From: Hexactinellida sp. DTS-2022
Taxonomy: Eukaryota > Porifera > Hexactinellida
NCBI GenBank assembly: GCA_028753945.1
Contig: JAPNXP010000005.1
Span: forward strand, 930,001 to 994,000
Reading direction: 5' to 3'
DNA: 64,000 bases
This document shows, piece after piece, positions 1 to 64,000 of the stretch. Within the stretch, counting starts at the first letter, position 1, and each line of letters begins with the position of its first letter. A program made the position numbers and the translations under genes. The notes under the pieces were generated by a model that made no database searches, was not told the origin of the DNA, and saw nothing but the letters and a program-made list of their open reading frames with translations.

Positions 1-115
1 TGACAAAGTTTAATTCCCCTAGCTTATACAAATGCATGCGAGTGACTCCTGTTAATACGAAAATACTAATATAATCCGAAGGTCCCCTGGTGTTCCTATT
101 AATGAGAATTAAATG
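1..115. repeat. Truncated Tigger-like MITE (family A)
   Basis: This is the right part of the element that is complete at 886-1070. The shared internal stretch includes TTTAATTCCCCTAG, ATACAAATGCATGC and TCCTGTTAATACGAA. The left end lies outside the window and the right TIR is worn. No coding potential is visible. Confidence 0.6.
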
Positions 116-185
116 TAATGGGAAAGAATGCAGCTGTACAATTACTATACAAACTCTTTCAAATTATACCTCACAACTCAAGTAA

Positions 186-515
186 ATTAGGCTTGATTCG
201 GTTAGCCAGTTCTAATATCGTTTAACGGTTACAGATTGTATTAACTAGTAGTGACCGGTCTGTTAAATATTAGCAGTGTAATTTGATAATTCTTGTATTA
301 AATATTAAAAATTTTGGTAGTTATAATAATCCTTTAACCATTCCTATCAGTAAATATTCAGTAACTTTGTCGTATTATGGGCTGACATTTAAAACAGTAT
401 AATAAGCAAAATGTTCTATAAAATAAGCGTTGAAAGCATGACGATTAGCGGGTAACCTTGGGGAGGAATCGAATTGTAACCTTAGACTCAGAACGGTTAA
501 CTGATTCAACCCTTG
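186..515. repeat. hAT-like non-autonomous repeat, TTAACC-rich
   Basis: The ends carry GCTTGATTCGGTTAGCC and CGGTTAACTGATTCAACCC. The same inverted pattern recurs at 23363-23780 and 23796-24393, where the ends read CAAGGCTG and CACCCTT. The interior is AT-rich with no open frame. The hAT assignment rests on the end style only. Confidence 0.4.
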
Positions 516-885
516 TTATACCTCACTAATACGTCAATAAATTAATTAGTAGACAAACTATTTGGTGACTTACTTCTATACCGTAAGGTGATCAAATTAT
601 TAGCGATATTGTATATAAGAAAGGATCATGAAAATGCATTGAAACCTTTGTAGAAATTGAATATATTATAATTGTATAGTGCATAATTTGTCCTGGGGAA
701 ATAGGAAATTTTAGTAAATTAATTAACCTAGCTCGAACTATGAACCTAAGGTTAATATATTCAGTTTAATTTGTCACTAGCTAATTATGTAAGATACTAT
801 TTCTAACATTTCGAAATTATGTAATACATTATTTGATTCTCCTGTTAATAAATATAATGTTATGTTATCCTGGCTGGTACAAATA

Positions 886-1070
886 CAGTAGACTCTCGTT
901 AATATTAATACGAACACGGATAAGAGAAATATCGGTTAAGGAGTGCAAGGTTTAATTCCCCTAGCCTAACCTATACAAATGCATGCAAGTAGCTCCTGTT
1001 AATACGAATTTACGATAATACGAACATATTTTGATGGTCCCCTAGTGTTTATATTGACAACAGTCTACTG
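886..1070. repeat. Tigger/pogo-like MITE (family A), complete
   Basis: The element is flanked by TA on both sides. Its inverted ends begin CAGTAGACT, and the left end continues TCTCGTTAATA. Further copies lie at 4505-4566 (fragment), 6764-7111, 9251-9538 and 20093-20463. The sequence from 1071 to 2480 holds nothing I can recognise beyond AT-rich DNA. Confidence 0.75.
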
Positions 1071-2480
1071 TATACATTTCCTATAAGGAGTACAGATTTC
1101 GAATTTAAATATTCTGCAGAATTTGTAAGTTCGTAATTCGATCACAATTAATATTGTGATACAAATAGTGCAGTGATTCTTTAATACGGTGTGGTTATTT
1201 AATAATTAAATTTATGGACACACACTAGAAAATAAATCATGCTATAAAGCAGATTTTATTAGCATATTTCCCCATTACTCTTTACTGTGCCGACTATACT
1301 ACTTAGTGGGATAGCATTGATTTTAATTCAAGAAGCAATAATAATAATAAATCTTATCTATTAAAACGCAAAGTTTCAAAAAGACACATTTTGCCTGAAA
1401 GCATGTGAGGGGATTTATTAACAGAATTGCGAGTTAGTTAAAAAAAATTCTAACATTTATTAGATTTCAAATGAATTAATAAGCCACTAAATACATCTAG
1501 TTTGGAGTAGTTAGATTTTAAATTAGGATAACACTTCTCATAAAAAGGAAATTTTAAAACTGCAAATTTTAGTGATTACGGAAGTAAGCAAGTTATAAAT
1601 ATTGTTGTTAAGAACCCATGTTTATGTATGATTAACCAAATCGCCTTAATTATGTTATGATACCCTATATCAAATGTTATTAAATGCAGACTTAAGCAAA
1701 TTAATGTGGATTATTTAAGTTACATTAATCATTCAATAAAATTGACTCACGCGTGGTAGTTTACCGTACAATAATTAGTTAACTTTTGATGTAATTAATT
1801 TACGGCTAACTTCATAAACTTTAGCTTGTCTGAGTCTGAGTAATTTGTAGACTATTATTATATTGTGTCTCACTGTCTCACTTGATACGAGACTAATTAG
1901 GAACTTAAATATCCCAAATATTTAAACTTGTACTATTGACCCACGAACAGTCTAGACCTTTGAGCTAGAAATTTGAAAAATTAAGCCCTTTTAACTTTTA
2001 TTGATAAGCCTTTCTAATTGTAGATAACTAGTTGATATAATATCATCTAACTTTCTTATGCAATTCTTTAAACCGAAGTATTTACTTAAATAAGGATGAA
2101 TTTTTTTATGAAAAATCATCCCAATATAATTATTTAAAGGCTTTCGAAGATGCGTACTAGAAATACTTATAAATTTTTATACAACAGAAATGAGTTTGGA
2201 CCATGGATTAGTACCAAAGACGAAATACAAATTATTTTGTTGGGATACATAAATATAACTTCTGTCCCATTGAAATACTCCAAATAAGAGATTGTAAATA
2301 GTTTCAGCTCCTTAACAACCAGTATATGACATAGGAATGTGTAGTATAATTATATAAATATAATTTTAATATATCAAATAAATGTATTATAAATTGTGTT
2401 CTCTTTAATCGTACTATAATATATTTCTCTTTCTATACTCCAATAAACTCAATAGCATTTAAGTGATACTCTGTATTTAG

Positions 2481-2612
2481 TTAATTGTTAATAGGATTAG
2501 AAATTGGCAGAGATAGGTGTTCGTTCTTAACAGCTGTTAGTTTATGCGACCTCTTGTTTTCTGTCCAGTTACTAATCGACTTTTGGGCTGATGAATTCTG
2601 GGATTTTACAGG

Positions 2613-2649
<37 letters not shown>

Positions 2650-5600
2650 CCTTTTGGAATCTTGATGGGAGGAGATGTTTTGATAGTTGAATTTGTGTTT
2701 CGTAATCTTGAAGTTTTTAACTTTTTAGTTTCTGTATTGGAATCCGTTGAGCTCACTATAATATTCATAGATTAATTATAATAGTATGAACTGAACTCTT
2801 AAAATTAATACATTGGAGTTGCGTAATAGCAATTCGCATTTTCCATGAATTTTTCTTGCTAATAGGCGAATATTCTTATTAGAGGAATTGCTAAATACTC
2901 CACTGTAGTTAAGGTTTAAACTTTAAACTACAGCAATATCCGTTAATTCGAACACTCGAGGGAAAAATAATATGCTCGAATTAGCGAATTATCGAATTCT
3001 CGAACGGATATTGTATGGGAGGGGCTCCCAAGGGGAAAATAAATCTGTCAAATTACGGGTATTCGAATTAACGGTTGTTGACTGTATATATAATTTCAGT
3101 TCCGGCAAATCTCGACTTAATAAGTCTAATACTAACTAATCGCATTATCAATACAACACATTAGTACCATGGATAATAGACTACCTCTTCGCTTCCTCTT
3201 CGCGCTCTCCGCGCCCGCGACTCTCCCGCTGGCCACCTTGAGAGGTCTCCCGGACCTGCTGACGGCGATCGGCTGAGTGGAGACTCCTTTCTTGCCCTCC
3301 TCTCTCCTCTTGTCCTGGGCTACAGGTACAGTGGTGCCGGTTATAAGCACATCGTCGGGAACTGCACTTAATGTGCTTATAACCGGCATAAATTATACAG
3401 TGGAGCCTCCCATAACGGACACTCCAAATAGCGGACAACCTCTAAATAACGGACAACCCTCGTGGCACGGATTTATTTATTTAGCATATGTCTAATAGAA
3501 AAACAACCTCTAAATAACGGACAACGGTTCCGGTTCCAAGGTGTCCGTTGTTCAGAGGCTCTACTGTATAGGGTATATGGCAACCGTTTCCCAACATAGT
3601 GTGCTTATATCCGACATCTACTGTATAACGTGTTTACTCGAATACAAGGATATAAACCATAGTAGACTTTTGGAAAATTTTTAATTTAGGAGCGTAGATT
3701 TTACAAAAGTAGATTTTTTGAAAATTTTAATTTAGGAGCGCGAAAATTTGGAATCCTCTCCTATAGTACGGTAACATTAATTTGTGATTTACGAGGAAAT
3801 ACGTTAAACAGCATTAACCCTCGGCTGGCTTGGGGTAAAAGGTATAAATAGAAAAACCCCACTTTCACTTTCACTTTCAATTGAAAGTCAATTAACTTTC
3901 AGTTTCAATTTTACATTCCTAGCCAGACGAGGGTTAAGAGAACACTAGGTAAGGCCGTTAAACGCTACTTGATTTGCTCTTCGAACTAAAATTGAATTTC
4001 AATTTCACTTTCAATTTAATTTCAGTTCCAGTTCGCAGCAATAATTTTAATACAAAAAAGGTCTATCACACATAGGCAACCCCCTTGGAAGCTTCCCTAA
4101 CGTTTGCACTAGCTAATCCCTTACATCACCTGTTATTATTTATCCGATCAAATATGTGTATTGTTAAATCATCAAGTAAATCGTCCCATTCGATAGAAAA
4201 TTATAAATCCCACCCATTATGCTCAGACGGTGAAATTGGCAAAACACTTACTCCCACTCCCATTATTAAAATTAAAATATTAATCACTGGATTTGTATAA
4301 TTTGCTAGTTTGATACTTGTCCTTCCCAACTTGTATTTTATGCTAAAATTAACTCTGTAACAAAAGTACAGTCAACTCCCTTATAACGTATTTCAAGGCG
4401 AAATTCATTACTTTGCTTGTTATAAGCAAATTAAAATCAATTACTTTATCCGTCTGGGGAATAACATAATTTAACCTCCTTATAAACGGGTATTTCCATT
4501 ATCGTAGTAGACTCGTTAATACGAACACCAGGGGACCGTCGTTCCTATAAACTTGAGTCTATTGTGGTTTGTATCGGATTTACTCGAATAATCCCCCCCC
4601 TTAAGGGTTCTAAATAAATGCTTAATGTACCTACATCTAAGTAAGTAATAGAAAAACCGGGGTTATTAAATTATCATACAACACCACATAAGCACTTGAG
4701 GGTAGTTGGTTACAGGTTTTAAATAACGTTAGAGGCCCTTACCCAGTGTTATCTTAACTAACGTTTGACGGCCCTTACCCAGTGTTATCTTAACTAACGT
4801 TTGACGGCCCTTACCCAGTGTTATCTTAACTAACGTTTGACGGCCCTTACCCAGTGTTATCTTAACTAACGTTAGAGGCCCTTACCCAGTGTTATCTTAA
4901 CTAACGTTAGAGGCCCTTACCCAGTGTTATCTTAACTAACGTTTGACGGCCCTTACCCAGTGTTATCTTAACTAACGTTTGACGGCCCTTACCCAGTGTT
5001 ATCTTAACTAACGTTTGACGGCCCTTACCCAGTGTTATCTTAACTAACGTTTGACGGCCCTTACCCAGTGTTATCTTAACTAACGTTTGACGGCCCTTAC
5101 CCAGTGTTATCTTAACTAACGTTAGAGGCCCTTACCCAGTGTTATCTTAACTAACGTTTGACGGCCCTTACCCAGTGTTATCTTAAATAACGTTAGAGGC
5201 CCTTACCCAGTGTTATCTTAACTAACGTTAGAGGCCCTTACCCAGTGTTATCTTAACTAACGTTTGACGGCCCTTACCCAGTGTTATCTTAACTAACGTT
5301 AGAGGCCCTTACCCAGTGTTATCTTAACTAACGTTTGACGGCCCTTACCCAGTGTTATCTTAACTAACGTTTGACGGCCCTTACCTAGTGTTATCTTAAC
5401 TAACGTTAGAGGCCCTTACCTAGTGTTATCTTAACTAACGTTTGACGGCCCTTACCCAGTGTTATCTTAACTAACGTTAGAGGCCCTTACCTAGTGTTCG
5501 TGTTGGCGAGGAGAAGGGAGAAGATTCAAAGGAAGGAATAGATTGCTCCGTGTCTGTGCCCAGAGAGGTGGAGAGGGCGTGTTCGGAATCCAGCGCACTC

Positions 5601-5818
5601 GAGCTGGAAGAGAGAGACGGATATAGCTTAGCGTCTCTCCCTTGTGAAGGGAGGGCCGCTAGCTGTATGTGGGAGAGAATGTGTAGAATGGAGTTCAGTT
5701 CTTCTCTGGCAGGTTTAGTGAGGTGCTCCTTGACAAGTGTGTTTTGTAGGAAACTCTCCATTCCAGGCAACGATTTTCTAATTTGAGTTAGAAAATGCAA
5801 TGCTTCTTCTGTTTTCAT
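2481..5818 (-). CDS. Three-exon gene of unknown function, 245 aa, polyQ and NLS-like cluster
   Basis: I do not recognise the family. The inferred exons are 5491-5818 (ATG at 5818), 3185-3319 and 2481-2755. Both junctions have GT-AG borders and matching codon phase (CTA-G|CC and AGA-G|TG). The donors are CTAG|GTAAGG and AGAG|GTAGTC. Exon 1 encodes a helical N-terminus (about residues 1-55, rich in Leu, Lys and Glu) followed by a Ser-rich stretch. Exon 2 is GC-rich against its surroundings and encodes a basic segment with SRSGRPLK and AKRKRR, which could act as a nuclear localisation signal. Exon 3 is Lys/Ser/Thr-rich with 11 consecutive Gln (CAA repeat near 2608-2645). Intron 1 holds a minisatellite and nested MITEs. 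A nuclear, largely disordered protein is an inference. The phase-consistent exons make a real gene likely; the exact ends are less certain. Confidence 0.6.
3329..3623. repeat. Nested MITEs: family B interrupted by family C
   Basis: The outer element (family B) has ends CAGTGGTGCCGGTTATAAGC and its inverse, ending ATCTACTG at 3623, with TA on both sides. It is interrupted at 3398-3566 by a family C element (CAGTGGAGCCTCCCATAACG ... GAGGCTCTACTG). An uninterrupted B copy is at 9386-9518 and another C copy at 16591-16795. The outer left end lies 8 bp from the inferred 3' splice site of exon 2 of the 245-aa gene. Confidence 0.75.
3818..3933. repeat. piggyBac-type MITE with TTAA duplication
   Basis: TTAA lies directly on both sides (3814-3817 and 3934-3937). 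The ends are CCCTCGGCTGGCTTGG and, inverted, CCCTCGTCTGGCTAGG. CCC ends with a TTAA target are the hallmark of piggyBac-derived elements. The 116-bp interior is rich in CTTTCA repeats and non-coding. Confidence 0.7.
4369..4670. repeat. MITE fragments (family G and others)
   Basis: A left end CAGTCAACTCCCTTATAACG starts at 4369, with a related GTTATAAG stretch nearby. A piece of family A is at 4505-4566. A piece with ACTCGAATAATCCCCCCCC follows, related to sequences at 54074 and 55740. Boundaries are unclear. Confidence 0.4.
4724..5495. repeat. 36-bp minisatellite, about 21 copies, carrying a splice-donor motif
   Basis: The unit reads AACGTT(T/A)GA(C/G)GGCCC, then TTACCCAGTGTTATC, then TTAACT, with two main variants alternating irregularly. 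On the minus strand each unit contains CTGGGTAAGGGCC. The outermost unit runs into exon 1 of the 245-aa gene, where the same segment reads ACTAG|GTAAGGGCC and serves as the inferred 5' splice site. Units near 5385 and 5421 also have the exact CTAG version. Confidence 0.9.
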
Positions 5819-6297
5819 TCTGTAAAGTGATTCTTCAATAGTTACTGAATGAACAATGGTATTACGTTATTATAGTTGTTAATTCAGTTACGGTTACTAT
5901 AGTAATAGCTTGGAATGTAATGTGTTTAATAACTTCATATTATGAGTTGATGATATCTTATAATAAGTAGAATTCCTAAGTAGTCAATTGGTTGATATGC
6001 TAAATATTAGATTGGCTCTAATGTAGAAATAATGTTGAGGTAAGTTTCTGATTTCTACCCAAACAGTAGAAATAATTATGTTGTACGCATTGCAAACTCA
6101 GTTATTTGTATTTTAAAAATTTATGAAAATATTTAGTTTGAGTATTGAGTTTTGAGTAGGAAATAATATTTCGGTTAATTTGGTTAACCGCTTAATTTTA
6201 AGGATTTTTGCTTGCTATATTTCGGTTAATTGGGCAAACTAGCCTCGGACCAAATTGACCCAGTTAAGCGGTCAATTATCTTAAAAAAATACAAATA

Positions 6298-6479
6298 CAG
6301 TCGACTCCGCTTAATAGAGCCACCGGTTAATAGATTTCTCTGCTTAATGGGGTCAAAATTTCACAGGATTTATAGGACGGAATGACAGTTTGACTCAAAT
6401 ATTTTCGGTTAATAGATTTATCCGCTTAATCGGGTCAAATAACCTGGTCCAGAGGTGACTCTATAAGCGGAGTCGACTG
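6298..6479. repeat. Tigger-like MITE (family F)
   Basis: The inverted ends are CAGTCGACTCCGCTTAATAG and AAGCGGAGTCGACTG, flanked by TA. The motif GGTTAATAGATTT is repeated inside both ends. It lies about 20 bp upstream of the SANS-like exon. The 6160-6290 stretch is a more diverged relative. Confidence 0.7.
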
Positions 6480-6502
6480 TATTAAAAGATAAAACTTTCT
6501 AG

Positions 6503-9500
6503 GATCTCCAGGGGATGCCAAGACTCCGGTATCGGATAACTTTACGCTCCGAAAGCTAGAAGACCGGGACCCCACCCCCCACTCAGCAGAGAGCAATGCT
6601 GTTACCACATTCGGGAGCCTAGAGGCCGGGGTTGAGTCTAGCGTCGCTGAAGACTCTCCGAGCGTTAAGAGACGGAGACAGGTGCCGGCTGTTCCCGTGG
6701 CAATAGGGAAACACGCAGAGCCTAAGTTAGCATTGTTTAATCTACAGTTTATATTATATTATACAGTAGTTCTCGTTAGTATTAGTATGAACACCAGGGG
6801 ACAGTCGAAATTTGTTCGTATTATCCGAAAATTCGTATTAACCGGAGTCACTTGCATGCATTTGTATAGGCTAGGCTTGGCTAGGCTAGGGGAATTAAAT
6901 ATTGTACAGTTATAGTAGAACCTCGTTAGTAAGAACACCAGAGGACAGTCGAAATTCGTTCGCCTTATCCGGAATTCGTATTAACCAGAGTCATTCGTAT
7001 TGAAAAGGCTTTGAAGGGCACTGAAATAGTGTACATATTGACCGGAATTTCATACTAACGAGGTTCTACTGTATTTCGCCTTATCAGTGTTCGTATTAAC
7101 GAGAGTCTACGTAGTTTGATAAAAACTGTCTGTTTAGCTAAAGTTGAGAACCTAATGGTGTAGGAAAGATTACCTTAATTTGAGTAGACACTAATTTAAT
7201 TTTAATAAAATGTAGTTATTTTACCCTCGGGTCACGAATTCACAATAGCATTATCGACAAACTAATGGGAAATAAACTGTTAAATGTTTATCAAAACAGT
7301 AAATACTTAATAGGAATAAGCAAATGTAATTATAACTAATCTCGGTTGCTATAATTATATATGGGACAATTTAGATAAATTATCCTTATAAATAATTTTA
7401 TTACATTTAGATTACTCTTGTAATATTAATTAGACCAAGAGTTCATAGTTCATAATTAAGGTTGCAGTATACTTTTAAGCACTTTTTCTAAAGTTTTTTG
7501 CAGATTTGAAAGATCTTTTTTGTTTTAGATTCCCTGCTGCGAGATCTATCCAAAGATGCAATAATATTCGACCTTGGTAACATGGAGAAAATTTAAATTT
7601 TTTATAAACACACTTTCTTGGGATACACAAGTTTTTTCCTCTTAATGATTAAGACTTGTTTCCTGTTTTATTACATAGAGAAGCTTCTAATATATCATGT
7701 GAATGTACAACTTCTTTTTGATTACTTATGAGTCCAATTTTTCATCAATAACAGTCGACATCACTTTTTTTATCATTAGGAAATATAATATAATTAGAAA
7801 GAAAAGTCACAAATGAAATTCGCTACATAGACAAGATAGAACTAATTGAGAGCTGTCCAAAACCGTTGAGATTTTGTTTCTAGGTTGTATATGAAGGCAA
7901 AATGTGTTTCCCAAATTGACAAAAGTTGCGGCTGGAGATGGCGGTGTCAGAAAAAAATGAGCCCCTACAGGAGTGGCTTAGGTGGAGGTCACAAAAAAGT
8001 CGGTATTATTAAAAGTTTTCTATATTTTTCTACAAAGTTTGGAATAGAGATGCGGCATAGGCTGTTCTATCCAGAAATGAAATAAAACCTATAAGTGGCA
8101 AAATACCCGAAATTGGTAAATTTAAAGGTATACTGCAACCTTAAGTATCTTTTATTAGATTGCATTTACGGTTAATTCATAATATTATTTCAGTCCAGAT
8201 GCTATTGGATTTATCCCTGAAATTAGAAAATCCTGGAATTTATCAGAGCACATTATTAGGGGCTGTACTAATAAGTTCACGCTAGCTAATTAACCTTGTA
8301 ATCATATATCTAACGGTCTCGTAGCTTTAATATAACAGGCAAAATCCCTAAAGTTTCCAGGGGAAAATATAGTAAATCTGTTTGATTACAAGTAAACTTT
8401 ATTATAATACTGTGATTCATTTTCGATGTGCGGCAATTAACTTGGAGTATTTCTGTAAAAATCATATGAAAATAAATCCTTTTTCATCACCCCTTTCCGA
8501 CCAATTTTTACCCTCCGGATTTAATCTTACTGTCTAAGAACAAGAACTTCTAAATATTAGCTATAAACTCGAGTTAGCTACATACTCTTATACACAAATT
8601 AAGAGGTCTGTACTTCATAGTACAAATTTAATAAAGGATAGAGTAAATATTACAGTCACCCTCGCTAATCCGAACAGGAGATTCCTAAATATTTTTCGAA
8701 CAAAAGTGGAAAAATTCTTAAATACAAGTATATTATTATAGAAGTACAGTGGAAGCCGCTTAATCGGGAGACGGTTAATCGGAAAATTCGGTTATTCGGG
8801 ACGAGGCTTTGGAAACCAATTCGTATCAAATAGTATAAAGTATATCGGTTAATCGGGAGAACCGGATAAACGGGACTAAATTCCTACTCCCGAGGCGTCC
8901 CGATTAAGCGGCTTCCACTGTATAAGAATTAAGTCTCAGATAAGTATTTTAAGTAGTACCCTCAATATTTCGTATCGATTAAAAAGGTTTTCAGAAGTTT
9001 TGTTCGGATTATTGAGGTTATCATTTCATAGATGCCTATAGAAAATGTATTACTTTGCTAATCCGAACGAATTAATTAATCGGACGAGAATTTTTTGAAT
9101 CGGAACACCGCTGTTTGGATTAGCGAGGGTGTACTGTATCAATAGAATAGTAACTTTATTGTTTTACTTATGATAAGGTTTGAAGTTTATCATTGAAAAT
9201 TAAAGATAAAATCCTGAACTCGAATGCCTTCGTACTTATAAAAACAAGTACAGTAGACTCTCGTTAATCAAACACCAGGTGACCGTCGAATTTTGTTAAT
9301 ATTATCCGGAATCACTTGCATGCATTTGTATAGGCTAGGAAAATTATAACCTTGTACTCGTTAATTCGCCTTATCCGTATTCGTACAGTGGATGCCGGTT
9401 ATAAGAACATCGTCGGGAACTGCATATAATGTTCTTATAACCGGCATAAATTATATAGTATATAGGGGTATATGGCAACCGTTTTCCAGTAGAATGTTCT

Positions 9501-9884
9501 TATATCCGGCATCTACTGTATTAACGAGAGTATCTACTAAATGGCCTAGAGATTTTCAAACCTTTGGTTCATGTAATATATCAGATAACTATTTCTATTT
9601 ATCGCAGGCTGCTGGAAGGAGACCAGGAATACGACGAGTTTACCCTCCCTCTCCTGCTGCGACCTAACGTCCTATCTGCATTCCTAACCGCCAATAATAT
9701 CGAATCGGTTGCCGAGTTATTGCACGCGCAACAAATCGACCTATACAGCATAAGTTTGTGTTCCGACGAAGACTTACAAGCAATTAACGTACCTCTGGGC
9801 CCGAGGAAGAAAATATCCCAAGCGCTAGAGAGAAGAAAGCGAATCCTACTCAACCCAGGCCCCCTATCGGACTCAGCTGTTTAG
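6503..9884 (+). CDS. SANS/ANKS4B-like scaffold protein, C-terminal exons with SAM domain
   Basis: Two exons are visible. Exon 6503-6725 follows TTTCTAG and encodes an acidic/Ser-rich linker that begins SPGDAKTPVSDNFTLRKLED and includes VKRRRQ. Exon 9608-9884 follows TATTTATCGCAG and encodes the C-terminus. The phases match if the weak donor CCTAA|GTTAGC is used. Exon 9608 holds a SAM domain (ESVAELLHAQQIDLYSIS, LCSDEDLQAINVPLGPRKKI) and stops after LSDSAV, a class I PDZ-binding tail. The LCSDEDL...LGPRKK signature plus a PDZ tail is typical of USH1G/ANKS4B, which link harmonin-type PDZ proteins and myosins in stereocilia and microvilli. The ankyrin repeats are not in the window, so the 5' exons must lie upstream. 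That would place the opposite-strand 245-aa gene inside a large intron. The intron here is full of MITEs. The family call is strong; the first exon is less certain. Confidence 0.7.
6764..7111. repeat. Family A MITE with a second A-like MITE nested inside
   Basis: The outer ends are CAGTAGTTCTCGTTAGTATT and TATTAACGAGAGTCTACG. The inner element at about 6914-7071 has ends TAGTAGAACCTCGTTAG and CTAACGAGGTTCTACTG. The GC-richer open frame of the SANS-like exon reads on into this element until a stop at 6915, but that tail is element sequence. Confidence 0.65.
7460..8140. mobile_element. 681-bp TIR element flanked by TTAA
   Basis: The ends are GGTTGCAGTATACTTTTAA and the inverse of GGTATACTGCAACC, each followed outward by TTAA (7456-7459 and 8141-8144). 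The TTAA target suggests a piggyBac-like insertion, but the ends do not start with CCC, so the superfamily is open. No transposase is recognisable; the longest frame (66 aa at 7885) looks random. Confidence 0.6.
8653..9136. repeat. Family D MITE with family E MITE nested inside
   Basis: The outer ends are CAGTCACCCTCGCTAATCCG and GGATTAGCGAGGGTGTACTG. The inner element at 8757-8920 has CAGTGGAAGCCGCTTAATCG and TTAAGCGGCTTCCACTG, flanked by TA. The inner ends carry two GGTTAATCGG-type motifs. Other D copies are at 16358-16874 and about 23901-24150. Confidence 0.75.
9251..9538. repeat. Family A MITE with intact family B MITE nested inside
   Basis: The outer ends are CAGTAGACTCTCGTTAATC and TTAACGAGAGTATCTACT. 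The inner B element (9386-9518) is flanked by TA and gives the undamaged version of the B copy at 3329-3623. The pair sits in the SANS-like intron just upstream of the SAM exon. Confidence 0.75.
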
Positions 9885-10113
9885 AAGCAACCGGACACTT
9901 AAACGAATATTTTATATTTATAATTACTGTAATCTCTTCAATCCCACATTCCTATTTTATACGCATTTCTATTTGAGAGAAGGTATAATAATATAATTAA
10001 ACTACTTATTGAAAAAACTGAATTAGTATTCTAACAATATTATTGCACCATGGATAACCCATCTCGTACTAAAATCAAGGTTGAAACCGCTCGCACCGAA
10101 TATCAGTATTCAT

Positions 10114-11347
10114 CAGTGATGTGCTCCGTTACTCAGTAACGGTAATATACATCTGTTACTTTTAACTAGTTACCGTTATCTATAATCAGTTACTTACCAT
10201 TACATTACCGTAACACAGTAACCGTTACTACTGTAAACCACGACAGAACAGGTTAAGTGTACGCATAAGAATTTGAATGGATTAGTTAAATTAGGAATTA
10301 TGCAAGAATAAGTAGTCACAAATATTAAAACTCAAGGATGTTATGCTACACTGAATGCTGAGTTAATGGTACGCCGAATCAGTAAATATTACACTAAACA
10401 CAATAACGGGAAATTTACCGGGTTAATGGTACGCCGAAGAGGTTAATGGTACACCAAACAGGTTAATGGTACGCCAAACAGGTTAATGGTACACCAAACA
10501 GGTTAATGGTACGCCAAACAGGTTAATGGTACGCCAAACAGGTTAATGGTACACCAAACAGGTTAATGGTACGCCAAACAGGTTAATGGTACGCCAAAGA
10601 GGTTAATGGTACACCAAACAGGTTAATGGTACACCAAACAGGTTAATGGTACACCAAACAGGTTAATGGTACACCAAACAGGTTAATGGTACGCCAAAGA
10701 GGTTAATTGTACGCCGAAAAGGTTAATGGTACGCCAAAGAGGTTAATGGTACACCGAAGAGGTTAATGGTACACCAAACAGGTTAATGGTACGCCAAACA
10801 GGTTAATGGTACGCCAAAGAGGTTAATGGTACACCAAACAGGTTAATGGTACGCCAAACAGGTTAATGGTACGCCGAAGAGGTTAATGGTACACCAAACA
10901 GGTTAATGGTACGCCAAAGAGGTTAATGGTACGCCGAAAAGGTTAATGGTACACCAAACAGGTTAATGGTACACCGAAAAAGTTAATCTGAAGAGGTTAA
11001 TGGTATACCAAACAGGTTAATGGTACACCGAAAAGGTTAATGGTACGCCAAACAGGTTAATGGTACGCAGAATATTTGAATCGATTCTTTAATTAGATTT
11101 TAATTGCTTTGATTTATTCCTAATTGATTTTGTCCTTTGATTTAATTCATTTTACCCTGCGTACCTTTAACCTGTTTGGAAGAGGTTTCCTACGTTAAAC
11201 TTATTCCATTGCCATTACAACGTTATTTTTAATCAGTTACCGTTACATTCAGGTAACGGTAGTACTGATTAAAGGTAAACGGATTAACTTAACAAAAGTA
11301 ACGGTAGCGGAACAAATAAAGTAACGGAGTAACGGAGCACATCACTG
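10114..11347. mobile_element. hAT-like element (inner) with GTATTCAT 8-bp duplication and minisatellite core
   Basis: The ends are CAGTGATGTGCTCCGTTACT and, inverted, CAGTGATGTGCTCCGTTACTC. GTATTCAT flanks both sides (10106-10113 and 11348-11355). Subterminal regions hold many GTAACGGT/ACCGTTAC motifs. The middle is occupied by a 20-bp tandem array. No transposase is present. Confidence 0.85.
10421..11072. repeat. 20-bp minisatellite, about 32 copies
   Basis: The unit is GGTTAATGGTACGCCAAACA, with C/T variation at GTACGCC/GTACACC and AACA/AAGA/GAAA variants. Less regular units extend to about 10365 on the left. It lies wholly inside the inner hAT-like element. No unique spacers separate the units. 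Confidence 0.9.
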
Positions 11348-11838
11348 GTATTCATGAATAGTTGCCCTATCAAATACGAATACTGATATACGGTTGAGTA
11401 ACCGAATACGAATACTGATAATATTTGGTTACGTCAACCGAATATCAGGTTGGCAACCGAATATCAACTATTCGGCAAATAATATTCGGTTCAAGTTCAA
11501 CCAACTATATCAGTATTCGGTTTCAACCTTGACTAAAATCCATAAACAACTATTCTACTCAGGAAAGTAGTATTATTCCGTCTACCTAACCACATATAAT
11601 TCCAATATACAATAAGTTAGAAATATAAGCGAGGGAGGTAATCCTAGTGCAAAATGTGAAACGTCCGTAGCGCGGAACAAACAGCTGTAAATAATAATAC
11701 AATCGAGATAACTCTAACGGGACTAATAGCATGTAATATCTGTAAACAGGGTTTTAGCAAGGCGAGTGCACATAGAAATAATGTTAATTTATTAAGGTAT
11801 AAATTCAGAATATTGTTGGTTAATACACATATATTTAA

Positions 11839-11956
11839 TTTTCTTATTCGACAGTCGAATAACTCTTATTCGACAGTCGAACAACTCTTATTCGACAGTC
11901 GAACAACTCTTATTCGACAGTCGAACAACTCTTATTCGACAGTCGAACAACTCTTT
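11839..11956. repeat. Left terminal repeat array of the KDZ element
   Basis: Five copies of a 22-bp unit, TTATTCGACAGTCGAAYAACTC. Each carries the 13-bp palindrome TTCGACAGTCGAA. The array is cut on its inner side by the hAT MITE insertion. Confidence 0.9.
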
Positions 11957-12120
11957 CAGAGATGGATGATGGGTCTCTGGAATCATAGGCTGGGTAGAAT
12001 TAGGGGTCCCTTTCCCCCTTCAACCAATATAAAATTACGACGAGCAGATTTTATGAGGCCGCCAGAACCCACGGGCACCTAGGCTGCAGCCTACTTAGCC
12101 TATTGGGTGATCCGGCCCTG
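11957..12120. mobile_element. 164-bp hAT MITE inside the KDZ element
   Basis: The ends are CAGAG...CCCTG. AACTCTTT lies on both sides (11949-11956 and 12121-12128), a perfect 8-bp duplication. The right end, GATCCGGCCCTG, resembles the CAGGGCCGCC ends of the element at 55594-56152. It inserted into the left terminal array. Confidence 0.85.
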
Positions 12121-12307
12121 AACTCTTTGTCAACAGTAAATTAACTCATTTTACATTGTCGAATTACTTAATTAATTAACTAATATTCGAACGCGTCCAA
12201 TTAGACTATTCAGTTTATTAATTTAATTAACTAAATCTTGTAATATAATATACAAATTCACTTATGTTCTAGTTAGACAATTTTCAAATATTTTTTATGA
12301 ACAAATT

Positions 12308-13101
12308 ATGAACAAAATTAAAGTTTTATTCAAGAAACCATCTCGAAAGTTGATAGAAAGAGAGGCAAGCGAAACAGACTTCTTTCAGTACTTCCCAGCC
12401 TTACCAGCAAACTACAAGTAAGCTTACTGATTCAATAATATGACATACTCAGTGTTGTCACTGAGAAATTTGATTAATTATATTAATATTCGAAAAATTT
12501 CTCTTTAATTATCATTTTTAATAGGATACCACAGTATGAGAAACTAAAGGAGGACATATGCATACCTACTACTTGTTCCAAAATTTACCCTAAGCACCAA
12601 AGATTTTCTCCTGGATTAATAGTAATGGCGTGTCAACACAACTTCTGTTATGGATTTGAAATTTTAACCACTAGGGAGTCAACAGTACTTATTTATAACA
12701 TGCTCATCAGCAAATTTACAATCCCACCAGCTGTCATTATTTATGACAGCGCTTGTAACTTAAATACAACTTGTATTATAAGGTAACATACTGACTGTTT
12801 TTTTATCCTTTAATCCCAAGGAGACATTTATTTATACTTTCTAATTAGGGACCCTGCATTGTTTCGCAATACAACCTTTCTGGTCGACAGATTTCATAGC
12901 AAAAATCATCGCTACGATCCTATCTTCTCTATGAACACCTGGGCTACACATGAAATGAAGAAAGTAAATTCAGAGATTTGTGAGCAACTATTCTCTACCC
13001 TTCGAAGACTTTCAACACAAATTGCGTATATGCGCATAGAGAATGTATTCTTTACAACGCGTTATTTTTTAGCTAGTTGGAACAAAAATATTAGTATATA
13101 G
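12308..13101 (+). CDS. KDZ-family (HMGXB3-like) transposase domain, three exons
   Basis: The exons are 12308-12417, 12525-12782 and 12849-13101, with matching phase (AA|G, AG|G) and donors AA|GTAAGC and AG|GTAACA. The protein is about 205 aa. Family signatures in order are SPGLIVMACQHNFCYGFEI, the acidic motif VIIYDSACNL, LVDRFHSKNH and NSEICEQLFSTLRR. The YD-x-AC...DRFH..NH...NS..EQ pattern is the conserved core of Kyakuja-Dileera-Zisupton transposases and their domesticated relative HMGXB3. The protein is much shorter than typical KDZ transposases and lacks an obvious Cys-rich N-terminal domain. Either an upstream exon was missed, or DNA binding is supplied by the partner gene 13273-15272. 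It lies just inside the left terminal repeat and ends convergently with that partner. Confidence 0.8.
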
Positions 13102-13272
13102 TATACATCACTTTATGTTTTTGATATTTACCGGCAGAACATCAATTTATTATACCATAATTCGCCCAATAAGCGCCTCATTTGACGAATAACTGGAAAA
13201 AACTTAAAGTTCTAGTCGTACAAAAAAGTATCAAATGATGATAGTTGATAAATAGATACATTAATAATTTAA

Positions 13273-15272
13273 TTAAGGTTTATTCGTGCAAGTTACACAG
13301 CTAAAACTATTGTCAATGGTTGAGCGTTCAGGAAGCCTTACACATTCATTATGGAACCAGCTGTCGCATACATCACATTGAACTGTGTATCGAACTGAAC
13401 TTTCACGTTGATCTACATAAGCATATATCGGTAGATTACATGTGCAAATTAGATCGATAATAATTTGATGTGATTCAGGTAGTTTCCCTGTGCGTACTCC
13501 ACGTGTGGTGTTTATTGGAAATAGAGTTATTTTTTCTTCCTTTATACATTTGAGGCAATGGGACCTCATTTGGTATTGATTCCATGACTGGGTTTCTGGT
13601 TCAACACCAGCAGCTATAGCAGTAGCAACTGCTAGGGCATATAGACCACATTCTGAACTACCCTTTTGTTGCTGTATACTGGGAACTGTTACTATCAGCT
13701 GCTGTGAGTGCTCAGCATACAGGAGTGCCAGTTGTGTATCTAAGTCTCCACTTGTTTTTCTCACGTACAGTGAATCATAAATATATATCCCGCCTTTACC
13801 ATCGTACTTTGAACAGACCCAATGTTGACCACAACTGTGTAACTGAATGCTAGGAATATCTCGTGCAGCTTTTTTGAATCCAAGATTCTAAATATTGGAG
13901 TTAAATTAATAAGGTGATTTTAAGTTTCAATACTCCGAATACAGATTATAATCTGAAGTTTTAAGTATTTATTTATAACTTTAATTTGTAAATGATAGAG
14001 AATTAGATTATACACCTGGGAAAATATAGTATCCTGTAGCCCGCTGATATTAGGAAAACTGCGTTTCAGCAAAGTCTAAAAGAAAGAATGAAATATTGTA
14101 TACGTTGTTAAATTCTAGCTAAATATACAAACAAAGGCTTAAAAAATTTCATAAATAAGAATACTTACACAATAAGCATGGATTGTAACATCTGAGAGCC
14201 ATTTTCCAGCATGAGTAAGTTCACGCACACATATTTCTTTGACAGATTTTCTTAATATATTCGAATTACTACATCTAATATAATGTTTACTGTTACCTTT
14301 TGCTTTAGTTAATAATTTTTCTTCTTCTAGTTTACTTGTATTTTTTACATCGATAGGTCTGGATGGAACTTGGTTTCCCTTAGAAAGTATTACTTCACCA
14401 GTTAAGCCTTCGAAAAATGAGTTATCAGCACTTATATCAGAGACTGAAATAATATCCTCTATCAATTTCTGTCACTCTCGGTTTTTTCCTAATTGGTGTA
14501 AAGGTGAGCGAATGTGATGGATTTGGGCGGACTCTTTTAGGTGTACTCGTATCAGCTGAATTGTTAACTTCTTTGATTATTTTCTTAGGTGTTGAAGATG
14601 CGATAGCAATAGGGATATCATTATGTACCATGTATGAATGTATTATCATAACTATCAAGTCTTTCCTTACATTTGACTTCGAGATACATTCGAATTTTAC
14701 TGTATCAGGCCACCAAACAGGTTTCAAAGATTCTACTCCCCAAAAAGAACGACCACGACCTACAAACATAAAGTTATAAATCTTATAATCTACGTATTTG
14801 TATATCATATAAATTATTGTTACTTTCTTTGTTAAAATTACAAAATTGTACAATAATTGGGTTTCAGATTACCGATTGACTTTTGAGTAGCCCATGATAC
14901 TAGTCTCCTTAGGGTACCTCGAGAGTAACGATTGATATCTTCTTTCATCAAATCACTCATGTGTTCATCAACCATAGGTTTTGACTTTTTCTTTATTTTA
15001 TTAGGTTCCTCTACGTTATTCGTATAAGAATGGGATAAACTTTCCCACACGTCTACTTTCTGAGATATAATTATCTGTTTGAAGGAATCTGGACCGTATA
15101 CAGTTAACATACCATTCCATGTAAATGTCAGTGCTACCACCTCACCAGTAATTTTGTAGAACTGGTCGCATGTGCTTGCCAGGATTTTACGAGCGTTTGC
15201 TTGATTCATCAAGTTCCACAGAAAAATTTGAAATTTGTAGATATTCAAATATTTTATAGATACTAGAGGCAT
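13273..15272 (-). CDS. NRF1-like DNA-binding + Ulp1 (C48) protease + PHD finger protein of the KDZ element
   Basis: Five inferred exons, with phases matching throughout: 14873-15272, 14547-14759, 14169-14443, 14016-14075 and 13273-13887, about 520 aa from the ATG at 15272 (15209 is an alternative). The weakest junction is 14547/14443 (donor ACGA|GTACAC). Residues about 30-190 resemble the NRF1/erect-wing DNA-binding region: RKILASTCDQF, LTVYGPDSFKQII, then GRGRSFWG and KPVWWP. Next comes a Ulp1-type protease: GKWLSDVTIHAYC, FPNISGLQD, catalytic-type HW (QHWVCSKY), an Asp in IYDSLY, and Q...SSECGLYALA with the Cys nucleophile. The C-terminus is a PHD-like zinc finger (CTC, CDVCDSWFHNEC, CVTC). 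The promoter side faces the right terminal repeat. Presumed roles are binding the element ends, cleaving SUMO-like conjugates and reading chromatin; only the domains are visible. Confidence 0.75.
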
Positions 15273-15357
15273 ATATAATACCCCCAGCGAAGTTAACACT
15301 TACAAAAAAATGTTGATAATACTTCTATACATTCAAGTTCAAATTAACTAGTGTACT

Positions 15358-15508
15358 CAACTGTCGAATTAGAGTTGTTCGACTGTCGAATAAGAGTTGT
15401 TCGACTGTCGAATAAGAGTTGTTCGACTGTCGAATAAGAGTTGTTCGACTGTCGAATAAGAGTTGTTCGACTGTCGAATAAGAGTTATTCGACTGTCGAA
15501 TAAGAAAA
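15358..15508. repeat. Right terminal repeat array of the KDZ element
   Basis: Six full copies and one worn copy (15358) of the 22-bp unit GAGTTGTTCGACTGTCGAATAA, each with the palindrome TTCGACTGTCGAA. Orientation is inverted relative to 11839-11956. The outermost unit is GAGTTATTCGACTG, mirroring the outermost left unit. Confidence 0.9.
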
Positions 15509-15707
15509 TTTAATACCTCTAATACAATTAGTGTTAAAACAGTTAAGAAAAGAAATTAACAATTTAATAAATAATAATGTATAAATATAAAATCTATTAT
15601 CCTATGGAGTACAAAGTTATTAAAAATATATAAAAATATATAAAAATATATAAAATAGGAATACACTGAAGAGCTGAGTTAGTTAATAAACTTATTTGAG
15701 ATTACAG

Positions 15708-15937
15708 CTATTCGTCTCCTACGTCGATAATTAGAGGACACACGTAATCCGAATGCTTGGTGCCCATGCTATAGCAAGGCGCGGATTTGCTGTTAACCTT
15801 AACTTTCTCGGGTGAGTGCTGTCCAGGGCCTGGCTTCATGGTGGGGTCTCCTGGCATGAACTGGCGACCCTGCATGCTGTAGGAGGGATCCTTGCGCATG
15901 TAGCGACCCGACTCGGGCTTCGTATAGGTGCAGGGGG
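15708..15937 (-). CDS. ODF3/CIMAP-like SHIPPO-repeat protein, last exon
   Basis: The exon follows CTATCCACAG and needs one base from the previous exon; it ends at TAG (15708-15710). The 75 residues include PCTYTKPESGRYMRKDPSYS, then PGDPTMKPGPGQHSPEKVKV, and end TKHSDYVCPLIIDVGDE. PGPG-x-H/Y repeats with a C-terminal RHS-(D/E)Y-x-x-PLI-V-DV are the signature of outer dense fibre protein 3 and its relatives, which associate with sperm-tail and ciliary microtubules. Upstream exons on the minus strand would lie to the right, but I found none up to 18.6 kb; that intron is filled with MITEs. The exon is in good frame and GC-richer than its surroundings. The family call is strong; the exact paralogue is not assignable. 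Confidence 0.8.
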
Positions 15938-15978
15938 CTGTGGATAGAGGGACAGTATACTCCAGTTATAAGCAAGTA

Positions 15979-16217
15979 CCGTATTTCCCCGAATAAGCGC
16001 AGGGTCAATAAAATGACATTGGTATGATAAAATTTATACACATTAGTTGATCACTGTAATGTAATTCCATTGATTTTGACAACTTCGGTAGGTATACTGT
16101 TGGTGGAACCATTAGAACCGACCTAAATATTATATTCTCGATTTTTCACAAATATTTCACGATAATTTTGGCCCACGAAAACAATAAGCGCCGGGGCGTT
16201 TATTCGGGGAAATACGG
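15979..16217. repeat. TIR MITE, CCGTATTTCCCCGAATAAGC family
   Basis: The ends are CCGTATTTCCCCGAATAAGC and GTTTATTCGGGGAAATACGG, flanked by TA. It lies in the ODF3-like intron. Related ACTCGAATAATAGCCC-type ends occur at 4565, 54074 and 55740. Confidence 0.7.
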
Positions 16218-16357
16218 TATATGCAGTACTTTTTAGTACACTCATCGATATTTAATTTTTAGCACGAAATTAAGCCGGGAAAGTCCTAAACCCGAATTTA
16301 CCAATTTGGGAGTTTTTTTTACAGTCATTGCTTTAAAAACGGTTTTTCTTGATTTAA

Positions 16358-16874
16358 ACCACCCTCGCTAATCCGAACAGGAGATCCAAAACTATTTTCT
16401 CTAAATTTCAGAAAGATCTTAAATACTTGTACATATATTGTAATGGAATTATAAAAAACTAAGTCTCAGACAGGTATTTAGGTAGTATACTATATGTTTA
16501 GTTTGGATTAAAAAGGTTTGGACAAGTTTGGTTTGGATGATCGTAATCTCATATTTAAGAGAAACCTATAGAAAATGCATTATTTCACTACAGTAGAACC
16601 TCCCATAACGGACACTCCAAATAGCGGACAACCTCTAAATAACGGACAACCTCTAAATAACGGACAACCCTCGTGGCACGGATTTATTTATTTAGCATAT
16701 GTCTAATAGAAAAGCAACCTCTAAATAGCGGACAACCTCTAAATAACGGACACCGGTTCCGGTCCCAAGGTGTCCGTTGTTCAGAGGCTCTACTGTATTC
16801 CAAACGAATTCACTAATCGGAAGAGAATTTCTTTGAATCGGAACACCTCTGTTCGGATTAGCGAGGGTGTACTG
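16358..16874. repeat. Family D MITE with family C MITE nested inside
   Basis: The outer right end, GGATTAGCGAGGGTGTACTG, is intact; the left end has lost CAGTA and begins CCACCCTCGCTAATCCG. The inner element, 16591-16795, is bounded by CAGTAGAACCTCCCATAACG and GAGGCTCTACTG with TA on both sides. It contains short AACCTCTAAATAACGGAC repeats. Confidence 0.7.
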
Positions 16875-16955
16875 TAATTCAAACTACGTATAGTCTTTAT
16901 ATCTACTTGATTATTCAATACTAAATGCACCACTAGTTGAGTAACTAGGAATATA

Positions 16956-17161
16956 TATGGGCTGTGTCAACTCTTTTAGTTTAACTCATTTTGAATAACT
17001 AAGTTGAACTCTTCAACTTGGTGGTGAGAACTTTAGACTTAAGTCATTAAACTCATTCAAAAAAGAATGAATTATGCCTCATAAAAATGGGTTATCAACT
17101 CATTCATTTGATGGCAACCAACTCATTCAACTCAATTAAATAATGAGTTCATACAACCCTA
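16956..17161. repeat. AACTCATT-rich inverted repeat element
   Basis: It begins TGGGCTGTGTCAACTC and ends GAGTTCATACAACCCTA. The interior is built of AACTCATT and TTAACTCATT motifs in both orientations. A non-autonomous hAT-like MITE is likely. Confidence 0.4.
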
Positions 17162-17239
17162 CAGTGACTAGGGATACACTAATCGGCCAAAGATATTGGA
17201 ATTTTGAACAGCAATAATTTCTAGAGAATGCTTATATAG

Positions 17240-17390
17240 AGCGGAGCTCTAGTAGAGTTCAGATTATTTCCCATACTAAAACCCCAGGCTTACTTTCTAA
17301 AGGTCAATTTCAAACCTTGGGGAAAACTGACCTTTCTCAGTGCCTGAATACACATCCTGAAAAACTGAACTCTACTAGAGCTGAGTTCTA
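17240..17390. repeat. Inverted repeat element around GAGCTCTAGTAGAGTTCAG
   Basis: GGAGCTCTAGTAGAGTTCAG near 17241 is mirrored by CTGAACTCTACTAGAGCTG near 17365. It is probably a short MITE. Nothing coding is present. Confidence 0.5.
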
Positions 17391-17552
17391 TATAACATAT
17401 AAGTTATTTGTAATTTAGTAGATGTTTCAACATGCCTATTTAGATAAAAGAACATGTGAAGTATAATAAAATAAGATTTTAATTCCACATGGTCGAATTA
17501 CTCTAAGTGCATAATTTAAAATCAATACAATTATTATCTACTGACTCGCAGA

Positions 17553-17898
17553 CATGGGGCCAAGCCCTTTCAAAAGGGCTTAAGTCCAAGCCCATTATCA
17601 GGACTTAAGCCCAAGCCCTTTTTCTAAGCCCTTTTTGAAAAAGGGCTTAAGTCAAACTCAAGCCCTTGATAAAGGGCTTAAGTCCGAACTTAAGTATTTT
17701 AATCTAATTATTTAGAAATCCATACCGTATTTTATTGAATAAGTGCCTTGAAATGGGCTTGAAGCTTATCTATAAAGGGTTAAATCCAAGTCCGGACTTA
17801 AGCCCTTTATTAAAGGAGGACTTAAGTCTGGATTTAAGCCCTCTCAAAAATGGGCTTTATTCCAAAGGAATTAAGCCCTTTGGGGCTTGGCCCCATGC
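17553..17898. repeat. AAGCCCTTT/AAAGGGCTT palindromic element
   Basis: The ends are CATGGGGCCAAGCCC and GGGCTTGGCCCCATG. The interior is a dense series of AAGCCC, AAGGGCTTAAGTC and inverse motifs. A detached piece of the same family is at 18015-18052. The 83-aa frame at 17735 is just this repeat. Confidence 0.65.
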
Positions 17899-18185
17899 CT
17901 ACACTGAGATACAGCCACATTCCCATTTGTGCCACAAGTGGCAGATACACTTATGCCACTTATGGAGATTGGCTAAAATTACTTGAAATCACAAGATTTT
18001 TTAATTTATAACTACAAAAAAGGGCTTAAGTCAAACTCAAGCCCTTGATGTAGTATATTAAGATATTTATATTTTATAGTCATTTCAGAGTAGTTTAAAC
18101 AGCCGTTAATAAGTTACCAGACGAATATTGTGTCTGCATTAAAATTTCCATAGTGAAATACTTTTGGCTGGTTAGTGTATATACT

Positions 18186-18647
18186 AGGGATCGACCGGGA
18201 TCGTATTTTTCCGGGACCGGGATTCTTTCCGGGATCAACTAATTGCGACCGGGACCGGGATTTTACCGGGATTTTATATACCTAGTCCTAGAAATTTAAT
18301 TTCCTTGAGAATCAACAATTGCTACCACCTACATTAGTTTGTTTGTATACCTTTTATAACTAATTCACTTTGAATATTGATAATTACTGTAGAAAGATAC
18401 TCTCTAATGAATCACTTTTATCTAGTTAGAATAGTTATGGTATAAAGTTCAACAACCCAATGATAGTTCAATTATTGTATTGAATTTCTGCAAAACAACG
18501 CTAACACAACATATCAATTAGAACAAATTAATGTTAAATAAGGGTGTGTAAAAATAACAGAAAATCCCGGTAAATGTTAACAATCCCGGTATAACCGGGA
18601 CCGGGAGAAAAAGGTTGAATTTGATAGGGAATCCCGGCGTGCCTCGG
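18186..18647. repeat. CCGGGA-rich inverted element
   Basis: It begins GGGATCGACCGGGATCG and ends GGGAATCCCGGCGTGCC, with many GACCGGGATT motifs on the left and AATCCCGG motifs on the right in inverse orientation. It ends about 14 bp before the start of the membrane-protein pseudogene. Confidence 0.5.
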
Positions 18648-18660
18648 TTGTGTTCAAATA

Positions 18661-19589
18661 ATGGCATTTAATCCTAGAATACAAATCATCATATTTGCTG
18701 TGATAGCTATTATATGTGTGGGACTTAGCACTCAGATTGTGCTCTATAAATCAATTCTAGGCGTCAAACAGTTCGATGTATTTTTACTCGGGAGAAATGT
18801 CACCAACTCGAGTACCTATATTATATGGGCGTTGAAGGAATCATCACTTCGTTTCTTCACACCTTGGCTATAATCTTCATTCTCATTGGCTCGTTCAGCT
18901 CAATGATTGATCTAGTTAGAACACAAATATTCGCGAGAGTAATGTTAACTTAACCTATGCTGAAATTATACTTTTGGTTTCAATAGGGTTAAGTGTTGCT
19001 AGTTCAGCTTTAGATGCAACGAATCCTAAAATGGCACTCGATATATTGTCCAGTGTCGTATTCGGATTGTTGTTTTTGTTTACCTACTAGTACTTCTGTA
19101 ACTTAGGGCTGAAACGAATATTCGAAATGTAACGAACGAACCTTTTTCTAAACGAACGAATATTCGAATATTCGTTCGTTTGGATGACTAAGCATTAAAT
19201 CAATTTCAAGAGCAAAATACATTGGAAAATAGGTTTTTGATAATGTTAGAATGGTATAATAATAGTCACAAAGTGTATTATACACAAGTTGACTAATAAT
19301 CAGCTAGTTTAAGTGGGAATATATAATTACTATATCTCTCAGCTATACAAAAGTCTCGTTGTTGCCCAAAATTAGTTAACGAATATCCGTTTCAATCTAA
19401 TATTCGTCCAAACGAATATTCGTTTCGTAACGAATATTCGTTTGCAAACGAACGAATATTCGTTCAATCATTTCGAACGAATATTCGAATATTCGGTATA
19501 TTCGTTTCAGCCCTACAAGTTCTGTTCCTGTATAAGGTCGAGAAGAAAGAAGAGTTAATCGACGAGAATATGTGCTGTCAACCTCTCTG
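18661..19589 (+). pseudogene. Disrupted four-helix membrane protein gene
   Basis: A coding-quality frame opens with ATG at 18661 (MAFNPRIQIIIFAVIAII, helix 1). Further hydrophobic helices appear only after shifting frame: GIITSFLHTLAIIFILIGSF near 18845-18905 (helix 2), then YAEIILLVSIGLSVASSAL near 18957 (helix 3) and DILSSVVFGLLFLF near 19040 (helix 4). The frame shifts lie near 18820-18830 and 18930. A 0.4-kb hAT-like MITE follows at 19104-19516. After it, a charged tail reads FLYKVEKKEELIDEN, then MCCQPL and a stop at 19589. I do not recognise the family; the layout is that of a tetraspan protein with an N-glycosylation site (NVTNSS) in the first loop. It is either a decayed gene or, less likely, an intact gene with base-calling errors and the MITE in an intron. 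Confidence 0.55.
19104..19516. repeat. hAT-like MITE, GGGCTGAAACGAATATTCG family, copy 1
   Basis: The ends are AGGGCTGAAACGAATATTCG and TTCGTTTCAGCCCT. Subterminal AACGAATATTCG/CGAATATTCGTT motifs are repeated many times. Copies are at 52914-53277 and, truncated, at about 56354-56478. It sits between helix 4 and the C-terminal tail of the membrane-protein pseudogene. Confidence 0.7.
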
Positions 19590-19703
19590 AAGAAACAAGA
19601 ATGTGAATCTATCTATTATAACATTACTTATTGTAGCGCTCGAATTATGTGTTAGCTAATACGTGTACAGTATTTGTTGGTATAATTATTATAGTTATAT
19701 ATA

Positions 19704-19860
19704 CAGTCATGCATATTGTGAACAAGATTTCGTCTGCTTAATATGAAGTTTTTTGATGTGAATAAGCCCTATTGTCCCAATTAACAACTACATAGGTAGA
19801 GTTCGCTTATATGAAGTCTCTTTATTATGAACACAATTTTTGGTCCCTTGAATTTTCATA
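19704..19860. repeat. Family H MITE, left part
   Basis: It begins CAGTCATGCATATTGTGAAC after TA and contains ATTATGAACACAATTTTTGG. The inverted relative is at 43850-44043. The right end of this copy is unclear. The sequence from 19860 to 20090 shows nothing recognisable. Confidence 0.5.
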
Positions 19861-20092
19861 ATAAAATAACCTAACTGTAATGTGTATTTATATGGGCCAT
19901 TTAATTACCATGTGTGACAGAACATGCTTTTATAATACAAAATGTCCAAAAAACGTGACATAGGGAGGGGTGTATAATTTCGGGAATTTTGCATTACGTA
20001 ACGTTTGAAAGTGTCGGTGAACCCCTAGCCCAATTTAACACCTTTGACATATCAATACACAGTTTGATAAATTATCTAACTACAGTAGAACC

Positions 20093-20463
20093 TCGTTAAT
20101 ACGAACACGGTTAGTACCAAATTACCGTCCGTTGGTGTTCGTGTTATGAGATGAGGCCACGGCTCAGTATGAAGACTAGCCGCTATCTCGGCCGACCTCA
20201 TCCCATAGGGAAGTTATGTGTGTGGTTTCGTCCCATTGCAGGGACTCATCAGGAGGGTAACCCTCGACCTACTTATTGCACCGCGCACCAGGTACCTTTA
20301 CGCATACCTGTTACCAGTCCGTACTGCCGGCCTGTGAATACATCACTAACTCACACTGCGTGAGTCTGCCCGTACTGCCAACCTACCCAGGGCTCCTCAA
20401 CCCCAGGTACTCCCGAGGACTCCAGGTAATGTCTATAACATTCGTATTAACGAGGTTCTACTG
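20093..20463. mobile_element. Family A-like MITE carrying a GC-rich cargo
   Basis: Near-perfect ends, CAGTAGAACCTCGTTAATAC and TATTAACGAGGTTCTACTG, are flanked by TA. Between them, about 20145-20430, lies unusually GC-rich sequence with no resemblance to other MITEs here. It contains TACCCAGGGCTCCTC, ACCCCAGGTACTCCC and several GTACTGCC motifs. Frames of 69-70 aa exist in it but look random. Confidence 0.75.
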
Positions 20464-20570
20464 TAGACACTTACCCAATCTATAAATAATTTAACTTTGC
20501 AACTAACAAGGTATACACAATTGTTAATAGTATTTTAACTTGGCTCAATAAGTCTATAGGATTTAGTGGC

Positions 20571-20650
20571 ATGGGAGTACGACAACTCGCATCACGACAA
20601 TTCGCAATACGACAACTGGCAACGCGACAACTCGCAACACCGACAACTCG
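20571..20650. repeat. Short tandem CGACAACTCGCAA repeat
   Basis: Irregular copies of CGACAACTCGCAACG/CGACAATTCGCAATA over about 80 bp. It is non-coding. Confidence 0.6.
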
Positions 20651-20854
20651 CAACAAATCTGATTGGACAATTAATGAACTCGTACAATGTTGGAACAAAT
20701 GTAGTATAGGAACAATAGATGTGTATCCCATACACCTCTATTGTTCCCATAAGAAAAATCCCATTTGTTGTCAACAGGAATTCTCGTAGTATAAATAGAT
20801 CTTGTTATTTACAACGTGTATTATTAACAGTACAATTTTTGAATTCTTTACACT

Positions 20855-21311
20855 ATGGCAGAACTTCCGAGTGAATATTTCACTTTAACCCGGTCTCAGA
20901 GAGGAGCAATTAAACTAGTCGAATGAGGGTATATTTATGGGAAGCAGAGGAAAATTGGAGAGATGACGCATTGGCTGTGTGAACAAAGGCTTTTGCAAGG
21001 CGATTATACATACCAAAGGCGCAGAGATTGTTAAACGGACGAATGTTCATCTCCATGCACCAGATGGAAAGACAGCTACTTGCTGTGAAGTGAAGGCTAG
21101 AATAAAGAGAAAAGCTATCGACTCGCAAAATAACTCCCATCAGATAATAGGCGAAAGTCTTCAAACTATATCGGAGAGTGTTGCTGCTAAGTTACCGAAG
21201 CTCGATAGCCTCAAGCGCTCCATACAACGTCAGCGAGTGCGCCACCTAGCAGCTCCAGTACAACCAGCAGAAAATGGAATTGTTGATTGGTACAGCGGTG
21301 AAGGCAATTAG
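20855..21311 (+). pseudogene. FLYWCH zinc-finger fragment of a MULE transposase
   Basis: From ATG 20855 the frame reads MAELPSEYFTLTRSQRGAIK, then LVE and a TGA, then GYIYGKQRKIGEMTHWLC. A one-base shift is needed to continue NKGFCKAIIHTKG and NVHLHAPDG. The pattern Y...WLC..CKA.IHT...H.H matches a FLYWCH finger. The following RIKRKAIDSQNNSHQIIGES and SLKRSIQRQRVRHL match the linker of the MULE transposase at 41663-43477 (RAGIKRRAQESHDNPHRIV and SLKRACQRVR). The frame then stops, so the catalytic domain is missing. It is a dead fragment, next to a MULE-type foldback element. Confidence 0.65.
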
Positions 21312-21395
21312 GAATACTTGAAAATTTCATAATTGAAAACAATAAAAATTATTTGCCAATTTTTAATTAATTATATAACTTAGATAGTGAATTAG

Positions 21396-22413
21396 GGGGC
21401 TGACTGAATAGTGGAATCTAGTGGAATCCAGTGGAATATAGTGGAATCTAGTGGAACCTAGTGGAATCCAGTGGAATCTAGGGTGACTGAATGGTGGAAT
21501 CTAGTGGAATCTAGTGGAATCCAGTGGAATCTAGTGGAATCCAGTGGAATCCAGTGGAATCTAGTGGAATCTAGTGGAATTACTATATTTTAGTGGAATT
21601 GACTGAACGGTGGAATCGAGTGGATTTTCTAAAAACCGACTGAACAGTGGAATCGAGTGGAATCTTTGACTGAATAGTGGAATCTAGTGGAATTTGACTG
21701 AATAGTGGAATCTAGTGGAATTTGACTGAATAGTGGAATCGAGTGGAATCTAGTGGAATTTGACTGAATAGTGGAATCGAGTGGAATTTGATTAAATTGT
21801 TAAACACTACGTATATGCTATAAGCTACGTGTGTATCATATTACGTTAATTTTCGCCCATGTAAAATTGTTTGCAATGATTGAACTAGTGTTGTGCATGA
21901 AGTGACACAATAGGATTTATTAGTTAGGCTTTGTTACCATGTTATTTAGACACATCTTATTAACATTATTTATCAACAATTCCTTATCAAATCCAGTTGG
22001 TATTCATTGGGCAGTTCAATAGAGATAATTAGTAAGAATACTAATATAGTATCATATTGTGCCACTTCATGCACAACACTAGTTTAATCATTGCAAACAA
22101 TTTTACATGGGCGAAAATTAACGTAATATGATACACACGTAGCTTATAGCATATACGTAGTGTTTAACAATTTAATCAAATTCCACTCGATTCCACTATT
22201 CAGTCAAATTCCACTAGATTCCACTCGATTCCACTATTCAGTCAAATTCCACTCGATTCCACTATTCAGTCAAAGATTCCACTCGATTCCACTGTTCAGT
22301 CGGTTTTTAGAAAATCCACTCGATTCCACCGTTCAGTCAATTCCACTAAAATATAGTAATTCCACTAGATTCCACCATTCAGTCACCCTAGATTCCACTA
22401 TTCAGTCAGCCCC
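21396..22413. mobile_element. MULE-type foldback element with 9-bp target duplication
   Basis: GTGAATTAG lies on both sides (21387-21395 and 22414-22422). The ends, GGGGCTGACTGAATAGTGG and inverse, lead into long arms of repeated GTGGAATCYAGTGGAAT (left) and ATTCCACTMGATTCCAC (right). The inner parts of the arms are also inverted copies, for example CATGTAAAATTGTTTGCAAT and ATTGCAAACAATTTTACATG. The loop between them is about 120 bp. A 9-bp duplication with long TIRs is typical of Mutator-like elements. The 85-aa frame at 22160 is repeat translation only. Confidence 0.8.
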
Positions 22414-22962
22414 GTGAATTAGTGGTTACGAAATGAAAACAAATTAATTCCAATTACTATGTATATGTCGCAGGCGAAATTGAGTACCAGGCGAGATTGA
22501 GTCTCAATTTCGCCTGAAACTCAATTTCGCCTGCGAGTGTCAGGCGAGATTGAGTACCAGGCGAAATGGAGTCATAATACTTATAGAAAATTTATAACTA
22601 AATATTATGGGTTGTTAAAAATTGATTATATCCAGATCTAATCCCGCTATTTGTTCACTTCCAAATGTTAAAATACTAGGTAATCAAGTATGCTGAATAC
22701 GAATTTGACACTCACAAATTTCTATTATGTCTATTTATTGTTGTTATTTACAATATAGGTAAAAAAATTAAGGAATATTCCAAATTAACATAGAGACTAG
22801 CGGTTATTTTAAGTAATTGCATAGTATACTAAATACGAATTTAGTCTAGAATTAACTACATATGTACTTGCAAATAAGTGCTGTTTGTTGTTAAAGAGAC
22901 ACTTAGTGACACTTGTATTTGAGATACATACTAATTTCTAAGCCACTTACTAAGTTACTAAT

Positions 22963-23100
22963 AGGCGTCGTTACTCGCCCGGGTGCCCGGAAATGTCCGG
23001 GCGGCCCGGAAGGGTTGCCCTTATGCTACTAATACTATACCCGGAGTTTCCCCGGAATTTCCTGGCTGCCCGAAGGATTGACCTTTGCATTTACGACCCC
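22963..23100. repeat. GC-rich CCCGG palindromic patch
   Basis: A short stretch of CCCGGGTGCCCGG, GTCCGGGCGGCCCGG and inverse motifs, bounded by GGCGTCGTTACTCG and TTACGACCCC. It is probably a small MITE. Ends are uncertain. Confidence 0.35.
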
Positions 23101-23362
23101 TATGCACTTACTGTATAGCGTCAGGAGGGAGGTGTCGACCCCACCCTCAAGTCAGGGGAGAGTATCTTGTTGTTCCCAATATTTTATTCAATGGTAAATT
23201 CTGGGGCTACGGTTACGATTCAATTTCTCGCCACGGTTAGCCAGTCAACCGCCCATGCTGATCACCACAGTAGAACATTATATATACTACATAATTAGTA
23301 AGGTTCAGCTTTGTTTTTATTCCTTACTACTGCTACATTTCGTCCTTCAGAAAATATTAAAT

Positions 23363-24393
23363 CAAGGCTGAATTCGGTTAACCGCCGCTAATACCGGTTA
23401 ACTGTTACGGATTTTAGTGATCAGTTAACCGATATGTTAATATTACAATTTACAATTAGAAGTACAAATTATTGGATAACAGTGTGAATTTGCACGCATT
23501 TTGTTCAGAATATAATAATTGTTTATCTTATTACCCATAGTCACAGATATATTTTGGTGACAACACAGTGTAGAAGTAACCTGAAGTGATAAACTTGTAC
23601 CGCAGTTAATTGTACTAATAGAGTACTTGGCTAAAAGAATGTGTTTTTCGTTACTACAATTTAGATATTTTCTGAGAAATGTCTATATATTTTGTTATAA
23701 CTTTCAGTGGCGGTTAACCGGTTAAGTGTGAAGATAATCGTAACCGTGGCCTCAAAATGGTTAACCAACCCCACCCTTAACTATAGTTTATACAAGGCTG
23801 GATTTGTTAACCAGCTGGCTAGCGGTTGCATATTTCGTTAACCAGTTAGCCGGCCTGTTGATAATCAGCAGCTAGCAGTATTATTTGGAAATTATCTTAC
23901 AGTACATCCTCGCTAGTCCGAACAGGAGATCCAACGTATATTACAATGGAATCCTAAATTAATAAGTCTCAGACAATAAATTAGGTAGTATACTACATGT
24001 TTAGTTGGATTAAAATGCTTTGGACAAGTTTGATCCAAATTATCGGAATCTCATGTAATAGAGGCCAATAGAAAATGTATTACTTCACTAATCGGAACAG
24101 AAATTTTTAAATCGGAACACCTCTGTTGGGATTAGCGAGGAAGTACAGTATAAATAATTAAAATATCTGAATTTTGTTGAAAATGATGATCATAAATCCA
24201 TTTCTCATCACTACAATGACCCATTATATATTTTCTGTAACTACACTGTTTCTAACTTGCCCAAATTGCGAAATGTATTAGTTAATGACTACTTATGGAG
24301 TAATACTTTATAATACTGAGTCCTACACTGTAGTAAAAACAAAACGAATAATAATTGTAGCCTCAGAACGGTTAACAACCCCACCCTTGGTTT
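23363..24393. repeat. Two hAT-like TTAACC elements, the second split by a family D MITE
   Basis: Copy 1 (23363-23780) has ends CAAGGCTGAATTCGGTTAACC and GGTTAACCAACCCCACCCTT. Copy 2 (23796-24393) starts CAAGGCTGGATTTGTTAACC and ends AACAACCCCACCCTTG, with a family D MITE at about 23901-24150 (CATCCTCGCTAGTCCG ... GGGATTAGCGAGGAAG). A further inverted piece is at about 24515-24610. The sequence around copy 2 (AGTTTATA/GTTTATAG) suggests an octamer duplication shifted by one base. Confidence 0.55.
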
Positions 24394-24891
24394 ATAGGAA
24401 TTTACTACATACATATGGAATTGCATATATTTAAGATTACCATATTCTAACAAAATTAATATAATTTAAATTAGTGTTTTATATACGCAATTACATTGAT
24501 ATTATTTAACTAGATTAACAGACCGGTTAACTACTTAATTAAATCTGTAACAGTTAACCAATATTAGCAGCTGTTAAGCGGTCACCCGGCTAACCGAATT
24601 TAGTCTAGACCTGTGAATTGAGTCTAGTCTGTAGGTATCGTTTCGCCCCTCATAATATTATTTGGGGTGGCCGTTAATAGACAGCCGGGACCCCGGATCA
24701 AAACCTCTTGAATAAGAAGCGTTACGAGATAGCAAAACAATTATTGAACTACCAGAATTACAACTGGTGGATAACCTTATCCTCAAGATTGCACTATTGT
24801 TAGCCCGCCTATGGTCTCGCGGGCTACCAAATCCGGCAGTGCTTAAGCAGACCACATTAATATCTATATTATTAAATCTCGATTGTTGTGT

Positions 24892-24930
24892 GTTTGTTTG
24901 TGTGTGTGTGTGTGTGTGTGTGTTTGTTTG
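24892..24930. repeat. (GT)n microsatellite
   Basis: TGTTTGTTTGTGTGTG-type run of about 40 bp, followed by TTTGTCCGGATTG, the tail motif of the dispersed family also seen at 25708 and 51070. Confidence 0.85.
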
Positions 24931-25010
24931 TCCGGATTGTATTAAAGTGATAGGGGAATAGAAACCGCAATTAATATTGGGATATAAACTAACTTTCAAA
25001 TGTTATAATA

Positions 25011-25545
25011 GGTAAACAAGTATGCTGAACACGAATTTCGCGTTGAAAAATTTATAATATTAATATTTGTTGTTGTTGTTTACACAAAATAGGTAAACAA
25101 ATTAATGAAAATTCAAAATCAAGCAAGAAGTTTGCTCTCAACGGGTATTATAGGTAAACAAGTATGCTGAACACGAATTTCGCGTTGAAAAATTTATAAT
25201 ATTAATATTTGTTGTTGTTGTTTACACAAAATAGGTAAACAAATTAATGAAAATTCAAAATCAAGCAAGAAGTTTGCTCTCAACGGGTATTAAAGGTAAA
25301 CAAGTATGCTGAACACGAATTTCGCATTTATAAATTTATAATATGAATATTTGTTGTTGTTGTTGACACAAAATAGGTAAACAAATTAATTAAATTCAAA
25401 ATCAAGCAAGAAGTTCGCTCTCAACGGGTATTATAAGTAAACAAGTGTGCTGAACACGAATTTCGCATTTATAAAATTATAATATGAGTATTTGTTGTTG
25501 TTGTTGTTTACACAAATAGGTAAACAAATTAATGAAAATTCAAAA
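25011..25545. repeat. 142-bp tandem repeat, about 3.8 copies
   Basis: Units start GGTAAACAAGTATGCTGAAC at 25011, 25153 and 25295, and as AGTAAACAAGTGTGCTG at 25436. Each contains TTTGTTGTTGTTGTT and CAAGCAAGAAGTTTGCTC. Inverted single units occur at 50815-51030 and 56740-56930, so the array derives from a dispersed repeat. Confidence 0.85.
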
Positions 25546-25554
25546 TCATAACGT

Positions 25555-25760
25555 CCCTTTCTAACATTTTCCATGGTAAAAGTGTGAAGAGTAAGGCCGC
25601 ACAGCGGCCGTTAACTTGAGGTGCGTAGCACCGATCTGTCGCAAAGCGACCGAGACCGAAGGGCTCGTATATATTAAAATCACAATAGTTCTTTGTGAGT
25701 GTGTGTGTGTTTGTCCGGATTACATTAAAGTAATTGGGAAATAAAAAACGCATCTCTATT
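25555..25760 (-). repeat. Family K GC-hairpin repeat, inverted copy
   Basis: In reverse orientation it shows GGCCGCACAGCGGCC, GTCGCAAAGCGAC and CCGAAGGGCTCGTATATA, followed by a (GT)n and TTGTCCGGATTACATT tail. Its relatives are at 38605, 44308, 45520, 46183 and 50641. Confidence 0.65.
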
Positions 25761-27165
25761 TGAGATAAAAACTAACTAGAGGCCTGCATTTGTCCGGCTC
25801 CGTATGTCGGCATTTGTCAAAAATTACAAATATCAAATGTTTAGAATTTTCCGACTACTTTGTCTCTATGTTTATGCTGGCATTTCTCCGACTGTTTATT
25901 AAGTATCGCAATGTGAGTATTCAATAACAGTTGTAATTTATTTATGTTTTCACTCAACACAATTTTTGTTGATATATGTACTTTTCAGATCTTGTGTTTT
26001 ATTTTAAACATGATATATTGGCTAATAATAGAATACGTATAATAAATATATTAATGCTATTTAGTAATTGATATTTAAATTAACATGGATTTTACTTTGG
26101 CTCAATATAAATAAAATCGCTGTTCAAAATATAGAACATATGAAGGTCACAAGTTGTTTGTATCCAAAAGAAAGATAATCAATATACTAGGCTTGTGCTC
26201 TTTTTAGCTAAGCTCAGTCAAGAATGTAATCATATTAGTTAGCTTTCACAGTCAATATGTTACTGTGCTATTTCTTTTTCAGTCGTTACATAGCACCTTT
26301 TTTATAGAAAGTGCTCCTGAATTAACATTTAACAAGGCCTCTTAGTGTGTAAGAGGTTTTCTGCTGAGCACCCATTAGGGTCGCTGGCTATACTTACTCC
26401 TACGCACTTGACACCCACTATAGTTAGGGCTGACTTCGCACCTGTCCAAAGATTATATTACTTAGTGAAAGTAAAATGTAATGAAGCTTCTAAATAATTT
26501 TTATTATCAATTATATAATTTATATTACATATAATTACAATACACATTTATTGTTTGTTTGAAGGTACGAGAAACGAAATGACTTTCAGACCCTGTACAA
26601 TGCAAATTGGTGTAGATTGCCGCATTAAATTTAAAGAACTTGGATTAACATTCGTATTTGTCATTCACCAATTCAGAGCAGTTTCGAAATAATATCATTT
26701 AGAAGTTCCTTAATTCCCACACACTGACCTTGAGTTTGAGATTTTCTGATTAATTCCCAATCCCATTCTGAATGGACTGGGATTAATCTTAAAATCTTTA
26801 AAACTATAATTTCCATAGGGATTTGGCCCCATCTCTGGTTGCATATTATAACAATTGTTATTTTTAGACTATTTTCCAATATTGAGAAAGTAGTCTGAAA
26901 AATGTCAACATCTTAGATTCGGAGAATTCCCACATACGGAGTTTGAAGTAGTCTCGGAATGGGATTAGTAGGGCCCATAGGTTAGTCCATTACGGTGACA
27001 TTGTGAGGCCATTGCACATTGGTATTTCAATTGGCAAACTTTTGTATGTCCATGGCCCTACCAACCATACCAGAGCCTACGCCTTTGTATTGTTAATTTA
27101 TAGATGCACATTTAAACACATTTACTACATAATTAGAAGGTAATTACTCATTTACTCACTATACA
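25761..27165. other. AT-rich stretch with no recognisable gene
   Basis: Only short frames occur. A CTGCATTTGTCCGGCTCCG/GTCGGCATTTGTC motif set near 25781-25890 hints at a worn repeat. It is part of the interior of the 6.2-kb inverted-repeat element. Confidence 0.4.
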
Positions 27166-27276
27166 TTCTCAACTGAGTGATATTGATAAGCTGATTTAAC
27201 AGCAAAACCAGCTATTAAACCAACTAACAACACAACCAGCTTATCAATAAACTCAACATTAATTTGAGAATGTGTC
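27166..27276. repeat. Short inverted repeat element
   Basis: CATTCTCAACTGAGTGATAT and GATAAGCTG near the left are mirrored by CAGCTTATCAATAAACTC and TTGAGAATG on the right. Confidence 0.5.
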
Positions 27277-27554
27277 GCGATTAATTATGTTCTGTTTATG
27301 GCGAATGTATTGAAAATTATATGTATTGGAGATTAAACTGGTGGCTTGAGTTAAATGGTTTGAATTCGCGAGTAGATTAGGAAAATATTATTACGTGCCT
27401 ATAATCTCGTTTGCTTTTGCTAGGGAATACTTAATTAACTATTCCACTTAATTCATTAACATGTCTAATTTACACTTTTACCACGCAATATAATTAACCT
27501 ACAAAAGGACTCGTATTCATTTTGTCAAGTCTTCAATATTATTCTATATGTTGC

Positions 27555-28066
27555 AGTCCAAGTGCGTTTCAACGCCAAACGCGTTTGGCGCATTTTAATT
27601 CAGCCAAATGCGTTTGGCGTGATTATATACGCCATTCGCGTTTCTAACATTATTTCTTTATATTTGTTGTTATTTAATTCAAATGTTGTTCAACAATACA
27701 AATAATTTTGAATTATTCGGAATTATATTTCCCTCTAAGGCGAGGTACATATTGTTCAATTACTTAGTTTTGAACGTGAATTGTTTTAAATTCACAATGG
27801 TTTTAAATATTTAGTATAAGTCGGAATGGTATTATTTTAGTACAGAGATTAAAATTAACAGTAAATATTGTAGAACAGATATTTGAATATTAATTAGATA
27901 CTCTGTTTGTGAATAATCTAACTAGCATTAATTAAATAACAACAAATAAAAAGAAATATAATGTTAGAAATGCGAATGGTTTATATAAACACGCCAAACG
28001 CGTTTGGCTGAATTAAAATGCGCCAAACGCGTTTGGCGTTGAAACGCACTTGGACTGCAACATATA
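27555..28066. repeat. Large palindromic element with CGCCAAACGCGTTTGGCG motifs
   Basis: The left arm starts GTTGCAGTCCAAGTGCG and the right arm ends CGCACTTGGACTGCAAC. Each arm (about 180 bp) carries two near-copies of the 18-bp palindrome CGCCAAACGCGTTTGGCG. The central part, about 140 bp, is AT-rich. It is a foldback MITE inside the 6.2-kb element. Confidence 0.8.
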
Positions 28067-28386
28067 TACGTACTATGTGATACTAGTTTGCTTACTTACT
28101 TATAATTTAATATGTTAATCTTATTCTTAGTCATTAATTCCCCAACTTTAACAACAAACAGCCCTTATTTGCAAGTAGTTAATTCTAAATTCGTATTTAG
28201 CATATGCAATTACTTAAAATAATCGTCTAATCTCTATGTAAATTCTAATATTTTACAAACTTGTTTACCTATATTGTCAATAACAACAATAAATATTTGT
28301 ATTAGAAACTTGTGAGTGTCAAATTAGTATTCAGCATACTTTGTTTACCTAGTATGATAAGTGAACGAATAACTGGATTAGATCTG

Positions 28387-28464
28387 CGGCCGTATTCACT
28401 AAGAACTTAAGCACTAAGATCGATCTTAAGTTCGATCTTAAGTTCTTAGTGAATACGGCCGTAG
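28387..28464. repeat. Snap-back element GGCCGTATTCACTAAGAAC
   Basis: GGCCGTATTCACTAAGAACTT and its inverse AAGTTCTTAGTGAATACGGCC enclose about 36 bp of CTTAAG/GATC palindromes. It interrupts the right arm of the 6.2-kb element; the left arm lacks it, so it inserted later. Confidence 0.8.
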
Positions 28465-28597
28465 GGATATAATCAATTTTTAACAACCCATAATATTTAG
28501 TTATAAATTTTCTATAAGTATTATGACTCAATCTCGCCTGACACTCGCAGGCGAAATTGAGTTTCAGGCGAAATTGAGACTCAATCTCGCCTGGTAC

Positions 28598-31500
28598 TCA
28601 ATTTCGCCTGGTACTCAATTTCGCCTGGTACTCAATTTCGCCTACAACATATACATCGGCATCAAGAATAGCAGAAGCAGCATAAATTTCCACATCTGTT
28701 CCCCAAATGGATTCACGATTCATAAGTCTTTGTGTGCTAAGGTATTCACACGGTGTCGTTCGTTTGGTTTTAAAATACCATCCTAGTTTCCTTGTTCCTT
28801 CACTGGCGATAAAGCGAGAGATGATGGAACGAAGATGTAGGTGACTGTTTTCACTCCCAGTAATTAATTTGGATATGCATCGAAATAGACAATTACCATC
28901 TCCTTCGATATGTTCCGCATCGTAAGGTTCAAAATCGCTAAGTAACTTCCCAACGCTATTAAATGGTTGTCTACAAACTGATTCAAATGATATCCCCAAC
29001 ATATCGCATTTACTTCGCTGCCAATTTTCATCTATCACTGTGATCCTTGGGTCCATCGGTGTGTCGTAGGGATTACGAAGCGGAACTGCGTCGTGAAATG
29101 ATTCCCATAGCATTGTGTTTAGATACTGCATTCCCTAAAATATTAATTTGTTTACCATTTAATAAATATAAGAATTATTATAATGTCACAACTTGCTTTG
29201 ATATACTAAACAAACATACTAATTTAAATTGAATTGAGTTGTATGAGTGTATTGGTAGATAGTTTTGACTTACCAGGAAATACAGTACTTTGTGTGTGTA
29301 TCTAGCACGTTGGGTATCTGTATAGCTGGGGTAGAGATCTCATGTCCATCCGAGTATAATCTCCATAATATCTCTCTTCTACAATAAATGGGTAAAATGG
29401 TAATTTGTAGTTATCGTATGAATCATTGTTAATTAACTTACAACTTCCTCTTCTTTTCCGCCATCCAAATACTCGAATAACATCGTGTTGGGAGTGTAGC
29501 TGTGCGCTTTGTATAACAAGTGGTCCAGCTCTTCATGTAGAGGAGTCATGAAGGTCTGCCCACGTATATTCTGCTTTAGGATTTCCTACAAATGACAACA
29601 TTGTAATAAGAAAAATATTATGGAATGTTACAAATATTCTGGATTGACGTCAAGAGAAGGTGTAAAGCGAAAATAACAATGAGTGTCAATAAAGATTACA
29701 CTAAATGAATTAGACTATAGATGTGAAACGGGAAGCTTACTTTTAAGTTATTAAGGTGTTGAAATATAGATTCCGTAGAAAATCCGAAGAGATTCTGGTA
29801 CATCTAAAAAAGGAATATTTTACTATTAACACTATTATATATTTTAAATAACAACTCAATCACAATGAATTTACCTGTGAGGTGTTGATTCCGATGCTAG
29901 TATCGAGGCTTACTTTCTTCTTAGTATTCTTGGGACTAGAGGATCTTTCGAAGTAAGGTCTTGTGATATGGATTGGAATCTTTTTGTCCTTCTTCGTTCC
30001 TAATTCTGTTTGAGAAAAGATAACATGGCTTTCTGTTGATTTCGACACCGTGTAAGGCCCGAGATGTTTCGTTTGCTTCTTTGTTTTGGGCATGTGTTTT
30101 ATTTTGGGCATGTTGGTATAGATGATCTTATCACCCTTCTTTAGAGGTGTACTTATTACAGAGATAATAATTATGGAATTATTATTATCGAAGGAATGAA
30201 TCGAACTTTAGTAACAAGATAGACTGTGTGATAATTATGTATGAATTAAATATCGTCAGCAGTTCAACTAACGACTAGTGTTAACTTTCTTATCATATTG
30301 TATCTTCTGCTTGATTGTTCAAAACTGATGCAGTCCATAGCTGATTGCTGTGTTGAAGTTCTAGATTCATCGATGTTGCTAACTGCTTCGAGGGGATTAT
30401 CAGGAGGTGGGCAAAAGATGTCGTTTATACCTTCGGTATCATCTAGTGGATCTGTGAGTTCTGAGAAAATCGATTCTTCCAAATCAAAGTCTTCCTCATC
30501 GTTGGTATGCAGGTCGTTAATGGTGGACAAGAGGTCTTGATGACGGGACTCTCTTCCCCACATGACCTTGAATGGAGTTTGTCCGAGGGATCTTTTCTTG
30601 CAGGAGTTCATTGCAAGCACAGCCTGTTTGAGCAGTTTGGACCAATGATCCCCTATCTGGCTCTCCATTTTAATCAGTTTTCTATATGGATAATTCGTAA
30701 ATTGGTCTTAAAATTATATTACAAAATACTAACTGTTTCAGAATCTTGTTGTGCGCTTCGACTAAGCCGTTAGCCATGGGGTGGTAAGCACGAGTGCTAC
30801 GATTGTCGATACCCAATTTCTGGTTGAATTCCTTAAATATCTGCTAAATACAATAAATAAAAATCCAAAATTGCAGCCTGTGCCGACTCATGTTCCTTTG
30901 GTGGCACTATATTTTGTTGGTTGTTTATTGATAGTGCCTCCAAAGGAACATGCTGTTGGCACAGGATGCAATTTTGGATTTTTTTTCGCCCAGTCATCAA
31001 CGCCTCAAGGTGTCAAGAACCATTTGTTAATTGGTCCGAGGCACAAGGAACGGTAGATAAATTTGAAGTTTGTTTCTATCATAAACCATCTTGAGTATAA
31101 TGCCATTCATTCATTATGTATTGATAATAAATTATATTATTAGTTAATTTTTTTAGCAATGTTATCCACGGTCGAGTTGAATTAAGTCAACAAATTCCTT
31201 ATATTATATTATATTATTTAATCCATTGTTTAGTAATATACTACAATTAAATAGAAGCCAGCTGGAATTTATAAGTTGAATCAATATATTTATCGCAAGT
31301 TGAAACAATAGAATAAGATTTAACAAGTCAAATCAATATAATTATTACAAGTTGAAACAATAGAATTAGATTTAACACTTTCAATGGAACTGAAGTGTTA
31401 GTAAATAAAGGAAACTTGCAACTCTATTGTGGCACTAACGAAACCCAATTTAAAAATTCGTGCACTGTGAAAAGGTGTAGAATTTAATTCTCTATCCGTA

Positions 31501-34500
31501 CATGTAAATTTTATCAAGCTCAATATTAATTATTTCATGTTATGAACTATAATTAGTTTAAATAGGTGTTTAAATCATTTGATAAAAAATCGTAACCCCA
31601 GGTGCAAATTAGACGGTCACTCCGCAACTACATGCCAAGTTTCAGCCCTCAATGTATAAAGGTGAGGGCAGGGTACCGTCTACCGAGAAATAATAATAAT
31701 AAAATCCAAAATTGCAGCTGTGCCGACGCATGTTCCTTCGGTGGCACTATATTTTGTTGGTGGTTTATTGATAGTGCCTCCAAAGGAACATGCTGTCGGG
31801 CGCAGGCTGCAATTTTGGATTTTTTTCGCCAAGTCATCAACGCCCAAGGTGTGAAGAACCATTTGTTAAGTGGTCGGAGTCACAAGGAACGATTGTTGAA
31901 TTTGAAGTTTGTTTCTATCATAAACCATCTAGAGTTTAATGCCATTCATTCATTATGTATTGATAATAAATTATATTATTAGTTATACAAGCTGCTCGTC
32001 CGCGCTACGCGCGTTCTTACAACTTGCACTCGGGCCTGCGGCCCTTGTTTGTATTCATGGCAAATACCTTTTCAAATGTTATGCCTGTTGTATTTAGATA
32101 CTGTGGAGTGTAACGGATTTAACGAAAATTATTCATCCCTTTCCTTACGTCACGTTTTTTGCCATTTTGGAATACAAAGTACGATCTGTGACATTCGTAA
32201 TCCTTCTCCTCCCTCGAAAGCGTTACGTAACACAAAGGCCTCATACGCAGGTTAATTATATTACGGAAAATCATTTAGGAATTATAATAGCTGTCCGCTA
32301 GCCTATGTACAAATGACCGTGTATGGAGTAACCTTTTTCAGATTCTACTTTACAGTATGTAGTGGCCGCCTAAGCAGTATATTTAAGTTGAACAACCGCG
32401 CTACGCGCGTTCTCACAACTTATTCTCGAGCCTTCGGACCTCGCGTGAATTTACAACAATTTTGATTCCTTAATTAGAATAGACAAATTTGTTATTTCGG
32501 AAAGAAAGACATTTATACTAAATCATAATAATATATGCTCATGATCCTCGGTAAATTAATACATTAATTCATGCTAATAAAGTCATTGATACGAAATTTA
32601 TTCCTAACTGACAAATATATCTTTTTCGGGTTATGAGTAGCAAATCTGAAGTCTAATTAATTAATTAATCAAAAGTTTGGAAGGTGGAATGAAATTTGAA
32701 GTTTGAAAGGTTTTAGTTTAACTATTTATGCGATTAATGGGACTATTGAAGTACTAACTTATAGGGTAAAATGTATTGGTCAAATGTATTGACCCAGAAT
32801 TATATTTGTATTTATTTTTTCAGCCAATTAAATTGCAGTCTCAGTTAGGCTTTCTATAATGCATAATTAACAGCTGATAGTTTTGTCACCTTTTGAAAGG
32901 GAAGATACGAATATTTTTCTTAGATATTAGAACTTGTTCCTAGAAACAATATTTCCTACCCCTCTGCCAAATTTCAAGTCTGTAGCTCTTACCAGTTCCT
33001 CAATCAATTCCGAACAAAAAAAACAACAAATCATTGTGAATTAATATATAAAGCCCACCATACACGATGCAACATTGTTGCATGCAATGGTTGCACGCAA
33101 CAAGGTAACATACACGGTGCAACAATGTTGCAAGCAAAATGTTGCATGCAACACAATTTTCGTGCGACAAGTTGCATGCAACATTTATTTTCGTGCAACA
33201 TTGTTGCATTGAAATTACTCTATTACACGTGGTAAAATAATATTTTAAATCAGTACTATACGTATAATCCCAATGGATTTGTTATTTTCCAATTCATTAT
33301 TGTGGATAAAACACACGTTGTCGTTTCCGCATTCCAAATTATTATACTTCGCCGGAGGAAATTGCAATTGACCCGTCAACGCAAATTGAGATCTCATGGG
33401 TTAAGGCTTGGATCAAAATCGAGAGACGCAAAGTGCATTTCATCTATTGATGAGAGAAATTTTTTAGTTGACACATCAAGTTATAGAAATTTCGTAGGAT
33501 GATCGATCGTCTCTCCAGTGTTAATTAATTAATAATTACCATTTTTGGTATTCTTAGTTAGAACTGGATATCTATATATCCATCCAAACCTCATTAATTC
33601 GGGCACTGTCGTCCGGAGGCTGCTCATCAGATACGGAACCGGTCGGGTCTGACCGGCCGGTCGAGATCTCTATATGATCTATTCGATATCATAATATCAT
33701 AATTTGTTTTCTATTATTTATAAATTATTGCTAGCTATGATTGACCGGTCGGGTCGGGTCAAATTTCCAACTGCACCGGTCGGGTCGGGTCATGAAAATC
33801 CCGACCGGTTCCATCTCTGCTGCCCATAATTAGAATTTACCCGGATCTTAGAAATATAGTGGTTAGTACATGTGCAATCCCAAAGTGTATAATCCATATT
33901 TTCTAGATTCATTCAAAATAAAAAAACGTCGTTAACGGGTCCTGGATATTTTAGATGTGTAGTATTTCTAGGAAAAGAATATGCAGCAATACAATCAGTG
34001 TTTTTAAAACATTGCTCAAATTTCTGATATATACATTTGTGTTCGCATCATAGGTGGCTTGATTAAGGGTAGTGAGAGTAAGTAGTAAATTAAATAGGTA
34101 CACTAGAAAGAACATGTGAATTTTTCAATTGTTTTGAGTAGGTGAAAAAATTCAAACGAAAATAATCTGAAAATATGTACTGAATTTCCATATTTTCGTG
34201 CAACATGTTGCAAGGAAATTGAACATGTCCAATTTTCATGCAACATGTTGCATGCAACAATATTGCTTGCAACAATCAACATACACGGTGCAACTTTGTT
34301 TCATGCAACAAAGTTACACGCAACATTTCAACATACACGATGCAACAATGTTGCATGCAACTTTGTTGCACGGAAAATTTAACATACACGATGCAACAAA
34401 GTTGCATGCAACAGTTGCATGCAACTTTGTTGCATCGTGTATGGTGGGCTTAAGATATTTTAGCAATGTTATCCACGGTGATTTGAGTTTAGTCAACAAT

Positions 34501-37500
34501 TTCCTTATATTATTATATTATATTTAATCCATTGTATAGTAATACTAGAATTAAATAGAAGCCAGCTGGAATTTATAAGTTGAATCAATTTAATTATCGC
34601 AAGTTGAATCAATAGAGTAGGATTTAACAAGTTAAATCAATATAATTATTACAAGTTAAAACAATGGAATTAGATTTAACACTTTTACAGAAATTGAAGT
34701 GTGAGTAAACAAAGAAATTTCAACCCCAATTTATGGCAAAAATTAAACCAATTTTTAAAAGTTTTCTTCTCCCAACAGGCGCAAAATTTTAAGATGAATC
34801 CAAATATGAAATAAAATTTGGGGGTTTAGTAAAACATATTTTGAGTTATGGACCAGACAAATTTTGAAAGGTGTTAAAGATGTGTCCAAAATGTGTTAAT
34901 TAAAAATCGTAACCCCAGGTGCAAATTAGACGGTCCCATCGCACCTACATGCCTAGTTTCAGCCCATCAACTATAAAGCTCTGGCCAGGGCACCGTCTAC
35001 GGAGAAAAAAATAAAAATAAAAAAATCCAAAATTGCAGCTGTGCCGACGCATGTTCCTTTGGTGGCACTATATTTTGTTGTTTGTTTATTGATAGTGCCA
35101 CCAAAGGAACATGCGTCGGCACAGCTGCAATTTTGGATTTTTTTTCGCCAAGTCATCAACGCCCAAGGTGTGAAGAACCATTTGTAAATTGGTCGTTGTC
35201 ACAAGGAACGGTAGATAAATTTGAAGTTTGTTTCTAACATAAACCATCTTGAGTTACATGCCATTCATTCATTCTGTATTGATAATAAATTATATTATTA
35301 GTTATTTATTTTAGCAATGTTATCCACGGTTAAGTTGAATTTAGTCAACAAATTCCTTATATTATAATATTTTATTTAATCCATTGTATAGTAATACTAG
35401 AATTAAATAGAAGCCAGCTGGAATTTATAAGTTAAATCAATATAATTATCGCAAGTTGAATCACTAGAGTAGGATTTAACAAGTTAAATCAATATAATTA
35501 TTACAAGTTGAAACAATGGAATTAGATTTCACAGTTTTACTGAAATTGAAGTGTGAGTAAACAAAGAAATTTCAACCCCCATTTATGGCAGAAATTGACC
35601 CCTTTATTGAAAAATTTCTTCTCCCATCAGACGCAGAATTTATGGCGAATCCAAATGTGAAATAAAATTTGGGGGTTTAGTAAAACAATCTTTGAGTTAT
35701 GGACCAGACAAATTTTGAAAGGTGTTAAAGATGTGTCAAAAATTTGTTAATCAAAAATCGTAACCCCAGGTGCAAATTAGACGGCGACTCCGAACCTACA
35801 TGCCAAGTTTCAGCCCATCAACTATAAAGCTCTGGCCAGGGCACCGTCTACGGAGAAAAAATAATAATAAAAATAATAATAAAAATCCAAAATTGCAGCC
35901 TGTGCCGACGCATGTTCCTTTGGTGGCACTATATTTTGGTGTGGTTTATTGATAGTGCCTCCTATGGAACATGCTGTCGGCACAGGCTGCAATTTTGGAT
36001 TTTTTTTCCGCCATGTCATCATCACTACGAAGGTGTTAAATTATTTCAGAAAGGTGTTTCAAAAGGCAACGACCCTTAGTGAGTTGTAAATTTCTTTTAT
36101 GCTCACTTCATTTCAAAGATATTCAAGTTTCAGTAGAATATAATAGCTGATGACTCAGCATTTTTTATGTGAGCTCTGGGTCATCACCCAAAACGAACCG
36201 ACCCATTTGAATTATATAATTCACAAAATTGTGAAAACACATTTTTTTTACGATGTCATCATCACCTCAAGGTGTCAAGACCCACTTGTAGAGGTGTTAC
36301 GTGGCATAAGGATCAATTGATAAATTGGAAGTTTGTTTCTATCTTATTTGATTTCTGAGATTTATGATATTTAATTAATTAGTATAAATATTAATTAATA
36401 TTATTTATAATTTAACACCAATTTCAATGTCAACTTACAATTATTAAATTAAATTATTTTGTCATGAATAATAAATTAATTATTTTGTTATCAAATTTCA
36501 ATTAAGCACTCTCGATAACCCCTAATAAACAAATTATAAGCATCTATATAAGTAATATACTGACTGAATTAATTATAATTAATTACGTCAGTATATTAAC
36601 AGTCCAATAATATTCTCGCAGAAGTAAATATAATCACATAATCTGTCGTTGTTGTGAAATATATGATCTTTTTTTTCAATTGGAAAATAGAAGCCTACTC
36701 GATCTCACAAGTTGAATCAATATAATAATAACGAGTTGAAACAATAGAATTAGATTTAACACTTTCAATTGAACTGAAGTGTTAGTAAACAAAGAAATTT
36801 CAACCCCAATTTATGGCATGAATCAAACCTATTAGTAAAAACATTCATCTCCCATCAGATGGAGAATTTTATAGTGAATCCAATGGTGAAAAGAAAATTG
36901 GGGGTTTAGTATAACATTCTTTGAGTTATGGACCAGACAAAATTTGAAAGGTGTCAAAAAAGTCCAAAATTTGTTAATAAAAAATCGTGACCCCAGGTGC
37001 ACATCTGTAACCCATGAGACACCTGTCCTGCAAATTTGGGTTGTTAGTTAATTAAACTCTGTTCTGTGGATGAGCTACGGAAGAATAATAATAACTAACC
37101 AAAGCACTAAGATTAGAACTGGGCCACTATACTATAGTATAGTCGGCACAGTAATAAAGGCAGTGATTCCAATACTGGGCCACTATACTATAGTATAGTC
37201 GGCACAGTAAAAATACAATAAATAAATAAATACAAATAACAATACATACTATAATATAATTATTAATGTTAGTGTGTAAAATTAGATAATTATGATAATT
37301 ATATAAGTTATTTAATTTTAATGAATGAATTAATTAATTAACACTAATATAACAAACAGTATTACATTATACTACTCACATTGCTTGTGAACTCTTTGCC
37401 CTGGTCGTGCTGGATAATATCAGGTAATCCCATATCGAGATAGATGTCCTTCAGATTCTGAATAACTTCTTGTGAAGTCTTGGTCTTGAGAGGGCGTACT

Positions 37501-38460
37501 GCAACATATTTGCTCAGGTAGCATACAGTGACTAGAACGTATTTGTAGCCGTCTTCACTCTCAGGGAGGTCGCATATAAGGTCCATTCCTATATGTCTCC
37601 ACGTTTTAGAAGGAGGTGGTATTGGTTGGAGTTTCTTTTGCGGTTGAGGTGGCAAGGCCGCTGTCATCTGACATATATGGCACGTCTTTACCTTAATAAT
37701 ATAAGAAAGCCATTACTAGTGTATAATTTAAGAAATATATTACAAGATAAAGTCATTTGAGAGTAGTTTAATTCAGCAGGCTTTATTACGCTAACGAGAA
37801 GTATATTGTAATTTTTTAACAGGAATAAAAATACTGTTCAAATAGTTTTGGTGACTTAGTATACATTAAGTTAGAATGCATCATACCCTTTGAAATGATT
37901 CAAAATTAAAATACCCCAATTGAATAATATAAATAAGAATGTTCAATTGAAACGAGATAGGTAGGTAAATCTTACAAGCTACGAACAAAATACAGAAGTG
38001 GTCTAGGCCAATGACCGAACCACGTGCTACATAGGAAAGTATACCGGATAATTTAACTAACATATTCTTTAACGTCTTGGGAAACGCCTGCCCATGTGTA
38101 TCTTTGCTGAACTGAATGTAGGGTCGTATTTATTCCGGGATGACCGACTTCGTCATGGAACTTCTCATAGATGCTGTCCAACTCAGACTGCAATGGAACT
38201 GCCAAATCTGCTTCTGTGCCTTCCAGTTTTACTCTCTAAAGGGAAAATTCAATTAAACCATGGAATATATAAAAATGGTCTAGGCCCTAGGGGAATAAGG
38301 AAGTCAATATTACCTTGTAAAGTCTGTTGGTATCTCCAATAAAATAGGAAGACACTCTTCTTTTGTAGTTCCATTTTGTCTGACGTGAAGCTTGAGATGC
38401 TTCAGGATATTTTTCTTCACGAAGAAAGTGAATGATTTCGTCATATTCATTTGGATTCAT
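28598..38460 (-). CDS. Ginger-like DDE integrase with C-terminal OTU protease, about ten exons, 3' end truncated
   Basis: Inferred exons: 38314-38460, 38062-38235, 37380-37685, 30734-30840, 30286-30681, 29875-30151, 29741-29803, 29442-29585, 29274-29378 and 28598-29134. Phases match through the eighth; the ninth fits neither neighbour. The N-terminus (MNPNEYDEIIHFL) leads to an HHCC finger (EKFHDEVGHPG, TCHICQ). The retroviral-type integrase core shows WRHIGMDLICDLPE (Asp), DIIQHDQGKEF (Asp) and YHPMANGLVEAHN (Glu). A GPYTV...ITRPYF segment is the integrase C-terminal fold. The last exon is an OTU-type cysteine protease (EGDGNCLFRCISKLITG, MNRESIWGTDVEIYAASAIL), but the His end is missing where the arm of the 6.2-kb repeat begins near 28650. 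Integrase-derived transposases with OTU or Ulp1 tails are known from Ginger elements. A 6.5-kb intron (30841-37379) is full of repeats. It is probably a decaying copy. Confidence 0.65.
30842..32000. repeat. Dispersed repeat X, cluster in the Ginger-like intron
   Basis: Two units. Each body contains GCCAGCTGGAATTTATAAG, GTGCACTGTGAAAAGGTG and AATCGTAACCCCAGGTGC, ends ACCGTCTACSGAGAAATAAT, and is followed by a palindromic cassette (30861-30982 and 31701-31823). A GC hairpin CCGCGCTACGCGCG follows at about 31995 and again at about 32398. No protein is encoded. 32000-33050 is otherwise AT-rich without recognisable content. Confidence 0.75.
33052..34450. mobile_element. PIF/Harbinger-like non-autonomous element with TAA duplication
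   Basis: The ends are AGCCCACCATACACGATGCA and TGCATCGTGTATGGTGGGCT, with TAA on both sides (33049-33051 and 34451-34453). Both terminal regions, about 150-250 bp, are packed with GTTGCATGCAAC-type palindromes and repeated ACATACACGRTGCAAC. The 66-aa frame at 33302 has no recognisable domain. A hAT MITE is nested at 33628-33819. Confidence 0.7.
33628..33819. mobile_element. hAT MITE with CTGCYCAT duplication
   Basis: The ends are CAGATACGGAACCGGTCGGG and CCCGACCGGTTCCATCTCTG. The flanks CTGCTCAT and CTGCCCAT match at 7 of 8 bases. Internal GACCGGTCGGGTCGGGTC repeats are present. Confidence 0.75.
34454..37215. repeat. Dispersed repeat X, two further units plus tail cassettes
   Basis: Palindromic cassettes lie at 35021-35141 and 35881-36003, each after a GTCTACGGAGAAAAAATAA tail. 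A third tail near 37000-37080 is followed by two copies of the second cassette type (ACTATACTATAGTATAGT) at about 37110-37210. The block 36535-36620 (TATATAAGTAATATACTGAC) recurs at 47240 and 59300. Confidence 0.75.
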
Positions 38461-38604
38461 TTCGAAATAAGAATAGATTTGTTTGTTTGTTTGTTTGTTG
38501 TAAATGAATAAGACAATTAATGCATATATTAAATGTCTTATATAGTAAATTTGATAATAGTATAGGGTTTATCTATACTATGATATGAAAATCATAGTAT
38601 TTTT

Positions 38605-39480
38605 AATTAAACGAGCCCTTCGGTCTCGGTCGCTTCGCGACGGATCACTCTCTCACAAAAGTCGCTTCGCGACTTTTGTTCGTTCGTGTTAAGCACTACG
38701 CGATACAATTAACGGCCGCTTCGCGGCCTTTCTCTTCCAAAAAGCTATAATATTTCTATTCAGTTTCACCTGTGGCTAGTGAATTACACACTATTACTTA
38801 ATAACGCGTGCCTAAAATTCATTTTGGGTTGTGATTCCTGTAATTTGTTTGGGGAATTATGTTGAGTAAGTTATTCTCATTGTTCAATAGTTATTAATTA
38901 TTAGTTAATTAATAGCTCAATAATTCTTAAGGATAGCTCGTTCAGCTATATTAAAAGGTTCAGCTTGTTAGCTCAAATAAATTGAGACCTGTGGTTGGTA
39001 AATTATACGCAATTAATTATTTCAGTAAATTGTATTGCAAAGTAATTTACTCACTTTGGGTGTAATCTCTCCATAATAATGGTTTAATGGTGAGAATAAG
39101 ACCGCGAAGCGGTCTTATTCTCACCATTAAACCATTATTATGGAGAGGTAAATCCAGGGTTGCAAAATATTTTATTTATAAATAGTAATAAAGTTCTACA
39201 TCTCAATAAACAATTCTTTTTGTAGGAGCTGGGTTAGTGAATTATTTAATTTAATTGATAGCTATAATTAATATAATAAATCTCATCGTTAGGCGTCTTA
39301 TTATAGAAGCCAATATGTAGGTGTAATAAATAAACAATGCATTAGAAGACTCTAAGCGCATTCTTGTTAAAACAAACAAATCAGATTGATAGTAAATAGT
39401 ATGCATTATATGCGATTGACGTAAGCTAAATACATCACGAATAGAAATAAACTGATGGAAGCCAAACTGGATTAACCAAG
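38605..39480. repeat. Family K GC-hairpin repeat with downstream long hairpin, copy 1
   Basis: It starts GAGCCCTTCGGTCTCGGTCG and holds stems with three-base loops: ACAAAAGTCGC-TTC-GCGACTTTTGT and CGGCCGC-TTC-GCGGCC. The following 700 bp recurs at 44450-45000. It includes a long hairpin at 39067-39147: two perfect 39-bp arms (CTCTCCATAATAATGG...GACCGC) around GAA. Confidence 0.8.
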
Positions 39481-39539
39481 TATGCAATTTAGGAAATATT
39501 GTAGGTGAAGATTAAATCATAAACCTCAATATGTGCAAT

Positions 39540-39995
39540 GATGCAGCAATTGGAGGTTACATTTTTGTTATTGCCTGGCTCAGATTAAATGCGAAAATTA
39601 TAAAAATTTCTAGAGACATGCAATATATTCTGTTTTATAATGTGACAAAATTATTTGTCGATTGAACCAAAAGTGTAAGAGCTGAATCCAAATTAGTTCC
39701 TACGTGACGTCACATTCCCATAAATCGGTATACGTGTGTCTCATTGTATGTTGTGTTATCATCTAAAATTGTGGGCGAATCGAATAAAAACTGAATGAGT
39801 TATTCCCAAATATGTGCGTTTATGACGTCATAATCCCGTTATTTCGCTTAGAAAACCAATAGATCGTTGTCAGCGTGTAAAATTACCCCTGCATGCCAAT
39901 TTTCAGCTTTCTGGGACTCGTAGTCTTTCCAATCAATTACGGACAAACATCCAAACAAACAAACACACAACAATTCCGCTTTTAATATATAGATT
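39540..39995. repeat. Family K tail region, copy 1
   Basis: Sequence from TTATTGCCTGGCTCAGATTA to GGACAAACATCCAAACAAAC and AATTCCGCTTTTAATATATAG. A second copy is at 50220-50645, and shorter ones at 45900-46170 and 46560-46750. The (CAAA)n/(CA)n run with a fixed terminal motif suggests the 3' end of a retro- or rolling-circle element; I cannot decide which. Confidence 0.6.
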
Positions 39996-40149
39996 CATAA
40001 TAAAAAGTAAAAATAAGCCAAAATTTCCTTTTATAGTGTCTCAAAATATCACTGTATAATTTGTAATAGCACATCCATGGTTTGGTAATACAATGTCTCA
40101 GAATCTCACGCGTCTCAGAATATCATGCAACAGGCCTTATATGGAGTAG

Positions 40150-41041
40150 GCAATGAATTAGATTTAACACTTTTAACACTTTGTCTGAAATTGAAGTGTG
40201 AGTAAACAAAGAAATTTCAACCCCCATTTATGGCAGAAATTGACCCTTTTATTGAAAAATTTCTTATCCCATCAGACGCAGAATTTTATGGTGAATCCAA
40301 ATATGAAATAAAATTTGGGGGTTTAGTAAAACATTTCTTGAGTTATGGTCCAGACAAATTTTGAAAGGTGTTAAACATGTGTCCAAAATTTGTTAATCAA
40401 AATCGTAACCCCAGGTGCACGTCTGTAACCCATGACACCCATCCTAAAAATTTGGACTCTTAGTTGATAAAACTCTGTTTTGTGGAGTGGCTACGGATAA
40501 ATAATAAAATCCAAAATTGCAGCCTGTGCCGACGCATGTCCCTTTGGTGGCACTATATTTTGTTGGTGGTTTATTGATAGTGCCTCCAATGGAACAAGCT
40601 GTCGCACAGGCTGCAATTTTGGATTTTTTTTGCCAAGTCATCATCAATATAAAGATGTTAAATTATTTCAGAAAGGTGTTTCAAAAGGCTACGACCCTTA
40701 GAGTGGTGGAAGTTTCCACTTAGCTCACTTCATTTGAGAGATATTTAAGTTTCAGTACAATATAATAGTGCTGAGTCAGCATTTTTTAGGTGCGAGTTGG
40801 GTATTCACCCAACTCCAACCAACCCATGCGAATTATTTAATTCACAAAATTGTAAAAATACATTTTTTGACGATGTCATGATCACCTCAAGGTGTCAAGA
40901 TCCACTTGTATAGGTGGTACCTGGCATAAGGACCAGTTGATAAATTGAAAATTTGTTTCTATCTTGTATCATCTCTGAGATTAATGAAATTTAGCTAATT
41001 AGTATAAATATTTAATTAATTTATTAATAATTTAACACCAT
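40150..41041. repeat. Dispersed repeat X unit interrupted by the MULE element
   Basis: The body and tail are as elsewhere, with a palindromic cassette at 40506-40626. It breaks off at CACCATTATTATGTA, where the MULE element begins, and resumes at 47136 with TATTATGTACAGCAAATTAAAT. Confidence 0.75.
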
Positions 41042-41486
41042 TATTATGTAGAACTACGACAGTTGTGTACAGAGACATTTGTGTACAAGACTAGTGCGAC
41101 ACTTGTGTACAGCCTAGTGCGACATTTGTGTACAACTTTGGTACGACATTTGTGTACAGAGATTTTTGTGTACAGCGACATTTGTGTACAGCGACATTTG
41201 TGTACAGATTGTAAATTGTATAGCTGTAAATGGGTCACATTAAGTGATGGATAATGACCCATTCTTATTAATTTATAATATCAACTTTATTCGTAATATT
41301 TCAATTTAATAATCTAATCAAACATACAAATAAACGAGAATCTATCTTTATTTATTAATGATAATTTTAGATATAAGGCAATCGATGAGTTGAGTTGAAG
41401 TAGAGGCTGAATTTAGAAGAATTTAAATTAACTGTTAATAGGAACTATTCCATCTAATTATCCGTATGGAGGTATAAGATGTTTAT

Positions 41487-43477
41487 CTAAAAAGTTATTT
41501 TAAAAGCAATGCTCTTAAGAAAAACCATAACTGGTCTGGTGAAGTAATTCATTACTATCGTCACCAATGTTGATTCGTTTTCCAGTGACTTTTTAGATTT
41601 AGTTGGTCGAATTCCCTTATAGTATTGTGCTTGTCTCAGTTCGACGCTAGATTGTTCAATAGTTAATGCATGACAAAATTTCCAGAATGTTGGATGGTGA
41701 CATGCAACGGTGACTGAAAACGCGCGATGCCAAGCTTCGACTGCATTCGTTGTCCTCGGTATCCATATCGAACTAAGTGAAAGTTGTTCCACATCTCGAT
41801 TGGAAATAGTGGCGAATCGTAACATCCAAATTCATCTCTTCTCCCAACATAAGTACTTTCAAAGTAATCATAAAGCGGTAGTGCTTCATGAGGAACTTGA
41901 GCTTTTAAGCTTTCAAAAGTGTGTACAACATGTTGAGGTGGTAAATAAGCTAGAGCAGGTAGCATTCTGAGGAGTAATGAAAATTCAAGATCATTTAGAT
42001 AGCGAGTTTGCAACCCAACTTCCTGTATCTTTCTATAGACAGCCTGAGATAAATGGAAAAAACAGCCCTTCACATTTGTTAAAGCCCAAACCTCTCGGAA
42101 GGTATTTATGGCAGCTTTCTCAAAATCTACCAACAAATATTGGGGATTAGAATTAGGACATAAGTCTTTTATAATCTTCCACATCTTTCGATAATAGAAT
42201 GAACTCTTGCCTGGGAGTAAAACATAAATACATGGAAGCAGATGTCCATCCATGAAAGGGTAAACTCCACCAGCTAACCCATGGATTGTGTAAAGCTGTG
42301 CAAATAAAGAAGGAACAGTCTTGAATGTTCCATCTGCCATCCATATCGAACATATAGTTAGTATATTTTTGTTTTCTTCTGTACCAAACATTAGAATTCT
42401 ATCTGACCCTGGGCCAGAATCGTATATCAAAAACTCTTTCCCCCCTAGGGTTTTAATATTTTGGTCAATTACGAGATCCAAGAGGGAAGTAGGGTTAGCT
42501 CGAGCTGGCCTTACTCTTTGACAGGCTCTTTTCAGACTTTTTTCAGGTGGTAAAAGGGTTTTAGCAATCTCAGACAAACTACCAGAGATTTCCGCAACTA
42601 TTCTATGTGGATTATCGTGAGATTCTTGAGCCCGTCTCTTAATACCTGCGCGGAATACAAGTACTTCTTCAGCTCCGATCTCTGGTCCATGACAGTGCTC
42701 GCCAATCATTTTAAGGATATTTGTTGATTTTGTATGTATACGCCCCCTACAGTTTTTTACTTGACAACGCCACTGCTTCTTTACACTATCTTCACGCTGA
42801 AAATTGTAGATGAATCCTTCGTGTGATAATTTATCATGTCCCTTAGAGGATTTTATCAATTTGTAGTCACAATTGTCCATGGGAAAATTGTCACTACTCA
42901 GAGTGACCGATGGAATAACTGATGTTGATAAATCAGTAGAGGCATTCGAAAGAGAATCGTTGCAAGTAATATTATTTTCAATTAAGTCAGATTGTGGATA
43001 TTCTAAAGTTAGCGCTGGTGGATTATCTAGTATATCCATTATTTCCTGCAAATCTAAGGCATTTTGCGCAGCTTCGCTATTTAATTGCACAATTTGTTGT
43101 TCTCTGCCATGACAGTACAAATGAAATTCTGAGAGTATTTTGAATATGTGCTCATTGTTAATCAAAATAATACCATCATCATCTATCCAGCTTAAAAGTC
43201 CGCCCTCTTCTTGTGCTGTTCCCCATTTCATCATTTCATCCAAAGCCTGAGACAGATGTTCAAAAGTAGACTTAAAGTTTCGCTTTGGATATGTCAGCGC
43301 AATTAATACTTCCGACGGTAGATTTGTCAATTCAGATAGAATCATTTCTGAGTTTAAAAGGGTAGCATTAGTATTGAGATACTTTGGATCTGCTATCTGT
43401 TCAAGATTAGTCCATTTATGTTCAATGAATGTAGACCAAGAAATTGATAAATAATCCATTAGAATTTGAAATTTCAT
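41487..43477 (-). pseudogene. FLYWCH-MULE transposase, frameshifted before the catalytic Glu
   Basis: A 604-aa frame runs from 43477 to 41663. Its first 210 residues are unassigned. A FLYWCH zinc finger follows (HEGFIYNFQRE, QWRCQVKNCRGRIHT, HCHGPEIG). Then comes a MULE-type DDE domain: ICSIWMADGTFKTVP (first Asp), YLLVDFEKAAINTF (second Asp) and GCFFHLSQAVYRKIQ. After FPIEMWNN, near 41780, the frame drifts into unrelated residues. The expected continuation, SSIWIPRTTNAVEAWHRAF with the catalytic Glu and HPTFWKF, is in another minus frame running to 41487. One single-base shift therefore separates second Asp and Glu. The transposase would cut and rejoin DNA at the element ends; this copy is probably dead. 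Transcription is towards the left TIR. Confidence 0.8.
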
Positions 43478-43849
43478 ATTTAGTCGCTACATATATAAGG
43501 AATGCAAGGCCCGAAATCCTATTTTAATATTTACTTCCGGAGTGAAGTCATATACAGTCAGGTGAAGCGTATACAAATGTATTTCCGTACACAAGTTTCG
43601 CACTAGTCTTGTACACAAATGTCTCTGTACACAACTGTCGTATTTCCTTGTGTACAGCGACATTTGTGTACAGCGGCATTTGTGTATAGACTACAGAGTT
43701 TTGTGCATGGGGACACTTGTGTACAATCACAGTCAACCTGGTAAGGTGAAGAAATTGTCTCATTAAAATGAATGCAAGTTTAACTTTACTAAATTAAACA
43801 TTTTTACAAGTTTTATTTAAGTATAAATAATTAACAATTTTTAAGATAA

Positions 43850-44043
43850 CAGTCAGGTTCTTTTATTCTAAACATTCAAGGAACCAAAATTGTGTTCATA
43901 ATATAGAGGCTTCTAATAAGCAAACTAACTCAAACAAACCTAAGTTGTTAAATTGGGAGCCGTGTAGTACTTGTTCATTAGAATTATAATAATTTCATAA
44001 GTAGACGAAAATTGTTCATAATAAGTAGACCTGATCCTGACTG
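43850..44043. repeat. Family H MITE, complete
   Basis: The ends are CAGTCAGGTTC and ATCCTGACTG. The interior AAAATTGTGTTCATAATATAG matches 19704-19860 in inverse orientation. Confidence 0.6.
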
Positions 44044-44307
44044 TCAGTTTCTTTTTTTTCACCCTAAAATGAGCCCTCTTACTGCAAATTCAGCTTCCAT
44101 AAACAAGTACACATGATTTTTTTCGTTACTGAACATTAATAAATGAAATACTTGTACTTTTTTTATTGGCTCTAGCGTGCAACCTGCGTGCTGGTGCTAA
44201 TTCTAGTGTATCGACTTATCTGATACCGTAAGAATTATCATTTTCCCTGACATTGATTAATTAATATACATGTACTTATACCATTTTGAGGCACTTTTTA
44301 TTAATCA

Positions 44308-45000
44308 AACGAGCCCTTCGGTCTCGGTCGCTTCGCGACGGATCTCTCTCTCACAAAAGTCACTTCGCGACTTTTGTTCGTTCGTGTTATTCACTACGCG
44401 ATACAATTAACGGCCGCTTCGCGGCCTTTCCCTTCCCAAAAAGCTATATAGTATTACTATTCAGTTTCACCTGTGGCTAGTGAATTACACACTATTACTT
44501 AATAAAGCGTGCCTAAAATTCATTTTGGGTTGTGATTCCTGTAATTTGTTTGGGGAATTATGTTGAGTAAGTTATTCTCATTGCTCAATAGTTATTAATT
44601 ATTAGTTAATTAATAGCTCAATAATTCTTAAGGATAGCTCGTTCAGCTATATTAAAAGGTTCAGCTTGTAAGCTCAAATAAATTGAGACCTGTGGTTGGT
44701 AAATTATACGCAATTAATTATTTCAGTAAGTTGTATTGCAAAGTAATTTACTAACTCTGGGTGTAATCTCTCCATAATAATGGTTTAAAGATGAGAATAA
44801 GACCGCTTCGCGGTCTTATTCTCACCATTAAACCATTATTATGGAGAGGTAAATCCAGGGTTGCAAAATATTTGATTTAGAAATAGTAATAAAGTTCTAC
44901 ATCTCAATAAACAATTCTTTTTGCAGGAGCTGGGTTAGTGAATTATTTAATTTAATTGATAGTAATAATTAACATAATAAATCTCATCGTTATAGGCAGA
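44308..45000. repeat. Family K GC-hairpin repeat with long hairpin, copy 2
   Basis: Nearly identical to 38605-39480. The 81-bp hairpin at 44768-44848 again has 39-bp arms, but its loop is TTC instead of GAA and the left arm has three consecutive mismatched bases. Confidence 0.8.
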
Positions 45001-45399
45001 ACCAAAATCCTAGATTACTTAACTTAATTAATTTCTAGTAGAAATCCTAGGTTAGAAATTACGTAATCCCATTGATAGTCTTATTATAGGAAGCCAATAT
45101 AGGTGTAATAAATAAACAATGCATCAAAGAAATTAACTACTCTAAGCGCATTCTTGTTAACCAAACAAATCAGATCACCCACATGATGCTATAAATAATA
45201 GGACACATTTTAACTAATAACTTTTGCTATGTAAGTTAGTAAAAAGTGATAATTTTCACAAAGGTGTTCCATTATGTGTTGTCTATTTCCATATAAAATT
45301 TATACTACCTAGTCAAATGTGCAAAAGTTATTAAGGAAAAGGTTACCGTGTGATGTCATACTCATTATATTTAGCTTAGAAAACCAACAGACCCATGTC

Positions 45400-46320
45400 G
45401 CTATGACAAACTACTCCTATATACCAAATTTCAGCTCTCTTGGTAGCATGGTCTTTTCAATCAATTACGGACAAACATTCCCACACACACACACACACAA
45501 CAATTCCGCTTTTAATACACGAGCCCTTCGGTCTCGGTCGCTTCGCAACGGATCACTCTCTCACAAAAGTCGCTTCGCGACTTTTGTTTGTTCGTGTTAG
45601 GCACTACACGATACAATTAACGGCCGCTTCGCGGCCTTTCCCTCCCAAAAAAGCAATCACATTAATAATGAGTTTTATAGGCTCAATAAATTTCAGTTGC
45701 ACGATAAGAAAGCTCGAATCAAAATAGTACTAAAGAAAAACAGGCAAGAGAATAGACAAATGATTAATTGGTTAAATGAATTTATTTCAATCAATCAAAT
45801 TGGATCCTCAGAAAATATTTATATTTTGCACAATCTATTTATACTAATTGATGAAATCTGCTAATCCATACTAACAATCCCTCGAATTTAATTGGCTAAC
45901 ATATTTAGTCACCTTCAAATGTGAATATTTCTCTTCAAAAACCAATAGATCGTTGTCGCAGTACAAAATTACACCTGTATACAAATTTTCAGCTTTCTAG
46001 GACTCGTGGTCTTTCCAATTAATTCTGGACAAACACACAAACAAACAAACACACAAACACACAAACAAACAAACAAACAAACACACAAACAAACAAACAC
46101 ACAAACACACAAACAAACAAACACACAAACAAACAAACACACAAACAAACAAACACACAAACAACAATTGCTCATTTTATATACGAGCCCTTCGGTCTCG
46201 GTCGCTTCGCGACGGATCACTCTCTCACAAAAGTCGCGAAGCGACTTTTGTTCGTTCGTATTAGGCACTACGCGATACAATTAACGGCCGCTTCGCGGCC
46301 TTTCCCTCCCCAAAAGCAAT
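45400..46320. repeat. Family K copies 3 and 4 with (CAAACA)n tails
   Basis: Two GAGCCCTTCGGTCTCGGTCG units at 45520 and 46183, each preceded by a tail with TCTTTYCAATYAATT, a GGACAAACA microsatellite and CAACAATT. In the 46183 copy, the ACAAAAGTCGC stem has loop GAA, the reverse of the TTC loop elsewhere. The 92- and 103-aa frames here translate the microsatellite. Confidence 0.75.
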
Positions 46321-46756
46321 CATATTAATAATGAGCTTTAATAGCTCAATAAATTTCAGTTGCACGATAAGAAAGCTCGAATCAAAATAATACTAAAATA
46401 AAAACAGGCAATAGAATAGACTAATGATTGATTGGTTAGATGAATTTATTTTCAATCAATCAGATTGCAGCCTCAAAAAATATTTCTATTATGCACAATC
46501 TATTTATACTAATTGATGAAATCTGCTAATCCATCTAACAAACCCTCGAATTTAATTGGCTAACAAATTTTGACACCTTAAAATGTGAATATTTCTATTC
46601 AAAAACCAATAGATCGTTGTCGCAGTATAAATTACCCCTGTATACAAATTTTCAGCTTTCTGGGACTCGTAGTCTTTCCAGTTAATTCTGGACAAACAAA
46701 CAAACAAACAAACAAACACACAAACACACAAACAAACAACAATTCCTCTTTATATA

Positions 46757-46940
46757 CAGGTAAACCTCCCAAAGCGGCACCTCCGAGTAGCGGCAACCTC
46801 CGAGAAGCGGCACAAAATCATTCTCCCGATGGGTGCCGCTTTGGGAGTTTTACCTTACGAGCAACCTCCCAAAGCGGCAACCTCCGAGAAGCGGCACAAA
46901 ATTATTCTCCCGATGGGCGCCGCTTTGGGAGGTTTACCTG
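46757..46940. repeat. Tigger-like MITE (family I) in a family K tail
   Basis: The ends are CAGGTAAACCTCCCAAAGCG and CGCTTTGGGAGGTTTACCTG, flanked by TA. The interior repeats GCGGCAACCTCCGAGAAGCG. Confidence 0.75.
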
Positions 46941-47144
46941 TATATAGATAGATAGATTGGATATAACATCAATCAAATGTATAGGAAATGCCGCTGTACA
47001 CAAATGTCGCTGTACACAAAAATCTCTGTACACAAATGTCTTACCAAAGTTGTACACAAATGTCGCACTAAGCTGTACACAAGTATCGCACTAGTCTTGT
47101 ACACAAATGTCTCTGTACACAACTGTCTCCCTCCGTATTATGTA

Positions 47145-49080
47145 CAGCAAATTAAATTAACTTCAATTATTCCAATTATTATTAATTTTAATTTAATTTC
47201 ACTATCATATTTGAATTCAGCACTCTCGATAACCCCTAATAAACAAATTATAAGCATCTATATAAGTAATATACTGACTGAATTAATTATAATTAATTAC
47301 GTCAGTATATTAACAGTGCAATAATATTCTCGCAGAATTAAATATAATCACATAATCTGTCGTTGCTAAGAAATATATAATCTTATTTTTCAATTGGAAA
47401 ATAGAAGCCTACTCGATCTCACAATTTGAATCAATATAATTATCACAAGTTGAAACAATAGAATTTGATTCAACACTTTCAATTGAACTGAAGTGTTAGT
47501 AAACAAAGGGATTTTGCAACTCAATTGTCGCACAAACCATGCGCAATTTGAAAATTCGTGTACTGTGAAAAGGTGTAGAATTTAATTCTCTCTCGAATGC
47601 ATTTAAATTAAATATTCGCTCACTATTTATTGTTCTTTTTCTAAAATTTAACAGGTGTAAAAATGTGTCCAAAAAAATGTGATAAAAATCCAAAATTGCA
47701 GCCTGTGCCGACGCATTTTCCTTTGGTGGCACTATATTTTGGTGCTGGTTTATTGATAGTGCCTCCAAAGGAACATGCTGTCGGCACAGACTGCAATTTT
47801 AGATTTTTTTCGCCAAGTCATCATCGCCTCAAGGTGTCAAGAACCATTTGTTAATTGGTCCGAGTCACAAGGAACGGTAGATTAATTTGAAGTTTGTTCT
47901 ATATCATATACCATGTTGAGTCAAATGCCATTCATTCATTATGTATTGATAATAAATTATATTATTAGTTATTTATTTTAGCAATGTTATCCACGGTTGG
48001 TTGAGTTGAGTCAACAAATTCCTTATATTATATTATACTATTTAATCCATTGTTTAGTAATACTACAATTAAATAGAAGCCAGCTGGAATTTATAAGTTG
48101 AATCAATATATTTATCGCAAGTTGAAACAATAGAGTAGGATTTAACAAGTTAAATCAATATAATTATTACAAGTTGAAACAATGGAATTAGATTTAACAG
48201 TTTACTGAAATTGAAGTGTGAGTAAACAAAGGAAATTTGAAACTCAATTGTGGCACAATCAAGCCCAATTTGAAAATTCGTGCACTGTGAAAAGGTGTAG
48301 AATTTAATTCTCTATCCAAATATGTAAATTTTATGAAGCTCACTATTTATTATTTAATGTTATGAAGTATAAATTCAGATTAAAAAGGTGTTAAGAAATT
48401 TGAACGGAAATCGTAACCCCAGGTGCAAATTAAACGGTCACTTCGCACCTACATGCCAAGTTTTAGCCCTTAATGTATAAAGGTGAGGGTAGGGTACCGT
48501 CTACGGAGAAATAATAATAATAATAATAAAGGCAGTGATTCCAATACTGGGCCACTATACTATAGTATAGTCGGCACAGTAAAAATCGTGACCCCAGGTG
48601 TACATCTGTAACCCATGAGACACATATCCTACAAATTTGGGCTCTTAGTTAATTAAACTCTGTTCTGTGGAGAGGATACGGAAGGAAAACTAACCAAAGC
48701 ACTAAGACCAATACTGGGCCACTATACTATAGTATAGTCGGCACAGTAATAATAACCAAGGCACTAAGACCAATACAGGGCCACTATACTATAGTATAGT
48801 CGGCACAGTAATAATAATAATATTAATAACCAAGGCACTAAGACCAATACTGGGCCACTTTACTATAGTATAGTCTGCACAGTAATAATATACCAAAGCA
48901 GTAAGATTAGAACTGGGCCACTATACTATAGTATAGTCGGCACAGTACTAATAAAGGCAGTGATTCCAATACTGGGCCACTATACTATAGTATAGTCGGA
49001 ACAGTAATAATAAAGGCAGTGATTCCAATACTGGGCCACTCTACTATAGTATAGTCGGCACAGTAAAAAGTTATACAAAT
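47145..49080. repeat. Dispersed repeat X with both palindromic cassette types
   Basis: It continues the X unit split by the MULE. A type 1 cassette lies at 47685-47808. After the GTCTACGGAGAAATAATAAT tail at about 48500, seven copies of the type 2 cassette (GGGCCACTATACTATAGTAT...CGGCACAG) occur up to 49075, separated by short AATAAT-rich pieces. Confidence 0.8.
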
Positions 49081-49300
49081 CTATGAAAATTTATATGCAC
49101 ATTGAGGGCAAAAGGTATTACAGATAAATGCATATACTGAAGACTCTGTCAATTTGGAATTGTTAATAATTATTGGTGTGTTAGTAGTGAAGTTTAAGAA
49201 TAAGATATTTTAGCTAATATATCTTAATGTGTAGCGATTAGATGAAGCTGACGAGATCAAAGGGACGTTATATTTATATTCATTCCACCCTATGGGAGAA

Positions 49301-49420
49301 AAAATCTAAAATTACAGCTGTGCAGACAGCATATTCTGGTGGAGGCACTATTAGTCATTGAATCCAAAATATAGTGCCTCCAAATGAATATACAGTCAGC
49401 ACAACTGTAATTTTAGATCT
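49301..49420. repeat. Diverged type 1 palindromic cassette
   Basis: AATCTAAAATTACAGCTGTGC is mirrored by GCACAACTGTAATTTTAGAT, with GGAGGCACTAT/ATAGTGCCTCC inside. The spacing matches the type 1 cassettes. Confidence 0.7.
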
Positions 49421-49426
49421 TTGCAT

Positions 49427-50212
49427 GGCCTACTTAATATACGGCTAGATATGTCACCGAGAAGGCCATAAAACGAGAAGGCCAGTTTCAAATTTTCATT
49501 TTAGGATAAACTACGCCTCCTATTGTTGTTATTTGGGTTGTATATGGGGTAATCAACCATTGCGAGTCCATTAGAACCACTTTTGAGAATCTCAGATTTG
49601 TGGTTAAGCTGTTTAGGCGCCATTTAATGATGACACCACAAATATACAAAAATGTAAAATTCGAGTCTAAAGAACTGCGAGAAAATGAAAATAATTTGCT
49701 AATATACTTAGAATACATTTTCCGAATATATAATGAGAATGAATATATATAAACCAGCAATTATAAACGTTTTATGTACGAAAAGAGTAAGTTTTAATTC
49801 GGATACTACTTGTATTTTAGCATGTGGTTGCTTAATAATTTTTTAATTTTTTTTAAATGTCGCCATTTTGTGATTTAGTAGTCTTTGGGGTATGAAATAT
49901 ATCCCTATATTAGTATTCCTATTATAAAATTATTAGAAAATAGGAAGAAACTGAAATTTATGATATTTGAAATTTTTTTCATTTTACCATAAATTGTTAC
50001 CGTCATCATTAAATTGCGCCTAAACAGCTTAACCACAAATCTGATATTCTCAAAAGTGGTTCTAATGGACTCGCAATGGTTGATTACCCCATATACAACC
50101 CAAATAACAACAATAGGAGGCATAGTTTATCCTAAAATGAAAATTTGAAACTGGCCTTCTCGTTTTATGGCCTTCTCGGTGACATATCTAGCCGTATATT
50201 AAGTAGGCCATG
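49427..50212. mobile_element. 786-bp element with 215-bp inverted arms
   Basis: The left arm starts GGCCTACTTAATATACGGCT and the right arm ends AGCCGTATATTAAGTAGGCC. The arms (49427-49645 and 49998-50212) are nearly identical and include CGAGAAGGCCATAAAACGAG and GGTTAAGCTGTTTAGGCGC. The AT-rich centre has no gene. The 72- and 90-aa frames lie in the arms. Confidence 0.85.
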
Positions 50213-50219
50213 ATCTTTG

Positions 50220-51060
50220 TTATTGCCTGGCGCAGAATAAATGCGAAATATTTTATAATTTGTAGATATATTCAATACAACATATTTTAGAATGTGACAA
50301 AATCATTTGTCGATTGAATCAAAATTGTAAGAGCTGAAGCAAAATTAGTTAATACGTGTCGTCATAATCCCATAAATCGGTATGCGTGTGTCTCATTGTA
50401 TGTTGTGTTATCAATTTATCATCTGAAATTGTGGGCGAATCGGAAAAACGGAGAGTTATTCCCAAATATGTGCCCTTATAACGTCATAATCCCGTTATTT
50501 CGTTTAGAAAAACCAATAGATCGTTGTCAGCGTATATAATTACCACTGCATGCCAATTTTCTGATTTCTAGAAATTTAGTCTTTCCTATTAATTCTAGAC
50601 AAACACACAAACACGCACAACAATTGTGATTTTATTATATACGAGTCCTTCGGTCTCGGTCGCTTTGCGACGGATCGGTACTACGCATCTCAAGTTAACG
50701 GGCGCTGTGCGGCCTTACTCCTCACCCTTTCTACCATGGAAAAATGGCAGAAAGGGACGTTATATACATCCCTTTAGAAGATTCCATAGTTTTAACTTGT
50801 TTTTCATATTCTAAATTTATAAATGCGAATTTCGTGTTCAGCATTCTTGTTTACCTATTATACCCGTTGAAAGCTAACTCCTAGGTTGATTTTGAATTTC
50901 ATTAATTTGTTTACTTATTTTGTGTAAACAACAACAACAAATATTCATATTATAAATTTGTAAACGTTAAATTCGTGTTCAGCATACTTGTTTACCTACG
51001 TATTATAACATTTGAAAGTTAGTTTCTATCTCATATATATATTCGGTTTCTATTCTCCCA
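50220..51060. repeat. Family K tail and hairpin unit, plus inverted 142-bp repeat
   Basis: 50220-50640 repeats 39540-39995. 50641-50750 is a worn GC-hairpin unit (GGTCGCTTTGCGACGG). 50815-51030 is an inverted pair of the 142-bp repeat seen at 25011-25545. Confidence 0.65.
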
Positions 51061-51127
51061 TCACTTTAATACAATCCGGACAAACAAACAAACACACCCA
51101 CAAACACACAACAGTCTAGATTTAATA

Positions 51128-51144
51128 ATATAGATATAGGTAGG

Positions 51145-51191
<47 letters not shown>

Positions 51192-51233
51192 ATAGAAAGA
51201 TAGATAGATAGAAAGATAGATAGAAAGATAGAT

Positions 51234-51297
<64 letters not shown>

Positions 51298-51306
51298 TGA
51301 TAGATT

Positions 51307-51377
<71 letters not shown>

Positions 51378-51402
51378 TGATAGATAGATAGATAGATAGA
51401 TT

Positions 51403-51469
<67 letters not shown>
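51128..51469. repeat. (GATA)n microsatellite, about 340 bp
   Basis: A near-pure TAGATAGATAGA run with occasional AAGA and TTGA units, right after a family K tail ending AATATAGATATAGG. The 141-aa YLSI-repeat frame is its translation. Confidence 0.95.
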
Positions 51470-51520
51470 CCTAGCATAACTAGCACTTATACTTATTCAA
51501 AGGATACTAAAACCACACAC

Positions 51521-52594
51521 CTATAATGACCAATTTAGTTCAAAATGAGAATACATTTTAAACGAATCATGAATTGGTCTTGTAAAGCACATTGTAAGAG
51601 AATTATCCATTTGTTCAATAGTGTCCTCGCATAACTGTTTTACCCAACCATTGTCTTGATACCTTTTAGGCATTGTCAACACTATTTTCTTCGCGATTTT
51701 GGGCCAAGTTATAGGAAATGCTTCACCGCCAATGGGATATTTTGCATGTATTGGATTGTCGGCAACAACAGGTCTGAATAGTATGGCCTGTCCTCTAAAC
51801 TTGAGCTCAATTAAAGTTGTGACGTGAAGCTGGGCAAAATGCCAATTAATTTTTTCATAATCAAGAACAAAAGGTAGAATCTGGTCTACAATTTCACGAT
51901 GAAATGCGTTAAACATTGCATCGAAATGGACACAGGTAAGGTATAGTGAATCGATGGAAGTTGTATTTGATAGATCTGTATTCGCACTTCCTTTGCAATT
52001 CTTCTGCACTTTTGAAACAATGAAATCTGCACCGTGATGATGGACATAATCTGTTATTCCTATCCCGGGCTCTTGTTCAATTAAAAACTGCTCAAAGGAA
52101 CGTAATGGAGAATTTGTTAACATAGATTTTGTGGCAATTGTTTCATTGTATTTAAAATAAATGTCTCCATCAAGGAAAATATAATAGAGATATGATACAT
52201 TCCTGTTTCTCGCAATTTCATACAAAATATTTTTTCCAGCATTCAGTGTAGAATTTGGTTCATATACATAGGCAATGTGGTTGTATCCATTAGCAAAACA
52301 TTTTCCCTCATAACTAAGAACAATTACATCACATTGGCACGCATTAGAATTTGATAAATATTCAGGTGAGATAAATAATTCCGATAGACATTCTTGAGTC
52401 TGGACGAGGTATGCAAATTTTTTCTGTGCAAATTGTTCACGTATATTGTAGTATGGAAACACTTGATCATTCGGAAGACGCAATAAATATTTCTCAAACA
52501 ATAGATAGTTAACCATAATGAAAAGGGCGAAGCTGATTAAAAGCAGCTTCACTTTCAAAGATTTGTTTATATCAAAGATAATATAACTTATCAT
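51521..52594 (-). CDS. Type II membrane protein, glycosyltransferase-like, single exon
   Basis: The first in-frame ATG is at 52594, giving 357 aa; the open frame reaches further upstream only without an ATG. A short N-terminal tail is followed by one membrane helix (LLLISFALFIMVNYLLF, about residues 16-34), then a lumenal domain. This holds FAYLVQTQECL, a Cys pair in NACQCDVIVLSYEGKC, YLYYIFLDGDIYFKYNET and TCVHFDAMFNAFHREIVDQI. The FLDGD segment resembles the metal-binding DxD motif of Golgi glycosyltransferases, and the topology fits. N-glycosylation sites (NST, NVS, NET) are present. I recognise no precise family, so the enzyme role is inference. The frame is intact and unique in the window. 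The neighbours are a GATA microsatellite downstream and a hAT-like MITE about 320 bp upstream. Confidence 0.65.
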   Translation of the reverse strand: MISYIIFDINKSLKVKLLLISFALFIMVNYLLFEKYLLRLPNDQVFPYYNIREQFAQKKFAYLVQTQECLSELFISPEYLSNSNACQCDVIVLSYEGKCFANGYNHIAYVYEPNSTLNAGKNILYEIARNRNVSYLYYIFLDGDIYFKYNETIATKSMLTNSPLRSFEQFLIEQEPGIGITDYVHHHGADFIVSKVQKNCKGSANTDLSNTTSIDSLYLTCVHFDAMFNAFHREIVDQILPFVLDYEKINWHFAQLHVTTLIELKFRGQAILFRPVVADNPIHAKYPIGGEAFPITWPKIAKKIVLTMPKRYQDNGWVKQLCEDTIEQMDNSLTMCFTRPIHDSFKMYSHFELNWSL

Positions 52595-52690
52595 AGTTAT
52601 TTTAAATAATTTTGAATGGAATATAATACATAAAGCTTTGAGTAACTCAAACAAATATCACAAATACATAAAATTGCAATTTATAGTATA

Positions 52691-52882
52691 TCACATTTCA
52701 TCCATAATGCACTTAGTAAAAGTATTCTTGATGATGAAAGTAAATTTACGAGAAGGGTTGACCTGTAGCGCCTCAAGTATTTTACTGTCATTGATACTTA
52801 GCATTCCATTATCTATCTGTACAGGTCTTCCAAGTTCCAACAAACCTATTATACCTACCTTTGTACATTCTAATTTCCTCAT
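52691..52882 (-). CDS. Possible 63-aa ORF or upstream exon
   Basis: ATG at 52882; the frame includes MRKLECTKVGIIGLLELGRP. Codon character looks better than random, and an AAG|GTAGGT donor-like site occurs after codon 8. It could be a short gene, a 5' exon of the 357-aa gene just downstream, or chance. Confidence 0.2.
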   Translation of the reverse strand: MRKLECTKVGIIGLLELGRPVQIDNGMLSINDSKILEALQVNPSRKFTFIIKNTFTKCIMDEM

Positions 52883-52913
52883 AATGATCAGAAAATATAT
52901 ATTTAACCTAGGG

Positions 52914-53277
52914 CTGAAACGAATATTCGAAATGTAACGAACGAATATTCGAATATTCGTTCGTTTGGATGACTAAGCATTAAATCAATTTCTAGAGACA
53001 AAATACAATGGAAAATAGGTTGTTGATAATGTTACAATGGTATAATAATAGTTACAAAGTGTATTATACACAAGTTAACTAATAATCAGCTAGTTTAAGT
53101 GGGAATTTATATTTACGATATCTCTAAGCTATACAAAAGTCTTGTTGTTGTCCAAAATTAGTTAACGAATATCCTTTTCAATCTAATATTCGTCCAAACG
53201 AATATCCGTTTCGTAACGAATATTCGTTCAATCATTTCGAACGAATATTCGAATATTCGGTATATTCGTTTCAACCC
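52914..53277. repeat. hAT-like MITE, GGGCTGAAACGAATATTCG family, copy 2
   Basis: AGGGCTGAAACGAATATTCG at the left and TTCGTTTCAACCCT at the right; close to the copy at 19104-19516. 53280-53590 shows nothing recognisable. Confidence 0.75.
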
Positions 53278-53589
53278 TAAAATTTAATTTTAATCAACTC
53301 ATTATATAGTTAATGAGTTTGACACCTCCATAAAAAGTAATCCGAAAATGTTACTATTTTAATATACTTTACATATCTTTTCATGTAAACAGCCATATTG
53401 AAGCTTCTAGAAATGTTATTATAGCTAGAAGCTTGAATGCTTGAATACATTAATACAAAGTATTGTTGTTCAAATACTTTTGGCCGGTTAGTGTAGTTCT
53501 GCAAAAATACTCCTAAATAGATTTGAGGAGCACACGAAGTCTTCTTATATTAACGGATACAACTAATTTCCTATATTATTGTAAATATA

Positions 53590-54140
53590 TACCCAGGGAC
53601 GCCGAACCCAGGGGGGAAGGTGGGGCCCTGGTCCCCCGAATCCAGAATTCGGGTGGGCCTGGTGGGGCCTAAGGCTCCTAGCCCTTCTGGTTGACATAAT
53701 TTATAATAATAATTATTATTATTATTTAGGCTCGACCCAGACCTCTGATACGACAATCCAAATCCAAAAATGTGGTAAATTGATTCGACAAGGCAGCTAT
53801 AGTTCGCGAGAATACATTTTTGCATTTGAAGGATTCCAAAAATCTGATAACATAGATTCTCATATTCTTCTTAAATTTTTACAGTGTCTTTCAATTAGTT
53901 TAGTCACCGTTATGCTTTCTTTCAGGAAAAGTTTTCTGCGCGCCTAGATTAAGTTTGAGCTCGCTCACAAGCGCCTAAAATCAACAATTTGTATTACGTC
54001 GGACTATCTCTCGATTCTCGCGGGCCTAGCTAAGTTTAATTCCAAATTATGCGCCTGAATGAACCCTGGTTACCGTATATACTCAAATAGTAGCCCCCCT
54101 CGAATAATTCCCCCCCCCCCCCCCCCAACCCAAAGTAGCA
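53590..54140. repeat. Worn hAT-like repeat and poly-C tract
   Basis: CAGGGACGCCGAACCCAGG near 53595, with GGGCCC-rich sequence and an (ATT)n run, resembles hAT MITE ends. Near 54110-54125 there is a run of about 17 C after CTCGAATAATTCC. Confidence 0.4.
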
Positions 54141-54299
54141 AATTAAAATTTATTACTGCTGCCAGGAGTAAACATCTTTATCTAAAACAAGTCTCAATAC
54201 GATAAGAAATCAACTACATATTAAAATATACATATTGTAATAAAATATGATATTCTCAAATTTCATAAAGATTTTAGGTCCCAAATGGAAGAAAATCTA

Positions 54300-54730
54300 A
54301 AGATAAATTTGAAGTTTGTTTCTATCATAGACCATCTTGAGTTTAATGCCATTCATAGCTCGCAAATTCCTTATTTAATTTATTTTGCTTTAATCCATTA
54401 AATAGCAATATACTACAACAGCTCGAATTCACAAGTTAAATCAATATAATTATCGAAGGTTGAAACAATAGTGAAAGATTTAACAAGTTTAATCAATATA
54501 TTTATTACAAGTTGAAACAATGGAAATTGATTTAACAGTTTTACTGAATCTGAAGTGTGAGGAAATAGAGGATACTGGCACCCCAATTATGGTACAAACC
54601 TAGGCTAAATTGAATATTTGTGATTTGCCAAAAGGTAAAGAATTTAATTATCTATCCAAATATGTAAATTTTATCAAGTTCACTAATAATTATCTCATGT
54701 TATGACTTATGAGCCAGAATTAGCATAATT
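54300..54730. repeat. Fragment of dispersed repeat X
   Basis: AAATTTGAAGTTTGTTTCTA, AGTTGAAACAATGGA and AAGGTAAAGAATTTAATT segments in the same order as in complete X units, but without the tail or cassette. Confidence 0.6.
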
Positions 54731-54782
54731 AGGTGTGGTTTTCTTCCAAATCGTTCGTGTGTGACAAGCTTGTTACAGTTAC

Positions 54783-55440
54783 TAGATTATTGAACCCTGT
54801 CCATGGATCGAATTGCCTATTGATGTTCTCTATATTGATTTTGAAAATGCTTTCGACAAGGTTCAGCATAATTGGAATATATATGTAGGTTAATAGGGAG
54901 GAAAGCTGTTATATTGGTTGAGTGTTATCTTTCTAATAGAAAACAACGAGTCAAGTTGGAAAATTCCAATTCAGATTGGTATTTAGTTCAGAGCGGTATT
55001 CCTAAGGGGTTAGTACTGGGTCCCATTCTTTTTCTTATTTATACTTATGATTCTCCATCAAACTCCATTTATAGTCTGTTCAAGCTAAATAATTTACCCG
55101 AGTAGCATCGTTTGCAGATGACACGGAATTTTATGGTGAATCCGACTCTCAAAGTGGATATTAATCTCTAATGCAGCGATTCCCAACCTTTTTCAACCGT
55201 GGACCCCCTATAGTAAATATTAGACATTCTGTGGACCCCCTCCCATTGTCCGTAATACATCCTGTGGACCCCCAAGGGGTCCATGGACCCCAGGTTGGGA
55301 ACCACTGCTCTAATGTATAGTCTTTCGGATATGGCGTCTTGGTCTCAACTAAACCACATGCTTATGAACCTCAACAAGTTTCATATCAACAAGTGTCATA
55401 ATGTCAAGCGTCGTTATTAATTACGAGCGCAACCTACCAC
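54783..55440 (+). pseudogene. Non-LTR retrotransposon reverse transcriptase fragment
   Basis: Frames read IDVLYIDFENAFDKVQHN, then AVILVECYLSNRKQRVKLEN, SGIPKGLVLGPILFLIYTYD and FADDTEFYG, then DMASWSQLNHML. AFDKV, SG(V/I)P.G..LGP.LFL and FADD are the conserved blocks of LINE (CR1/Jockey-like) reverse transcriptases. The segments lie in different frames, with stops between them, so the copy is dead. A hAT MITE splits it after the FADD block. The rest of the element is missing. Confidence 0.75.
55174..55307. mobile_element. 134-bp hAT MITE with CTCTAATG duplication
   Basis: The ends are CAGCGATTCCCAACCTTTTT and CAGGTTGGGAACCACTG. CTCTAATG lies on both sides (55166-55173 and 55308-55315). GTGGACCCCC repeats are inside. 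It interrupts the reverse transcriptase fragment. Confidence 0.9.
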
Positions 55441-55593
55441 CTTGTGGATGTGAAAAATCATCTTGTTTTGTATTCCCCAGAATATTCTTTAAGTTTTCCC
55501 GAATTCTCCTACTCTTATACTTCTTTATTTACTCATTTGTTTCTTATTTGTACTCTATTTAGTTTTTGAAGTGCCTAAGCCTTCTCAGGCAGT

Positions 55594-56152
55594 CAGGGCC
55601 GCCGAGAAGTTTTTCGGGCCCCAGGGCAAACAATAATGATTGGCCTGTTACGAAAAATTGGTCCGGGGGGACGAAAATTTTAATGGAAATTTGGTCCTTC
55701 TATGGAAAATTGGTCCCTGTGAGGTTTGTGTTTATTTAGTCACCGTATTTACTAGAATAGTAGCCTAGGCGATTTTTCGCCATATTGGGACCCAAAGATT
55801 TTATGAATAAGCCTGTCACTGCAAAATTGGGCCCCGAAAAATTGATCCTGGACCAAAATTCCATGAAAAACTGGTCCTAGCACCAATTTTTTAGGGGACC
55901 AATTTCCATTGACAAGTCCCTCTGGAACCTTTTCCAAACCCAAATGTTCATTTACACGATTTACTTATCTCTTTATAATTAAAGTTTGAGTTAACTATAT
56001 ATCATTCAATTATATTATCTAATCCAGCATTTGGCGGTAACATTATACTTACATTCTTAAACTAATTACTTTGTTAGGAATTTTCACTGGGCCCCTAGAC
56101 CCACGGGCCCCGGGGCAACTGTCCCCCCTGCCCCCCCCTATTGGCGGCCCTG
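55594..56152. mobile_element. hAT-like MITE, CAGGGCCGCC ends
   Basis: The ends are CAGGGCCGCCGAGAAG and TTGGCGGCCCTG. The flanks CAGGCAGT and CAGGCATA match at 6 of 8 bases. The interior repeats (A/T)TTGGTCC and GAAAATTGG motifs. 56160-57440 holds a truncated GGGCTGAAACG MITE (about 56354-56478), an inverted family K tail (56480-56660) and otherwise AT-rich DNA. Confidence 0.65.
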
Positions 56153-57439
56153 CAGGCATACTTTTTGTTATTGTACTTGTTCACTTGCACAAATTATTAT
56201 AATATAAATTATTATTGTTATATTTTGACGGTTATAATAGTATATGAACATACTGAATTCATTGAATTCAGTATTATCTATTGTCTACTAGCTATAATAA
56301 AATATTTTGTTTGAATAAATACAAATTATATATATATATTTTAATGATTAAACTAGGGCTGAAACGAATATTCGAAATGTAACGAAGGAACCTTTTTCTA
56401 AACGAACTATATTCGTATATTCGTTGGTTTTGATGAATAAGCATTAAACCAAATTCAAGACTCAAAATAATACATTGGAATATCTTGTTTGTTTGTCCAG
56501 AATTAATTGAAAAGACTACAAGTCCCAGAAAGCTGAAAATTTGTATACAGGAGTAATTTTGCACTGCGACAACGATCTATTGGTTTTTGAAGATAAATAT
56601 TCGCATTTTCACTCAAAGGTGACAAAATATGTTGGCCAATTAAATTCGAGGGTTGATTAGTCTTGCTTTGTTCAATAGACAATAAAAATATATTTGCATT
56701 AAAAATCTGAAAAAAATACAAATTGAATTTGTAATCACATTAATATTTGTTTACCTTATCTTAGGTATACAAGCTAGTCTCTAGCTTATTTTGAATATTA
56801 ATAAATTTGTTTACATATTTTTGTAAACATTAACAACGAATTTTCATATTAGGTATTTATAAATGCGAAATTCGAATTCAGCATACTTTTTAACCTATAA
56901 TATCCGTTGGATGCCAGCCTCTAGTCTAGGCTTATTTCAAATTTTCATTATTTCATTAAAGCTTTTATTATAATCTGTAAATACAGGAAGAATGGATGAA
57001 AACTGGCATCCAGTTGAAAATAAGATCAGAAATCCATTTCTGAATACTGTAAACCTCTGCAATTTCCCAAAGATTTCGCTCGTATTATAACTTAATGGCC
57101 AATTCATCCAATCTTTCTTCTAAAGTATTTGAATCGCTTAACCAGCCAGTTAGGGATTAAATAGTAGGTCTTGAAAAATTATTGTTATTTTCAGGCGGGT
57201 TAGATTGAAGTTGTAACCTATTCAAAATATTGGATTCGTGAATCCCACGCAGAGACCGACATCCCACATCAATCTATGATAATAAATAGCTTCTCAATGG
57301 ATTTAGGCTTGAGTTCCTTTATCATAAGAATGGTAAGTTAGCAATCCATAAGAAGTGAATGTCGCTAGTGTACATATAGAGAGCAAGAATAGATATAAAA
57401 TGCAAAAATAATGAAGATAATTCCATTTTTAAAAATGGA

Positions 57440-60400
57440 TAAAAAACAACAACAAAAAATCCAAAATTGCAGCCTGTGCCGACGCATGTTCCTTTGGTGG
57501 CACCATATTTTGTTGGTGGTTTATTGATAGTGCCTCCAATGGAACAAGCTGTCTGCACAGGCTGCAATTTTGGATTTTTTTACCAAGTCATCATCACTAT
57601 AAAGGTGTTAAATTTTTTCAGAAAGGTGTTTCAGAAGACCACGACCCTTAGAGTGGTGGAAGTTTCCATTTAGCTCACTTCATTTGAGAGATATTTAAGT
57701 TTCAGTATAATATAATATGTGATGAGTCAGCATTTTTAGGTGCGTGTTGGGTATTCACCCAACTCCAACCAACCCATGCGAATTATTTAATTCACAAAAT
57801 TGTAAAAATACATTTTTTTGACGATGTCATGATCACCTCAAGGTGACAAGACCCACTTGTATAGGTGGTACGTAGCATAAGGACCAATTGATAAATTGAA
57901 AGTTTGTTTCTATCTTGTATCATCTCTGAGATTAATGAAATTTAGCTAATTAGTATAAAGATTTAATTAATGTATTAATTATTTAACACCATTATTATAT
58001 ACAGCAAATTAAATTGAGTTCAATTATTTTCAATTAATAATAATTTAAATTGAATTTCACTATAATATTTGAATTCCACGCACTCGATAACCCCAATAAT
58101 CTAATTGGAACCATCTCTATATGTTAAATACAGAATGAATGAATTATAATTAATTACGTCAGTACATTAATTGTGCAAGAATATTCTCGCAGAAATAAAT
58201 ATAATCACTTAATCTGTCGTTGTTGTGGAATGTAAAATCTTAGGTTTCAATTAGAAAATAGAAGCCTACTCGATAGCACAAGTTGAATCAAGATAATTAT
58301 TACAAGTTGAAACAATGGAATTAGATTTAACAGTTTTATTGAAATTGAAGTGTGAGTAAACAAAGGAAATTTGCAACTCAATTGTGGCACAATCTAAGCC
58401 CAATTTGAAAATTCGTGCACTGTAAAAAGGTGTAGAATTTAATTCTCTATCCGTACATGTAAATTGTATCAAGCTCAATTTTAATTATTTCATGTCATGA
58501 GCCATAATTAGTTTAAATAGGTGTTGAAATCATTTGATAAAAAATCGTAACCCCAGGTGCAAATTAGACGGTCACTCCGCAACTACATGCCAAGTTTCAG
58601 CCCTTAATGTATAAAGGTGAGGGCAGGGTACCGTCTACCGAGAAATAATAATAAAATCCAAAATTTCAGCCTGTGCCGACGCATGTTCATTTGGTGGCAC
58701 TATATTTTGGTGGTGGCTTATTGATAGTGCCTCCAATGAAACATTCTGTCGGCACAGCTGCAATTTTGGATTTTTTTCGCCATTTCATCATCACTATGAT
58801 GTTGTTAAATTATTTCAAAAAGGTGTTACAGAAGGCATCGACCCTTAGAGTGGTGGAAGTTTCCATTTAGTTCACTTCATTTTAGAGATATTCAAGTTTG
58901 AGTAGATTATAATAGCTGATTACTCAGCATTTTTTTTGTGAGTGTTTGGTCATCACCCAACATCAACTAACCCATTTTAAATATCGAATTAACAAAATTG
59001 TAACACAGATTTTTTTGACGATGTCATCATCACCTCAAGGTGGCAAAACCCATTTATAGAGGTGTTACGTGGCATAAGGATCAATTGATAAATTGGAAGT
59101 TTGTTTCTATCTTATTTTATTTCTGAGATTTATGATATTTAATTAATTAGTATAAATAATAATTAATATTATTTATAATTTAACTCCAATTTCAATGTCA
59201 ACTTACAATTATTAAGTTAAATTATTTTATCATGAATAATTAATTATTTAATTTGGTTATCAAATTTCAATTCAGCACTCTCGATAACCCCTAATAAACA
59301 AATTATAAGCATCTATGTAAGTAATATACTGACTGAATTAATTATAATTCATTACGTCAGTATATTAACAGTGCAATAATATTCTCGCAGAACGAAATAT
59401 AATCACATAATCTGTCGTTGTTGTGAAATAGTATATAATCTTTATTTTCAATTGGAAAATAGAAGCCTACTCGATCTCAAAAGTTGAATCAATATAATAA
59501 TATCGAGTTGAAACAATAGAATTAGATTTAACACTTTCAATAGAACTGAAGTGTTAGTAAACAAAGAAAACCTGCAACTCAATTATGGCACAAACGAAAC
59601 CCAATTTAAAAATTCGTGCACTGTGAAAACGTGTAGAATTTAATTCTCTATCGAATGCATATAAATTAAATATACGCGCACTATTTATTGTTATTTTCCC
59701 AACATTAAACAGGTGCAAAAATGTAGCCAAAAATTTGTAATAAAAATCGTGACCCCAGGTGCACATCTGTAACCCATGAGACACATATCCTGAAAATTTG
59801 GCCTCCTAGTAAATAAAACTCTGTTCTGTTGAGAGTCTACGGATAAAAAAAAATCCAAAATTGCAGCCTGTGCCGACGCATGTTCCTTTGGTGGCACTAT
59901 ATTTTTGTTGGTTGTTTATTGATAGTGCCTCCAAAGGAACATGCTGTCGGCACAGGCTGCAATTTTGGATTTTCTTTCGCCCAGTCATCAACGCCTCAAG
60001 GTGTCATGAACCATTTGTTAATTGGTCCGAGTCACAAGGAACGGTAGATAAATTTATAGTTTGTTTCTATCATAAACCATCTTGAGTTTAATGCCATTCA
60101 TTCATTATGTATTGATAATAAATTATATTATTAGTTATTTATTTTAGCAATGTTATCCACGGTGAGTTGATTAGAGTCAACAAATTCCATATTTTATTTT
60201 ATTTTATTTAATCCATTGTATAGTAATACTATAATTAAATAGAAGCCAGCTGGAATTTATAAGTTGAATCAATTTAATTATCGCAAGTTGAAACAATAGT
60301 GAAAGATTCAACAAGTTAAATCAATATAATTATTACAAGTTGAAACAATGGAATTAGATTTCACTGTTTTACTGAATCTGAAGTGTGAGGAGACACAGGA

Positions 60401-60880
60401 GATTGGTACCCCAATTATGGCACAAACCTAGGCCAAATTGAACATTTGTGATTTGCCAAAAGGTGTAAATTTAATTCTCTATCCGTACATGTAAATTTTA
60501 TCAAGCTCAATATTATGTATTTCATGTTATGAGCCATAATTAGTTTAAATAGGTGTTGAAATAATTTGATAAAAAATCGTAACCCCAGGTGCAAATTAGA
60601 CGGTCATTCCGCAACTACATGCCAAGTTTCAGCTCCCAATGTATACAGGTGTGGCCAGGGCACCTGCACGGAGAAAAAATACAAATAAAGGCAGTGATTC
60701 CAATACTGGGCCACTATACTATAGTATATTCGGCACAGTAAGAATACTGGCAGTGATTCCAATACTGGGCCACTATACTATAGTATAGTCGGCACAGTTA
60801 TAAAGGCAGCCGATTCCAATACTGGGCCACTATACTATAGTATAGTCGGCACAGTAACAATAAAGTAATTGTAATTACAG
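57440..60880. repeat. Head-to-tail array of dispersed repeat X with cassettes
   Basis: Type 1 palindromic cassettes at 57455-57578, 58653-58775 and 59849-59974 are almost evenly spaced (1198 and 1196 bp), so this is a tandem array. A last unit ends at GCACGGAGAAAAAATAC near 60675, followed by three type 2 cassettes (60690-60860). Frames of 60-76 aa here all translate the cassettes or repeat body. Confidence 0.8.
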
Positions 60881-61028
60881 CCCTTCAACTCGAACTATTA
60901 TTCTTATTTAGAAATTATTTAGTGAACAATCTGTCTTAAAAATTTTTATTCCCGGCTGTAGTCTGATCCGAAAAACCAGAACCAGCCGCTATGAAAATCT
61001 GGCGTGTCACTTGCAACTCTGGGTATAT

Positions 61029-61130
61029 CAGGGACGTCGCCAGGATTTTTCATCTAAGGGGGGCATAGTAATTGCCACAGGGGGCATAGAAATTGCGAGA
61101 GGGAGCAAACATTATATTGGTGTTACAACT
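61029..61130. repeat. hAT-like MITE piece
   Basis: CAGGGACGTCGCCAGGATTT at the left and ACAGTGGCGTCACC at the right, with AGGGGGCATAG repeats between. 61130-61870 shows nothing I recognise. Confidence 0.4.
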
Positions 61131-61871
61131 AACAGTGGCGTCACCAAATACTTAGTTATTAAGATGAACCATAGCTTACTATATAAAGGCCATTTCACTG
61201 CTTAGGACCAGGGATAAGATAAAGGCGGGTTTATTTTCTAACGGTGTCCACGGAGGGAATATTTTCAATCCTATGGAGCTCTTCTAATGTTCATTTATTT
61301 CGCACTCCAAATCCTGTGGTCTACTGTTAAAAATATAACTTAGAAATATTGTAATTTCATTGTGATAGTAAATTCTTTGTCATAAGAATGATCATTTTAA
61401 AAATAGAATTATTGCGTCTATCCTAATATAACAGTGTATAGAAAAATTACCTAACTAGCTTATACTTGTTCTAAATGTTCTAATTCACACAGTGCTTCTA
61501 CTATATCTGTTGTAATTGTTCTACGTCGCAGATTTGTGATTTTTTCCTTCTGAGTGCCAATAAATATCATTGAAGGCTCCGGAGACCGAAAAAGTTTATA
61601 TTTTCCTCAATCTGAAAACATTTGGCTCATTATCTCACAGAATAGTGCACAATTTTGTTAATAAAACTTCCAAGTTTTGAAGTAAGTATCATTTATTGAG
61701 TATATAATTTTTTGAGCCTTAATCTATTGTATCTTTATCAAAAACGTTGTGTAGTTAGTCCGGCATCTGTTCAATCCAAATATTCCTAGAAAAAGGGTAC
61801 TGAGCGCGGTTTCAATCATGTGGAAAATTGTTTTATACCATATTAAACTTACCTCTAACTTGAAATAGAGA

Positions 61872-62299
61872 GGGGTTGTGAACTGCTGTTAACAGCCATT
61901 TTGGCTGTTTGCTGTTAACAGCTAACTATTAGCTGTTAACAGCTAAGAATTCGTTCCCAATTGGCATTCAAACTTAACTGCATTTAAGTCGCCTTTAAGC
62001 TATTAACAGCCAATGTGAGCTGTTAACATCCAATTCAAGCTGTTCAAATTCAATAATTGTATCAATAAAAATTAAGGAAAAGGGACAAGCAAAGAAAGTT
62101 ATACTAAAAAATGTTTAGATTCGAATTGCATATCGTATTTACATAACAATGAAAATGAAACTAAGTGATTATATAATAATATTTCAATTATTACATTGGT
62201 CAGCATCTAGCTGTTAATTAACAGCTTCGATTTCATTTGCTTTTAACAGCCAGTGGCTGTTTACAGCGCTGTTAACAGCTTGGCTGTTTCCATCCCTGG
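61872..62299. repeat. GCTGTTAACAGC palindrome-rich element
   Basis: The 12-bp palindrome GCTGTTAACAGC and close variants occur about ten times near both ends. The right end, GGCTGTTTCCATCCCTG, looks like an inverted hAT terminus (CAGGGATGGAAACAGCC); the left end is less clear. Confidence 0.55.
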
Positions 62300-62507
62300 A
62301 AATGGATTATTGATATTTCTAGGAAGTTAGAGCTAAGCTCTCGCATATTAATTAATTTCAAGGTTTATTGTCACATCACTAAAATGACACCACCATATAT
62401 GGGCATGTGAATTTATAGGATTGTAACCATACGGATAATGGTCTCAATACTTCTTCCAATGAGTTTGTAATGGGATATTGATGTGAATAGATGGTTAGAG
62501 CTGTTGC

Positions 62508-62606
62508 ATGGGAAATGGACCCCCGTGGGAAATGGACCCCCTAATTAAGTGACCATGGATATGTTCAGGGGGGGTCTATTTCCCACGGGGGTCCATTTCC
62601 CAGACG
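62508..62606. repeat. Snap-back MITE, GGGAAATGGACCCCC
   Basis: TGGGAAATGGACCCCCGTGG twice at the left, mirrored by CCACGGGGGTCCATTTCCCA at the right, around a 30-bp centre. It forms a strong hairpin. Confidence 0.8.
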
Positions 62607-62751
62607 AGTGCGTGGGATTTGGAGCCCCCAAGTGAGAGGAAAATACATTACTCATATCCTGTTATGATAATTTATTACTAGTCATTCTATTATGAAATAC
62701 TTTTTACATATTAATGTAGACTAGTTCTCAATCAACTACTGTATTTCTCGG

Positions 62752-62872
62752 TCAATTATCCGATTCGGGCAACCAATTATCCGATTGGGTCAACCAATTA
62801 TCCGATTCGGGCAACCAATTATCCGATTGGGTCAACCAATTATCCGATTGGGTCAACCAATTATCCGATCGG
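62752..62872. repeat. 21-bp tandem repeat, about six copies, upstream of the Tc1-like gene
   Basis: The unit is CAACCAATTATCCGATTSGG with GG(C/T) variation. It lies 115-230 bp upstream of the transposase start, as expected for the left terminal region of its element. The right end is outside the window. Confidence 0.85.
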
Positions 62873-62985
62873 AATTACTTTTGATTTTCATTGGTTTATC
62901 TATTTAGGATACTGGGTTGATTAGTATAAAACAAAGTAATACGAAATAAATATATTCCTAAATATTCAAATATTCATCATAAATT

Positions 62986-63962
62986 ATGGCTTCCAGTTCA
63001 TACGATGCAGGACAACACTCTGCCACATCATCTACAGTTGCTATTTCACGAGGTGGGAGAGCAATTTCAAATGAATTACGGCAAAGACTTATCGATGCCC
63101 ATGAGTCGGGAGTAACCTATAAACAGATGACCAGATTGTTTGGCGTTAAGAAGGATACCGCTTACAGAATTTGTAGCACCAGACAATATTCTACCAAACT
63201 TCGCGGTGGTCCAAGAGGAAAAAAGTTGGACGAGGATTCGAAAAGTCTTCTCTTAATTTCCATTGAAGCCCGTCCCGATATCACTCTTGGCGAGATGAGA
63301 AATAAACTACTTCTCGAACGAGGGATAACTGTTTCGATATCTACGATCGCTCGGTGTCTTGAAGGATGCTTAATTACAGTAAAAAAACTTGAATTACTTC
63401 CGAGTGTACGTAATTCACCCGCAAACAAAGATTGTAGAAGAACTCATGCTCTATGGTTGCAAGAACAGCATGAAATAGGAGCAAGATTATGTTACGTTGA
63501 CGAGTGTGGATTTGGCTTATATACCGCTCGGAATCGTGGTCGATCAATTCAAGGATTGCCAGCTCGAAGGGTTGCTGACAATCAACGAACTCCCCATGTC
63601 ACTCTGATATGTGCTATCTGTCCAGGTGTTGGACTCGTCCATTCAAAGATCCTTTTCGGAGGTGCTAAACAAACACATTTTGATCAATTTATAAGTGAAT
63701 TATTCCATCTCTCGTTTGGTTTGGCATTGGAACCAAGTAGCTCAGTTGACACGGCATTTATCGTACTTGACAACGCTCCTTGTCACCGTGGGATTGAAAA
63801 TAGACTTGAAGCTTCTATCCCTTCACACATCGAATTGAAACGCCTCCCTCCATACTGTTGGGAGTTGATCCGATTGAGTTGTGCTTCCAAAGTCTAAAAT
63901 CCTATATAAAACGAACTCTCAGCGCTCAAGGACCAATTATACCATTGAGGGCCAAACTATGG
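62986..63962 (+). pseudogene. Tc1/mariner-IS630 type transposase, frameshifted at the catalytic Glu
   Basis: ATG 62986 opens a 303-aa frame. Residues about 25-65 form a helix-turn-helix (ELRQRLIDAHESGVTYKQM, LFGVKKDTAYRI) and a second DNA-binding part follows (GEMRNKLLLERGITVSISTI). The DDE domain shows LCYVDECGFGLYTARNRGRS (first Asp), LICAICPGVGLV, HFDQFISELF and FIVLDNAPCHRGIE (second Asp). After LKRLPPY the frame should continue to an NPIE-like motif. Instead it reads CWELIRLSC and stops at 63897. The motif VDPIELCFQSLKSYIKR is in another plus frame, so one base has been lost or gained near 63862. The catalytic Glu is thus out of frame. The window ends before the C-terminus is clear; TATGG|TAAG near 63960 may be a splice donor. 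Confidence 0.8.
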
Positions 63963-64000
63963 TAAGTGCAAGGAGAGATAAACTATTGCAATTATGCCCA

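What the first reader, a model, noticed from the sequence alone, without database searches (positions are those of the whole stretch)
11839..15508. KDZ transposon encoding an NRF1-like/Ulp1/PHD partner protein
The sequence shows a complete element with a short KDZ transposase domain and, convergent to it, a five-exon protein whose parts read as an NRF1/erect-wing DNA-binding region, a Ulp1 cysteine protease and a PHD finger. NRF1 is known as a conserved single-copy transcription factor; an NRF1-type domain in a transposon would bear on its origin or on domain capture. That the partner supplies the DNA binding the short transposase lacks is inference.
Basis: partly seen in the sequence, partly recalled or inferred. 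Interest (0 to 1): 0.88.

Follow-up and report, generated by a model that had tools for sequence, protein, structure and literature searches.

The report
Transposons carrying an NRF1-type DNA binder
In what looks like a glass-sponge genome, a large family of jumping genes carries a relative of the animal gene regulator NRF1, and in several of its branches the ends are built from NRF1's own binding sequence, so NRF1 and these transposons share a protein domain and, apparently, its target.

Summary
At 11828-15519 lies a KDZ-type DNA transposon whose second, convergent gene encodes an NRF1 DNA-binding region, a Ulp1-like protease and a PHD finger (profile-profile E 1.6e-11). Corrections: this copy is internally deleted, its transposase is cut short, and its four-exon partner gene is frameshifted. 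The pair is general: 75 of 89 KDZ exons have an NRF1-like gene tail-to-tail within 6 kb (random 0.4). New here: the ends are tandem arrays of 21-26 bp units, one palindrome each. In 7 of 21 families it is exactly GCGCATGCGC, the published NRF1 site; 18 of 21 share its CATG core. Of 17 listed GCGCATGCGC arrays on C1, 14 lie beside these genes (random 0.3). NRF1's core-contacting Arg206 is kept in 25 of 25 element proteins. Best reading: a two-protein transposon whose NRF1-like subunit binds the ends. Whether NRF1 came from such a transposon or was captured by one is open. Binding was not measured; structure prediction was inconclusive.

The parts
11821..11827 (.). left target-site duplication TAATACA
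11828..15519 (.). whole element, 3692 bp, outer ends CATATATTTAATTTTC and GAAAATTTAATACCTC
   Evidence: ends shared with the C9 copy by script and with the C15 copy by eye
11842..11955 (.). left terminal array, 5.2 x 22 bp, palindrome TTCGAC-A-GTCGAA in each unit
12296..12304 (.). junction of the internal deletion (element positions 455/463); the C17 copy has about 2.8 kb here
12308..12417 (+). KDZ transposase, first remaining exon
   Evidence: frame and splice sites read by eye; matches within a longer open frame of the C17 copy
12525..12782 (+). KDZ transposase, exon with VIIYDSACNL (putative second acidic residue)
   Evidence: splice sites by eye
12849..13101 (+). KDZ transposase, last exon with NSEICEQLFS (putative catalytic Glu)
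   Evidence: splice site by eye
13273..13887 (-). partner gene exon 4: Ulp1 core (HW, D, Q, C) and PHD finger
14016..14075 (-). partner gene exon 3 (20 aa)
14169..14759 (-). partner gene exon 2: rest of NRF1-type DNA-binding domain (GRGRSFWGVESLKPVWWP); frame broken by a 2-bp deletion between 14456 and 14457
14873..15209 (-). partner gene exon 1: NRF1-type dimerisation region and helix with the Arg206 equivalent
15360..15505 (.). right terminal array, 6.6 x 22 bp
15520..15526 (.). right target-site duplication TAATACA

Best explanation
A KDZ-superfamily cut-and-paste transposon that encodes two proteins from convergent genes: a KDZ transposase and a partner with an NRF1-type dimerisation and DNA-binding region, a Ulp1-type SUMO protease domain and a PHD finger. 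The NRF1-like dimer binds the palindrome repeated every 21-26 bp in the terminal arrays, marks the element ends for the transposase and, because an array lies just upstream of the partner gene and another on the 5' side of the transposase gene, probably also controls their expression. Ulp1 would act on SUMO-modified proteins at the element, and PHD would dock on histone H3 tails. The window copy is a deleted, partly decayed member. Shown here: domains, gene pairing, arrays, identity of many array sites with the NRF1 site. Inferred: binding, the role in transposition, the roles of Ulp1 and PHD.
For: Domain homology: Pfam, PDB NRF1 8k4l 1.6e-8 and 4e-10 with the family profile, profile-profile 97.3% / 1.6e-11 over 142 columns. 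Pairing: 75 of 89 strong KDZ exons with a convergent NRF1-like gene within 6 kb, random mean 0.39, maximum 3 of 500. Arrays: GCGCATGCGC pairs, 150 forward matches in 112 Mb against 0 and 0 for two same-composition palindromes; 14 of 17 such places on C1 near these genes, random mean 0.30; six C1 elements bracketed at both ends. Arg206, which touches the central bases in NRF1 (PMC10810270, section 17 read), in 25 of 25 element proteins. Transposition: 7-bp duplications in two copies. A full-length relative of the partner in Oopsacas minuta; whether it lies in a KDZ element was not tested.
Against: No binding or transposition was measured. The window family's own palindrome (TTCGAC-A-GTCGAA) is not an NRF1 site, and its protein lacks the Asn242 and Arg244 equivalents. 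About 8 of 29 families (my grouping by eye) show no array in the DNA held, and outside the window element and six C1 elements I saw an array at one side only. 13 of 89 strong KDZ exons had no NRF1-like match within 6 kb, and 1 had another arrangement; of 32 weaker KDZ pieces 11 were convergent, 3 otherwise, 18 alone. Of 130 NRF1-like first-exon matches, 50 had no KDZ evidence within 6 kb. Three of 17 GCGCATGCGC places on C1 have neither gene nearby; one of them (C1:11492501) lies about 4 kb from a Mutator-like match. The covariation of Asn242 with the outer base of the site is not significant (Fisher p 0.11). AlphaFold of the Oopsacas protein is poor and did not recover NRF1.
Confidence: 0.78

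Rival explanations
1. The NRF1-like partner is mainly a transcription regulator of the element's two genes. It binds the arrays as promoter elements and has no direct part in strand transfer.
For: The partner-side array lies just upstream of the partner's first exon (window: array from 15360, exon from 15209; C1: array 14230894-14230947, exon from 14230680), and NRF1 is an activator (PMC10810270, passages and section 17 seen).
Against: Where both ends were seen (window and six C1 elements) the arrays are inverted at the two ends, and in the window they sit just inside the duplication-flanked ends, as transposase-side sites do. The two roles do not exclude each other.
Confidence: 0.25
2. The arrays recruit the host's own NRF1, which would express the element; the encoded NRF1-like protein is a decayed or redundant copy.
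For: Host NRF1, Oopsacas NRF1 and four close unnamed relatives keep Arg206 and Asn242 and have Lys at 244 (6 of 6 rows), the same three residues as the clade L065/L067/L071/L084 with exact GCGCATGCGC.
Against: Element partners are open over full length in four of five further families spliced, and sites vary between families (GCACATGTGC, TCCGCATGCGGA and others) in ways a single host NRF1 would not follow.
Confidence: 0.12
3. The domain was captured from an animal NRF1 gene by one KDZ ancestor, which adopted arrays of NRF1 sites afterwards.
For: KDZ elements of fish, fungi, algae and nematodes are described without such a partner in the passages I saw (PMC12730594, PMC9297572, PMC12062965).
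Against: Element proteins keep a trait of human NRF1 that the glass-sponge-type NRF1 lost (Gly225: 20 of 26 element rows, human; His in 6 of 6 glass-sponge-type rows), so capture from a recent glass-sponge NRF1 is unlikely. An older capture is not excluded.
Confidence: 0.4
4. The NRF1 match is chance or a short WWP motif only.
For: Single exons score near or below the Pfam cut-off in the whole-genome scan.
Against: The spliced protein scores 43.2 bits, and the profile-profile match covers both the dimerisation and the DNA-binding part.
Confidence: 0.02

Closest known systems
NRF1 / erect wing, animal transcription factor (PF10491; PDB 8k4l, 8k3d)
   Same: Dimerisation plus DNA-binding region aligned over 142 columns. 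Pro231 and Trp234 in 26 of 26 rows, Arg206 and Gly218 in 25 of 25 with a residue, Trp224 in 25 of 26. In 7 of 21 families the array site equals NRF1's site.
   Different: Multicopy and transposon-borne, fused to Ulp1 and PHD. Arg244 is kept in no row (Lys in 7 of 26), Asn242 in 14 of 26. The segment around human W258/T259 is absent. The host has its own separate NRF1.
KDZ transposons (Kyakuja, Dileera, Zisupton; PF18758)
   Same: Transposase profile above cut-off; terminal inverted repeats; 7- or 8-bp duplications, as reported for Kyakuja (7) and Zisupton (8) in PMC12730594 (passages seen).
   Different: A second, convergent NRF1/Ulp1/PHD gene. Ends made of tandem palindromic arrays. Subgroup not determined.
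Two-protein transposons: En/Spm TNPA+TNPD, PIF/Harbinger Myb-like partner (recalled, no call)
   Same: Works-like: a separate DNA-binding protein recognises repeated terminal or subterminal motifs for the transposase.
   Different: Unrelated transposase superfamilies and DNA-binding domains. No homology was tested.
Ulp1/PHD proteins without an NRF1 part (P0002; P0003 is a shorter near-copy of its C-terminal part)
   Same: Ulp1-like and PHD tail aligns with the partner.
   Different: P0002 has no NRF1 match (P0003 was not scanned).

Membership tests
NRF1 DNA-binding domain family (PF10491) | Profile score above the curated cut-off | tested here: met
   Window 43.2 bits against 23.5. Of 5 further families, 4 above and 1 below (18.0). 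Oopsacas P0001 23.0, just below.
NRF1 DNA-binding domain family (PF10491) | Homology over both dimerisation and DNA-binding parts | tested here: met
   hhalign 142 columns, E 1.6e-11.
NRF1 DNA-binding domain family (PF10491) | Base-contacting Arg206 | tested here: met
   25 of 25 rows with a residue there; 1 of 26 has a gap.
NRF1 DNA-binding domain family (PF10491) | Base-contacting Asn242 and Arg244 | tested here: not met
   Window has Cys and Ser. Over 26 rows Asn242 is kept in 14; Arg244 in none, Lys in 7.
NRF1 DNA-binding domain family (PF10491) | NRF1 fold | tested here: inconclusive
   P0001 model pLDDT 40.8; top matches were PHD fingers.
NRF1 orthologue (host transcription factor) | The host's own NRF1 gene | tested here: not met
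   Host NRF1 is elsewhere (C1:12370499-12371152, 176.5 bits); element rows split from all 10 NRF1 rows at 100/100.
KDZ transposon | KDZ transposase profile | tested here: met
   6.9e-11, 42.7 bits against 26.6.
KDZ transposon | Terminal inverted repeats and 7-8 bp duplications | tested here: met
   TAATACA and ATATATG, 7 bp, by script (which did not find the C15 ends in the orientation I gave it); ACTTAGTT, 8 bp, by eye in the C15 copy.
KDZ transposon | Complete catalytic core in this copy | tested here: not met
   Only profile positions 76-217 match, and the upstream part of the transposase is deleted relative to the C17 copy. Longer transposases of other copies also match from 76 only, so the place of the first acidic residue is inferred.
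Ulp1 (C48) protease | Catalytic His, Asp, Gln, Cys | tested here: met
   Invariant H316, D333, Q367 and C375 in alignment A1, six sequences; residue roles recalled. Pfam score below cut-off for the window (20.4), L065 (13.8) and L066 (19.6), absent for L062, above for L061 (22.1) and L063 (24.1).
PHD finger | Zinc-finger profile | tested here: met
   29.3 bits against 24; H3K4-reader PHDs are among the nearest structures.

The most novel reading that the evidence does not exclude
NRF1, a regulator of genes for mitochondrial biogenesis and much else in animals, was domesticated early in animal evolution from the end-binding protein of a KDZ transposon and kept that protein's target: the palindrome GCGCATGCGC that NRF1 binds in promoters today began as the transposon's terminal repeat.
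Probability: 0.4. Interest if true: 0.96.

Novelty: new variant of a known kind. Interest (0 to 1): 0.86.

Why it matters
NRF1 has a DNA-binding mode that its structure paper calls novel (PMC10810270, passages seen), and my searches listed no account of its origin. A large transposon family carrying the same domain, with NRF1's own site repeated at the ends of several branches, links a basic animal transcription factor to mobile DNA through both protein and binding site. It gives a direct test of domestication against capture, a natural series of NRF1 relatives with different sites for working out recognition, and a new two-protein layout for KDZ transposons.

Tried and rejected
Organism: I first took the assembly (112 Mb, 18 contigs) for Xenoturbella bocki because its size and scaffold number match (PMC11521371, abstract). 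The host NRF1 speaks against this: the closest named match is Oopsacas minuta, 66% (four more close matches are unnamed), so a glass sponge is likely; the species is not identified.

Five-exon gene: my first 499-aa model used a guessed intron 2. Comparison with other copies and L061 points to a 2-bp deletion instead. The NRF1 part of that model lies upstream of the break.

Structure: AlphaFold2 of P0001 with four rows gave pLDDT 40.8; Foldseek and VIA-align gave PHD fingers at the top, no hit at E 0.001, and no NRF1 in the rows shown. Inconclusive. The second prediction job was not used, because only NRF1 rows could have deepened the alignment and that would be circular.

Covariation of NRF1 Asn242 with the outer base of the site: Fisher p 0.11; only 1-2 independent pairs; not significant. 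The Tyr244 / CACATGTG link rests on one sister pair.

Viral contigs: no relative with A1. The first protein search (residues 1-180) had no hit among 256 candidates. A Mutator-like gene lies near the partner-only copy in L087; over the genome 3 of 51 Mutator-like places lie within 8 kb of an NRF1-like match, not all in the same order: taken as coincidence.

Papers: among the papers listed none appeared to link NRF1 with KDZ/Zisupton. One listed paper holds both words (PMC8111743, on glioma; not opened), and one search listed 12 of 66. Subscription papers are mostly not held. Seen: PMC10810270 (passages, section 17), PMC12730594, PMC12062965 and PMC9297572 (passages), PMC11521371 (abstract), others listing only.
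Full report
OBSERVATION. The window carries, at 11828-15519, an element with outer ends CATATATTTAATTTTC / GAAAATTTAATACCTC, terminal arrays of 22-bp units (11842-11955, 5.2 copies; 15360-15505, 6.6 copies) and a 7-bp duplication TAATACA on both sides. On + it has a KDZ transposase remnant (PF18758, 6.9e-11, profile positions 76-217 of 217); on -, convergent, a gene whose spliced product matches NRF1 (PF10491 4.9e-11, 43.2 bits), PHD (8.9e-7) and Ulp1 (5e-4, just under the cut-off). phmmer against the PDB finds human NRF1 8k4l first (1.6e-8), with GRGRSFWGVESLKPVWWPD opposite GRGKPGWGKESCKPIWWPE.

THIS COPY IS DAMAGED. Two further near-identical full copies lie on C9 and C15 (99.6 and 99.2%), and a 97-98% copy on C17. 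The C17 copy has about 2.8 kb more at element position 455/463, with the rest of the transposase, including the motif IIILDGIAMG, which I take for the first catalytic Asp by its position (inference). The window, C9 and C15 copies therefore look like descendants of an internal deletion. They also lack 2 bp in exon 2 of the partner that the C17 copy and a C15 fragment (L006) have; the C17 copy has a different frame break in the same exon. Five other families show the partner gene with four exons, GT-AG, phases 0/1/0/0. Four are open over full length; one (L066) has an in-frame stop. The C15 copy has its two outer ends swapped relative to the genes (by eye).

THE PAIR IS GENERAL. PF10491 over the whole genome gives 76 matches at E up to 10: one host NRF1 (C1:12370499, 176.5 bits) and weak exon-level matches elsewhere, 25.7 bits or less. 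With KDZ by profile, 31 of 40 matches have an NRF1-like match downstream, these 31 tail to tail. With a more sensitive exon search, 75 of 89 KDZ exons of 86 bits or more have a convergent NRF1-like gene within 6 kb (median 1.8 kb); 1 has another arrangement and 13 none; random placement gives a mean of 0.39, maximum 3 of 500 (lengths of C3 and C8 were assumed to be 5 Mb). Among the 32 weaker KDZ pieces, 11 are convergent, 3 otherwise and 18 alone. Of 130 NRF1-like first-exon matches, 50 have no KDZ evidence within 6 kb.

HOMOLOGY WITH NRF1. Six families aligned (A1) match NRF1 in the PDB at 4e-10, a PHF2 PHD at 5e-10 and a Ulp1-like SUMO protease at 4e-4. An element-only profile (11 rows) against an NRF1-only profile (8 rows) gives probability 97.3, E 1.6e-11, over 142 columns, dimerisation part included. 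A search of 5.8 billion proteins with A1 finds three proteins: a 493-aa Oopsacas minuta protein (E 1e-148, 98% covered) and two Ulp1/PHD-type proteins, of which the longer was scanned and has no NRF1 match. Host NRF1 is 66% identical to Oopsacas NRF1, so the host is most likely a glass sponge.

THE ENDS. Tandem Repeats Finder and a palindrome script over the loci held show arrays of 21-26 bp period with one palindrome per unit beside the NRF1-like genes; mononucleotide shuffles give 0.03 palindrome arrays per locus. Both ends were seen for the window element and six C1 elements; elsewhere one side only. Grouping loci into families by eye from the linker sequence, I count about 29 families; 21 have an array in the DNA held (not in every member locus). 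Seven have exactly GCGCATGCGC (L065, L067, L071/L081, L084, L068, L042/L064, and L069). Four have one such half-site (L078, L070/L072, L080, L073). The others are GAGCATGCTC (L047), GTGCATGCAC (L041), GCACATGTGC (L063), ACACATGTGC (L066), TTCGCATGCGAA (L061), (T)TCGCATGCGA (L050/L082), TCCGCATGCGGA (L053-L057, L062, L076), GGCGCTAGCGCC (L032/L037 and L051) and TTCGAC-A-GTCGAA (window). The CATG core is present in 18 of 21. GCGCATGCGC is the site on which human NRF1 was crystallised (PMC10810270). About 8 families show no array in the DNA held (L033-L035/L058, L036, L044/L052, L049, L059, L060, L074/L079, L075).

GENOME-WIDE CONTROL. Two GCGCATGCGC 8-20 bp apart: 150 forward matches; the reversed pattern 0. 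Same-composition palindromes CGGCATGCCG and CGCGATCGCG: 0 and 0; the reversed form of the latter, GCGCTAGCGC, gives 49, and this is the unit of families L032/L037 and L051. Only the first 100 rows were listed, all on C1. Merged, they form 17 places, many of them the two ends of one element; 14 lie within 6.5 kb of a KDZ or NRF1-like exon, random mean 0.30, maximum 3 of 2000 (with 96 of 130 first-exon rows). The three without are C1:3942018, 11492501 and 11521952; the second lies about 4 kb from a Mutator-like match. Six C1 elements are bracketed at both ends with the unit inverted, for example C1:1927548-1927626 and 1933633-1933964 around exons at 1927883 (+) and 1930016 (-).

HOW IT FITS NRF1 RECOGNITION. 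In NRF1, Arg206 contacts the central bases, and Asn242 and Arg244 the outer ones. Arg206 is kept in 25 of 25 element rows with a residue there. Asn242 is kept in 14 of 26. Arg244 is kept in none, Lys in 7; the six glass-sponge-type NRF1 rows have Asn and Lys. So the invariant contact goes with the nearly invariant CATG core, and the variable contacts with the variable flanks. The second half is a pattern, not a proof: Fisher p 0.11 for Asn242 against the outer G, and too few independent changes.

MECHANISM. Shown: two convergent genes, terminal arrays, NRF1-type site in many arrays, duplications. Inferred: the NRF1-like dimer loads along the array (22 bp is about two helical turns, so dimers would sit on one face), gathers both ends, and hands them to the KDZ enzyme; the same binding controls the genes; Ulp1 trims SUMO and PHD anchors to histone H3.

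ORIGIN. The tree places 10 NRF1 rows (human, three unnamed human-like, six glass-sponge-type) and 26 element rows on two sides of one branch, 100/100 (which also warns that long branches meet). With three groups and no outgroup this cannot say which came first. Element proteins keep Gly225, which human NRF1 has and the six glass-sponge-type rows lack (20 of 26 element rows), so recent capture from the sponge's own NRF1 is unlikely. Ancient capture and domestication are both open.

NOVELTY. KDZ elements, NRF1, and Ulp1/PHD tails are each known. The combination, and ends built of NRF1 sites, I found in no paper listed.

Noticed in passing
window 10114-11347: A separate small inverted-repeat element (27-nt arms, 93% complementary) enclosing a 20-bp tandem array of about 33 copies (10421-11068).
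   Followed up: no
L087 (C17:3341600-3348200): An NRF1-like/Ulp1/PHD gene with no KDZ gene in 6.6 kb; five other first exons with nearly the same score (C1:1383532, C11:14133909, C11:13621356, C4:4635551, C1:15655719) also lack KDZ within 6 kb. Downstream lies a 22-bp array whose unit holds ACATGT; possibly a partner-only derivative.
   Followed up: partly
L053 (C12:6030865-6034089): An array grown to 40 copies of the 21-bp TCCGCATGCGGA unit, against 2-5 in sister copies: the arrays expand and contract.
   Followed up: no
own genome: 49 places with two GCGCTAGCGC 8-20 bp apart turned up as a control column; they match the unit of families L032/L037 and L051. Their places were not listed.
   Followed up: no
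L003 (C15 copy): The two outer ends are swapped relative to the genes, as if the interior had inverted between the arrays; duplication ACTTAGTT is 8 bp, not 7 (by eye).
   Followed up: partly
P0002: A Ulp1-like/PHD protein without an NRF1 part; its N-terminal half has a CxCx(n)CRH stretch that looks like a SWIM finger (recalled), so the Ulp1/PHD tail may be shared among transposons.
   Followed up: no
partner exon 1, families of alignment A1: The dimerisation part has a pattern (TGExVG..FTWxGxLxxxG) that recalls MADS domains (recalled); the NRF1 structure paper names SRF as the closest structural homologue.
   Followed up: no
window 4719-5498, 25004-25548 and 51136-51469: Other long tandem arrays (36 bp x 22, 142 bp x 3.8, ATAG x 83) outside this element.
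   Followed up: no
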